From Umbelopsis ramanniana AG (Eukaryota; Mucoromycota; Umbelopsidomycetes; Umbelopsidales; Umbelopsidaceae), in contig NW_026252120.1 in assembly GCF_025399195.1 (NCBI RefSeq), positions 1-64,000 of the forward strand: a DNA stretch of 64,000 nucleotides, read 5' to 3'. The notes under the pieces are model-generated. The model had not been told where the DNA came from. It ran no database searches and saw nothing but the letters and a program-made list of their open reading frames with translations. The position numbers were made by a program, and so were the translations under genes. Position 1 is the first letter of the stretch, and every line of letters begins with the position of its first letter. Below are positions 1 through 64,000 of the stretch, piece after piece.

Positions 1-144
1 CTCCAGGACACCATCCGTTCCTTCAAGGAAATTCTTGAGGGCAAGTACGATTCCCTCCCCGAATCTGCTTTCTATATGCAAGGTTCTGTTGCCGATGTCG
101 TCAAGCGTGCTGAGGAGCTTGCCAAGGAGATGGAGAACCAGTAA
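1..144 (+). CDS. ATP2: ATP synthase subunit beta, mitochondrial (C-terminal end, partial)
   Basis: This is the last 47 codons and stop of the catalytic beta subunit of mitochondrial F1 ATP synthase. The reading frame is open from base 1 to a TAA at 142-144. It shows the family's C-terminal block: an RSFKEIL...KYD.LPE.AFYM stretch followed by a helix ending in EELAKEME. The nucleotide-binding domain lies outside the window. Codons are strongly biased to C-ending forms, as expected of a highly expressed gene. Identification rests on this C-terminal signature only, but that signature is distinctive. Confidence 0.9.
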
Positions 145-2894
145 TTCACTATCACTAGTTGAAAGTGCAAGAAAGATGGCTTTTTCTTGACGTTGAAATT
201 GTCATGAGCTAAACAGAAAATGAAATTTAAGCCGACCATAGATCATTTTCTCATCAAACCCCAATAAAAACAAATACAGTCGTTATATTCACTTTTGAAA
301 GTGTTGTTCAGCAATGGTTAAATGCATGTTAGCAAAGTTGATAACTTACTCATATTGCAACAAAAGACAAGAAACCCTCTTGAACATTGTAAACACGGCT
401 TTTATGGATAAGCAGTTAGTGATCCTTTACAAGAATATTGACTTTAGTCGGTCAAGCAGCAGTTGAATAAATAAACGACTTCAGTTGCATGCATTGAGGT
501 TTTTTCAGGACGTTCTTATACTGTCAAAAAGATTTGATGCTCAGGCATATATTAGATCGATACGTAAACATATTGGGAACACAGGCCTATATCATTTTCT
601 ATCATCTGTAACGTTTCATGCCATAATGGAATAAAGGCCCAAAGTACAAAATTTTCTTTAAGTAATTTTACAGGGTGTTGGTGACCAAAAGTTTTCCTGG
701 CCCCTTTTACGTGCGATTCCACCACTCTAAGGTTGACCAGAAGGTAGTCAATGAAATTCCCTCAGTTTTCTATGACTGAACAATGATTTCCCTTAGAATG
801 TATGAGGGACGGTTCTGGGACTTTCAAAATAAACGTTGTGGTGAATGCTCTAATTACCAGATTCCATATTGTGCAGATCCCATTTTGAAACTGTGGAAAT
901 CAATCTACCCGATACCAAATTTGAGATTCGAAGGATCACAACCATATCGTTTGAACGTCGACTAGGCTGCTACAGCTCACGGTATAGGTCCCGGTGATCC
1001 GAGATATGTAAATTTGGCCGTATTCGGCAGTAATGTTGATTAGCTTCGTTTACGTTGGCATGTATACAGTATATCACTATCCATTGGTTAGACTGTGCTC
1101 AAGACGCAGAATTCAGTTACAATTTGAACTGGTGGCCGAGCCATTGACTTTTTTTTTTAAACGTGCCCATTTGAAAGGTTCACAACCGCTGCTCTATCAT
1201 CAAATGTACGCAACTTCCTTCAGTTCAACGGCATATCCAGAAAACGAGCTCATCGACATTCCAACTATAGTCTTTTCGAAATGATCTGGTTACGGCCATC
1301 TAATGACATGCTCCTTCTACTCGAACAAGCGCTCTAAATGTCTTTTCAATCCCTGTCATCCCGACAATTTCGGCTGAGGGTCTTGTGTAGTTCTATGAAA
1401 AATCTTGCTTTGGTTAAGATTAAGGAGTGCAACTGACTGCATGGCATGTTGTTTGCAGTATTGTAAATCTCACATATGAAAATTGAATTTCAACCTATGT
1501 AACAGTGATGCTGATTCAATGTGTTTAGCTGTCGGCTAATGAGTAAAATTAGAAATTGCGAAACGTGGTGGCTATTGTTGTCAACCTAGCCATTGAAAGT
1601 ACCTTTTTACTTTTGCAAAGTAGAGATAACGCATATACTGTTCATTTCCTCAACCAATTTACTGATTCGCCTGTGAATTGCAAATATAGACAGCTAGCAG
1701 TGCGAAGACTAGAAGCTTGACTGGAAGTTATAAGTGGCACTTAGGGAGAATCTACCAATGGGCGGCAGATCAGCCGTTGACGCCCCTTTTCCTTTCATGG
1801 TCAGAGATCAATTTGAAAGGGAGACAAAGAAATACCACGTAAATAGCCAGCTAATAGTCCAATTCGATAAACAACTTTCTCACAAATCACTGCAGTATGT
1901 GATATAAATAATTAGGCGCTTACTAAAATCATGTGCTTCTGTGGTCTGGGTCACATTTTTTTTGCTGATTTATGAGTTACGCTGAATGGAAGCAATAACA
2001 AATGTGACATACTTTGTTCATGGCAATCACGTTCACGTTAGCCCACGTTTTCTACAATCATAGATGATGTCACCACACATTGGCATAGAAAGATATTGAT
2101 AACCGAAAGTGAATGGAAGGTAACAGCGGCAGTAAGATTGATGATACAGACGCTATGCACGATATTGGCCAAACCAGTTTGAGTCCGTTAACACTGATGC
2201 AGCTGTTTTGGGAGGGGGCAGCAAGAGAGAATAGAAGTAGTAGAGAAGAATAGTGGAGAACGCTACACATGTCCACGCAAAAGATGCGCGGAATTGTCAG
2301 TAACAAACAAAAGTAAGCTTGTCTCCTGGACGATTGTGGTAAACGATACAGCACCAACAAACTAGCCAATCGCCATTTCAGCGAGCTCATTCAAATGATA
2401 ATAAATATTCATTTCCTCTAGATGGCTATTATGCAGTACTCGCCAGTAAAGACTTAGAAAACATATCAAAAACGTGCATTCATAGACATGTCAAACAGAC
2501 TCCATCTATCGTTCGCCAGTTTCCGTGTGTTGATGAAGGCTGTAGATGCGCATTTAAAACCAAGGCTGGCCTTACCAATTTACATGCCGAGGAAACCAAT
2601 TTCAAATGTCTGGTATCAAAATTTGGTTGGGTTCATAAAGCTAATGCTTCTTCCAACAATCACATCATATATCTGGCTCTTAAGGCCAAGTTTCATGCAT
2701 GAATTTCATCAACGGAAGACATTAAAATTCAACACAAGGTATTTTAGCCACGTTTCATATTCGAAGGAATGATTTGATAAACTTATTGCAAATTTATTTT
2801 TATTTGCTCTATTATTATTGATGTTGAAAATTGCTTGGTATATACAGTATTGTAGTTGAAAAAGTAGAAAATTGTACATGAACAGTAAGAAGAT
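145..2894. other. Long AT-rich spacer with no convincing gene
   Basis: About 2.7 kb between the ATP2 stop and the end of the phosphate transporter. The open frames here (for example 783-965, 1033-1284 and 2070-2390 minus) are short, have no recognisable motifs, and do not join into a longer protein by splicing that I could find. The right-hand part (2517-2702) holds a zinc-finger-like remnant listed separately. The rest may be promoterless spacer or decayed repeat. I see no tRNA or terminal repeats. Confidence 0.5.
2517..2702 (+). pseudogene. Decayed C2H2 zinc-finger-like fragment
   Basis: In the frame starting at 2517 the translation gives a C-x4-C pair, then a hydrophobic F and L at the classic zinc-finger positions, then a His one residue out of register, followed by E-E-T and another Cys ten residues on. 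It resembles the N-terminal C2H2 fingers found in some fungal DNA transposon proteins, with at least one His lost or shifted. The frame ends at a TGA after about 60 codons and has no clear start. I infer a relic of a mobile-element or zinc-finger gene. Chance resemblance is possible. Confidence 0.25.
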
Positions 2895-4490
2895 TTAAAC
2901 CTTCTCAGCACCGGAGAGACCAGCAGATTCAACAATTGCGAAGTTGGGCTCTTCTTCAAACTCCTCAAGATCCTTGCCCTTAGATTCAGGGATACAGAAC
3001 CAGGTGATGATAGCACCGAGGGCCATGACACCAGCAAAGATACCCAAGGTTTGGGGAAGGAAAGCGTGTTGACCAGTAGTAGTGTCACCGATTTCAACAA
3101 CAACGTTGAAGGCAAAGGAAGCAAGAATAGCACCGGCCTTACCGCAGGCAGCAGAGATACCGTGAGCAGAAGCACGAACTTTAGTAGGGAAGACTTCACC
3201 AGGAATAATGAAGGTAGTAGCGTTGGCACCCCAGTTTTGGAAAAGTTGGGCAAGAGTGAAGATAACAATGAAACCAGGCATGGAGCTGTTCAAAAGCTGA
3301 TGGTAAGCACCACCAAGGACGGCAAACAAAACGGCGCAGACTGTGAAACCCATAAGCTGAATGGTGCGACGACCCATCTTCTCAATGGTAAGGACAGTGA
3401 GATAGTAACCGGGAACACTACCAAGAGCAGAGATGATGATTTGACCAGTAGCATTGCTCCAGAGAGTCTCCCAAGGAGTAGACTTAGCAGAGAAACCAAT
3501 AGCATTGAGAATGATGCTGTTGTTGAGACCAAGACCGTAGAAAGCGATATCGATGAGGAACCAAGTGGAAGCAGTTCCGAAAAGAAGCTTGAAGTTCTTC
3601 CATTGACCGAAATAGGCACGGAATTCAGCCCAGTGGTTACGTTCTTGTCTTTCAACGCGGGTAGTTTGTTGAACCAATTCATCGGAGGCATGTTGTCCCT
3701 TGGCAGCAGCAGCAGCTTCAGCATCGTGTTGGACGTTCAAGGCGTAACGAGGAGACTCGGGCATGGTGAATCTGAGATAGATGGTACCGACAGCGGGAAC
3801 GCAGCCAAGACCAATACAGATACGCCAGACATAATCGAGAGCCATAACGTCGTTGTTGACGGCAGTCTTGAAGCAAGCCAAGACGATGAGAGTAACGATA
3901 GAAGCGGCCAAGTTACCAATACCTTGCATGGAGAAAATCAAAGCCATCATCATACCACGACGGCCAGCAGAGGACCACTCAGAAGTGATAGTAGCAGACA
4001 TGGGATAATCACCACCAATACCGAAACCAAGAATCAAACGCCAGAAACCAAGGAAACCAATGACGGAGACACCGCGAACGGCAGAAGCAGAAGTAGCACA
4101 GTTGATAGTACCGAGAATAATAATAAGAAGTTCGAAACCGTAGATTTTGCGACCGAAGATATCACCACAGAAACCGAAGAAGAGCTGACCGAACATGGTA
4201 CCGACACTGGACATACCCTTGAGGACACCTTCAATGTTGGCAGGCATCTTGTTGTTGTTGGAGGAGTAGTAGACATATCCAAGCATGGGGGTGACCAAGT
4301 TGATGATGAAGACATCGTAAGAATCGGTGAAGAAACCAGCACCAGAGGTAAGGAGAGTACGGACGGTGAACCAGTTCCAGTATCCAGCACCGCTCTTATC
4401 GAGCTTTTCCAAGGAGGCCAACTTGTAAGCGGCTTGGTCCAACTGCTCTTGTTCGACGTTATAGATAGACGGGGATTGAGGAGTCGACAT
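2895..4490 (-). CDS. PHO84: Inorganic phosphate:H+ symporter, PHO84-like (MFS)
   Basis: A single uninterrupted 531-codon frame, unusual among its intron-rich neighbours. It encodes a major-facilitator phosphate transporter of the plasma membrane that couples Pi uptake to protons. Visible signatures are the N-terminal FFTDSYDVFIINL segment of TM1, the GRK loop after TM2-3, the family motif GGDYPMSATITSEW near residue 170, the PESPRY block after TM6, a charged central loop (about residues 250-290), and six more membrane segments ending in PESKGK.LEE. Length matches the family (about 520-590). Codon use is strongly biased, which leaves long open frames on the opposite strand; those are shadows. 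The start is the first Met in frame, with a TATA box about 70 nt upstream. Expression is probably phosphate-regulated, but no clear Pho4 cluster is visible. Confidence 0.93.
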   Translation of the reverse strand: MSTPQSPSIYNVEQEQLDQAAYKLASLEKLDKSGAGYWNWFTVRTLLTSGAGFFTDSYDVFIINLVTPMLGYVYYSSNNNKMPANIEGVLKGMSSVGTMFGQLFFGFCGDIFGRKIYGFELLIIILGTINCATSASAVRGVSVIGFLGFWRLILGFGIGGDYPMSATITSEWSSAGRRGMMMALIFSMQGIGNLAASIVTLIVLACFKTAVNNDVMALDYVWRICIGLGCVPAVGTIYLRFTMPESPRYALNVQHDAEAAAAAKGQHASDELVQQTTRVERQERNHWAEFRAYFGQWKNFKLLFGTASTWFLIDIAFYGLGLNNSIILNAIGFSAKSTPWETLWSNATGQIIISALGSVPGYYLTVLTIEKMGRRTIQLMGFTVCAVLFAVLGGAYHQLLNSSMPGFIVIFTLAQLFQNWGANATTFIIPGEVFPTKVRASAHGISAACGKAGAILASFAFNVVVEIGDTTTGQHAFLPQTLGIFAGVMALGAIITWFCIPESKGKDLEEFEEEPNFAIVESAGLSGAEKV

Positions 4491-4560
4491 TTTAGCCAGA
4501 AGGGGAAGAGGAGGTTAAGATAGAGGAATAATTTGAAAACAAGGAGATGTAGGTTCGCCT

Positions 4561-4567
4561 CTTTATA
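4561..4567 (-). promoter_or_regulatory. TATA box for the PHO84-like gene
   Basis: TATAAAG read on the minus strand, 71-77 nt upstream of the start codon at 4490. Position and sequence fit a fungal core promoter. Confidence 0.5.
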
Positions 4568-4906
4568 GGTTTGGTAAAAATTATGTCTTGGAAGACTTTT
4601 GATGGGCCAAAGTCGGGACTGAGTTTCAGATTATTTCTTTTTAATCCCATTTCAGAATAACACCTGAGCCCGCGTGCGCCAATGAAGACGATGTCGATGT
4701 TGTACTAACCCACATGTGTCCTCACGCAGGTTCACAAAAGAAGATGAGTGATCTATTACTGCTATGTATTGATATTCTTGAAATGACAAAAGTATGAAAA
4801 AATTTTCACTCGCAGGGTCTTGGTGTACTCTAGATTTTGATCATTTCCAATCAGTTTTTGACGCGAACTCAGCCATTGCATTTTGCATTGATGAGAAGCG
4901 TGGGGG

Positions 4907-4996
4907 AAAGCATAAAGATGATTGGCTGACCCAAGAAATCCTTCGATACCTGTCAATGCTCCAACGTGCGGCAAAAGAATAAATATGATTGGCTGA
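4907..4996 (-). repeat. Direct repeat carrying CCAAT boxes upstream of PHO84
   Basis: Two 23-bp copies (4907-4929 and 4974-4996) match at 21 of 23 positions with a 67-bp period. Each contains GATTGGCTGA, that is an inverted CCAAT box (TCAGCCAATC on the strand of the transporter gene). A third, shorter TGATTGGC lies at 5036-5043. A CACGTT hexamer on the minus strand (4963-4968), a Pho4-type half-consensus, sits between the two copies. The cluster lies about 420-550 nt upstream of the PHO84 start and is a plausible upstream activating region for HAP/NF-Y. Confidence 0.4.
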
Positions 4997-7822
4997 GTTG
5001 ACGCCACCTTAGCATGTGTGGTATTAAAATGAATTTGATTGGCAGCGGGATGGCAAGCCACAAGACCAATGGAGTTGCTCACGATGGTTTCCCTAATAGG
5101 CGATAAAAGTTCGTGCACCGAAATAAGCCTTATTCATGGAACAGTGGCGGAAAGTCAGTTCCACGCTTGGCTATAGCAAAGTTATGAAGGCCATCCTGTT
5201 TTAAACCAATGTGTGAAGACGTTTGACGCATAATCCAACTTTAATCGGTATGGTAGCAACGATATGCCATTTTTCCGATTTTACTAGCCAGCTGATGGCA
5301 TCAATGATCAATATTTACACAGTGCAATCGAACATTATCTAGATCATGAATCTTGAATTTCCATAGGCTGATTTATTTTTTACATCAGCAATATGCATTG
5401 TGGAGCATGTGCGGTATAGTACTGGCAATTCAGGCAGCCGGCGGGTTTTACTAGTTATGGCAAATACCTAGATTCTGAAAACTGGCGATCTTTAGGATAC
5501 CTGAGACCATGTCGACCATAGAAAAGAGGGCGCCATCAGTGGTTCCTGTCCGACATGAACCAACGAGTGTGGTTGTCTCACTTTGAATTTAAGGTGTGAT
5601 AGACAGACTGGAAGCCAGAAACTGTTAAAGAAAAACATTACCACTCCGCTGTCATCTCCCTTACAAAATTGATAACACAGATAAAGTGTTGGGATCTTAG
5701 CTAATTTAAGGATGGATACTGGGAAACAGTGCGATCACAGGCACGAATGACCACTGAAACTGTGTAATGCCAGTACGTAACCGTTGGACAGGGGGTTAGA
5801 TCACCATTCAAACCGTGCATTGAGGGCAGATGCGCGGCTTTACCCCGACGCTCAAACATCGGCTCATTCTTGATAAATTTAAATACTGTTAGTATTTACT
5901 TTAAGCTGATAACTTTTATAATAATGACTCAAACTACAACAGATGATCACTCCTGCTGTCTGCTATATGCTTATCTTCACTTGGCGTAGAGGGTAGTGTA
6001 GGAGAAACATGGAATAAGGCTAATTATATGTCACACTCTACTCCGGTGATTTTCTTTGACACCGCTTATTTCATCTGGAAGAAAGAACATCTCACCACTA
6101 CAATTGAGTTGAGAACCTTATGTACAATGCTTCCAACAATATCTTTGATGCTGGATTTCACACCGTTTAATGACACACCTTGTAGAGAGACGTTAGCCAG
6201 CTATTTGAACCTACAGATATGACCGGCACTTTTGTTGCACCTTCTTCCCCATGCTATTTTTCTACAATGGTAGAAAGGTCATCAACTTATTGTTTGTCAA
6301 TTCATGTTAGCATGTATAGCTATATGGCCATCATGAACTCAAGTGTAATCCATAATGCTTGACAAGATGTATACTGCTTAATCAGTTTGATGGCAATTTT
6401 AGCGGCATTAGATGTCACCGGGGATACGCAGCCAGCATTCTCCTCTTGATCCCTGGGCCAAGATGGTAGTGTGGATTGATTTTAAAGACAGATATTATAA
6501 AATTCGCTCATGATGTGACATGTTCTAATCTCAAAGCTAACGGTATACTGTAGTTCTTGCTCATGGTATAGCAAAATTAAGAACATATAGTACTGGAGGT
6601 TATGGGAAATTTGAGACGTTAGAAGTTTTAATGCTTAGCGTCTGCCATTTCTTGGCAAACGCTCAGATGAGTCCTAAGGCATATTGGCTGTGTACTGGGG
6701 TTTCAAGCCGTCTGTTTTTCAAATTGTTCCAGAGGAGACACAGGTCTTAATTTCGTCCCTATTTGAACCTTGGCCTGAAGCATACCAGTATACAGGGCAT
6801 TTTTTTTTTTTGAGAGTGGCCTTTTGAATCAATGTGAGTTTTCGCCGCTATAGGCGGCACCGACAAAGGACTGTCACCTAAAAATCGACGCTCGACATCA
6901 GGAAAGTGTCGTAACGAATGCATAGCCTGCATTGTCATGGTATTAGGGGTCGCATCTCAGTGAGGCAGCGTTTTTTGTCGGTTTCAAAATAGACAATGCC
7001 TTATTGATGTCCATTTTGTGAAAAGATTTGTCTTCAAAATATCGACTATAGGTATTTATTAGGGAAAATATGAGGTATGCAGCGACGATGAGAAATAATT
7101 GTGCGTGATGGATACTTGGACATACCATACATACAAAGATTTTCAAGCAACAAATTCTACGTCTTGTAAATATGCTGTTGTTGATCGAGCCTTTGTACTC
7201 ACGAGACGGCTGATGGAAAGTAGAGTATTCTACACATTGCTCAAAGTGCCTTTGCTTGAAATACATTGATTGGGAAAGTGCTAGACAACAGAAAATATGA
7301 CGTTGTTGAGTAACCTGTCACATCAAGCAGAATCGACGGTTTTCTGGTAGGCACCAAATTTATGTGCGTAAAAGAAATGTGCCGTGGGAGTGTGACTAAA
7401 TTGCAGGCATAGGCCAACTTTTATCTGATGAAAGTTTTTCATTTACTTCTCTCCAACTCGAGCTACACATAGGCTATACATTTCGTTCTTTCTCCGGTTT
7501 GCAAAATCAGCTTCGGTCTCATCAACTAGAAACAAACGCTGTTCCTGACGGTATGATACTTTCTTCTTTCTGCGGATACACCTATCACCGAACAAGAGGA
7601 CAATGCACTAGATAATCAAGAATGCCATAGATTAAAAAAGTTGTCTATACGTCTAGTACGGGTTAAAAGCCTTTGCCAATAGGTCACACACCGTCTCTTC
7701 ATGACATTTTGACCATAATCATTTGCCATCCCAGTGACTGCCTTTTTTTGGACGGGCCAAGTCAGGCAGACCCCCTTCCAGCTTGGGCTACCTCGACTGT
7801 CTTTCCTTTGATTGATATTGTC

Positions 7823-10237
7823 ATGGCGCCAGATTACCGTTGCGGTATCGTCCATTTCAACGACGTATATCATGTTTCTCCAGGTAAATCAGAGCCTGTA
7901 GGAGGAGCAGCCAGATTCACGACCGCCATTCGAGATTCTCGACAGCACCTAGAATCGCAAGGCTATTCCGACCCTATGGTTCTCTTCAGTGGTGACGTTT
8001 TTTCACCAAGTACTGAGAGCTCAATAACTAGAGGAAAGCACATGTACGTGAATTTATATGGAAGCCCCATCATGACTGTACGTTTGCTAATAGCCTGATA
8101 GGCCAGATATACTCAATCAATTAACTATTGACGCCGCTTGTGCGGGCAACCATGGCAAGTAAGCACGGTGTTTTAAAATAGTAGACTTTGACGGCATTCT
8201 CATGCTCCATATTACTTTAGATTTTGACTTTGGGTTACCACAATTACAAAAGCTCATGAAAATGACCAACTTTCCTTGGCTACTGTCCAACGTACTGGAC
8301 AAAAACACAAACTCACCACCAATAGGCGTCAAAAGACATCTTGTTCTAGAGTGTAAAACCAGTGGACTTCGCATCGGAGTTATTGGCTTGGTTGAAAAGT
8401 AAGTTGGTGTATTCTCTGTACGTCATCCCAAGCGCATGTACTTTGGTATTAACCTTCGGAAACAGAGAATGGATAGACACCATCCCTTCGTAAGTTCCTT
8501 GGAAAATGTTTCAGTGCACGGTGTATGAGAATTACTCGTGACTTGAGATATTAACCTTCATTTGCTGATGGATAGATTTCCTCCTGAATTGGAATATCAT
8601 GACTTTGTGAACGTGGCTAAAGACATGTCCCGTAAACTACGGGATCCGAATGGCGAAGACCATGTTGACTTGGTGGTGGCTTTGACGCATATGCGAGTTC
8701 CAAATGATATAAAGCTTGCAAACGAGTGTCAAGAGGAAATAGATTTGGCTCTGGGAGGGTAAGTTTGCGTGCGAATGAATGAGAGAAAACGTGAGATAAA
8801 TGGATTGACTTTTTGATTACTGTTATTTTCAGACATGACCATTTTTACTATATATCGAAAGGAATAGATATTGTAGGTGATACATGGACTAGAGAGAAAA
8901 ATATAGATGAAATAGGATTTGATCCGGAAGAGGGTATTCCAGCGTCTACAAGGCTTCGTGTCGTGAAAAGCGGAACCGACTTTCGAGAGCTATCCGAAAT
9001 CACTATGGATATCGCTAGAGACGAAAATGGACAATGTAGGATTGACGCTATTCGAGGTAAGGATGAAATGGGTAATAAGTTGCTTGGAGGTGGCATATAG
9101 TCTAACTAAAGAATTCTACAAGTGACCAGGAAACCTATCACATCAGATGTCGCGGTAGATAAAGAAACTGAAAGATTGGTCGATGATATTGGAAAAACTG
9201 TATCAGCCAAAACGGAATACGCCATTGGCTATACCTTGGAAGCGCTCGATGGTAGAAGTAGTGCTGTGCGTACAAAGGAAACCAACCTTGGCAATTTGAC
9301 AAGCGACTTGATGATGAATGCATACAACTCTGTCATTGGTCAAGTGGACGCTGCGTTCTGTTGCGGTGGTACATTTCGTAGTGACAAAATTCATGGCCCA
9401 GGTCCTGTCACGCTGGGTGATATTTTGGACATATTTCCATATGAAGATCCAGTAGTGGTCATCAAGGTAACTGGTCAGCAGCTATGGGACGCTCTCGAGA
9501 ACAGTGTCTCTGAATACCCGAAACAAGAAGGGCGGTTCCCACAACTGGCTGGATTACGTATTGAATGGAATCCATCCGCTGAACCAGGCAAGCGACTTCG
9601 CAAAGTGCATATGGTGGTTCATTCCAAACAAGGTGTGTCAGAATGTCTGGAGTCTGGTCGTTCATCTTCACCATTCAATTATGAGCCAGTCCCGGTTCGA
9701 CCCAATCAAGAACGTTACAAGCTAGAGAATATGGTGCCTTTGGACCTTCAAAAGCATTATTGGCTGGCTACCCGTGCTTATATGGCTGATGGATATGATG
9801 GATTTCATTCCTTGAAGGTTGGCGCAAAGAACGTCTTGATTGATGACGAGCAAGGTCTTATCATTTCAACTTTGTATCGAAAGTTTTTCCTTGGTTTGAA
9901 GTATGTCAACGCCATCCAAGACACCCTAACTGAAAAACATCATCATGATGAAAAGGTCCAAGCAATTGTTGCTAATGTAGCGCACAAGTGGCGGAACAAG
10001 GCAAGCAATCGAACTGAAAGTCCAGAACGTCCGGAAACCAAGGCGCTACGACACTGCACGACAGCAGCAATCCGTAAAGCTTTTACAGGCTCCATACGCG
10101 GCCATCCCGAGTGCGTAAAAAGCGAAAGTGATGATGAAGAGGATGAAGTACACCCCACGAGCAACTCACACTGGGTCCGGCGATGGGCTAGTATTGCGCC
10201 TACAGTTGATGGACGCATCATAGCGGTCGATGATTAG
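7823..10237 (+). CDS. 5'-nucleotidase / UshA-like metallophosphatase family protein
   Basis: Seven exons: 7823-8043, 8102-8154, 8221-8398, 8466-8489, 8576-8758, 8833-9056, 9123-10237, giving 665 aa. The N-terminal half is a calcineurin-like phosphoesterase domain with metal-binding motifs HFNDVYH (residue 11 on), FSGDVFSPS, GNHDFDFG and GGHDH. The C-terminal half is the 5'-nucleotidase C domain with TKETNLGNLTSD, the substrate-site FRSD stretch and the MADGYDGF block. An acidic tail follows. No signal peptide is visible, so a cytosolic nucleotidase or cyclic phosphodiesterase is likelier than a secreted one. Exon 4 is only 24 nt. The second intron starts with GC rather than GT, because only GCAAGT at 8155 restores the GNHD motif. 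An upstream in-frame Met (7673) exists, but homology starts at 7823. Confidence 0.88.
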
Positions 10238-11824
10238 GTTAACTTCTGTGCCTATCCACCCGAATTGAATGAAAGGGAAGGGAAAGGGAAAAAAGGAGAT
10301 ACCAAATAGAAATTGATAAATGACCGAATTGAAATCATATTTACCAAATAAAACGATGCTACGATCAAGAGTAAAAGTACTCTATCTTCGCGTAGAGTAT
10401 TTTGTGCAAATTTTTCGTAATTTGCAATATTTAAACAAAAGATAGGACACAGCAAAAGAGATAGTTGACAACGCAATGAGCACTGGCCACCAGTTGATAT
10501 AAATTTCGTACTATTATATCCTCAGTACAGGATGAGACCTGAAGAAATTGCCATTATTTCTCTCAAGATAACAATATAATAATCAATTTTGAAAACGGAT
10601 GGGATACCAGAGTGCCACCCCATATTTCCATGAAATGTACCATGATGCATTTGAAAATAAGATAAACAGGCGCGCAAACGCAACGTGGCATTTTTGAAAT
10701 CTTTGTGATTACTTCACTTTCGGCTGTCCATCTAGGAAGGTCTCTTACATAACTTTCGAAGAATTACCAGCGATGGTCTCTTGCTCGACTGGGACTACGT
10801 TTCTTTAATTTATTTTTCAGACATCTTTCGAAAATTTGCAGCGTTTGCTGGCGGTTACTGGATTGAGCTGCTGTCATAGAATTATTTTTTTTACCAAAAC
10901 AAACGCAGCGGACGAAGCGGTGGAAATATACCCGTTATGTGAAATTCCAAGAAAATTGTTGATTGTAACACGAACTATCACTTTATGAAAGATTGCCAAT
11001 AGAACAACAAAGAGTTGAAACCAGATTATATGGCGATCAGCTTCATCCATTCACTTCGACTACTTGTATGTTTTCATATGCAATTTTGCGGTTTCGCATT
11101 TAATTGGAACAATCTGCCATTCCTGTTTGCCAATATCCAAAACTTACCAGACGTCGCATCTCTCGCAAATAATGGTCACAAAAGATGTAAGGCAAAAGAG
11201 TATGAAGAGATGCTCTGAAATTTCTTTTTTTTCCTCGTCCTTTCTGAGTGAGAACCTTAGAAAGCCACCTTCAAGCAAGAATCTTTTGAAATAATGGCGT
11301 AAAAATGATCAGCATGTAAAGATGCGCATCACAATTGATGTGCAAAAAAAAGGCTTTTCTCTGCTTGTGATTGAGGTACATAGTGTATAGCAACGTTTGC
11401 TCTCAATCAATGTCAATTGACAGTGTATTGGACGATATGTAACGTCAGTCGTTTTCTGTCATGTTCGTTGGGTGCGCTGTATTTTCTGATCCCTGCATTT
11501 AAGGGCAAGGGTTTTCACAAGGGCCCAGCCTCAGAGAAACAGAGATGATCATCGCCACCAATGGCTGTTCAAACCAGACGGGATATATAAGACATTAGTG
11601 AATGGTCTCTGGCAAGTACAGCAGAGCCAACGACAGAAGCAATCCAGTGTTGGATTAGTCTACTTGCCATTCATGTAGCTGTTGTTACACGGTTGACCCG
11701 CTTGCCCTGAAAAGTCTGCCTTGTTTCCCGCCTAATTTTTCCATTTCCCTTTTTTTTTTTCGGGTTGTAAAAATCCGCCTCTTTTTGGGTGGAGGTCGCT
11801 TCTTCTTTCACTTCATCTAATAGA
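10238..11824. other. Spacer before mevalonate kinase
   Basis: About 1.6 kb without a recognisable gene. Short frames at 11015-11294 have no motif. A TATATAA at 11584-11590, about 235 nt before the ERG12 start, may be its core promoter, followed by a pyrimidine-rich leader ending just before the ATG. Confidence 0.45.
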
Positions 11825-13474
11825 ATGGCCGCCGACTCAAAGCCTTATGATGGACCGCTACTGATATCAGCACCTGGCAAAGTAATTCTGTTTGGAGAAC
11901 ATGCTGTTGTCTACAAAAAGGTAATTCTCCCAAACTAAGAAAAATAATAATAGTCCATGTACAAAAAGTCTCCCTAACTTTTGAGCTGTCAAATAGACCG
12001 CTATTGCCGCCTCACTGGGTTTGCGTTCTTACTTGTATCTAGAGAACCGAAGCGACAATGTCATCCATCTTGAACTCCCTGATGTTGGCCTAAGCCGTAG
12101 TTGGAATCTGCATGACCTGCCACAACCACTTCCATATGCAGGCAGTGCCGATGGTAGGTTTCCATGGCATGACCAAAATGGCCATGATGGAAACATCTGT
12201 ACTCATTATGTTACCTTGTTAGATTCTCATCACCCACTGGACATGCCAGCTGAACTGAAGCAACAGTTAATGTCGCTCATCATTGGCGATGACTATGACA
12301 AAAACCCGGCCAAGGAGCAAGCAGCGCTAGCCTTTCTATACCTTTATATCAGTCTAGTGACACCTGGCGATGTGCGAGGACTGTCCGTCTCTGTCAAATC
12401 GACGTTACCGGTTGGAGCAGGCCTTGGCAGTTCAGCAGGATTTGCAGTCGTGCTTGCAACGGCTTTGTTGATCCATTTCGGTCATATTGTGGTGCCTACG
12501 AAAACAGTGGCTGAAGACCAGGTTCAAGACAGGTCAGAAGAAAGAGAACAGGCTTTGAGTCAAGTTAACCGATGGGCCTTTAAAGCCGAACAAGTCATTC
12601 ACGGTAACCCCAGTGGCGTAGATAACGCAGTTGCTAGCTATGGTTAGTTGTCGATCCATGTCGAGTGCATCAAGCTAGGATATGAACTGAATTGGTTTCC
12701 TTCTTTTTTATTTTATTGGCATTTTAGGAGGTGCGAAAAGGTATACGAAAGGAGAAGGATTTGCAAGTTTGCGCGGCTTTAAATCGCTTCGTTTGCTGTT
12801 GACCAATACAACTGTGCCTCGATCCACTGCAGTGCTAGTCGCGGGTGTAGGAGACAAGTGTAGAAACTTTCCCAATGTTATGAATCCCATCATGGATGCC
12901 GTTCAAGCCATATCAGATGATTGCGCCAGCTTGTTTGAACGCCATGCTGATGGTGAAGTTAGTAAGGAACAAGTGGTTACTCGCATTGAGGTAAGTTTTG
13001 GATGCTGGAATCGACGTCGACATATCAATAAGACAGATGTCCTAACGATGTTTTTTGTTTTTTACAGGATCTATTCGATTTGAATCACTGTTTACTTTCT
13101 GCCATGGGCGTCAGTCATCCAAGCCTCGAGCAAGTCAGAAATATAACTCGTCAACACGGACTAAGAACCAAGTTAACGGGAGCTGGCGGAGGTGGCTGTG
13201 CTGTGACCATTCTTCGTGATGGTGAGTTTGCCAAGAGTGTTGGCTTCTTTTACCTTTCTTCGGCTAACCCTTTAACTCTTCAGATACCCCACAAGAAACG
13301 GTTGATGCCATCATTTCAGATTTGACCTTGGCTGGATTCCACTGCTACGAAACGTCGGTTGGAGGACCCGGAGTTGGCATCAGTCTGTTGAAGAATAATG
13401 AATGGAACGCAACGACTCTCTGTAAAGCAACTAGAAGTGAATTAGAAGCTGTATCAGACTGGCGATGGATGTAA
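11825..13474 (+). CDS. ERG12: Mevalonate kinase
   Basis: Five exons: 11825-11920, 11997-12642, 12728-12990, 13068-13221, 13284-13474, giving 449 aa. The enzyme phosphorylates mevalonate with ATP in the early isoprenoid/sterol pathway, in cytosol or peroxisome. GHMP-kinase signatures appear in order: the N-terminal APGKVILFGEHAVVY motif, the phosphate-binding PVGAGLGSSAG loop near residues 170-180, the GNPSGVDNAV block with the catalytic Asp, and the C-terminal KLTGAGGGGCA motif. Length fits the fungal family (about 430-450). Splice sites are canonical GT-AG and every junction restores a conserved block. The next gene starts about 120 bp downstream on the same strand. Confidence 0.95.
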
Positions 13475-13592
13475 AAAAAGTAGCAAGTTAATCCGGAGTT
13501 TTAATAATAATCATAATATATTCGTGCTGCCACCCAATTGTCGGTTGTTCGCCATAGCGCTTGTTACCTGTATATTTTAAAATAGTACCGAC

Positions 13593-16500
13593 ATGGGTGA
13601 CATCCTGAAAGACGTACCTGAATTCTTTGAGAATGAATTGGGAGAATCCATCATCTCGAGAACAGATGCCCTTGGTAAGAGTTTGACCATGCCTTCCAAC
13701 ATAGCCAATAGCCATGCCCTGACACCCTTTGTTACAAAAGGTACCTTTCGTGAGCTTGGACCTCCCGATTTATGCCACATCATTAAGGCCAACGTCAAGC
13801 CTGGTGTTAGAGAGGTACAGTACAGACTTCTACTGAGTTTCGAGCGGATGGCTATGGAAGCTACACGCATGGTCTACCTCATCTGCTAACCTTGCGTTTC
13901 ATGGGGTCATCTTGAATCTCGACAGTTGGGCAGTTACCATTATGTTTCAGGCGTCGACGCTTCGTCTTCAGCTACACTTGCAGCTTATTTGAACTCTCTG
14001 ACTTACTCATTGGTAAGCTATTTAATGCCTGATCCTTTGACACTTGACCTGTTACTGTTTCCGCTGGACGTCAAGCTTATTTTATCTTTGTAGGACGAAT
14101 CTCAATCATGGTTCTCCAAATCAAACGCATGGCGTATTCGCTCTGGTATCTATTGGTATGGATCAACATGATGATGCGACCTGATACCCTCTACAGTTGC
14201 TAACACCTATGTTTAGCTGCTTCAATGCATTCTCACGCGTCGATGTTCGAGTTGAGGTCAAAATTCCCGGTGGAGTAGAAAGCTATGTGGTTGACACGAA
14301 CGGCGAACGGTAAGCGACCTTTATGGCGGTATAATTCGGCTATTACTGGCGCTTGATCTAACATTTCATGTAGTCACGAAGCGACTGCCGCCATCTGGCA
14401 GGAGACCTTTTTGTCTGCCTTGTTGAGAGCTATTTTGTATTCCGACGACAGCTATTACCGATTAGCAGGTTATAGAAAGATCGACCCTATTACTAGCTTG
14501 TCTGCTGAGGCCAAGTTTTTGGAGGCCGCAGAAAGTCTCTTCTGGCAAGGTGAGGTTCTTTAACCAGGTTTCACAAATAGAGATAGCGGAGCTCCTCAAC
14601 ACCATGCTTTTGTTCATAGGCTGGCAATTGGGAAGCAAACCAGAAATTCAGGTCGCCACTTCAACCAATAATCATTTGACCAATGCTATCATGAAGTACT
14701 TTGGCGATAGCTTCCGCTACGGACCAGCCATCACTCTATTTGAAAAACATATCCTTTTTGACCTTGGTGATACTAGTGCTTTGCATATCTGATATCATAC
14801 TTATTTATTTTTATTCGAGATTTATATCCTTGACTGTTATGTTCACTGTACCAGAAAGATCCTGAAGTTGCCGCTCTCCTAGCACAATCTTATATTGGAC
14901 AAAACGAAGAAATCAAGGCCGTTCAAATTTTGTACGAAGCATTGAAATCGGCTCCAATGAGCTATGCATTATTGCATGCTCAGATCGACTTTTTGCGTAG
15001 CAAGGTGAGCTTATCTGAACAGCAATGGGGAGCGGATAATGAAAGCTGTTACCAACGGTACTTGAAATATAGGGAAAATACGATGTAGCTCTTAAGCTTG
15101 CCAAGCATGCCGTGAACAATACCCCATCAGAGTTCCTTACCTGGGCAAAACTGACAGAAGGTGAGTGTGAATGTTCCATTGATATTAGCTGGTCATTTAT
15201 GGGAATCTCTAAATTCATTATCGACTTTATTGACAATCTTCTCTACCAAATAAGTTTATATTGATTTGGAAGACTACAAGAGTGTAAGTTGAATATATTG
15301 TAATGCTGAAATGTCTTTTGCTGAAAACTGACCTCCCATTACCCATAAGGCTTTGCTCACATTGAATTCATGCCCCATGTTTACCTACAGCGAGCGCGAT
15401 ATGCACCGCATGCCATCACCAGCCAAGACACATTTGCCTATCAAGCCTGAAATTATTAGCTCTGGTGTTATGGAGGACGATAATGTAGGAAGAGACTCTG
15501 AGGTAGGTTACGAACAGTTTGAATGGGTGTTTAGGGTAAATGTGACCATCGTTTCTCACCTTTAAACATTACAGGCTGACCCTAGCTTGCTCCGCTTGCC
15601 CGCCCCAGCCTTGCACGGCACATTTGCAAAGGCCTATTCGCTCCTCACACGACTTGCTACCAAGGTTGGTTGGGATGAGTTGCTTCGATTTAGATCTGCT
15701 GTATTTGTGATGGAAGAAGAATATCGCATGCAGAAGGCTCAGGAGGAAAAGAGAAAGACGGATGTCCCTACTCACAACGAAGCAGACAAACCCCATTCAG
15801 AGACTCCGACCCAGTCATCCGAAGAGACCAAAGATGCAACAGACGAAACAAACGGGGAATCTAAGGCGGAAGATGACAACGAAACTGCACAAATTGCTGA
15901 AAAGCTGGAAGATGTGGCTTTGGATGAATCTGAACCCAGTAGTAAGCCCATCGAAGTCCCACACGAACAACTTGAAAAGCCTCAGCAAGCAGCTGAAGAT
16001 CCAAAGGTAAAGTGGCCTTTTTGTAAACAAAAGTTATTGTACCCTTGGCTGCTATGCCTTGTCTGCCAAACCCACGCATGACTAACTTTCATTGATCGTA
16101 GGAAAAGGCTGCAGAAGGCAATGCTCAAACTGTGCAAGATTACAGCTTCTCCTTCAGTAATAAGCGACTTTGTGAGCGCTGGTTGGACAACTTGTTTATG
16201 GTCTTGTATGAAGATCTCCGCGTCTACACATTCTGGCGAACCGAAGCTGCTCACTACAGACAGCAGCACATGCCATACCGCAAGACTGGCACGGAATGGG
16301 AAATCCTTGGCGATCTTGGACTCCGTCTCTGGCATGAAAACGAAGCAAAAGAAGCCTTTGAGCAATGTCTTGATCACAAATTCTCTGCCAAGGCATGGAT
16401 GCGATTGTTGGAGATATACGCCAAGGAAGGCAATGTTCAAAAAGCTCTGTTGGCGGCTGTCAAGCTCACTGTATACCATGAGCGCTGGTACCATGAGATT

Positions 16501-16767
16501 GTTGTAAGTACATACAGTGGTTTACAACATGGGAGAAAAACTAGCAGCCATATTTCACACTTCTAACTTGTGGCATCCTCCTCCTACTTGCCTTACTAGT
16601 ACCCTACCGACATTGCTTGCAACTTGAACAAACTAATTCGAATGGAAGGTCTTTCCAAGATGCAAAATATGCTGACCTCCATGAACTTGCCCAAGCCTGT
16701 GCAAAGACTCATGACACGTTATTTTGATTATGGTGAGCTCTTCCAGGTCGAAGGCTACGAATTTTAG
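13593..16767 (+). CDS. BUD7: ChAPs family exomer subunit (Chs5-Arf1p-binding protein, BUD7/BCH1-like)
   Basis: Thirteen exons: 13593-13814, 13926-14012, 14094-14155, 14217-14309, 14374-14549, 14620-14766, 14859-15004, 15073-15160, 15255-15283, 15350-15502, 15575-16006, 16102-16503, 16600-16767; 734 aa. ChAPs with Chs5 form the exomer coat that carries selected cargo, classically chitin synthase, from trans-Golgi to plasma membrane. Recognisable blocks are the N-terminal DLCHI domain, the GSYHYVSGVDASSSATLAAY stretch, the TPR-like middle (DPEVAALLAQSYIG, EIKAVQILYEAL), and the C-terminal FSFSNKRLCERWLDNLFMVLYEDLRVYTFW block. The acidic, Lys/Glu-rich segment in exon 11 is a low-complexity insert. 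Yeast paralogues are about 740 aa, a good match. I cannot tell which paralogue it represents. Exon 9 is only 29 nt. The acceptor at 14858 (AAAG) was chosen because the nearer CAG breaks frame. Confidence 0.9.
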
Positions 16768-17044
16768 ACGTGCGGTGCGGTCAAGTACACTTGATATTAA
16801 AATAACCAGAAATTTACTCTCTGTAATATGCAAGATTAAGCCTTTTGATGCTACTGTAACTGAGAGGCACTATGTGATTATTAAACAAAAACATCATAAA
16901 TTCGAAATCACCCGCCCATTTGAACTGTGCACATGTGAAATACGTTGAATAAGAAGTGCAATGGGTATGATTAATACTTAATGACGATAGGTAGAGGTTT
17001 GCGGTTGGACGCTTTATTAAAGGATATTTACACATGGTATATTT

Positions 17045-20000
17045 CTACACAGTACAATACTTCATCATGAGCATTTGCGAAAGCCCAGGGGAACCAGACG
17101 TAACGTAAATTAAGTGAAGGTTATAAGCTGCTTCACTACGAATGTCGGTTTCATCATCTACTATGTCATGCCATGGATGAGGTGTTTCCCAGTCATATAC
17201 GGTTTCCAGCAAATTGGCAACGGTATGCCCACGCATAGCTTCCTCTTCTCCTAGCTCCACCACAAGCTTTCGAGACGGCAGAACCAGCGCGCGCTCGTAA
17301 TATGGAATGGCTAGGTGAGTGAGGTCTGAAAAGGTAGGCAGATATGGTTGGTTATTTATATCAAACATATATCAACAAGTTGCAGACTACTTACTGATGG
17401 TATGGAATGCTCTCGCGATATTGTACTCTGCTTCTTGTGCGTACTGCATCTCCTTACGTCGCTCATAGTACTTGTAAAGAAAAGTGAAGCCTTGAACAAT
17501 TTGTAAATGCCGATTGTCTGTAATTCTTTGAACAGCTCGACTCAAATAGGCAACTCCAACTAATAGCGACAGCATAGGTTCACTTGGACATAAGGTATAC
17601 GCTCTGCAGTAGTAAACTTTGGAAATCGATAATAGAATTAGTGCCGTTTGAGCAACGTTTCTTTCTAATAACTTCAAACTTACTTATGGCAGCAGTCTGG
17701 TTTTTGCCCATCTGCAGTACACTGCCCAAGAGAAGTAACAAGGATATAAATGGCTTTCTGGGATATTTGTCACGAGTTAATCGTCTTGGTTCTCTATGCG
17801 ATGACTCGAGATCTGCAGTGGTTTCTAAGAATTGTGAAAGCGCAGGATCTTGCAATTCCTCTTCTTGTGTGACTTCACCAGCGTCTGCCTTATGTGCATC
17901 TCGTATGAGCTTGTCCACCAACTTGACCTGTCGAACAAGGTATTTTACCGTCATAGATGGCGCATACCATGTTATATTGGAAGTACCACTTTTTTAAAAA
18001 GGCAAACGAACGATTAGTAGACCATCCATGACAAATTCCTTACGCTGTAAAGACTCACTTTGATAATAAGGCAGTATAAAGCTTGTAACCGTCATCCGTG
18101 AATTGGTAAATGCCAGTTATGCTCCTGACTACTTCGTAAACCGTCGCATAATCATCAGCCAGCATGGCGCACGCTATCATGTTGTTCACTTGTCAATATC
18201 GATTAGAAATGATAGTCTGCAGATACGACACCGTGCTTACCAATTATAGTCAATTTCAGACCTAATCGGCGTTGGGGGTCATGATAGAACACGTTGGCAT
18301 CGCCAAGCCGTGTCAACAGTCGATAAGCCTCTTTCTCGCTCCCAGAGTTGGTTAGCATAAAGCAATACTACAGAACAGATATATCAGAACATGCATACAC
18401 ATTATGTCATATAACAACAAAGGAGCATTTACCGTAATAAAGGTATCTAGCCATTCAGTAAAGCTAATTCCGCGAAAGCCCGTCGCACTAGCAATTTGGC
18501 GGTACTTTTCTTCCAGTTCCTTTTGTTCTTCTTGAAGGTCTTTTAGTCTTTGGGCTCCTTCACTATCGTCTGGCATATTGTTTGATGACATTGTTTTGGA
18601 CAATCTGATAGCCATTTGGTGTAGTTCTCCTTCTATGTCGGCTTCTGTTTCCCATCGGCTGCCACCAGGTCGTTTAAGTTTGAAGCCAATAAATTTTTTA
18701 GTCTATTAAAAAGAAGTGGCATTATGCATCAGGTTTACCCGCTATTTGCTTATTGTTGAGTGGCCCTTACCTTGTCCGCAGGATAAAGTGCCTTGACATT
18801 GGAAAATTCCTCCCACAAGATCCTAGCCTCCTCCATAAAATGACTTGATGCGGATACATCTGTGCCGCCACTGTTTTCAATGCGTTTCTTGATTTCAGTC
18901 AAACTTGCAAATGATCGCTTAGTCCACTCTGTCCTCTCTTCTTCGCGTTGCTTTTCCCTAGCCCTCTGGGCTGCTTTCATTTGAGACTGCCTATTCCGTT
19001 GTTCCTCAGCAATGAGAGCTTCGTCGAAAATAGAACCTATGCCAGGGGTTTCTTGCATTGGTGACATCGAAGATGATGCATTGTCAGCGCCCTGGATTTC
19101 CAACAGCCTTCGATTCTCTCTGTTTCGCCTCATGACTATGGTAGATGATGAGTTATGAAGCACACTGCTGATGATAGCGAGGAAGACTCACCTTGCGTTA
19201 CTAAATCGAATGCCTTTTCTTCTTCTCCGATTTCCTCATACACCTGAGCTAGTGCCATCATGACATCCAAATTATCCGTTTGTTCCTCCAGAACTGTAGG
19301 CAGGTGAAAGAGTTTAGTCATACAACTAGAAGTGGGAGTAGAGAAATAGCCTCATTATTGATAACTCACCAGCATGATAAAACTGAATGGCGGTTTCCAA
19401 TTCTCCAACTTCACGATAACAATCGCCAGATCTAATAAGGACATCAACATCGACTGCCTATATGGGGAAGTGTAATATAAGTACATATGGATCGAGAAGC
19501 CTGGTTCCAAAATCTAATTGTTATCATACATCTTCTGCATCAATGATGGCTTGCAGTAGTTTCAGTGCACGATCATAATGTCCCTTCTCCATGTATGCAG
19601 CAGCAACTTCTTGATACAGATCGCTATATTCTGTTACAGGTGCGTTCGAAAGGTATTTAACATGTTTCTGTGTAGTGAAGACGATTTGCGTCAATATCTG
19701 GGGCAAAGTCTACGTCTGAAATGGGCGCGATACCAACCTTGGCTACATCAATACGACCGAGATGAATTCGACACACCGCCATGCGCGCTCGTAATTCCAT
19801 GGGAAAATCGGCATACCCCTTGGTAGAAGGGTCTGCAGGATCAAAATCGAAATCCTCATCATGATCTTCTGGGTCAAGAGGGCTATCCCAATCGATTTCA
19901 TCAATACGTCGCTGAAGATAGAGTATGCCAAACTTAATACATAGGAGAGCCTTTTCGTATTCATTCACCATTATATAGAGTTCGGTAAGCATGTTGATTT

Positions 20001-21204
20001 CCGTATATCGAAAGACATTTTCATTGTCATCACCAGCTTCGTCTAAATTGTCGTTTTCAAAATGGTAGTCCATTGCGCCTTCGTAAAGCTCTATGGCTTT
20101 CACCAAGTCATCTTTACTTCGATACAACTTGGCAAGTTCGTCTATGACTTTGACATGGTGGGGTGTAATCTCGAGCAACTCGGTGAACCCAAGAAGAGCA
20201 GCTTCTGATTTACCATCCTCCTTCAGTAAAAATGAACGATCCCACAGCGCATCTGCATCTTTCGGGTTGGCAGAGAGAACTTTTTTCAAACAATATATCG
20301 CTTGATGGCGTACTCCGAGCTCACTGTGTTCAGATAGTAAGGTTAATAACATTGACAAGTCAGAGCGGTTTCGTTGGTCTGTACTAACATGGACGCGGCA
20401 GCAAGAGACTTCCAAGTATCGACATCTTTCGGTTTCAAATGAGCAGCCACCATTTTCAAGAGCAACGCTCTCTCTGGATTCCCTAATTCTTCCTGGATCA
20501 TACCCAGATTGACCCAAGCACTGTGAACTTTGGAATCCTGTCGAACGATTTCTTGATAGAGTTCAATCGCTTCGGCATATTCTCTATCAATATAATGCTG
20601 ATTGGCATCTCCCAACATAGCTTTAATTTCTGGCGTTAGAGGATATTCTCGGGGACCTCTCTTTGACTTTCCTTTTCTTCTCGCTTTTCCAATTCCTGTT
20701 GTCATTGCCAAATCACGTTCAAATTCTTCCATATCTCCTTCTGGTACATCCCAGAGTGATTCGAGGTTGGAGTTTGCAATATTACTATCATCGGTCGTTG
20801 CTGCTGCCATAATTTGTCTGAAAAAGAAAAATTACGAATGAGACAAATAATAGCTATCATTGCTCCAGGCTATAAACCACATACTCAAATTGACGTTCAT
20901 TGACCTCTTCGTCGTCATCAAATCCATTATAATCGCGATTATCGAGTCCCATTCCTTGAAAATTTTGCTGCATTCCAATTTCTTCTTCCTCCTCCTCTTC
21001 CTCCTCCTCTTCGTCATCGTCGGACGGTTGGTAGAAGTCGCTTTCACCAGAGAATGGCTCTTCTAAGGCGGATTCGAAACCTAACTCGGTGTCAGAATCT
21101 TCGTTCATATCATCATTTTCTTCGATATTAGTTTCTTTCCGGTCATCTTCTGTAGCAATTGAATCTTGAGTAGCGTTTTTCCGAATCGATCGCTTGGGCG
21201 GCAT
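17045..21204 (-). CDS. TFC4: Transcription factor TFIIIC TPR subunit (TFC4 / GTF3C3)
   Basis: Thirteen exons on the minus strand: 20885-21204, 20389-20817, 19738-20323, 19530-19667, 19370-19457, 19192-19293, 18771-19135, 18433-18702, 18241-18367, 18059-18188, 17684-17988, 17395-17616, 17045-17325; 1120 aa. It is the TPR scaffold of TFIIIC, which binds tRNA and 5S promoters and recruits TFIIIB. The N-terminus is highly acidic, with a run of Glu. Next comes the RKGKSKRGPREYPL stretch that precedes the TPRs in this family, then two TPR arrays (WVNLGMIQEELGN, DALWDRSFLLKEDG, TELYIMVNEYEKAL, SDLYQEVAAAYMEKG). The conserved C-terminus has LTHLAIPYYERAL and EAAYNLHLIY and ends in MMKYCTV. Yeast Tfc4 is 1025 aa. 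The start MPPKRS was chosen over one 27 codons upstream because it begins the family-like basic/acidic tail. An ACGCGT lies 27 nt upstream. Confidence 0.92.
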
Positions 21205-22144
21205 TGCTTCCACAGGGCGTACTCGCACACACGCGTTTTGGCAGGACTTCACTCTGCCCGCAATTTCCCAACAAAAGGCAGTCACGTGTACGTTTCACTG
21301 AGTATCGTCAAGTTTTTATTTCACATCATCGTTTGAACCAAGCTGAGATATTTCCACCAATGAAAACGCTAACCGAAATCACTCACTCCAACTCACCCAT
21401 TCCAGCGAAATAACACCGTGTTCATAGTGCGTCTTGGCATAGCTGAGCTGTCATGGTGCAGAATAATGCTTATCATGGAACCTATGCAATGTCGTTCTAA
21501 AATTTACGCCAGCCGTGTAAAACCTGGTGATAAAACGCACGTTACGTATGAATAAGCGCTTTCTTGTGATTTTGAGTCATTAACATGGTGTGCACATGAA
21601 AAAAAAAAGATTGATGTGTCATGGCCTTGTCATTTTTACGTACTTTGTTAACCCTGCAATTTCGTACAAAACGTGTATCTTTTGAAAACGACCTAAAAGC
21701 ATGGTTTGAGAGATAGTTTCGGTTGGGTAATTGATAAGAACGGGATTTGGGTGGGCAATGGGTGGACTTTCTTACAGGGAAGGTTCCGGATACTGTTGGG
21801 CCAATTTTATGACGATTTTATTTTAGCCAGCCAATGATGTCCACAAGCATTCTTCAAGTTCGAAGCGAGTTCTGCTATCGATAGCCTAAATCCCACTTCG
21901 TAGTTCTAGATTTTTTGTTCAACTCAGGGACCAGTTTCAGTGACAAGGTCTCAGAATGAGGGGCGATTGGGTGTGTGAGTGACTGGCGGGTTTACCGGAT
22001 TTGGAAGCCGGTCCGCGGTGGCAGCTTGTGTGCTTGAAGTCAAAACCCCAAAAGCTGATGTTGAACATTTTGAATATAAATAGGTCCAACCGTGGATACC
22101 ATTCCAATCCATCATCCTCTCACCACAACTCAACTCAATCAATC
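21205..22144. other. Divergent spacer between TFC4 and a small gene
   Basis: About 940 bp. Contains ACGCGT at 21231-21236 just upstream of TFC4, and a TATA-like TATAAATA at about 22075-22082, 63 nt before the small plus-strand gene. Nothing else recognisable. Confidence 0.45.
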
Positions 22145-22408
22145 ATGTATTTGAAGACCTTCGTCCAACAAGTCCGTATCGTCACTCCCCGACGTGCTGC
22201 TGCTGCTACTTTGGCCAGACCTTACTCTATGATCCCAAGCACTCCTCACGTCTCTGCCTCTTCTCCTGCAACTGGTAACTCGGACATGTATGCTACGAAA
22301 GCAGAGCAAGAAGAAGTTCACTCCACCGTCTATGTCTCTGGTGATTATCACATCGCTGATGTTGAAGCTCCTTTCACTCCATCTGTCAACCATGTCTTTG
22401 ATGATTAG
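22145..22408 (+). CDS. Small protein with mitochondrial-presequence-like N-terminus, unknown function
   Basis: An 87-codon intronless frame preceded by a TATA-like element about 63 nt upstream and a CAATCAATC leader directly before the ATG. The N-terminal 30 residues are rich in Arg, Ala, Ser and Thr with no acidic residues, and contain an RRAAAATLARPYS stretch ending in a plausible processing site. The rest is acidic and polar and ends in DD. I do not recognise a family. C-ending and T-ending optimal codons dominate, which suggests real and fairly high expression. A small matrix or inner-membrane-associated protein is a reasonable guess but only inference. Confidence 0.65.
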   Translation: MYLKTFVQQVRIVTPRRAAAATLARPYSMIPSTPHVSASSPATGNSDMYATKAEQEEVHSTVYVSGDYHIADVEAPFTPSVNHVFDD

Positions 22409-22639
22409 GCTATGATGTAGACCTTCAATCTTTGTACATATACTCGAAACACATATCCTGTCACCCTTTTGAAATTGCTTTAGCTTGCCTTTTATTCTTG
22501 AACGTTTAATAATATCAAAAATGGCCTGATCTGACAATGATCGGCCATCAATTTGTCACTCCGAAAGTGTTTGGGTTTTTTGATAGCAGCTGGCGACAAG
22601 CAATTTTTGTGCATCTGTTCTAGCTGCAAACTGTCAGAA

Positions 22640-24486
22640 ATGAGCGAAAGAGCGCCTCTTCTGGGTAATTCACCCAACGCAATACATCATGCTGAGCCAT
22701 CGTTTGTCTCGTCTTTCAAATATGCACTGTGCTCCACATACTTCAATGTGTTCTTGATCTTCGTGCCGCTTGCCATTACGGCGTCATTTCTGAAATGGTC
22801 AGACACTGTGGTGTTCACTCTTAACTTTTTGGCTATCATGCCGCTAGCCAAACTATTAGGATTGGGTAAGTTATTCAAACTTACGCGCGTAGTATAAATT
22901 GTCATATCTAATTCTGTGGCGCATAAAGCAACCGAGGAGCTTGCACTTCGTACTGGTTCCACCGTGGGAGCTCTGTTGAACTCCACATTCGGCAAGTGAG
23001 TCATATCGCTATAAACCAATGGTTTGAAAAGTGTGTGAACAATACCCCATTGAACGTGTTGTTTTTCCAAAGTGCCGTGGAGCTTATTTTAGGATTCATT
23101 GCCCTCAAAGAAGGTCTGATTCGGGTCGTGCAAGGTATGTTTGCTTCCGTCGGTTGTGAAAAATGTCACATTTCTCACCACTTACATGACCAATCATCAC
23201 AAGCCTCGATTCTTGGCTCCATGCTTTCAAATATCTTATTGGTAAGCCCGACACAACATGTCGTTGTCATGAAAATCAAGTGTGCTTAGTAGTGTGCATT
23301 AGGTGCTCGGTTTCTGTTTCTTTCTCGGAGGCATTTATTACCCGGAGCAATCTTTCAATGTCACAGGTATGGGTTGGCAACGTAATGGTAGCTATTTCCA
23401 GCCCATACATCTAACCCCTGATATATTGCATAGCTGCACAAACTTCCTCATCACTCTTGGCCCTAACCACGCTGGCCCTCCTTATTCCTGCGGCATTTAG
23501 CGCTACATCGGCTAGTGGAGACGAACGAATCGCTGGTATTCTCAACCTCAGTCATGCAACGGCTATTTGCCTCCTGATTATCTACGTTTTGTTTTTGTTT
23601 TTCCAGGTAAGTTTTTGCGAACATGCTGGTGGTCATTCATACTTCGTACATACTCATTTTCTCTTAGCTCAAGACACACAATCACTTGGTAAAGAACTAG
23701 TTGCTATTGCGCTGGGAATGAAATCGAATGCGGAGTACTTATACACAATTTCAATCTAGTATGAAGAGGAACCCGATGATGAGGAACAACCCCAGACGAC
23801 CCTCATGTTTTCTATACTATTGTAAGTCATTGAGATGTCTAGTGTTGTGTCTGGTGGTATATCATTTTGTGTTGACGCAAGCTTCTTGAAGGCTGGTTAT
23901 GATTGCTGCTTTAGTCTCACTTCATGCCGAATTCCTAGTTGGAAGGTAAGGAGATGATCAATTGCCTGTGACGTGACAAGCAGCCCTAATCTAAACTTTC
24001 AATTTTCAATAGCATTGAAGGAATTGTGGAGCGATGGGGTATCAATGAGACATTTGTCGGTATAATTTTGCTTCCTATTGTTGGAAATGCTGCAGAGCAT
24101 GTGAGCTCGGTAACATTTGCTCTAAAGGACAAGATGAATCTCTGTATAGGCATTGCTGTAGCTTCTTCCCTTCAAATTGGTCTCTTAGTTACTCCTCTCT
24201 TGGTCATTGCTGGATGGATCATTGGTCAACCTATGACTCTGTTCTTTGAAAACTTTGAAACCGTCGTTTTATTTTCCAGCGTACTCATAGTTAATTACCT
24301 GATTGCCGACGGTAAAAGCAATTGGTTGGAAGGCGCCATGTTACTGGTATGTAGAGGATTGGTCTATTGTCCCACTATGCTTCAATATCATTCGTACTCA
24401 TCTTAACATCAAAATAGGTTGCTTATACTATCATCGCCATTGCTTTCCTTTTCCACCCCACCAATGAACCTGATATTCACTCATAG
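22640..24486 (+). CDS. VCX1: Vacuolar Ca2+/H+ exchanger (CAX family)
   Basis: Eleven exons: 22640-22865, 22929-22995, 23073-23134, 23204-23241, 23303-23366, 23434-23606, 23668-23688, 23760-23821, 23892-23945, 24013-24346, 24418-24486; 389 aa. It should move Ca2+ into the vacuole against H+. The two inverted cation-exchanger repeats are clear. The first has [28 protein letters not shown] (c-1 region) and the [15 protein letters not shown] helix. The second has [19 protein letters not shown] and [19 protein letters not shown]. Between them sits the acidic loop EEEPDDEEQ. The N-terminus is short, as in yeast Vcx1 (411 aa). Exon 7 is a 21-nt microexon lying between the FLFFQ helix and the acidic loop. 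Confidence 0.93.
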
Positions 24487-25143
24487 GGTGGATATGGCCA
24501 TTTAAGGTTGGCATTATAAATGTGTATGTCAATTTCTGCAATGGAGAGCGAGTAACCGACAAAATAAAAATCTTTATTGAAACCATCCGCGTGCGATCAA
24601 ATGTGACGATACTAATTTTACACTTGAAAAGATGGAGCCAAGTTACATACTGAAGGCAACTCAAGAGGTGAATTACAAACTTTGGAGGCACTAAAAGCAT
24701 ACAAATACCTGTTGTCGTAAATTCGACGACCCAAGAAACGAAGAACGCTCTTTTTCACTATATTATCATCCAAACCAAATTTCAAAGGGCTCGTTCGCCA
24801 TCCATTGCATCGAAACGAGTCGCTCACAGTATCAGATTCTGTTAATTCATTAATCAAAGGCATTCTTAAAAGTTGTGCACATCTCATATCACTCACTACT
24901 GGTACTTTGACATTTTCTGCTATGGTGAGTGCGTGAATACCATTGTATAGAGAGCCTTCCTTTTACTGACAAAAAATCATGATGCTCTGTTGGAACCCAC
25001 AAATCATTATTCGTTCAAATCTATGACGTCGGCAAAGTTGAGATTGGGTGCAAAATTTTTGCTTCCAGAGCAGAAAATCATTCGCAGAGGTACAAGCTGT
25101 GAAATCTTTCTCTTCCTCCTTTTCAACCCACTTGAATTGAATC
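24487..25143. other. Spacer with an uncertain minus-strand open frame
   Basis: 657 bp between VCX1 and RPS19. A minus-strand frame is open from 24968 down to 24618 and contains a protein-like stretch (FGLDDNIVKKSVLRFLGRRIYDNR), followed by a possible donor. A stop sits directly upstream unless an acceptor at the pyrimidine-rich TTTTTTGTCAG side is used. I recognise no family, and a continuation would have to run into the RPS19 promoter. It may be an orphan exon, a relic, or chance. The right part must hold the eS19 promoter. Confidence 0.3.
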
Positions 25144-25994
25144 ATGGCCGGTATCACCGTTAAGGACGTCAACGCTCACGGTAAGCATACCACAGTCTTA
25201 ATGAAATTGCAATAGCATCGTGCGATGATTCCGTCATGAATGGTTGAGATTGCATGTGAAGACGAGATCCAAGCCACCATTTTTCGACATGGACCTACAA
25301 TGTTCTTTTAGGTCTCAATGCGACGCTGCATTTCCTTCTATTCAAACACACCATGACGATATATCGGCACTATCAATTAAATTGACCATCATGACTTTCT
25401 GAAAAAAAGTTTTTCGATCCTAACTAATATTTTTCGATTTTCTTAGAGTTCGTCAAGGCCTATGCCGCTTACCTTAAGCGCACTGGCAAGCTCGAAGTCC
25501 CCAAGTGGGTCGACATTGTCAAGACTGGCACCTACAAGGAGCTTGCTCCCTATGATCCCGATTGGTTCTACGTCCATGCTGGTAAGTCTCTTAGATCATT
25601 TTCCCAACTTGACTCCACCATCATAGCTAATTGTACTCGGGAACCTTTTTCTCCAGCTGCTGTCGCTCGCCACGTCTACCTCCGCAAGAGCGTTGGTGTT
25701 GGTGCCCTCCGAAAGCTTCACGGTGGTCGCGTCAACCGTGGCTCCCGCCCCTCCCACCACGTCCAAGCCTCCGGCTCCGTTCAGCGCAAGGTCCTCCAGG
25801 CTCTTGAGAAGGTCAATGTCCTCGAGCAGGATAACAAGGGGTAAGTGTAGTTTAAGGACAATGGGAACGTTGAATGATACAACAATGAATGTCTCATACT
25901 AATTTTTACCAAACATAGTGGCCGTTCCATCTCCCAAGACGGACGACGTGATCTTGACCGTATTGCCATGACTCTCATTGAGCAAGACGAATAA
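25144..25994 (+). CDS. RPS19: 40S ribosomal protein eS19
   Basis: Four exons: 25144-25180, 25447-25581, 25657-25840, 25919-25994; 143 aa. Cytosolic small-subunit protein needed for pre-rRNA maturation. The sequence follows the eS19 family from start to end: MAGITVKDVNAHEFVKAYA, LKRTGKLEVP.WVD, PDWFYVHAAAVARHVYLRKSVGVGAL, GGRVNRGSRPSHH, the KVLQALEKV helix and the DGRRDLDRIA tail. Length equals the family's usual 143-145. The first intron comes just after codon 12 and is the longest (about 266 nt), typical of ribosomal protein genes. Codon use is strongly biased. Confidence 0.97.
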
Positions 25995-26590
25995 ATCATC
26001 CATAGAGCGAGATTAACAATTGAAACACAACCATAGCCCAAAATTAAAAAAAGCTTTTTCATAACCTAACCTCACGTTTGTTTTGGATTTCTTTATTATT
26101 CCACGGCACATTACCGTCCCCTCCCCCCATTGTAAACACACGCACGCGTGTCCCCTGTGAGACGTTCACAGAGATCCACAGCCGCACAGGCGAACCTTGA
26201 TTTATTTATGATGATTTTTACTTTATCATGATGATGTGGGACCAATTCTGTCTCGCTGCAGGTTTCTGCAGGTGCCACCCATTGAGGGGCGAAGTGTAAC
26301 GTTCTACGAAACTCGTGAGGTTGACCAAGCAAGCTAACGCAGGACAAACAGAGGGGTACGGCTGTTTCTTCCTGTCCCCCCATCCATAGGAAACATGCGA
26401 TTGCTGGGGGGGCCAACATCCTCACCAAGTTATAGTACATGTTGTCATAACCCCCAATCATGTTAAAAAAAAAGACTCGGCAGGTAGTTTGGGCATTTTT
26501 TATTTTCAGTGGGTTTCTGTACAAACCAAACCTCTTTCTCTTCTTCCACCACCTCTTCTTTTTCTTCTTACCTTTGCTTCGCCATCCAAC
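25995..26590. other. Spacer and 5' leader before an unknown gene
   Basis: About 600 bp. The first part is the eS19 3' end. The last 70 nt before the ATG are an almost pure CT tract (TCTTTCTC...TTCTTCC), a common fungal leader type. An ACGCGT sits at 26149-26154. No gene seen. Confidence 0.45.
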
Positions 26591-28521
26591 ATGACTGCGA
26601 TGGATACCCTTACTACTTCGTCATCGTTTGCAGATGACTATTCAGCTTCACGACAAGCGGATGCTATTGAAGCTGGTTCGATTTTGATATCACTCGCCAA
26701 CAGCCACAAACCTGTAGCGGCAGATAATAAACAGGAATTGGAAGCCATTTCCAAACATCACAGAAGCTATTCATCGGAGGACCGCCACCACTCACCACCA
26801 ACCGCTCCCCATACAAATGACCATGAGGTACATACCAGACACCGTTCTTTTTCCGTTTTTGTTTATTTGCCTCTGTAGTTGCCTATCGCTACTACTTCCT
26901 GCTACACCCTGCCTTATCCCCTTGACGCCTACCGTCCATCAGCCTGGCTCATTTTTCCCTCCTTATTTATACAATGATATTACATTTGCTTTATTTGCTT
27001 GTATTTCGCAATTTATATTGACCCAGCTTTTCCTTGTTAGCATTACAGGCGCCCCATGTCCATACATAATCTCCTGTGTAAGTTTGGGGGGATTTTTTCT
27101 TGGCTGCATTTTGCACCTCCCCCCCTTCCTTGTGATCAGTGCATTGGGCAAATAGTAACCATGGTCATTTTTATTATGTAGCTGATGATCGATCTACGCA
27201 ACTAGACTCACCGCCTTTGCGACCCATGGTGAGTGGTATCTTCATTAATTGACATGGATATGTGTGTCGCCAGTGACTGAACGGATTGGTATGATGATAT
27301 TTTATATATTCAGCATCGCCGACGGTCCTCTATAGAAGACCAAAAAGCACCTGTGCAATACCATTCATCTCCGCCTATCGTTCATAAGCGTTCGCTCGAA
27401 TCCGAAGACTATGCTATGTCGATGAAGCGATCGTCTATAACAAGAGAAACCCGAGAATACTGTAAGCGCTTGGTATATTTTTTTAACCCCCAATCTGCAT
27501 AAGCGCGTGAGTGGTACTGAGATCTCATTGCCCTGTCCTACAGCCATTCCTCCACGATATTCATCAGATTACGATCGCCATGCCGGCAACAACACACCAA
27601 GTAAGTCATGTTTAAATTTTCCGAGGTTTACCGGATCTGTTCTCGGCTCACTCACTTATCAACCCTTTTTAAGCAGCTCTTCCCAATGGTAAACCCGTGT
27701 ATCGAGACAACGTAGATGATCCATACCGTTCTAGGAAGGATCACAAGTTCAACAATGCAGATGCATATCGTTACGACCATATGTCCAATAAGAGTCAACA
27801 AAGGCAGCAACCACCTCAGCAGCAACCGTCTCATCACCACCACTCTACCCTTCAGCATAGTCGCAAGACATCTATGTCATCGTCGTTACCACAAAAATAC
27901 TATGCCATGGTAAGGACCAGCCTCTCCCCCAAATAGCCTGTAGCACAACAGCGGCTGAAAAATTCCCATTTTTTTTTTCTTTTTTTTTTTACTATTAGAA
28001 GCAAAGTCCGAACGTCAAGAGAAATGCAACCCACGCTTATATTAGTTACACCATCTTCATGGATATTACACGCAGAGCATCCGTAAGTAGAAAGTTACAT
28101 TGAGGAAATGAAATTTATTGTAACTTACGAAGGCAATCCTTGTTGTTAGATAAAGCACCAATTAGCTAACGATGACCCCGTGGTTCCTTACGACCGAGCC
28201 TACCACACGCAATACTCACCTACACCCAAGTTCGATAGACCCCCCACCATGTATTTTAATGCTCCACAACCACCAAGAAAACAATCGCAACAATACAGTC
28301 GCCCCCCATCCGAACGCAGACGTAGCAGTATGAGTTATTCACACTATCCAGCGTCTTCCAGTGAAAGGCAGCACAATGAATCTCCCTCACAACCACCTTC
28401 ACGTTATCGTCCTCCTCCTGCCAATCTGGACATGTACCAAGCTCCACCACCACAGCAACAATTAATGACCCAGCCATTGACCGCCTATCTTCGTGATCGC
28501 AACACGGGTGTTCCGCGATAA
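26591..28521 (+). CDS. Disordered, probably nuclear protein of unknown function
   Basis: Eight exons: 26591-26827, 27041-27077, 27182-27228, 27314-27461, 27544-27600, 27677-27909, 27999-28082, 28150-28521; 404 aa. It is mostly low complexity: Ser/His-rich N-terminus, RRRSS and KRSS basic-Ser sites that look like kinase targets, a Gln/His-rich middle and a Pro/Gln/Arg/Ser-rich C-terminus. Two short ordered-looking blocks stand out: RRPMSIHNLLS from the 37-nt exon 2, and NATHAYISYTIFMDITRR in exon 7. I cannot name a family. A transcriptional or cell-cycle regulator is a guess from composition. Exon 2 was inferred because without it exon 3 is out of frame; it has good splice signals (TTGTTAG, GTAAGT). 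The final exon ends a few bases before an A-rich 3' region. Confidence 0.7.
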
Positions 28522-29137
28522 AAAAAGAAACTTAGAATGTCCCAACCAACCTAAAAAAAAAACCTGCCCCCCCATAGCAAACAGCGATGTTATTCTTCTT
28601 TATACAAGCAAGACCATACTACTGATCAAATGATGTATATAATTTGTTGGACTTTCATGGATTTAGCCATCCCCATCTTTATTCCATTGTGAAAGCGCCT
28701 TTCCCCTCTCTTTTATGTAGGCGTGATTTTCTCTTTTTCTCTCTCTCTCTTCTTAGCTGCTATCTTCTTGTACATAGTCTGTAATTCATCGTTTTTCCTT
28801 TCTATTTTACATACATTCGTCACTGATTGACAATTGCTTAATCTCGCGTGGTGTGTCTGACGGGATCATACGATGAAAAACAGCATGTAGGTCATGCATG
28901 CTTGGCTAAAAAAAAAAAGTGTGGCCGACTGCGTAGCAAACAATGCGTTATCTTGTAGTGCAAAAGGAGATTTTTGTTTTTTTTACTGAGTGCAAAAAAA
29001 GAAAAAAGGTTCATCCTTGAATACAATATGTACATGTAGGAAGCAAATAAAGAGAAAAGGAATAGGATTGTTTCATATTGAAGATGAATTATGAATGAGC
29101 AAAAGCTCAGTTCTTGAAAAACGATAGCAAGCTAAAT
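28522..29137. other. Convergent 3' spacer
   Basis: 616 bp between two gene ends. CT-rich runs (28725-28760), poly-A/T tracts and AATAAA-like sequences fit 3' UTRs and polyadenylation sites of both converging genes. No gene seen. Confidence 0.5.
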
Positions 29138-32100
29138 CTATTGTGACCGAGGGTATTGGCAGTGTCGATCTTTCACAGAAACAACCTGTAAAACAAAATG
29201 AGTTAATGCTTTTGTCTCTCCAACATCGTAGATTGTATGGGTTTTTACCTCAATGGTTCCTGCTTGCGACGTGCTGATGTAATAACGGTGACTTTCGATA
29301 CCGTGGACCATATGACTCTCCAATACCTTGCCTTTAGAGTGTCGCTTATGCTTACTATCCCACACAAGCTCATACCGTCTCCACTCAAAGTCAAATGGTG
29401 GCGTTCCAATAAGGTCGACAACAGCTTGGCCAGAATCTCCTATAAAAGAGTAACCTAGTGTTAGTAAAAGCCATCCATGCAAACCCCCTCATTCCCGAAC
29501 ATGCGCCTGACAAGCTCCTATGTGTCACTCCCGCCCATCAACGCAAACCCCTTTGCTGGTGGAACCTAAATAAAAAGGCTGAAAACCCCCCTACCTTCTC
29601 GAATATTTTCCAATGTATCCTTGCCAGCACTCACGCGTGTGGAAGGCAATTCGTAAATGATTTTGGTCAAGTCCCGAGGATATGATCGACACTTGTTGCG
29701 TTGATCGCCAACCGATACAATGGTAAAGTTTCCAGCCTTATCAGCAATGGTGCTAAGGCGAGAGAAAGGTGATTGAATCTTTTCGTGTTTGCCATTGAAT
29801 TGGTAATCTAAGAATGAAAAACAAGAAAAAAAAACGCCATGGAATAAAATTAGTATAACATGTACAGCACATTATGGGCGCATTGAATGTTTTTCTTCTT
29901 TGCATCTTACTGATGCCCCACTCCCCTTCGTGATCCCCCCACTTTCTATGTCCCTTTGTTCCTTTATCGGCGATCTCGATTTTTTCCAATTTGAACAAAA
30001 CAAAAACAAGGATGCCTGTGTTCCCAAAGTAGCATAAAACGAAATCGAACTTACTGATCGTAAATGGCCCGACGCCAGACAGGGTGAACTCCAATTGATC
30101 GCCAACACAGTGTTCCATGGATGGGTCGATGGGAATAATCGTGGCGATATCCAAAGCTGTGATTTTGACCATAGCTTCAGGTCCAAGGCGAATACTTTGG
30201 CAGCCAGCGTCATCTGACACACTTTGAATCTCTACTTCGTAATCTCCAGGAGCTTGCAGTTCATGGGGTAAGCTCAAGTCGTATTTGGTGCTGTGGATAT
30301 CTTCTACATGATACATTCTACCATGTGGATCTCCTTGATGGCGAACCCGTATGCTTGCGGAGAAGGGTGGACGGCCGGAGAACTCCATGGGCAAGGCTCC
30401 GGCTTCATTGGAGTCCAGGGACTCACCCACACACATGACTCTTTGAGCGTTGCCCTTGGTCACAAATTTGGCACTAGCTCTAGGCAAAACTGTTTGTTCG
30501 ATGGAAATGGCATAGTTGTCAGCAGCCTTGGGTACGGCTGACTGTGTGTAAACTTCATCGGAGAGACGATTGAAAGCATATCGCCAAACTCCACTCTTAT
30601 AAGTGTTCAATCCAATACGTGTGCGTCCAAGTCCAGCATGAATGGTCTCGGACGACTGTACATGGTAGTCACGTCGACCGTGAGCAGAATGGGCGATATC
30701 ATAAGAAACGATGAATGGGCTATGGCCTGGTAGGTTTACGAAAAATAAAAAATTATGTTAATAAAAAGTTCCTGGCCGATGCATGTTTGACTAATGTTTT
30801 GGAAAAATTTGTCTTACCTGACAAGTTGATATTGATGGCATCATCGGTGCCTTCACATACAGGTCTGCGCTCATAGGCTCCATGCTTCTTGTACGTAACT
30901 TGATTTTCATCCACCATCAAAGTAGGTTTGTCAAGGTAAGCGACGTTGATAGCAGCAGCGCTCACGTCACCAGGGCAATAAGCATCCTGAATGTTGACCA
31001 ATTCATAACGACCAGGTTCTCTAACCACCAAAATATCGTTGGCGTCATTAAGTTGAGCATGATACACCTTGTCAGGGTTCTTATCAGCATTACGGAACAG
31101 TACACGCCATGGTCGTTCTCCAGTCAGACGAAGAGGAAGTCGAGCTTCGCGACCTTCAATGATGGTCATATGAGCATCCTCGCCATTGGCAGTATAGAAT
31201 GAAGCGGTAGGTCGGTCCTGGCGAACTTCGATAGTCACATCAGCAACATCCAATTCCTTGCTGCATCCATTGGCATCTTGAATCTAAGACAGGGTAAAAA
31301 TTAATGTTTTATCGCTTTTTTTAAATCGAGGACGTCAGTCATCAATTTGTACATACCTTAGCAAGAGACACAACATATTTGCCGCCAATATCGAGAGGTG
31401 GAATGGTGAGTGTATGTCGTGCTTCATTGGCCACTTCTTCAAATGAATGGCGTTCTCCAGCGTTGAAAACGTTCCAATACAGTGTGTATGGACCGGCACC
31501 ACCAAGCTCAACATCCAAGTCAACACCTTCGCCAATACAAGTTCGAATCAATCCTTGGCGGGTCAAGCGATCGCTGAATTTGGCCGATGGTTGTGGATGA
31601 ACTACTTGCTTGATAGCCTTAATTCCGGTCTCACGTTCCTTATAATTGGCATCATCCAATCGAGCAAAATCATAGATATAGGTACTGAGCCACATAGAAA
31701 AAACGTCAATATACGCCATCTTCACAAAGTCTCGATTATTGTGCAATCTGACTTACCCGCTTGTACTTGGACGATATTCAAAAACATATCTGCTTTGATC
31801 GATTTTCTCAAATTTGGAAGATACCACCGTCTTTCTTCGCCCTTCTTGCTTGGAGACAGTATATCCCAAATGGAAGGGAGGTGTACCCTGGAATTCCAAA
31901 ACAAACTTCATGCCAATTTCATTTTCATCAGTACACTGCGATGGAATTGGTGTTGCGGACAAGAGTACTTCAGGCATAGGTGGCTGGACGACTCGGCAGA
32001 CCGATGGGTACATAACGTCGCCTGTGATATAAGGGTAGGTGGTTAGAAACAACACAAACATTAGGTCACACAATGGAATTATTTGACTCACCTCGGCAAT

Positions 32101-33724
32101 GACGATCCTGCACACTCAATATCTTGTAGTCGCCAGAAAGGGCGACGGAAATAGCATTGACTTGGACATCAAGAGTCACGGTTTTTTGGGTAAGTTCAAG
32201 TGATTCAGGATGCATGTATTCGTATTCAATCTTCCATGGTGCTTCTCCTTCCAAGCGAAGTGGCAGATTGGCAGTTTTGCTTCCAATAAGTAGTTTGGCG
32301 GGTCTCTGTATATCACACTCAAACTTGACGGATGGTGGTGGATGCACAGCCAGTTTAGTCTCGACGGGCTCTTGGTACTCTATAACATTGCCTGTGCCAT
32401 CTGTCACTTTGTCGATTTGATACCTATAATCGGTAGGGGAGCTTAGAGTAAGGTTGAACATCAGCGTTATATGATGAGAAGCTGCCCAATCCATATCATC
32501 TTCGCTTGACATGGCGGTATTAGTTTCTGTTGAATACAAGGAATGTTCTTGCTTGCGAAGAGGTGAAATATAGTTGTCAGGTTGAATATTGTCGATTTGG
32601 TGCCGGGTGGCTGATGTTCCTACTTTTCTGGTATATTCTACCTTTAAGGGAGGTACACCAGAAACAATCATGGTCAGTGGCTGTTCCATGCCTTGGCAGT
32701 ACTCGTCGTTAGAGATGGGCGTGAAAGTGGCTTCTGGGCAGGTGAAAACCATGGCCTCACTAGACTGCAATCTGACGTCTAACTGATCCTTGGAGGAAAC
32801 ACTGTCCAGTCTATAAGCTCCTGGCTTTTTGACCTTGATATAATAGACCTCTAATCCCTGTTGTCCTTGGCTAACCTCTGTTGCTCTTCGTAAATCGCGC
32901 TGAGAATAGTCTACATTGGTTCGCGCTTTCGTCTCAAAGTCGAAGCGGGATAGCGTAACATGGCGGGGGATGGTGTTGTTCAAAATAATAGGTAGCATGA
33001 CCTCGCGCTTTCCAACTTCGTTTGAAGGTATACAATAATACTGATCGTCAGGGTTGAGTTTCGCAGTGCTGCGGGAGGGTAAGGTGTGAGAGGCATGAAA
33101 AGAGCCTAGGTGGAAGCAGCCTGTGAAAGATATAATCCTTACCTATACGGCAAAATGTTGATTGTATGTCTTCCCAGAAGATGGCTAGAATTGTGCATAA
33201 CGTCTTTTACGCGAACCGTTGTTCCTCTAGAGACGGCAAGTTGTTGACCCATAACACCACCTGTTCGTAAGTGTACCGATGCTAATTAGTTACCAGCATC
33301 ACGAGTATCCCAACACGCAAATCGTTCAAGATAGAAAAAACATACCGGTCAAAAGTTGTAATATGGTGCCGCTAAGAACTGCTGAAGGTAATGCAAAAAG
33401 AATTGGGTTGACAAGAAGCACTAGCAATGCAAGGACTAGTGTCTTTGTGTTTGAGAATTGGAGCCAAGGTATCTTCACGATCCACAGTGTGAAGAGATAA
33501 AGAAGATCCAGACACCACCATTTGAAAAGCGAACCACCGTAGTTTTCCGGATGCGACGTCCAGTAGAGTTGAATGAGATCGACTATTTTCAGGGATTGCA
33601 ACAAGCCAAAAATGGCCACTGCCCATAATCGTTGTGCCGGAAAATCAACGAACCGATCGGGAATAAGAGCTCTTGAAGCTGCATGCGACTTGGTCCGCCT
33701 TGCAGTGATGGTTGCCGCCGTCAT
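29138..33724 (-). CDS. POM152: Nuclear pore membrane glycoprotein POM152-like
   Basis: Ten exons on the minus strand: 33346-33724, 33143-33260, 32092-33068, 31757-32021, 31357-31684, 30818-31283, 30055-30726, 29595-29807, 29249-29439, 29138-29185; 1218 aa. It forms the membrane ring of the nuclear pore. The N-terminal cytosolic part is short, then come closely spaced hydrophobic segments (LWAVAIFGLLQSLKIV, a Trp-rich segment, LVLALLVLLVNPILF). The long lumenal part is made of repeated Ig-like modules, each with a 'PP..L.....G..PW.I.Y'-type strand and ending in a 'Y.I..V.D..C.G' strand (for example ILSVQDRHCRG, LVNIQDAYCPG, VVSVKDRHCQY). Yeast Pom152 is 1337 aa with the same plan. The last exon is only 48 nt and carries the final module strand. 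Confidence 0.92.
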
Positions 33725-34423
33725 TTGTTGTGCAGTTCAACGAGAACTTTTTTTTTCTTTAGCCTCGACGCGATCCTGACCTTTTGCGGCCTTATTCTAT
33801 GCATCAAGCCACAACAGTCACATGACTACTTCAATGAATTTTTGGAATTGCACTCAGCCATCCCATCATTACTTTACTACTTTCTGTTAAGATTCAAGGT
33901 TGATGTTACTGGATCAAAATATCCAGAACTTGTTTCATATGCGGCATCCTACGATTGGTGAGAATTGATGCTCAAAGTGAGAATATTTACAACAATCATG
34001 GTTATAAAAACCCGTCGCTCCTTCTATTGTAATTCTTAATATTGAATATTGACTACTGCCGAACCATAAGATTGAGTGGAAAGTTTATGTTTATCTCATA
34101 GGTATTGCTTGCAAATCCCAATATATCTTCAGCACATTTTCATGATCAAACTGAAGATCTCCAACAATGATGCCAAATTAAAAAAGAGATCAAATATCCA
34201 TTTTATTACGTCTTGGGAGCATGGCAATGTAAGGCCACCCTTTCGTCGTCAAATGCTTCTCTCTTAACCTGGAGGCAATTCTCTTATGTAAGCTGTATGA
34301 TTAAAGTTGTGCTAGTTATGATAAACTTTTGCAAGTGAATTGACAATAAATAGGCATCAAGTCAACACAACCAAGGTATTATGTTCTAAAAAATATTGTT
34401 CCTTTTTGTTCCTTATACATTAG
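33725..34423. other. Spacer between POM152 and the kinase gene
   Basis: About 700 bp, the upstream region of POM152 and the 3' end of the minus-strand kinase gene. A TATAAAAA on the plus strand near 34003 has no matching gene that I can see. Only short frames (33683-33961, 34076-34267), no motifs. Confidence 0.4.
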
Positions 34424-36492
<2,069 letters not shown>

Positions 36493-37033
36493 GGGATGTT
36501 ATAAGGGGGTTTGTTGCCAGGAACTTCAAGTATTTGAGGTATATGAGTGTTTATCTAAGAAAGGACTGTGAGGAGATGTGTGTTCAAATGCGGGTTGGCC
36601 CTTTGTTTGGGTTGACTGCAGGCTGGTAGTATGTATCCACTCCTAAAGACAGATTGATTACGGTCAAAGTATTATGAAAAATACAAATGTAATAATGTAA
36701 AAAAATTAAAAACAAAGGAAAAATTAGAGAAAGCAAGTGGAAACCGAAATGTGGTGGAAAGGATGCAAAAGAAAAGGAAAAGGCTCTCTGTTTCTATGTT
36801 GACATTCCTGTGTTGCCTGGATAGCATAACCTTCCCAAATTAGGCCTTATTTTCTGCCAATTCCAACTGCTTCCGCACCGATATGATGTATTTTCAAGAT
36901 CTTCTTGCTAGAAAAAAAGGCATGAAACCCACACCATCTGGATCAACCATTATTTTATTTTGTTTACTTTCATTATTGTACTGTGTTGTTTTATTTCGTA
37001 GCTAACGGAAGGAAGGTAATTTAATTTTTACTT
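36493..37033. other. Spacer upstream of the kinase gene
   Basis: About 540 bp between the kinase start and the CTU2 stop, both minus strand. It must hold the kinase promoter and the CTU2 3' end. A- and T-rich runs near 36690-36960. No gene seen. Confidence 0.45.
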
Positions 37034-39081
37034 TTATTCATCGTCGTCGCTAAGCAAAAATTCTTGAACTTGTTGACGAAGTCGCTCATCTCTGTCCTTG
37101 GATTTGATTACTTCAGCTGCATAAGGCGGCAGATCAAACTGGCCTGCGTTATAGTCTCGTGCGTCGACCTGACAGCTATAGCACAGAAAGTTTAAGAATG
37201 GAATGGACTGCGTGCTAGAACAACATGTCTTGCTTGACGTGTTGCTACCACAATTTGCATTCTCTGAGCCTCCGCAGCATTCGCCAGCATCTGACATTTT
37301 TGAATCATCCTTCTTTGGACCATCCTTTCGGGCTTTGTCGAGTGTCATCACCGTAATACGATCCCGCCATCCAGTGATGTCCCTTTGGATAGGCCTGGTC
37401 CAATAGGAAGGGGTTCGGTTAGTGGATCATGAGATAACAAAAGCACGGGTCGCAAACATATACCCATTTCCGTCTAAAATAGCACGATTTGAAATAATCA
37501 AATAGTCCTTACATCAGGCAAATTGCACACTTGTTGGAGACATCAAGATCATTGCTCACTGTCAGTTTGGAGGCTGTTCGAGAAACAGTGCTAACAGTAG
37601 AAGGAAAATCACGGTCTAAACCAGTGATAAATTCTAAACGATGAGGTATAAGGAGTCAGAATTTAACAGAAATATATTTTCCATGTCACCCCTTAGTTGT
37701 GAGTACCTTCTGTCAACCGCTCGATACTGCTTTTGGATGTCGCTTTGGTAGACCAGTTTGTTGTTGGTATGACATAGCCATCAATGTTATGATTTCGGTT
37801 GTAAACAGCGATCTCTTTTGCCAACATATCCTTCATAGGGCGAATGATTGCCATGTTTTGATACGTAATCGTGTTATCTGATCCAACATCAAGGGCAGCA
37901 CTATAACCTCTGCCCTTGCTTGTCATAGAAATCATCTTGATAGCTTGCCGCGTTGATGATTCCCCGAGGAAAATAAAGTCGCACCTAAAGGCATTCAGCT
38001 CGAAATCAGATATTGCCATTGAAAAGAGCATCAATGCCTGATTACTCACTTTTCTTTCTGTGCCCTACGGTAAAGCATATTCATCTTAAGATGCCAGTAA
38101 ATATCTTCTCTTGCCGAATTCTTTCCAATATGTTGGAACAATGCTTTAAGTTTCTCAGCATTGGTTAGCTTGCTTTGGTGGATATCACGTAGCTGCGCTG
38201 AAATCTCTGCAAATGGGGTTAACATGCTTGAAGTTGGCTATGGTATACCATTCATTAATCATACCTTGTTGCCCAGGTCGCAAATCTTTGCTTACAACCT
38301 CAAGTACCTCTGAAAATGACTGGCTTTCTGTATATTCTGGATCAAACACATCCTCTAATTTTTCGCAGTGATATGGGAATATAGAGTATTTGCTTTCCAT
38401 CATTTCAGAAATTCGGGGAATCGTACTCTCCTAAGACAGTCCATTAGTAAATTGGATGATCAAGGGCTACGTTATGGAAAAATGAAGTAGTATCTTACGG
38501 AGCCTTCGAAAAGTGAAGATTCATCAATATGGCATACGGATACTGAGCCAAATGTATGGATCTTCTTTTTTTGCTCGGGTGCTGCGAAAGTGAAGCCAGC
38601 TGTCAATTCCAGCATAGCGCTGTAAATTCAGGACTTAGCAAGCAGAAATCAAAGGGAACGATGGCAGTCAACGAAAAGACTTACAGCGATGAATGGCCAC
38701 CAGATACAGCCAATAGGACCTTGCCTATGCGTAGCTTTGACTGAATCGGCTTGGATCGGTTGATTACAGTTCTGTACTTTCCAACAAAAAGGAATTCGAA
38801 GCATGGCCTGTACGCAGGAGTTTAGCAAGAGCGGGTAAAGTGGCGGTGATAGTCAAAGGGCGGTCTCGAATTACTTACTGACAGAATGGAGAGTGTCGAA
38901 GTATGACAACTGCCGGAGCAGTCTTACACTTGGTACATATCTTATGTGTTGGCTTCGGTGGAGCTATAGATCCCGGAGTCGTCGAATGTGGAGAAATTAC
39001 TCAATTGCTCAGGTAATGGTTTTTATTGTCAAATTATCAATGATACATACCAAGTAATACAGGCTCTTCAATGGAGCACAT
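37034..39081 (-). CDS. NCS2: Cytoplasmic tRNA 2-thiolation protein 2
   Basis: Nine exons on the minus strand: 39051-39081, 38879-38963, 38685-38807, 38499-38619, 38265-38430, 38050-38206, 37707-37984, 37513-37633, 37034-37394; 480 aa. With CTU1/NCS6 it thiolates U34 of tRNA-Lys, -Glu and -Gln in the cytosol, using Urm1 as sulfur carrier. Visible are an N-terminal Cys pair (KICTKCKTAPAVVILRHSPFCQPCF), a degenerate PP-loop-like segment LLAVSGGHSS (a weakened version of the CTU1 SGG.DS loop, as in the family), the DIYWHLKMNMLYRRAQKEKCDFIFLGES block, RPMKDMLAKEIAVYNR, and a C-terminal CAIC...C..C zinc-like region with FLCYSCQVD. Yeast Ncs2 is 493 aa. The first exon is 31 nt. The start lies only about 165 bp from the divergent aminopeptidase gene. 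Confidence 0.92.
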
Positions 39082-39247
39082 TGTGTTAGCTGTGATATTA
39101 AGTATAGATGGATTCTCTGCTGTCAGGCTTTGGCAACCTTTTTTTTTTTTTTTTGTGTGTGCAAGCCAAATGGTCGAGAGCTGTGACTGTCAAAGATTTC
39201 ATCAACGTTTGCAGCCGGTCATGCTCAGGCACAGTACCAAAGCAACT
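39082..39247. promoter_or_regulatory. Short shared promoter, CTU2 / methionine aminopeptidase
   Basis: 166 bp between two divergent start codons, with a T15 tract at about 39140-39154 as the only marked feature. No TATA box visible in either direction. A nucleosome-excluding poly(dA:dT) promoter is a reasonable reading. Confidence 0.45.
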
Positions 39248-40654
39248 ATGGCGACCCTTCGCAACTGCATGCGAGCGATCCATACTCACGGAGCGATCCG
39301 AGTGCCACGAAATGTAGCAATACCGGTGCGTGCAGCTTCGCGTTTTGGTCAATTTGAGCGCCTGAATCCTCCTTCGCTCCATTCCGTAGATGTCACCAAA
39401 TGGAAACGACGAGAAGTTCCGATAGAAATAGAGCGACCACCCTATGCTGAAAGCGGGGAGCCGTCAGAATGGGAAGGCCATATTCCTATTCTTGATCAAA
39501 TTGAAATTGACAAGATGACGACAGCCGGCGATTTAGCGAGACGAGTACTTGATATGGGTGGAAAGCTGTGCCAGGTAAGCTGGCCACGCCGTTAACCTTG
39601 CCAATTACGTATGTGAACTGCACTAAGTAACACCTTTTTAGCCTGGGATAACGACAGATTCCATTGATAAAATATTGCATGCCGCCATCGTGTCCGAAGG
39701 CGCCTACCCATCACCACTGAATTACATGGGATTTCCAAAAAGTGTTTGTACTTCCATAAACAATGTTATTGCGCATGGAATACCAGATCTGTGAGTTCTG
39801 CTTTTCTTGGACTATCCTCGAGTACAACTCCTGACTTAAAAACCTTATCAATGCGGTAGCCGTCAGTTGAAGAGTGGGGATATCATCAACGTCGATGTAA
39901 CAGTAAGTGAAGGAATTGATTCATAGATTGGATATCGGTAAAAGGAGCTGGTACTCAAGGTTGCGGCATTAGGTCTACCTTGACGGTTATCACGGAGACA
40001 CCTCGGCAACTTTCTTGGTTGGCGATGTTGATGAGCCAGGTCGTGCACTAGTAGATTGCACAAAAGAGTCTTTGGATCTGGCGATAGCTGCATGTGGGCC
40101 AGGCGTTCCCTTTAAAGAAATTGGAAGGGTTATCAGGTAGAATCAGCATGTCTTTTTGTTTACTTTTCATGCCAAAATGTGTCTTACGTTAGCGTTTCCA
40201 GTGACTGCGCAGCAAAGCAATCTTTCTCGATATCGGAAGAGCTCTCTGGCCATGGTATTGGACGGAATTTTCATTGTCTACCTCTGATTTATCATCATGG
40301 TAACATTATTATAACTCCGTTCGGCTCGATAAGCGGTGGGTTTGCCGATTTTTCGCTAACCCAAAATTGCTTACTTTTTTCTCCATTATAGCCAACAATG
40401 AGGAGGGAATCATGGAACCTGGGATGGCATTTACTATAGAGCCGATAATATGTCAAGGCTCGGCTGTAGGAATACAATGGCCGGACAAGTGGACGATCAC
40501 TACGGCTGACGGGGGTCGAAGTGCTCAATTTGAACACACGGTAGGACTGTTTTTAATCATGACATACCCGCTGCCATCAATTTATACTAAGCGATACTTT
40601 TCTTTGGTTCAGATTGTCATTACAGAAGACGGTTGCAATATATTGACTGATTAG
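39248..40654 (+). CDS. Methionine aminopeptidase type 1, probably mitochondrial (MAP1D-like)
   Basis: Seven exons: 39248-39574, 39642-39790, 39860-39902, 39973-40136, 40193-40299, 40392-40540, 40613-40654; 326 aa. M24 metallopeptidase removing initiator Met. All five metal ligands are present with standard spacing: D171 (NVDVT), D182 (GDTSATF), H248 (GHGIG), E280 (TIEP) and E311 (QFEHT); H154 in AHGIPD is the substrate-site His. The first 40 residues are Arg-rich with no acidic residue, a mitochondrial targeting pattern, and there is no N-terminal zinc-finger of cytosolic type 1 enzymes. The start at 39248 has A at -3 and G at +4. An in-frame Met at 39221 would lengthen the presequence by nine residues. 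The segment before SEELSGHG in exon 5 is divergent from typical members. Confidence 0.9.
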
Positions 40655-40781
40655 TGTAGAGATCTAAATATATGGATTTTTTGTATATGAGCCTGCACGT
40701 CTCTGTTCTCGAATACATGGTGCGGTATTTGGAATGTCGTTTCGGAGCTTGCATGGCGTTTCATTTTTCCGTTGTAAACAG

Positions 40782-40788
40782 TATAAAA
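40782..40788 (+). promoter_or_regulatory. TATA box of the dienelactone hydrolase gene
   Basis: TATAAAA 58-64 nt before the ATG at 40846, within a compact 190-bp spacer after the aminopeptidase stop. Confidence 0.6.
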
Positions 40789-40845
40789 GCAAACCTGGCT
40801 TTCCGCTTCATAGTTTTCTCGTTAGCTCACCTTAACTACTAAATT

Positions 40846-41977
40846 ATGTCTACCGCTAAAGCTTGCTGCCAAATTCCTCCTGTTGTTTCCAACTACCAAC
40901 CTGTTGGAACCGTTGACAACCTTGGCGATTTGCCTGTCTACACTGTTGGCAACAAGGTATATATATCTTGCATAAAAGTGCTATTCCGTTGGGGATCTAC
41001 TTTCTGTTTGTGGTACTGACCTAATACGTAACTTGATGGATGACAGGACTCCAAGAAAGCCATCATTGTTATCATGGATATCTTTGGTTTCCAGTATGTT
41101 ATGTTTTTTATGGACTCTGGGTAACATTCTATTGGTTCTAATAGTTTCTTCCCTCGTGTATCTTAGCGTCAACACCAAGCAATTCTGCGACGTCCTTGCT
41201 AACCATTGTGGATACAGAGTTGTGTTGCCCGACTGGTTCAGAGGAAAGCCTGCTACCCATGATATGTTGGGCGATATGTCCAAACTTACGGCTTGGCTTC
41301 AGCAAGTTGGAACCATTGACATCGTAAGTTTACCAGCGTGCTGGTTTCATGTTTATTTTGTAAAAACAATACGGCAATGGAGTTTAACAAGGGCTGTTCC
41401 TATCTAGATCAAGCCCCAAGTTGATCGTGTTAAGGAACATCTTGTTGCTGACGGTGTTGTCAAGACCGGACTTGTTGGATTCTGCTGGGGTGCCAAGGTA
41501 AGAGCTGTAGATCATATTCTTAAACGGAAAAAGCGGCCAATAGAAAAAAATAACGCGTGGCAATAATTTCTTCCGTCAGATTGCTATTCAGCTCTCCGCT
41601 CAAGAAAGCTACTACAGTGCTGCCTCTCTCATCCACCCCTCCTTCTTCGTCGTTGATGACGCCAAGGTTGCTCAGGCTCCTCTTCTCGTTATTCCCTCCA
41701 AGGATGAGGCTGATTTGGTAAGTTTGCGTGCTTGATTGGATCTGACAACCATACTTGCTTACTAAACCTAAATTTTGGCCATGCATAGACCGAATTTATG
41801 GAAATCTTGAAGCAAAAGCCCTTCGGTGACAAGTGCAAGCACGTCCGTTTCGATGATGTTCACCACGGTTTCGCTGCTGCTCGTGGTAACTGGGAGGAAG
41901 GCACTGCTGACAAAAAGCGTGCTACTGAAGCCATCCAACTCACTGCAGACTTCTTTGCTGAAAATATCCAAGTGTAA
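40846..41977 (+). CDS. Dienelactone hydrolase family alpha/beta hydrolase
   Basis: Six exons: 40846-40956, 41047-41093, 41167-41323, 41408-41497, 41580-41717, 41789-41977; 243 aa. An alpha/beta hydrolase of the carboxymethylenebutenolidase type, acting on lactone or ester substrates in the cytosol. The Cys nucleophile is in GFCWGAK (C131), the acid is D177 in IPSKDEAD, and the His is H207 in VHHGFAAARG, a standard Cys-Asp-His triad. Upstream are the oxyanion/strand blocks IIVIMDIFG and VVLPDWFRG. Length is typical (about 240). Strong codon bias and a proximal TATA suggest high expression. Exact substrate unknown; many fungal members are annotated only at family level. Confidence 0.92.
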
Positions 41978-42200
41978 ATGTTTCCCTCTATATAAAGTTT
42001 ATCAACCCGTCAAGTTACTGTGACGAGCATTAAGCATTCGCTTTTCTTTTTCCCTTTTTCGTTAATTTCCACAAGTAGCACACCAAACAAATTGTAAACA
42101 GGTCTCCATCTTGGCAGAACAGTGGTTAGAAGGATGAGTTCTTAATTCATTGTATTCGTGTACAATATGTGGATATGCGCAACAATAAACTCTCTATTCC

Positions 42201-43873
42201 TCACAACTTGGCCTTGATAGCATTTGCCTTAAGCTCTTCGGGTTTGGCAAAACGAGCGATTCCTTTTCCAAGTTCTTGACGATCCGTTTTGGTGAGCAGT
42301 CTCATGGAATCAAGTCTGCCTTTTCCAGCCGATCGCCAAGCCCAAGCTCTAGTATACTCATTATCGACGGCCTCTACAACCTGTGCGATCTTATAACCGA
42401 TGATGGGAATAAATCTGGGTTGCACATCATATTAGAGCTGAAGTAGAAAAAGAGGACAGGTGCTAAAATATGATTGGTACTTACTTCATGCCGTGTCCAC
42501 TATCACCGGTTGCAACAATCAAGTTTTGGTATTTGGGATGAGGGGAAATAATGAAATCGCCATCGAATGAATCGCTATACCAGCACACCCGACTGTCCGC
42601 AATATCCAATTCATTCAGCTTTGGCAAGAATTTGCCAAAGAACTCTCGGTATTCTATTAATGAATTATGGGGGAGAGTGTCATCAGGATTAGCGACCTTG
42701 GTTCGTGGCACAGAGACCTTGCCATCTTCACACATATTGAGGTATCCTGCAGCGTGACATGCCACTTTGACTTTTCCTTCATGGTTGGCAGGGAAACCAT
42801 AATACCCTGTAAAATTTCGTACAATCAGTGGGTCAATTTTTTCACTTTGGTACAGTGTTTGTGTGCCTTACCAAGGTACGAAATGTCACCAGACCATACT
42901 GGGAAGTCCTTTGTAAAGTAGTTCTCGCAGGTTTCCGCGTCAGGTTTAAAGTGGACAACAGCATGTCCAGTGGCAGTCAAAGTACCCTCCATGTCTATCA
43001 ACTTCGCGGTCCAGGCGCCGGTAGCCAAAATAACGAGATCAGCGAAATGTTCTTGTCCATCCACTGTTCGAATTCCCTTTACTTGTCCACCATTCTCCAC
43101 AATGAGTTCCTTCAAGGTGCTGTGAGACCCATTCTGGTGAAATTGTACACCATTTCGAAGACACTTTTCATACAAGTGCACTACAGCTCCTGTGGAATAG
43201 CACCACCCTAGTACAAGAGGCTGTGCAGTTAGTATTTCTCCGTACATGAGGTGCTCCGCTCATCTCCAATGTTACCGCAGTATCTGTGACTCACCAGCAT
43301 ACTTGTTGAGATAGGCAATGTTGAATCCGTTGGCAACAGCGTCAGAGAATTGAGGGAAGCGTTCAACAATACTCTCAGGTGTAGGGAACTCTTCAATGGC
43401 ATGTCCATATCCCGCACCACGGATATTTTGCATACTCAACCGTTCATAATCAGGGAATTTACCGTTTCTGCTAAACAGAAGTAAGCCGGTCTCATTATAC
43501 ACAAGCGGCTTTCCTTCCGCCTTGACCTCCTCGTTCCATTGTCTCCAGATTGGAAGAGCCTCACATGCCAGTTGCTGATAGATCAAATCATCACCGTAAT
43601 CCATTCGCACAATCTTGTTAATGTCTATGCAATCCATCGCCAGAGTTCTCTTGGTGAGCAAGGCGCTACAAGCCATTGAAACTTTCATATTGGCTTTCGC
43701 TTACCTGTAGAGGCTGCATCAGAGGCAGGGATCTTTTCACGATCATAAACATGAATATCGTAGCCTTTAGCCTTGAGCGACAATGCATGGGCAGTGGATA
43801 GACCGAATGATCCACCTCCAACAATGATGATTTTAGCGCCGTTCTTTGGAGGTTGGTATGGAGCAGCAGGCAT
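42201..43873 (-). CDS. FAD-dependent amine oxidase, sarcosine oxidase / fructosyl-amine oxidase-like, probably peroxisomal
   Basis: Five exons on the minus strand: 43705-43873, 43295-43624, 42872-43207, 42485-42806, 42201-42414; 456 aa. A DAO-type flavoprotein oxidising secondary amines (sarcosine, pipecolate or Amadori compounds) with H2O2 release. The N-terminal dinucleotide fold is IIIVGGGSFGLSTAHAL. Further blocks are the KIVRMDYGDD substrate-loop, LVILATGAWT, and the C-terminal VCWYSDSFDGDFII segment, whose Cys-x-Tyr matches the covalent-flavin Cys and active-site Tyr of monomeric sarcosine oxidase. SGHGMKFIP holds the matching Lys. The protein ends in AKL, a PTS1 peroxisomal signal, as in many fungal members. 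Substrate cannot be fixed from sequence alone. Confidence 0.88.
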
Positions 43874-44099
43874 TGAGAATAGGGGTCGATGGGACCGGAC
43901 AGAATATAGAAAAAGGGAAAATTTACAATAGGTTGTTCGAGATTTTTTATATATTTTCCCTCAAAATTAAGCTTTGGTGAGACCGGATGTGCGAAAAAAA
44001 AACCAAACACGTTCGGATCCCTGACGTTTATTGTACACAAGATCAATTGCAAGTAAAAAATACATTGTCAAATAATTATTTCTATCGCTTGACCAAAGT

Positions 44100-45315
44100 C
44101 TACATTATTTCTCGCCAGGCTAGGTACAATGGAAGGGTTGTGGAAATCGAAAGAAACGGCGTGCATATGAAGAGCATATAAGCTATCTTCTGACTCACGC
44201 CGAGGTGTGCGGCTGACTTGGGTCGATCGAGGCTCCGACTGTCGGCAATCATCCACGTCGCGCCAAACAAACTAACACATATAATATCCCAGCCAATACT
44301 GGATTGAGCAGGATGACTATACAAGACATTGAACATCAATTGGATCAAATTTTTCGATTCACTAGTGGCCAACACAGCAATCATCTGTTGCAGGTAGTTT
44401 GCGAAATTTGCGCCTGCAGCAAAAAGATAAATGGCTGCTAGTGCCAATGGTTGGCGAGAGGTATAAGGACGAAGGAATCGCTCGGGAAGAACTAAAGGTA
44501 CAATCAAGACGGCGTGCATGGTGAGAAGATTGGGCATGAAGGCTGACGAGGTAGCTACGTATGGACTGATAAGCACGGTGGCGATACCAATGGCGGAACA
44601 GAAAGCAGTGACAGGAGCATTGAACTGGATGTTGCCTGCTGCTCTCAAAGGTAGAGCAGCCATGACGGCAAAAAACAAACAAGCAGCAAATGAGATAGCC
44701 ACCACCTGTCCTAGCAACATGTAAGCCCAAGGGAATGGTATATTTCTTCGTTGAGCTAAACCGATAAATAGATAGGTAAAATAAAAAAATAAAAAAATTA
44801 GGAAAAAAAAATCTCGGCTAACCTGACGGCTTAACAATGAAACTAATGGCCACAAATAAAGTCTTACCTTCTAGAGCTAGAAAAGGAGTCCAGACGGAAA
44901 CCGTGAACGCGCACAATTGATGGCTCCATAACCACTGTATGGCACCAACGCTAACAGTTCGCCATGCATCATCAAACAACGAGACGTTATGAAGCCAGTG
45001 ACTTATAGAATCGAGTAGTGTCTCGGGAATGACAGTGGCGATGGCGCGCCATTCCGAATAGCTGTGATGAAAATATTTCAACATGTAGGTCCATGTTGCC
45101 AATAAAGCGATTGCAGCGAAAGCGAGAAACAAGGAGGAAGAGCGGTTAGAAGACTTTTGTGCTTCAAGTAACGAGGGCACAATACCGGCCAATAAAGCAA
45201 AGATAAGAGCAAAATAAGCTGCTAATATTGCAATATCCACGGGATAAGTTATCATTTGAGTGAGGGCCCGCAAAAGGGGGTTTATCGGCCTGGCGACACG
45301 CCAAATTTTTTTCAT
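44100..45315 (-). CDS. Polytopic membrane protein, unknown function
   Basis: Two exons on the minus strand: 44868-45315 and 44100-44755; 367 aa. Eight or nine hydrophobic segments are visible, from VDIAILAAYFALIFALLAG near the N-terminus to MLFICTPFLSISTTLPLYLAW near the C-terminus, with short loops and one longer soluble stretch between the second and third segments. I do not recognise the family; it is not an MFS, CAX or ABC protein. Start MKKIWR (45315) was preferred to an in-frame Met 46 codons upstream, because the upstream extension is polar and would overlap the divergent gene's start region. Confidence 0.75.
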
Positions 45316-45451
45316 TTGATTTTCAGTGCTTGATTGGCCCGTGACAGGTGAGCTCACAAGTAAGTCACCTGCCTGCTTGCCATGATTTGATAGCCCAGCC
45401 CCAACCTTTCTTTTACTCTCCCTCCCTTTCCACTGATAGAATCCATACATC
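45316..45451. promoter_or_regulatory. Short shared promoter, membrane protein / 371-aa protein
   Basis: 136 bp between divergent start codons with CT-rich plus-strand sequence (TTTCTTTTACTCTCCCTCCC) near the right-hand gene. No TATA seen. Confidence 0.4.
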
Positions 45452-46628
45452 ATGGCTTTCGCTCAACAGCATCGTCGACCGAATCATTCCAATTCACAAG
45501 CTCCGCCTCCTTCAAGCGATTCGGAAGACTCATATGCAATTCTACATCCGCGTGGTTATACTAAATCAGCAGCCGTTCAGCGTCGACTGAGCATAGGTTT
45601 AGCAACAACGTCTGACTCAGATACCGATTGGCATGTTATCAATGCCAATAGAGCAACCCTTCAGCGTACAGGCAATGCAGCGCTATCATCGCCACAATGG
45701 ACACCTTCAGAACCCGAATCGGTCTCCGCCAGAGCCTATGCTGATTCCGAATCTATGGTATCTGACATTGACACTCAAACAGATACCACCACAGGTCGCC
45801 AGCAGTTTTCTTTCTTACCCGCTCATGATGGTACAGGCACTTTCGCCGATATAGGCGGGTTTGTTTCGGATAGCTCATTGGGAAGTATCTCCACCGCCTC
45901 TGGCCTACCCTTACGTAAAAAGCCAGCCACAATCAAAGCTCAGACCACCGACTTCTTACCGGTGACTGCCAGCATGCCAAATATATTGCTCCCCGACGGA
46001 GGCATTGCACCCCCCTCGTTTACTGGAAGAATACCACCTCACAATCATGCCCAAAATCCTATGCCCGAATTTGTCCCCACCATGGCAAGCCGATCTTGGC
46101 GAGAATTCCGGCTTCAATCTTCGTCTGAAGAAGAAGGCAGTTTAAGCGAAAACGATGCCGTATGGCGGAAGCGACGCTTGCGATCCAGTAGCCCCACTGA
46201 TGAGCATTACAAATCTGAAAGTACAACCACCAATATAAGCAGTGATGAGATCAACGCAGCAAAACGTAACAAAGATTTGGACAGGTAAGGAGATACGGTT
46301 GTAATAAATATTTGGGGTATACTTGTTTAATTTTGTGAACCGTAGCATTCCGACACATCACCCTTCGTTACCGGGGTCTGCCACCTCGGCAGCCATTATA
46401 CACTCTGTGTGGAGAAATTTACGACGGCTTACTACCCATATTATTGAAAATGATACCACTACCTCTGAAACATTCGGAACGCTTGTATCGGAAGCAACAT
46501 TAGAAGGATGTCTACCATTTGGGTCCCACTTACATATGGATTTCAATACTGGCAACTTGTCCAATAGCAAGGATTTTAGCTTGAACGGATCGGCTATGGA
46601 ACAAGTGGGACGACGTTTCACTCACTAA
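45452..46628 (+). CDS. Ser/Thr-rich, mostly disordered protein of unknown function
   Basis: Two exons, 45452-46284 and 46346-46628; 371 aa. The sequence is dominated by Ser, Thr, Pro, Asp and Glu, with acidic-Ser patches (SSDSEDSY, TSDSDTDWHVI, SSEEEGSLSEND) resembling casein-kinase sites or short interaction motifs, and one basic cluster (WRKRRLRSSS). A short amphipathic block near the C-terminus, SAAIIHSVWRNLRRLTTHII, may be a helix. No catalytic domain is visible. The aromatic-acidic D-T-D-W-H-V-I motif could be a LIR/AIM-like site, but that is speculation. I do not recognise a family. Confidence 0.7.
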
Positions 46629-46975
46629 ATTTCTTGGTTGGCCGGAGATCGACCACATTTGGTTTACGTATTTTTCTGGGGTGATTTAGTGCATTTGTAT
46701 TTGTTTGTCAGAACAGCTAAGCGGCGGTTTATATAATGGGTTTTTGTGGGGAGAAGCGCCGAAATCAATAGTTATTTACATCAACAGAACAAACTTATTA
46801 TTCTCAATGTTGAAGCATTCGTAGCCATTAGTGACCCGTGACAAATCTTTGCCCAAGATTGACTTTGGGTTTCTCAGACATGCCCGCCACCCAATACATA
46901 AACAATGGGCTGAAATTTTTATTTGACTAAAATATAAAAGGGATGCAAAATCCCATTTTTTTTATGGCATGAATC
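46629..46975. other. Spacer with TATA box before a small gene
   Basis: 347 bp. Holds the 3' end of the preceding gene and, at 46933-46939, a TATAAAA located 37-43 nt before the ATG at 46976. Nothing else recognisable. Confidence 0.5.
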
Positions 46976-47336
46976 ATGGATCTCCCTCAACCTGAAAAAA
47001 CTCTACATCCGCCCACAACCTCGACGAACCAGTGGAAAGACCATCAGCGTATGCTGTTCAATACTGCTTACAGTCACACCGATCAGGTCGCTACCTATGG
47101 TTTTTCCAGTCCCAGAACCCACCCCTGGGATACCAACGGTGGGCCTTTCATGCAAAGCAATAAACCTGATGGCAGAAGTAGGGATGTTGGCCTTGTTTTC
47201 GAAGACATGTAGGTTTTTTTTACAAGTTGTATTTCATGTTGTTGCAGTGGTCTCGAGCTAACATTTCCCTTCACGTAGTCAAACAATGGAACCATGTTCC
47301 CTTGATGAATCCCATCCCCTCCAAAATAACCAATAA
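46976..47336 (+). CDS. Small hydrophilic protein, unknown function
   Basis: A short gene with a TATA box about 40 nt upstream. Unspliced it encodes 78 aa, stopping at 47210-47212. If an intron 47209-47278 (GTAGGT...CGTAG) is removed it encodes 96 aa and ends with a Gln/Asn-rich tail. The spliced form reads through cleanly and is slightly preferred. The sequence is polar, rich in Thr, His, Pro and Asp, with no signal peptide or membrane segment. I know no matching family. The proximal TATA and TATA-like spacing argue that it is a real, possibly inducible gene. Confidence 0.5.
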
Positions 47337-47514
47337 ATACCTCCAAAATGACAAATGATCTTTGTATGTATATAAAATGCAAAAAACCAAAAAATAAAGA
47401 AAGTGCTTTTCATAACGTAAACAAAAAGGCGATTAAAAATAAACAGTGTGGGCAAAAAGAAAGTGTGTGAGAAGCAGGTATGGATAGTGTGGGAAGGCAG
47501 TGGATGATGGCATC

Positions 47515-48837
<1,323 letters not shown>

Positions 48838-48980
48838 GTCGGATCGATCGAGACAACGTTACAAAATACTTCAAGAAAAAAAAAAAAAAAGGTTACTCGA
48901 AAATGCTCAACCTGAAAATGACAGTCACACCTGAACGTCAAAATGGCAAGTTGAGCAGGCTGACGTTGACGGATTCAACC
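48838..48980. promoter_or_regulatory. Short shared promoter, DIM1 / scramblase
   Basis: 143 bp between divergent start codons, with an A16 tract at about 48874-48889. No TATA box. Poly(dA:dT) tracts of this kind often organise bidirectional housekeeping promoters. Confidence 0.4.
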
Positions 48981-50605
48981 ATGCTGCGAACAACGAGGTT
49001 ATTAGGACCCGCATTGCGTGCCTATGCGCGGGCCGACATCAACAGAGCAGCAAGACCATACAGTTCACTAAGAAGGCAGAGACAAGCAGGTAATCGATGC
49101 TCTCCCATTTGTTTTGTACCGCACCCCCACCAGTCTTTGACTCAATACGACCCACTGCAGGACCACGACAACGTATTCTTGGCCACCAACCTGTAGCTCG
49201 ACCTCACAAAGTTGCAGCTGCTTACGAGACTCCACATGTGCCCGGAGAAGATAAATCTGCATCGCATGCTGAGCCTCTTATTGAGCATGACGCCAAATTG
49301 TCCGAAGACCCTGCCGCCATTGAGGTCAGTATCCCAACTCCCCCAGGAGCCGTCGTCACTCCGGATTACAAAGGCGCTCTCGTGTTGGCACAGCCTGCGC
49401 TGGTGATTGGAAGACAGATTGAGATGATGAATGTGTTTTTGGTAAGTTTGGGGCCGCACTCAGTCCATGCCGCGAGTAATGACTAAACATCGCTTGACGA
49501 CAGGGTTTCGAGCAAGCTAACAAGTACTCTATCATGGACCCGAATGGAAACAACGTCGGATTTATCGCCGAAGAAGACAGTTTAACAAGTACTATGTCGC
49601 GACAGCTTCTACGTACACACCGCAAGTTCAATGCTACAATTATGAACGCTCAAGGCGAAGTCGTGTTCAAGGTATGTCGCACTAGCATAATACGACTACT
49701 TTGATGTGGGTGTGAAATTGGACATCGTCATGATGTTCAATTAAAAAATGTGACATTAAACTCATGTTTCTTGCGTATGATTCCACTAGATTTCTCGACC
49801 ATACTCTTTGATCAACAGCCGTATTTTCATTCACACAGTTGATGATGAGTTGATTGGTGAAGTTCAACAGCGATGGCACTTGTTACGAAGAAAATACGAT
49901 TTGTTTGTTGGGTAAGTTTAAATGAACTCTTCTACACTGATCGCCCCATTTAAACATGCATGCGGTTATTGACTTTTTGGCTCATCTTATTCCCGGTAAT
50001 AGTACAAATCAATTTGCTACCATTGATACTCCATTCCTCGGCTGGGACTTTGATCTTCGTGATGAACAAGGAGAGCTTATTGGCAATGTCAACCGAAACT
50101 TTGTAGGATTTGCTCGTGAAGTACGTCAATTTTCATTCATCAACCTTGATCGTTCAATGCGTTGGCCAAGGTGACTGATTCGTGAGATTTGCAGCTTTTT
50201 ACAGATACAGGTCAATACGTCTTGCGTATGGATGCAGTAGAAGGCAACTCCAGAGGGTTGACTTTGGATGAAAGAGCGGTTGCCCTTGCCTGCGCTGTCA
50301 GCATTGATTTCGACTTCTTTTCACGTCACTCTTCGCATGGTGCTGGTGGTTTCTTCCCATTCCCATTCTTTGGATTCGGAGGTGGCGACGAAGCCCGGGA
50401 TGACAGCCGCGAAGCTCCTCCAGCAACTGACTCCGCTCCGTCATCACAATACCCATCTCAACCCCCACCACCAGCCTCGCAAAACGAGTATGGCGACGTA
50501 TGGGCGGAGGAGTCTGTTGAAACCCCTGAAGATGAAGACCAAGGCTTTTTGGCAGGATGGAAAAATCTAACCGGAGGCGATGACGGTGATGATGAATGGT
50601 TTTAA
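48981..50605 (+). CDS. Phospholipid scramblase family protein, probably mitochondrial
   Basis: Six exons: 48981-49089, 49161-49441, 49504-49671, 49790-49911, 50003-50120, 50195-50605; 402 aa. Similar to the fungal AIM25-type branch of scramblases. The N-terminus (MLRTTRLLGPALRAYARADINRA) is basic and amphipathic, a mitochondrial presequence. The scramblase fold follows: ALVIGRQIEMMNVFLGFEQANKY, IMDPNGNNVGFIAEED, an RTHRKFNATIMNAQGEVVFK strand, IGEVQQRWHLLRRKYDLF, and the C-terminal FSFGDER-like region replaced by LTLDERAVALACAVSIDFDFF. A Gly/Phe then acidic, Pro-rich tail ends in DDEWF. Function in lipid transfer is inferred; fungal members are poorly characterised. Confidence 0.88.
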
Positions 50606-50845
50606 GCAAGCAGAAACAGTTGTGGTCTCTTAATGCCCTATGTTAGAACAAATGTATAAAATAAAAAAATCCTCACACACCAGCGCTAAGAGAAAGTTGC
50701 CCCTGTGTGGTTTTGATGCAATCTCATCACAATTTCATGAGCGAGCAATGACTTTAAAGGTATGGTATTGTTTCATTTTATTCAGTGGAAATATGTACGA
50801 GAAATAAGATTGGATGGATGGAGGGGGAATAAATAGCCAAATAAG

Positions 50846-52962
50846 CTAAGCGACAACTGCTTGGCTAATGGTAATATCACCGTAGGGCTTTGCTTGCTTG
50901 ACCTTGACCATGTCTTTAGAAGAAAGAACCAAGACATCAAAGAAGAGCTTGACAGCGTCTGCCCGCTTCAAGTTTGGGCTCGCCATTTGTTGATATGTGA
51001 TCTTGGGCTCCTCTGCCATTTGCTTCTTCTGGTCAAATGTAACTTGTAGTCTTTCCATAGTATCGTTTGTCTGCTTGCTGATGCCCAAAGGAGTCAACAG
51101 CTGTGATGCCGATGAAGTAACTGGGTTTACATTTGCTTCATAAGGCATAATGCCTGCCTGTGTTTCTGGCACATCCTTTGCTGCTATTGCTGCTGCTGCT
51201 GCTGCGGCTGCGGCTGTTGCAGCTGCTGTAGTTGCCTCCTATAAATCGTCATAGAAAAAAGGGAACGATGGTTAGAATAGCCGGCTACTTTAACGTTACT
51301 TTTTGCATTATAATGTACGACAATTTACCTCGCCAGCTCCAAGGACAATATCATATTCATCCTCCTCTGTAGCAGTTTGGAGTTTAGTTGTTGGTCCACT
51401 GATCAATTTGGGTTGCTTTCTCTGATGCTCTTCTTCTTCGTCTTCATCACCTAGACTGGTAACGCTAGGTGATCTCTTGCGACTTCGCGTGAAGAGAGCT
51501 TGAAGTTCGGGTGCCAAATTGAGAGGAGCATTAAGGTTGATGAAAAACTTGATGCCTTGCTTTTCAATCGACTTGAAACGAAGCATCTCAGGAGATGTTG
51601 GAAGGAACGTTGCCTCTGTGACAATGTCGGAGGTGTCATTGATTTGATCCCTTATCTTGTCATGAGGAAGCTCAGTGACCTTGTCAATAATTAATCGTCG
51701 TCGGTGGATCTGAGGTGTATTTGCTTGAGCAGACGGGGTTCCAACATCAAAAAGTAGGTCATCGCCAATGGCCTGCGTATCTGCAATGAGCGCTACATGA
51801 GGGAGGAGAGTCAGCAAAGCTTGGTTAACAAAAGGTTTCAGCTGAGGTAGTTAATTCTTTACCAGAGTTGCTTTCGGTAGTCATGGATGCATCAGGAAGA
51901 TCAAATGATGATTCATTCTGACGCATGTCAGGACTAGCCTCAGGCAGGAAGTCGGGTTCAGGGCCAAGATCAAAGTCAAATTCTTCATTGTTGTTGGTAT
52001 CCTTGATATTCATGCGTTCCAGTGGAGCACCAATATCGTCCATGGTGAGTGATCGCTCAAAAGCTGCATCTCTTCCCATCTCTATTTCATTCATGTCGTC
52101 CAGGCCGAGATCGGCGAGCTGTAAATCTGACTGCGCGCCATGCTGGAACAAATCACGACCGGTTTCGATGCCATCCAATATATTATCGTTGAATCCAAGA
52201 CTGAAAAGTTGTGCATCATTACCACTTTGGCTGATGGTAATATCTTGTCGGCGAGATATATTGCTCATTGAAAGTGAAAGGTCCATAATTGGCTCATTTG
52301 GGTCTCTGTTTGAAGAAACATTCATCGTCATTAGATATCTGTCTGTCTTGTCTACTGCATTTCTAGCACAAAATTATACCTGTTGAGATGCAAAGGTGCC
52401 TCAGGTAGGAGAATGTCGAATTCTGTAAGATCGTCTGCCAAAGTGATAGCATTGATGTTGGCGACGTGACGGTGGGTATCGGGCATATCAACATCACCCT
52501 TCTTAAAAGCCTATTGATAGAACGAAAACAATATTTTGTGACTTGTTAGACATCTCAGAATCCAATATGCCCTACGCGGTATGTCCTAATGCTATTCTGT
52601 TTTCTTACAGTCTTAATTTTGACCAGTGCGTCATTGCAGTCTTCAAGAAGGTAGCGCGTTTTTCGCGAGTATATGCGTACAACACCGAGCAAAAGCTGAC
52701 CGGAAAGGCGCAACGTAAGCATCTCCTGCTCTTCTGCCGTGATGGCGTCTATATTAAAACATGCAAATGTTATCATTGTGTAATGCCAATGCGAAGAGGG
52801 GGGAGGTTTTTCCATGCAGATAGATAAAGAGAACATACCAACAGTTTTTTCAATGTTGGTCTGCAAAAACTGATTCTTCGATATCTTTCTCTCCCAATGT
52901 GCAGCTAGCCACACTCGGGCTAATGGCCCTTTCTTTGAGATGATTGCGTCCGAATACATCAT
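50846..52962 (-). CDS. MCD1: Cohesin alpha-kleisin subunit RAD21/SCC1
   Basis: Six exons on the minus strand: 52839-52962, 52609-52748, 52380-52510, 51863-52305, 51329-51792, 50846-51238; 564 aa. It closes the SMC1-SMC3 ring; separase cuts it at anaphase. The N-terminal Rad21/Rec8 domain is unmistakable (MMYSDAIISKKGPLARVWLAAHWERK, ITAEEQEMLTLRLSGQLLLGVVRIYSRKTRYLLEDC). The middle is acidic and Met/Asp-rich. The C-terminal winged-helix region has a SPNLKRADAVKLFFDVLVLSSKDMVKVKQ.KPYGDI stretch. An Ala-rich linker precedes it. It matches mitotic RAD21 better than REC8. Two ACGCG cores lie 33-46 nt upstream of the start. Confidence 0.93.
51189..51228 (-). repeat. GCA/GCC trinucleotide tract coding poly-Ala in RAD21
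   Basis: Imperfect GCN triplet run (TGC/GGC on the plus strand) encoding an Ala-rich stretch with one Thr and one Ile in the linker before the C-terminal winged helix. Such tracts are prone to length change. Confidence 0.8.
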
Positions 52963-52994
52963 GTGGAATGCGAGAAAAGGTAACTAAACGAAAG

Positions 52995-53008
52995 ACGCGG
53001 TAACGCGC
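52995..53008 (-). promoter_or_regulatory. Paired ACGCG cores (MCB-like) upstream of RAD21
   Basis: ACGCGG at 52995-53000 and ACGCGC at 53003-53008 sit 33-46 nt before the RAD21 start. Both carry the ACGCG core bound by MBF-type Swi6/Mbp1 complexes, but neither is the full ACGCGT palindrome. A role in G1/S transcription is inferred from yeast MCD1. Confidence 0.35.
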
Positions 53009-53186
53009 GCAATTTTTTTTTCTTCTCGTGTACAGGAATTTTTTTTAAAACTCAGCCCCCCCCACAACTCTCATAATGCTTGCCATCATCGTGCAGCTTT
53101 TCACCGAACCGAAAGCCGTGCATTCAAGAATAGTTTAGGCGTTACATCCCTGGGGTTTCTATCGCCTGATTCAAGGAATTCAACAA

Positions 53187-53193
53187 TATATAA
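53187..53193 (+). promoter_or_regulatory. TATA box of the cysteine-rich peptide gene
   Basis: TATATAA beginning 41 nt before the ATG at 53228, followed by a short CT-containing leader. Close spacing typical of strongly expressed or inducible small genes. Confidence 0.55.
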
Positions 53194-53227
53194 CCCCAGG
53201 CCTCTTAGTCTTTCTGTTCTGGTTGGT

Positions 53228-53536
53228 ATGTTCTATGTTTTGCTTATCATAGCCGCCTCTACAGTAATTGCCATCACTCTGCCAACGGCTATGGTATTAC
53301 ATGACTGTTCATGCTCCTCACCACCTCAATGCGCAAGTTTACGTTGTAAGTAAAGTTCAGCTAAACGGGAGAGTTCTTCAAAGCTATAAAGGTCGACCGT
53401 ATTCAATTCCCTCCTGTTTGCATGCTTCTGCTTTTTGTTAGATATTGACATGAGGATGTGCCATGATGAATGCGATTTCGCTCTACCTTGCACCAGAAAA
53501 TGTTTGAAGTCAAAGTGTTTGCCAGGCACATACTAG
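53228..53536 (+). CDS. Small secreted cysteine-rich protein (candidate novel)
   Basis: Two exons, 53228-53345 and 53442-53536, joined by a canonical intron (GTAAGT ... TTTTTGTTAG); 70 aa. Residues 1 to about 20 form a signal peptide: MFYVLLIIAASTVIAITLP, a hydrophobic core with small residues near a likely cleavage site. The mature part of about 48 residues has eight cysteines spaced C-x-C-x5-C-x10-C-x3-C-x5-C-x3-C-x4-C, enough for four disulfides, and is basic towards the C-terminus. Without splicing the frame ends after 41 codons. I recognise no family. Composition resembles fungal small secreted proteins (effector-like, antimicrobial or hydrophobin-unrelated signalling peptides). The function is unknown. 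Confidence 0.7.
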
Positions 53537-54117
53537 CAGTACTATTTTTCTAACCACTTATCCCATTCAGTTTCCCTTTCGTATGTATAAATATAGTTGC
53601 CTGTACACAAGCCGTTTTGACTTGCACCTAGCCAAAGAATTTCCCATTGGACACAGATGTTGTAAAATACATTTTTGCATTTTCATGACAGAAAACAAGC
53701 CGTGCTCATTTTGTTTGCGCCGTTAAGGGCCACATTAAGATATCATTCGTATACAGCATTTAGGGATAAAAGGGAAGAACAAGGAAAGAAAACGGGAGAA
53801 AGAGAAAAAAAAAAAAAAAAAGGTATTCTATGGTACGTTATGTGAGGAAAGGTTTTCATCAATATTTTTGTTACGACCAGATCCATCCGACCAGTCTTCA
53901 CAATCAGATAGTAAAGCAAGTAGGGATTGTTGAGGCATAGTGAAAGGTGATTTTCATTTTTTGTCGATTAACTTGTTTTCATGTTTTTTTGGGGGGTTTC
54001 GTTTTCATTACTTTTTTTTCTCTTAGGCCTTATTATTGTGTTGAAGGTGGGGGGAGGGGATCTTGGTGTATGTGAGTCGTGCGTGCGATTTTGAAGACGT
54101 ATATATGTCATGCTTTC
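53537..54117. other. Convergent 3' spacer
   Basis: 581 bp between the cysteine-rich gene and the G-alpha stop. A17 run at about 53806-53822 and T/G-rich stretches near 53990-54060, consistent with 3' ends. No gene seen. Confidence 0.45.
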
Positions 54118-55487
54118 CTACAACAAACCAACATCTCGAAGATTGTTCTGGATAATAATGTCGTTCACGGCTGCCATAACAAACTTCACTTGCTGTGTAT
54201 CGGTAGCACAGGTAAAATGAGTATAGATTTGCTTGTCATCAGACTGGTTAAGTGACACAAATCGGTTGAGAATATAGTCGCACGCAGCATCATAGTTTTC
54301 ACCACCCTGATTGAACGGAAAGAAGCGTGAGTAGAATAGTAAAACCACATAAAAGTTGTGGCAAAGCCCTTACTCTGTAATCCGGGAAGTAGTCAGCCAA
54401 TGGACTGATGGGTAACTTTTCGGCAAACCGATCAATCTTGTTCAAGAAGAGGATGATAGAGGTTTTGACAAACCAACGTGAGTTGCAGATAGAATCGAAC
54501 AAGGTCAAAGCTTCTTGCATACGATTCTAAACCACATGAGGAAAATTAGTAACTGCAAATTGTAAAAAAGATGGCATTGCTAGATGACCACTTACCACAG
54601 TTTCATCTTCAATTAGAACTTGATCGTATTCAGAAATGGCCACCAAGAAGATAATCGCAGTAACGTTTTCAAAACAGTGAATCCACTTCTTTCGTTCGGA
54701 ACGTTGACCACCGACATCGAACATGCGATAGGTAAGATCACCAATAATAAAGGTGGTTTCGGTAATACCCGTAGTCTTGACGCGAGATCGAAGGACATCC
54801 TGATCGCTGGGAGTATAACGTGAGTCGCTAATGCGGTCTATGGAATCAAAGTAGCTATTGAAGAAAGAAAATTGTTGGAAAGGGGGAAAATAAGGGTACG
54901 TTAGTGGTGGATATGAAAACTGCAGGGTGAGGGGAAAATAGACTTACTATTGAGCAGAATCATTGAGCTGATATTCGTTGCTTCTGTTGAACGCCTGTCT
55001 GACACCGTTATCTTGCCAAAGCGCCTTGACGGCATTACCAACGTCTTGTGGCATGATATCGGATTCAATCTGAGGTGGCTGCTCAAGAATAATAGTGGCA
55101 TGCATACTGTTATTTGGGTTCTGGAAATTGATGCCCATGGTTTCCATTGCTTCTAAGATAACTCGCATCGATTGTGTAGTGTTACTGTAGATGATTTCTC
55201 TGAAGCTTTCGCGTTCATCCTGTGAGTAGCCGCCGTCATGAATCAATTTCATCTGCTTGAGGATAGTTGACTTTCCAGATTCACCAGCACCTACATTGAA
55301 AAAAGTGATGAGCGGATGCTGAGTTGAAGGTGGCGGTAATGGTTGTCAAGAACAGAAAAGAAAAAGTACCTAAAAGCAACATCTTGATTTCATTACGCAT
55401 GTTTGCTCGATCTCGTTTTAATTGGTTTTCAATTTCGTCATTGCGAAGCTTTCCATCTTGATCTTCTACTGATTGACAGCAACCCAT
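54118..55487 (-). CDS. Heterotrimeric G protein alpha subunit
   Basis: Five exons on the minus strand: 55370-55487, 54948-55290, 54596-54854, 54374-54526, 54118-54306; 353 aa. Plasma-membrane GTPase relaying receptor signals. MGCCQS at the start gives Gly2 for myristoylation and Cys3/Cys4 for palmitoylation. GTPase motifs fall at canonical numbers: GAGESGKS (40-47), arginine finger R178 in [21 protein letters not shown] with Q204, FLNKID (NKxD at 269-272) and TCATDT (323-328). Fungal genomes of this type carry several paralogues and I cannot say which this is. The C-terminus ends RDVGLL, lacking the Cys at -4 that pertussis toxin modifies in Gpa1/Gi-type subunits. Confidence 0.95.
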
Positions 55488-56132
55488 CTTGCAAGAAGGA
55501 TGATGGAAGAGAAACTGCCTGCAACACTGCGAGCGGGAATTTCTCTTTTTTTTTGGGCCAAATTTTTTTTTATTCTCCCAGCTAAAGTAATATTACCAGT
55601 GTGTCCCCCCCCCCCATCTCAGTAAATTTCCACCCCCCAAAAGGATCCCAGTTCCATGATCAACATAAACAACAGCTTTGATGGTTGCCATAGGCGCGTG
55701 CACTTTAGCCGACAGACTTCCGGTTTCCCCCTCCTCTCATCATGTTTAATTATATAAAAGGGAAGCTAGTACTTTTTGCTATGCGGCATAAAAATGTGAA
55801 AAGGAAATGTGTAACCCAATCACTCAAACAGCCTGAATTATTGTGCATATTTTTTCGTCTCGTCAATTTCTCCCTTCAAATAGATTAAAATTTTTACATG
55901 CCTCGGCGGTCAGAAGCGAAACCATTCGAAGGTCAAGTTAATTTTATTATTTCTTATGATGATGTTGTCATAGAATGAGGATATGTATAGTATGTGGGAT
56001 GAAGTAATTACAAGGAATTTTTTTGATCCTGAAAAAATAGTAGCGGTGTACGACATTAAACGTCGCTACACGTGTATGCCTTACAAAAAAATATCGGCCG
56101 CTGAAATTGGTTGAGCTCAGTCTACGGCCCAA
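55488..56132. other. Spacer upstream of G-alpha with an orphan TATA and mini-frame
   Basis: 645 bp. The plus strand holds a strong TATATAAAAG at 55751-55760 and, 138 nt on, a 26-codon frame (55898-55978, starting MPRRSEAKPFEG). Neither links to a known gene. The run of C at about 55607-55615 and the hairpin at 56046-56071 are the other marked features. It also contains the G-alpha promoter (left) and the SLD5 3' UTR (right). Confidence 0.4.
56046..56071. other. Inverted repeat / hairpin in the SLD5 3' flank
   Basis: Arms GTGTACGAC and GTCGCTACAC pair over nine base pairs with one bulged base around a 7-nt ATTAAAC loop. It lies 62-87 nt beyond the SLD5 stop, so it is probably in that gene's 3' UTR. 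Confidence 0.5.
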
Positions 56133-57205
56133 TCATATAAGCTCTACCTGTCCTTCTTCCAGCAGTAATTTGATGTCGCTATAACGAACCATATATATGG
56201 ACTCCGGAGAAAGTCGAATCTCGTATTGCCTGACGACCATTTGACGTGAGTAACATAAACTGCCGAGAATGTTTCAGCCATCTTTTCCTTACCTTCTTGA
56301 TTCTAGTTCAAACATGCCTTGCTCTTCTTTACCACGTACAATTACAGCTGAATATTCATCAGGAACACTAACTTTTGGACGGTAAGACAAAAGATTAGGT
56401 CCCATGTCCAGTTTTTCATAATTATCATTCGGCTTCCCCGGAACTGCCTATCATGAACAGCGAGCTCTTGTCTTACCAGAGGACAAAGTGTTTATCTTTT
56501 CGTTGACATCTTGCTGTGACTGTGGTAGTGTATTAAGAAACGATTTGGAATAATGTTTTTCTAGCAATTCGGCGTAACTTTGGCGTTCCCGGGAAAGATA
56601 TTTTCTCAGATTAGGAACAATAAATTTGGAGTCGAACAGCATGACCAGAAACTCACCTTTGTGCATATTCATACTCTTTATCTGATAGTCGCTCTCGTAC
56701 ATCCGGTCGATTCAGTAGATACGTGGTATATTTCTCGATCTATTGTGACCGTGTTCAGTTTCCCGAAATAAGCGGATCGTTTGTCAACGATTTGTTTACC
56801 TTGTATAGTCGCGTTCGCAGATAATTGCGTATCAAGAATTTAATTCGCTCCATCTCTGTCTGGTACAACATGGATCGAAATCGCATATCTACGTTTTCCG
56901 AAAGCCCTTCCATAGCCACCATGCCCTATACAAACGACGTTGAATATTTCTAGCTTGTGAACAGGACTGACTCTTTTCTTGTCACCTACCTGATGCTCTA
57001 TGAGCTCTGTAAGATCTTCCACCAGTCGCCGTCGGTATGGTAGAATCTCTGGAGAATTTCGTTCATTGATCCAGATCTGTGTCATTTCTGCAACATCGTC
57101 GGTAGCAAATTCGTCATCAAGCCCTGTTTCGTAAAGGGCTTCGCTCGATTGCGTTATATGTATCGAAGAGTTCAATGTGCTATTGTTGTCCATATTCGGT
57201 ACCAC
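56133..57205 (-). CDS. SLD5: GINS complex subunit SLD5
   Basis: Six exons on the minus strand: 56990-57205, 56799-56924, 56657-56739, 56477-56577, 56293-56443, 56133-56229; 257 aa. GINS joins Cdc45 and MCM to form the CMG replicative helicase. Family blocks: acidic N-terminus, MTQIWINERNSPEILPYRRRLVEDL, MVAMEGLSENVDMRFRSMLYQTEMERIKFLIRNYLRTRLYKIEKY, SYAELLEKHY, and the C-terminal B-domain ending SIYMVRYSDIKLLLEEGQVELI. The model needs a 33-nt intron (56444-56476). A longer alternative using the AAAAG acceptor in exon 5 would drop about 24 residues. A Met four codons into the frame is an equally likely start. Confidence 0.88.
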
Positions 57206-57384
57206 GCCCTCAAGGAGAAAGGCGAACGCGTCGAGAAAAAAAAAATAATAACGTCGAAAAATCCACGTACCCAGAGCTTTTTGTTGTGACCACCAAAAAT
57301 TGTTAAAGCGTGTTTCAGCTCTTCCACTATTGATTCTACATTTTTATTTACACTTGTTACATTTTTCTACCCAAACCAACTATA
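57206..57384. promoter_or_regulatory. Shared divergent promoter SLD5 / DPB4 with an MCB hexamer
   Basis: 179 bp between the start codons of two replisome genes. It contains ACGCGT at 57226-57231, the full MCB palindrome bound by MBF in yeasts, 21-26 nt from SLD5, next to an A-rich tract at about 57236-57246. No TATA box. Confidence 0.5.
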
Positions 57385-58123
57385 ATGAGTACATCAATAG
57401 ACGACAATGAGTTGCCAAAGGCCAATGTCACCAGAATCTTAAAACATGCTGTAAGCACGTAAAATGTGTATTCGTCACGTATAACCCAATATTCTGACCA
57501 TCACAACGCGAATGCTATAGTTGCCTGCAAGTACGGCTTTACAAAAGGACGCTAAGCTAGCCATCAGCAAAGCGTCTACTGTATTTATAAATTATCTTAG
57601 CGCTACGTAAGTCCCTCTTCTACCTAAGCACGTGTGTTGTTCACATCCTGATCGTGCTGCTCAAATACAGCGCAAACGATATTGCAAAAAGCGCCAACCA
57701 CAAGACCATCACAGCACCCGACGTTTTCAAAGCTCTGGAAGTTCTGGAGCTTGAAGATTTTGTGCCGAAATTGCAGGAAGCATTTACAGGTACAAAGATG
57801 AATGCGAACTATCATATATCCTATAAGGCAGCTTTGTATTGACAAGTTCCTCTGCAGCTTATCAGCAACTACAGCAAGAAAAGAAAAGCCGGAAGAAGGA
57901 AGGAAAAGTGGAAGGGGATGAAGATCAAAATGAAGAGGGAATGTCAGGAGATGAAGAAGAGGCTACTTCATCGTCACCAAAGCGAAAAATGGCGTCCTTA
58001 GAGTTAGCAGATGAGGAATCCAAACGGCTAAAGACCGATGCCGCCGCTGACAATGGCTTGGAAGCGTCGTCTGAGGCTGCCGCAGAAGATACTACTGTAG
58101 ACAGAGCGGAGGATACGTCATGA
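57385..58123 (+). CDS. DPB4: DNA polymerase epsilon histone-fold subunit DPB4 (POLE3/CHRAC17-like)
   Basis: Four exons: 57385-57450, 57521-57606, 57671-57789, 57858-58123; 178 aa. Histone-fold subunit that pairs with Dpb3/POLE4 in DNA polymerase epsilon and in CHRAC/ISW2-type remodellers. The fold is clear: [40 protein letters not shown], then [37 protein letters not shown]. The tail is highly charged with a Lys-rich then Glu/Asp-rich region and a KRK cluster, as in yeast Dpb4 (196 aa). TLS-type or NF-YB alternatives are less likely, given the [14 protein letters not shown] wording. Confidence 0.93.
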
Positions 58124-58439
58124 GAGGCATCAAAGCCAGTTACATACGCAAAATAAAAGAACGAACAAAAGATGTTCTTTCCGGTGGCAACGATATCTAG
58201 TGTTTGGATAGCTATCATCTGCTTCAATCCCCAGCACACAAACGACCCGCATTTTTTTTTCTTTCGTTTAATTCCAGATAATGTATGGCAAATAGCATGT
58301 ACTATTTTATAGTTAAAGACAACGAGGTTATTTTCTCAAGTGACGAAATATGGTTTACAAGTGATTGCCTGCTGATGATATATGAACATTGACTACTGAC
58401 TATGGAATGGTTTTTTTCAAATATTGTATGTCTCTAATC
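58124..58439. other. Convergent 3' spacer
   Basis: 316 bp between the DPB4 stop and the transporter stop. T-rich, with AATAAA-like sequence (AAAATAAAAG at about 58150). No gene seen. Confidence 0.5.
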
Positions 58440-60164
58440 CTATGCTTGACCAAGACGACCAACTAAGAATACGACGGCACTGAGAGCAGTGACTACGGCG
58501 GCTCCTTGATAAAGGACTGCTCCACCGTAATTCTCAAAGAGATAGCCACCTAAAAAGCATCCGAACCCAGTTCCCAGTCCTCCGTGGAGACCAGCCAAGA
58601 TACCTTGTGCTACACTTCGCTGAGTAGGCGGGAAGTAATTGTCGACTTCAGAAACAGCGGTGGCCCAAAACAAGGCGAAGCCGATACCTATACACCGTAA
58701 TGGTTAGTCAAAGCAATTTAGTGGTCCACATCTTTACCGGCTGCCACCCTTCTCTTTACATATGTGTAACTTACCATTAAGCATCTGAAGGACCAAAGCA
58801 AGACAATTCGTGATGAGAAGATTAGGCACGAGGAAGGTATATGCAAGGGATCGAATCAGGGTAACGATATGGGCAGTGACCACCAACTTGGTCACGCCAA
58901 AAGTCTCAGTGAGTTGTTTACAGAATAAAAACATGGTGAGCTCCATAATTGCGCTTGCTGGACCAGTCAATCCCAACCAACCAGACGCCACGCCCAGGTC
59001 TTTCTGAAGGAACAAAAAGAGGAATTGGTTGATCATGGCTAAAATCATACCGTACAAAAACACCGTGGTCAGGAATGAGACGATTCTAAGATTCCAAATC
59101 ATTTCTGGGGAAGGGGCTTCAGCGTCTTGAGTCGGGTAGGGTAGAATACCAGCCATGGAGGCTTCCATAGAAGGAAGGCGAGAGAGAGCGAGACCCATAT
59201 TCAATGCTCCTGTCTCTTCCATATAGTCGTCAGCTTCCTCTCTGATAGTACGTGTCAGCGACGATATGGATGTATAACTCATAGATTTGGTCAGACTGTG
59301 CAAAATATCATCAAAAAAGCCGGTCTCTGACAGGTTGAGCGGTAGCTGTGGAACGGAGCTGGAACCTTCAGCGGGAGCTAGATTGGCCTTGTATCCTGAA
59401 GCACCGTACGATTTTTCGAAAGTTTGTATGCGATTGGGTAAAAGCGGAGCATTAGGGTCATTTTCAATGGTATGGATGCTTTTAGATTCATATTCTTCAG
59501 GCTCCACAGTGACCGTAAATGAGAGTGCCATGAACAGCAGTGAGGATACAGCGAATACAATGAAGATGGCATTGAGATCGTTGTTCCAAAGGGAGACAGC
59601 TTGACCGGTGAGAAAAACTGTGAGACCAGCTGAAATTGAACCCCAAAGTCTTTGTTCGCCTATTCAAATGGTGATTAACATCCGCTCATGTCATGCCAGG
59701 CCATGTAATTGGTATTTGGCAAACCAAACAAACGTACCATATAAGATCTTATTGGGGCCTAGAATTTTCATCACAGCGCTATCGACCAAGGAGACAAGTG
59801 TTCCAGAGCAAAAAGCATAGAGAAATACGCAGATGGCTGTCAGTACCAGGAAAGAAGGCATTTCAATCCCAAAGTTTTTCTCATCTGGAGTGATGATTCC
59901 CAGATACATAACGACCATGATGGCAGAGCCACCGGCAAGACAGAGTAGACCCATCAGACTACCGTGGTATTGAGGTTTCTTGTCAACGACGGCAGCCCAG
60001 AAAGGGCAGGCAATGGATTGTACAAAAGGAGCAATGGCCAATAGAATACCGATCTGATCTGAAGAGAAATGCATGATTTTGTCGTAAAACAGTGCCAGAT
60101 ACGGCGGTGCACTGGACACCGTGGCATATACCGCGACGAACAATAGCTTGCAGATGAAATACAT
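58440..60164 (-). CDS. MFS transporter, MFSD6-like (MFS_1_like family)
   Basis: Three exons on the minus strand: 59738-60164, 58775-59659, 58440-58687; 519 aa. The N-terminal half has the family's YLALFYDKIMHFSSDQIGILLAIAPFVQSIACPFWAAVVDKK arrangement, seen in eukaryotic MFSD6-like and bacterial LacY-related permeases. A long polar loop (about residues 215-320) joins the halves. The C-terminal half has six further segments with GLHGGLGTGFGCFLGGYLFENYGG near the end. Substrate unknown; most fungal members are uncharacterised. The start is the first Met in frame after a CT-rich leader. Confidence 0.85.
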
Positions 60165-60687
60165 TGAAGCAAAGCGAACGAAGAAGGGAGAGAGTTGAAT
60201 CCCTTTTCTAAGGATTTTTTTTTTCAGCGATGACTAGAGCTACATTATTTAGTACGGACAACGCAGCATTGTGTCTGCATATTTGGTAACACCCATTACC
60301 CCTTTGCTTTGGAAAGGGCCTCCGTTTGCGAGTGGGTTGTGTCTGTTTATATATGTATACATGTTTTATTTGTTCTTATTCCACATTTTTGTTAATAGTC
60401 TGGATTTACATAACGCGAAATCGATCACAGCTGCTGTCATGTGTATGGAACAAAGTGGAAAACGTAATTTCATCATCGTCTCAGGAACAGACTTTGCTGG
60501 AGTTTAAAAGTTTGGGTCAATGATGAAAAGTCAAAGTCGTCTAATTATGGAAATTTTGGTTTCATTACATCATTTCGTGCACCCTTGCCGTTCCGCTGAT
60601 GGGATCAAACGAAAGAGTATATAAGAGGTGAGCAAGGATTTGTTATTTCGATCATTCCACCAAAAGAATAACACCCAACTTATAACA
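60165..60687. other. Divergent spacer with TATA box for the CsbD-like gene
   Basis: 523 bp. TATATAAG at 60618-60625 lies about 63 nt before the CsbD-like start. A CCCCT (STRE-type core) occurs at about 60299-60303. Nothing else recognised. Confidence 0.45.
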
Positions 60688-61188
60688 ATGTCTGCCCCTA
60701 CCACAAATCAAAACACTGAGAACCAATCACAGCCATCCCAGATTGTTGGCAACATCAAGCAATACGCTGGTATTGCTGAAGAGACCATTGGCAATGCCCT
60801 TGGTAGCCAAGCCTGGACTGACTCTGGTAAGCAGCTCAAGGAAGAGGGTCTTCAAGAGATCCAAAAAGCAAAGGAGGTCACCGCTCAAGCTGCTCCCAAC
60901 AAGACCAATGCCAACGTCAACTCCGTTGTGGGTGGAATTAAGGAGGAAGTCGGTAACTTGTTAGGCAACGCCGAAATGGCCACCAGCGGTGCTCAACAAC
61001 GTCAAAAGGGACACACTGAATACGAAGCTGCCAAGGCTGGTGAATACCTTGAAGGTGCTGGCGATGCCGTTCGCGGAAAGGTTGAAGGTACCGTCGGTAA
61101 GCTTGTTGGCGATGAGGAAGCTCAGGCACACGCAGAACAATTGCACTTGAGCGGAAAGCAAGCCATGCAATTGAACGAACCCAAATAA
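60688..61188 (+). CDS. CsbD-like stress-response protein
   Basis: An intronless 166-codon gene. The protein is hydrophilic, rich in Ala, Gly, Gln, Glu and Lys, and contains three related helical repeats of the CsbD type, each with a 'G.IK...G...E..GN..G' pattern: GNIKQYAGIAEETIGNALGS, GGIKEEVGNLLGNAEM and GDAVRGKVEGTVGKLVGDEE. Such proteins are small, heat-stable and induced by stress in bacteria and fungi; the mechanism is unknown. Strong codon bias and a TATA box suggest high inducible expression. The in-frame Met 20 codons upstream is in the leader and was not chosen. Confidence 0.85.
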   Translation: MSAPTTNQNTENQSQPSQIVGNIKQYAGIAEETIGNALGSQAWTDSGKQLKEEGLQEIQKAKEVTAQAAPNKTNANVNSVVGGIKEEVGNLLGNAEMATSGAQQRQKGHTEYEAAKAGEYLEGAGDAVRGKVEGTVGKLVGDEEAQAHAEQLHLSGKQAMQLNEPK

Positions 61189-61370
61189 GTTCATTATCAC
61201 AGATCCCCTATCCTCCACTATGTAAATCAATGTATCTGTCATATGTATAAATAATTTATTAAAAGTGAACATACTATATGCTAAATCATGCACTCGTCTG
61301 CTATGCCACTTTGAGAAGACTGTGTATATGACATGTCTATGAAAAACCCTGTCGATCGGTATATTGCATA

Positions 61371-62669
61371 TTAGATGCTTCCCGCAACACCGCCGTCACG
61401 AATACCAACGGCTTTTTCCACCACTTCGCGTAAAAGATCCACCAAGGTACAGCAAGAGATGACCAACAGAGCCTCTAATTCATCAATAGAGTCGCCACCG
61501 ACGTCGGCCATGGTTGCATTATGTAATTTAAGTTTGCCGATGTTCGTAAAGTAGCCCATACCATGACTATCAAATGAGGCGATCACTTGCCTTGGTTTGT
61601 CAATGACTTCGCAAATCATATTGTGTGTAAGTAACGAAGGTCGTGCCCATCGTAGACGTCGTGTTTTGTACTCCATTTCATAAACAAATAACAGCGGGGT
61701 GACCGTCATGTTCTTGAATTCAGTGCTGTTATCCTTCGCTTTGCTGTTGCCAATGGCTTCACCCCACGCAATGACCATTTGATTCTGGTATGCCTGCCTC
61801 TTCGTTTCAGCCACCGCTGTACCGCGTTCCAACGCTTTGCCCAATGGAATTCGATATAGTGTGTTTTGAAATCCCCAATTGTAAGAGTGTGGTTGTATCT
61901 TCCGATAGCAGAGCTTTTTCGTATCGCCCTCACCCAAAAAGATCTCATGATGTTGAGGCTTAAGAAATGAATGCTTCTTGATCTGAAATTCAGTACTGTC
62001 GACAGTATTGGTTCGTGCTGTAGACGATTTCATGGATATGGATGTATATTGCTTGGCCATTTGCATGAAGCCAGTAGCGGGTTCTTCGTTGGACTCTAGT
62101 GTGGTTGCAGCAGGGGGCGATGATAGAATGTGAGATTTATCATGATTAGCATCTTGCTTCTTGGCGGATGGAACTTCACTGTCAGGGACATCTTGTATAC
62201 TGGTTGAAACTGAATTAGTGTCAGCAGGCAAGGCGGATTCGGAGGAGGTTGCAAGTGGGATGGATGAAATGATATGAGATTGGCTGTGAGTTGCGTTGGG
62301 AGTTTCCGGCAAAGGAGGTTCTATCGCAGGGCTACTTGTTATGGCTGAGCTGGCCACAGTAGACGATGGTTTGATTGAAGGTTGCGGAGACAGGACGGAG
62401 CTGCTGGCGTCTATCACCGTCAAACCAGAGCACTGCCTGTCGTACTCTTCCACGGAGAGGCCGTGGAGTGCGTTACCCAGAATTTCAGTGTCTTTGGCAG
62501 TGACGATGTCATCTAGAGCATTAGGCTTTTCGTAAATTTGTAATTCATCGACATTGGTAGGTTCTTCGTAATAACGTTTCTGTTCCTGAGTCATTCCAAC
62601 AAGTGGCGAAAAAAGGAAGCGTAGAGGAGTTTTTAAATTTATCGAGGGCCTATTTTTGAAACTTTCCAT
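61371..62669 (-). CDS. Conserved-looking protein of unknown function with disordered N-terminal half
   Basis: An intronless 432-codon frame. Residues 1 to about 240 are Ser/Thr/Pro-rich and probably disordered. From about 245 on the sequence is globular-looking, with KKHSFLKPQHHEIFLGE, YNWGFQNTLYRIPLGK, VTPLLFVYEMEYKTRRLRWARPSLLTHNMIC, and a glycine-containing FDSHGMGYFTNIGKLKL block, ending in a helix that leads to a short Gly-rich tail. I do not recognise the family; the beta-rich C-terminal half is reminiscent of tubby/LURP-type folds, but that is a weak impression. The first Met lies 41 bp from the divergent methyltransferase start. Met26 (62594) may be the true start. Confidence 0.75.
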   Translation of the reverse strand: MESFKNRPSINLKTPLRFLFSPLVGMTQEQKRYYEEPTNVDELQIYEKPNALDDIVTAKDTEILGNALHGLSVEEYDRQCSGLTVIDASSSVLSPQPSIKPSSTVASSAITSSPAIEPPLPETPNATHSQSHIISSIPLATSSESALPADTNSVSTSIQDVPDSEVPSAKKQDANHDKSHILSSPPAATTLESNEEPATGFMQMAKQYTSISMKSSTARTNTVDSTEFQIKKHSFLKPQHHEIFLGEGDTKKLCYRKIQPHSYNWGFQNTLYRIPLGKALERGTAVAETKRQAYQNQMVIAWGEAIGNSKAKDNSTEFKNMTVTPLLFVYEMEYKTRRLRWARPSLLTHNMICEVIDKPRQVIASFDSHGMGYFTNIGKLKLHNATMADVGGDSIDELEALLVISCCTLVDLLREVVEKAVGIRDGGVAGSI

Positions 62670-62710
62670 GCATAAGCCACTCCTGCCAAGGCCGTCTCCT
62701 TTCCAAGCTA

Positions 62711-64000
62711 ATGGACTTGTCGACTTTACCTCCGTCGTTCAATGAATTTCTCAAAATCAACGACGTCGATCCAGTCATTTACACTGTAAAAGATTTGCCA
62801 AGGTTTGTTCGATGGAACACCCGATTTCCCAAATCTGAATTGCCTTCAGCCGAAGAACTCCAACAACAGTTGAGAGCGCGGAAAGTGTCGCCTGTCAAAG
62901 GTGTTGAAGGATTTTTCGGTATCCAACTTGGCGAAAATTTACCCGACAGTGAAAGCGAGAGTGACACGATGCAGAATACACGAATTGTTGATATACCAGC
63001 GTAAGACCCTTGTTCAGCATCATGGTTAAATTATACTTGACCACCTAGCTCTATTTCTGATGCCTTATCGACTTTCACTAGATACCGTGAAAACAAAATA
63101 TTCGGAATTGATCTCAGTTCTGGTCTCGCTGTACTAGCGCTACAAGTTCAGCCCAATGATCACGTACTCGATTTGTGCTGTGCTCCAGGTAATGGCCATG
63201 AAGTGATTTGATGGGCAAGGTGGAACAATGTAAAATCTGTGCTAATTGGACTTGTAGGCGCAAAGCTCTGTATGATCTCGAATATCATAGGCTCAGAGGG
63301 AACAGGAACGGTCACAGGCGTGGATATCTCACCCCATCGAGTTGCAACATGCAGGTCTCTTGTGAAGCGATATCAGGTCGCTGAACGTGTTCGACTGTTC
63401 AATGCTGATGGCACGACATTTAAGGTATATGCTCCATCTCGATTAGGAGCGCGAGTGATTAGAGAGGCAGATGGTGAGAATCCAGACCGCAAACGACAGC
63501 AAATCAGCCAGGGACAGACTGCAGAGTCTTCCAAACCTGCCAGCATTAAACCATTTTACGCGCCAAAAATTTTACGATTTGACCCGCAAATGCAAGGAGA
63601 GGAATATCTGTACGATAAGGTGAGGAATCTTAATACTTGACAATACCTGTGTAGTATAGTTTAATGATGATGAAAATGCATGCAGGTTATTGTCGATGCG
63701 GAATGTACCCACGACGGATCCATCAGTCATATATTAAAGGTTTGTTAGCTGAAGATGACCCGTCCTGTCAGCCATGTGATATTGACTTTAACGCATCGTA
63801 CCACCAGTATCAAACTTGGGGATGGGATGCTTTTGAAAAAAACTTTATGGACCCAGACCGATTACGGGATATCTGTCAATTACAGGTAAGCTTCTTTTGT
63901 GCATGAAATTTCAGCCTACTTTGGCTTATAATGCTAACTCAATGGGGGGTGACAGCGAAACCTCATAGAGTCAGGCTGGTCATTACTGGTAGACGACGGC
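62711..64000 (+). CDS. NOL1/NOP2/sun-family RNA (cytosine-5) methyltransferase (partial, 3' end missing)
   Basis: Six exons visible: 62711-63000, 63082-63188, 63258-63619, 63686-63739, 63808-63885, 63956 to beyond the window. SAM-dependent m5C methyltransferase acting on tRNA or rRNA. Motif I is LDLCCAPGAKLCMIS, followed by GVDISPHRVATCRSLVKRYQV, an ADGTTF block, and motif IV in the form VIVDAECTHDGS (usually D.PCSG/T), a variant found in one eukaryotic NSUN branch. The YQTWGWDAFEKNF...RLRDICQLQRNLIESGW segment precedes the motif VI Cys, which lies outside. An apparent frame break after HILK is explained by an intron 63740-63807. Substrate cannot be assigned. Confidence 0.87.

Follow-up and report, generated by a model that had tools for sequence, protein, structure and literature searches.

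The region between positions 53228 and 53536 of the window (the whole analyzed stretch of 64,000 nucleotides from the soil fungus Umbelopsis ramanniana AG) raises the question of whether it holds a real two-exon gene encoding a small, secreted, cysteine-rich peptide, as a preliminary description had proposed, or an intergenic stretch in which gene-like signals came together by chance. The features considered are listed below.

50846..52962, minus strand: Rad21/Rec8 cohesin subunit, K450DRAFT_244771 (Pfam PF04825 and PF04824; exact spliced match)
53187..53193, plus strand: TATATAA, a possible TATA box by sequence match, starting 41 nt upstream of the ATG
53228..53345, plus strand: exon 1, with the signal-like leader, cysteines 1 to 3 and base 1 of the Tyr40 codon, which the intron splits
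53228..53272, plus strand: predicted signal peptide, residues 1-15 (VIA/ITL), from hydropathy and the (-3,-1) rule only; cuts after residues 12, 17 and 20 also fit
53346..53441, plus strand: intron of 96 nt, GTAAGT...TTAG (GT-AG), phase 1; its retention would bring stops into the frame
53442..53536, plus strand: exon 2, with cysteines 4 to 8, ending in GTY and then a TAG stop
54527..55345, minus strand: G-protein alpha subunit, given as the span of two open stretches (Pfam PF00503)
61371..62594, minus strand: single-exon gene of 407 aa, used as the yardstick for synteny and divergence; orthologue in Umbelopsis sp. AD052, BC943DRAFT_321582

Gene model and genomic setting

The two-exon structure was borne out, and joining both exons gave a protein of 70 aa with eight cysteines. 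When the window was translated unspliced, the peptide frame ran into a stop after 41 residues. Rad21, the adjacent gene, has introns of 70, 74, 90, 90 and 98 nt, and the 96-nt intron of the peptide gene is therefore of a normal size for this place. Retention of the intron would yield a 41-aa product with four cysteines, ending at the stop codon 53351-53353 just 3' of the donor, and such a truncated form could exist.

The deposited U. ramanniana AG protein K450DRAFT_244771 mapped exactly to 52962-50846 on the minus strand with five introns, so that the window belongs to this strain or to one with the same sequence over that protein. The peptide locus is thus divergent from Rad21, with 265 nt between the two ATGs, and the G-protein alpha gene lies downstream in convergent orientation. 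Further along the window, an open frame at 56840-57343 (minus strand) had no Pfam match at E 0.001; its start may resemble the GINS subunit Sld5. Another open frame, at 60625-61188 (plus strand), gave a CsbD-like match just below the Pfam cut-off (39.9 vs 40.0 bits). CsbD-like proteins are a mainly bacterial family of stress proteins, and the match here lies in a fungal genome. The yardstick gene had 27 relatives among the matches listed, from Umbelopsis and several other Mucoromycota, and these carried no precomputed Pfam domain.

The TATATAA element was confirmed at 53187, where the preliminary description had placed a TATA box. The number expected by chance per 100 nt of one strand was 0.011 for TATATAA and 0.064 for the looser TATA[AT]A. 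The element carries little weight, because its closeness to the ATG would demand a very short 5' leader.

Rfam returned no matches over 52900-54200, and the repeats in the same interval consisted of one short direct family and six inverted pairs, mostly runs of A/T.

Leader and mature peptide

The N-terminal segment is hydrophobic, with a mean Kyte-Doolittle hydropathy over ten residues of up to 2.78. The first charged residue is H25, and the initiator Met alone precedes the hydrophobic core. Among the four sites of the (-3,-1) type, the best-looking was the one after residue 15. The mature part, previously put at about 48 residues, was corrected to 55 (cut after A15) or 50 (cut after T20). 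An uncleaved membrane anchor, which would hold the cysteine-rich part at the cell surface or within the wall, is an alternative reading of the same segment. It fits the length of the hydrophobic stretch, the lack of charge before H25 and the hydropathy mean of 1.4-2.8 in ten-residue segments starting at residues 1-16, but the cleavage-like sites and the single residue ahead of the core argue against it, and an anchor is considered unlikely.

The cysteines occupy positions 27, 29, 35, 46, 50, 56, 60 and 65, with 1, 5, 10, 3, 5, 3 and 4 residues between them, in exact agreement with the pattern C-x-C-x5-C-x10-C-x3-C-x5-C-x3-C-x4-C given earlier. Small secreted cysteine-rich proteins, a descriptive class, combine a short open frame with several cysteines, an N-terminal signal peptide and a location outside the cell. 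The peptide shows the first of these traits with its 70 aa and eight cysteines, and its leader is a putative signal peptide by hydropathy and the (-3,-1) rule. These cysteines might bind metal instead of each other, in a metallothionein-like or copper-binding peptide either retained or secreted; eight cysteines in 70 residues, with one C-x-C and two C-x3-C motifs, would suit such a role. Metallothioneins, on the other hand, are cytosolic and richer in C-x-C and C-x2-C repeats, whereas the hydrophobic leader points to the oxidizing secretory pathway, which makes metal binding improbable.

A leader-bearing peptide of this kind would be directed into the secretory pathway at the endoplasmic reticulum (ER) and cut after residue 15 (VIA/ITL). 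Within the ER, the mature peptide of about 55 residues would form four disulfides from its eight cysteines and adopt a compact fold, and it would then be released and act outside the cell. The mature peptide contains six K/R and five D/E residues, and is thus near neutral overall, while the Cys56-Cys65 segment is basic (R, K, K, K). Since the charge is confined in this way, a specific target is favored over bulk membrane lysis. A defensin-like or inhibitor-like peptide used in dealings with competing microbes or roots in soil is the best guess, put at somewhat below even odds. A passage of a review lists Umbelopsis among putative root endophytes (PMC10386755).

Chance expectation, codon choice and the orthologue in Umbelopsis sp. 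AD052

The frequency of such an arrangement by chance was estimated from short models, with one intron or none, in which a hydrophobic leader and a site of the (-3,-1) type were combined with eight or more cysteines after residue 20. The 64-kb window held one such model, the peptide gene itself, and no other leader-bearing model reached even six cysteines. In 600 simulated windows (third-order Markov versions of the window) 14 such models were found, that is 0.023 per 64 kb, a figure to be read as a guide only, the filters having been set with the gene already in view. A smaller simulation in which intronless models were left out gave none in 20 replicates. Scaled to a genome of 22.8 Mb, the rate corresponds to about eight chance models. 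Hence, the earlier argument that the anatomy of the gene makes chance unlikely held for this particular place and was overstated genome-wide, where several such models are expected. With 14 models in 600 simulated windows, anatomy alone was rejected as proof against chance; by itself it is indecisive, and the support for the gene comes from outside evidence. Short spliced genes can be spotted by reading raw sequence, but their anatomy alone does not distinguish them from chance.

The reference for scoring codon choice, and also the training set, was formed by the window's 17 long open frames. The peptide coding sequence had a synonymous codon score of 3.6; 56 chunks from these frames, each 70 codons long, averaged 4.4, and 46% of them scored at or below the peptide. 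When the same peptide was coded at random 2000 times, 1.2% of the codings reached a synonymous score as high. The five other frames of the coding sequence scored between -6.5 and 2.0, two of them being positive (1.9 and 2.0). The synonymous codon choice of the peptide is gene-like. The total codon score, in which amino-acid content is included, was -4.3 for the coding sequence, below background, and the long-frame chunks averaged +9.2; the five other frames, with stops penalized, gave -20 to -36. This low total probably reflects an unusual amino-acid content, although it would also be expected of a non-gene.

A single candidate and match was obtained among 5.8 billion proteins: the hypothetical protein BC943DRAFT_321595 of Umbelopsis sp. 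AD052, of 70 aa (E 7.5e-37). The two sequences were identical at 66 of 70 positions without gaps, although the AD052 orthologue is a gene prediction itself. BC943DRAFT_321595 has the same length, all eight cysteines and the same residues 39-48 across the splice junction; identity was 92% over residues 1-39 and 97% over residues 41-70. The four differences were T12P, S37D, L38Q and E49I. The AD052 orthologue is already annotated as a hypothetical protein and, since the annotation has the same 70-aa form, the remark that genes of this type are routinely missed by gene finders found no support in this case. The 90% cluster of the orthologue has two member sequences, and the second may be the annotation of the U. 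ramanniana AG genome itself. The AD052 contigs that carry BC943DRAFT_321595 and the yardstick orthologue, whose counterpart lies 8 kb away in the window, are equally long (719803), so the place is very probably syntenic in AD052.

The yardstick gene was used as the measure of divergence between both strains. Its residues 1-200 differed from the AD052 orthologue by 36 substitutions in 190 aligned positions plus 10 gap residues, and residues 201-407 by 20 substitutions in 207. The first half of this gene thus changes faster than the second (36/190 vs 20/207). The four changes in 70 residues of the peptide were fewer than in yardstick residues 1-200 (36/190, p = 0.007), and marginally so when compared with the whole yardstick (56/397, p = 0.054). 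In these alignments, the peptide changes more slowly than the variable half of the yardstick gene. Differences that need at least two base changes made up three of the four in the peptide and seven of the 56 in the yardstick (p = 0.013). They fell in codons 37 and 38 (53336-53341, among the 3'-terminal ten bases of exon 1) and in codon 49 (53468-53470). With change concentrated at positions 37, 38 and 49, there is a hint of a few fast sites in an otherwise constrained peptide, four changes being a small number. Four changes placed at random would spare all eight cysteines 61% of the time; their retention in AD052 was consequently rejected as evidence for the gene, and the suggested check, whether the cysteines are better conserved than the remaining residues, lacks power when two sequences are compared.

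The alternative is an intergenic stretch with a leader, a splice pair and eight cysteine codons that persists in a close strain, where a gene finder called it. It agrees with the simulated rate, the total codon score and the two wrong frames with positive synonymous scores, but is made highly improbable by the 66 of 70 identical residues without gaps or stops, set beside 36 changes and 10 gap residues over residues 1-200 of a nearby gene, and by the gene-like synonymous codons. The preferred reading is a real two-exon gene with a leader-bearing, cysteine-rich product, to which a probability of about 0.87 is assigned. This figure covers that statement as a whole; the metal-binding and membrane-anchor alternatives overlap with it, and the probabilities do not sum to 1. 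The preliminary description of a real, spliced, probably secreted and cysteine-rich peptide of no recognized family was thus supported, secretion being predicted from the leader.

Distribution and comparison with known cysteine-rich families

Searches for relatives outside AD052 gave the following results. No Pfam family matched the peptide at E values up to 10, the AD052 protein had no match in NCBIfam (a bacterial and archaeal library), and no PDB entry was found either by sequence or by a two-sequence profile. Protein and DNA searches of the U. ramanniana AG genome, each of which scored one candidate stretch, revealed no second copy. Scanning of viral contigs and of prokaryote genome contigs gave 10 and 107 pattern matches, respectively, none of which was confirmed. 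The literature on secreted or antimicrobial peptides and genomes of Umbelopsis and Mucoromycota, judged by titles and the beginnings of abstracts, contained nothing recognized as bearing on this peptide.

No relatives were found in Umbelopsis sp. PMI_123, U. nana, U. vinacea or U. isabellina, whose proteins are in the database, by a protein search that needs shared exact words of five residues and could miss diverged homologues in these four. Three locus tags lie between the yardstick gene (INT43_003731) and Rad21 (INT43_003735) in U. isabellina. In the window, at least four other open frames lie between those two genes (G-alpha, 56840-57343, an MFS transporter and the CsbD-like protein). An annotated U. 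isabellina orthologue at this place is therefore unlikely. Possibly the gene is confined to the ramanniana clade; possibly its sequence has changed too much elsewhere for a search based on five-residue words.

The best reading is that of an orphan, probably disulfide-stabilized secreted peptide of one Umbelopsis clade and, as such, an ordinary kind of fungal gene. Orphan small secreted cysteine-rich proteins are common in fungi. The proposal of a new class of small secreted protein goes too far with one relative known. With this locus Umbelopsis, a fungal genus that diverged early, gains one well-supported orphan peptide that is probably secreted. A bolder reading, regarded as a long shot, is that of a previously unseen disulfide fold, with C-x-C ahead of two close C-x3-C motifs, that would have been born beside Rad21 in one Umbelopsis clade and would already be under selection, the fast positions 37, 38 and 49 facing a partner outside the fungus, for instance a plant root or a rival microbe. 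Should the fold prove new, the known range of disulfide scaffolds would grow.

An AlphaFold2 model of the single AD052 sequence placed a helix at residues 43-52 and strands at 59-61 and 64-66, with a pLDDT of 52.7, a confidence too low for use. Foldseek with this low-confidence model returned no PDB match at E values up to 10.

Hydrophobins and CFEM proteins share a leader and eight cysteines with the peptide. Hydrophobins carry two Cys-Cys doublets, whereas the peptide has no adjacent cysteines; this difference, together with the Pfam result at E up to 10, led to the rejection of hydrophobin membership. CFEM membership was rejected on the same Pfam result and on a spacing that differs from the usual CFEM pattern. 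The alpha-hairpinins, in which two C-x3-C motifs are joined by a loop, usually a longer one, and which have four cysteines in all, resemble the peptide in having two such motifs, both located in exon 2 here. Unlike them, the peptide has a loop of five residues between the motifs and four further cysteines, and with no Pfam match either this family was also rejected.

The CS-alpha-beta defensins have C-x3-C first and C-x-C downstream of it, whereas the sole C-x-C of the peptide precedes C-x3-C. Membership was rejected on this order and on the lack of a Pfam match at E up to 10; the PDB searches by sequence and by fold gave no match. As in the peptide, the plant and fungal defensins with eight cysteines combine a leader and about 50 residues with a C-x3-C motif. 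In the low-confidence model, C46-x3-C50 of the peptide would lie on a helix followed by two short strands.
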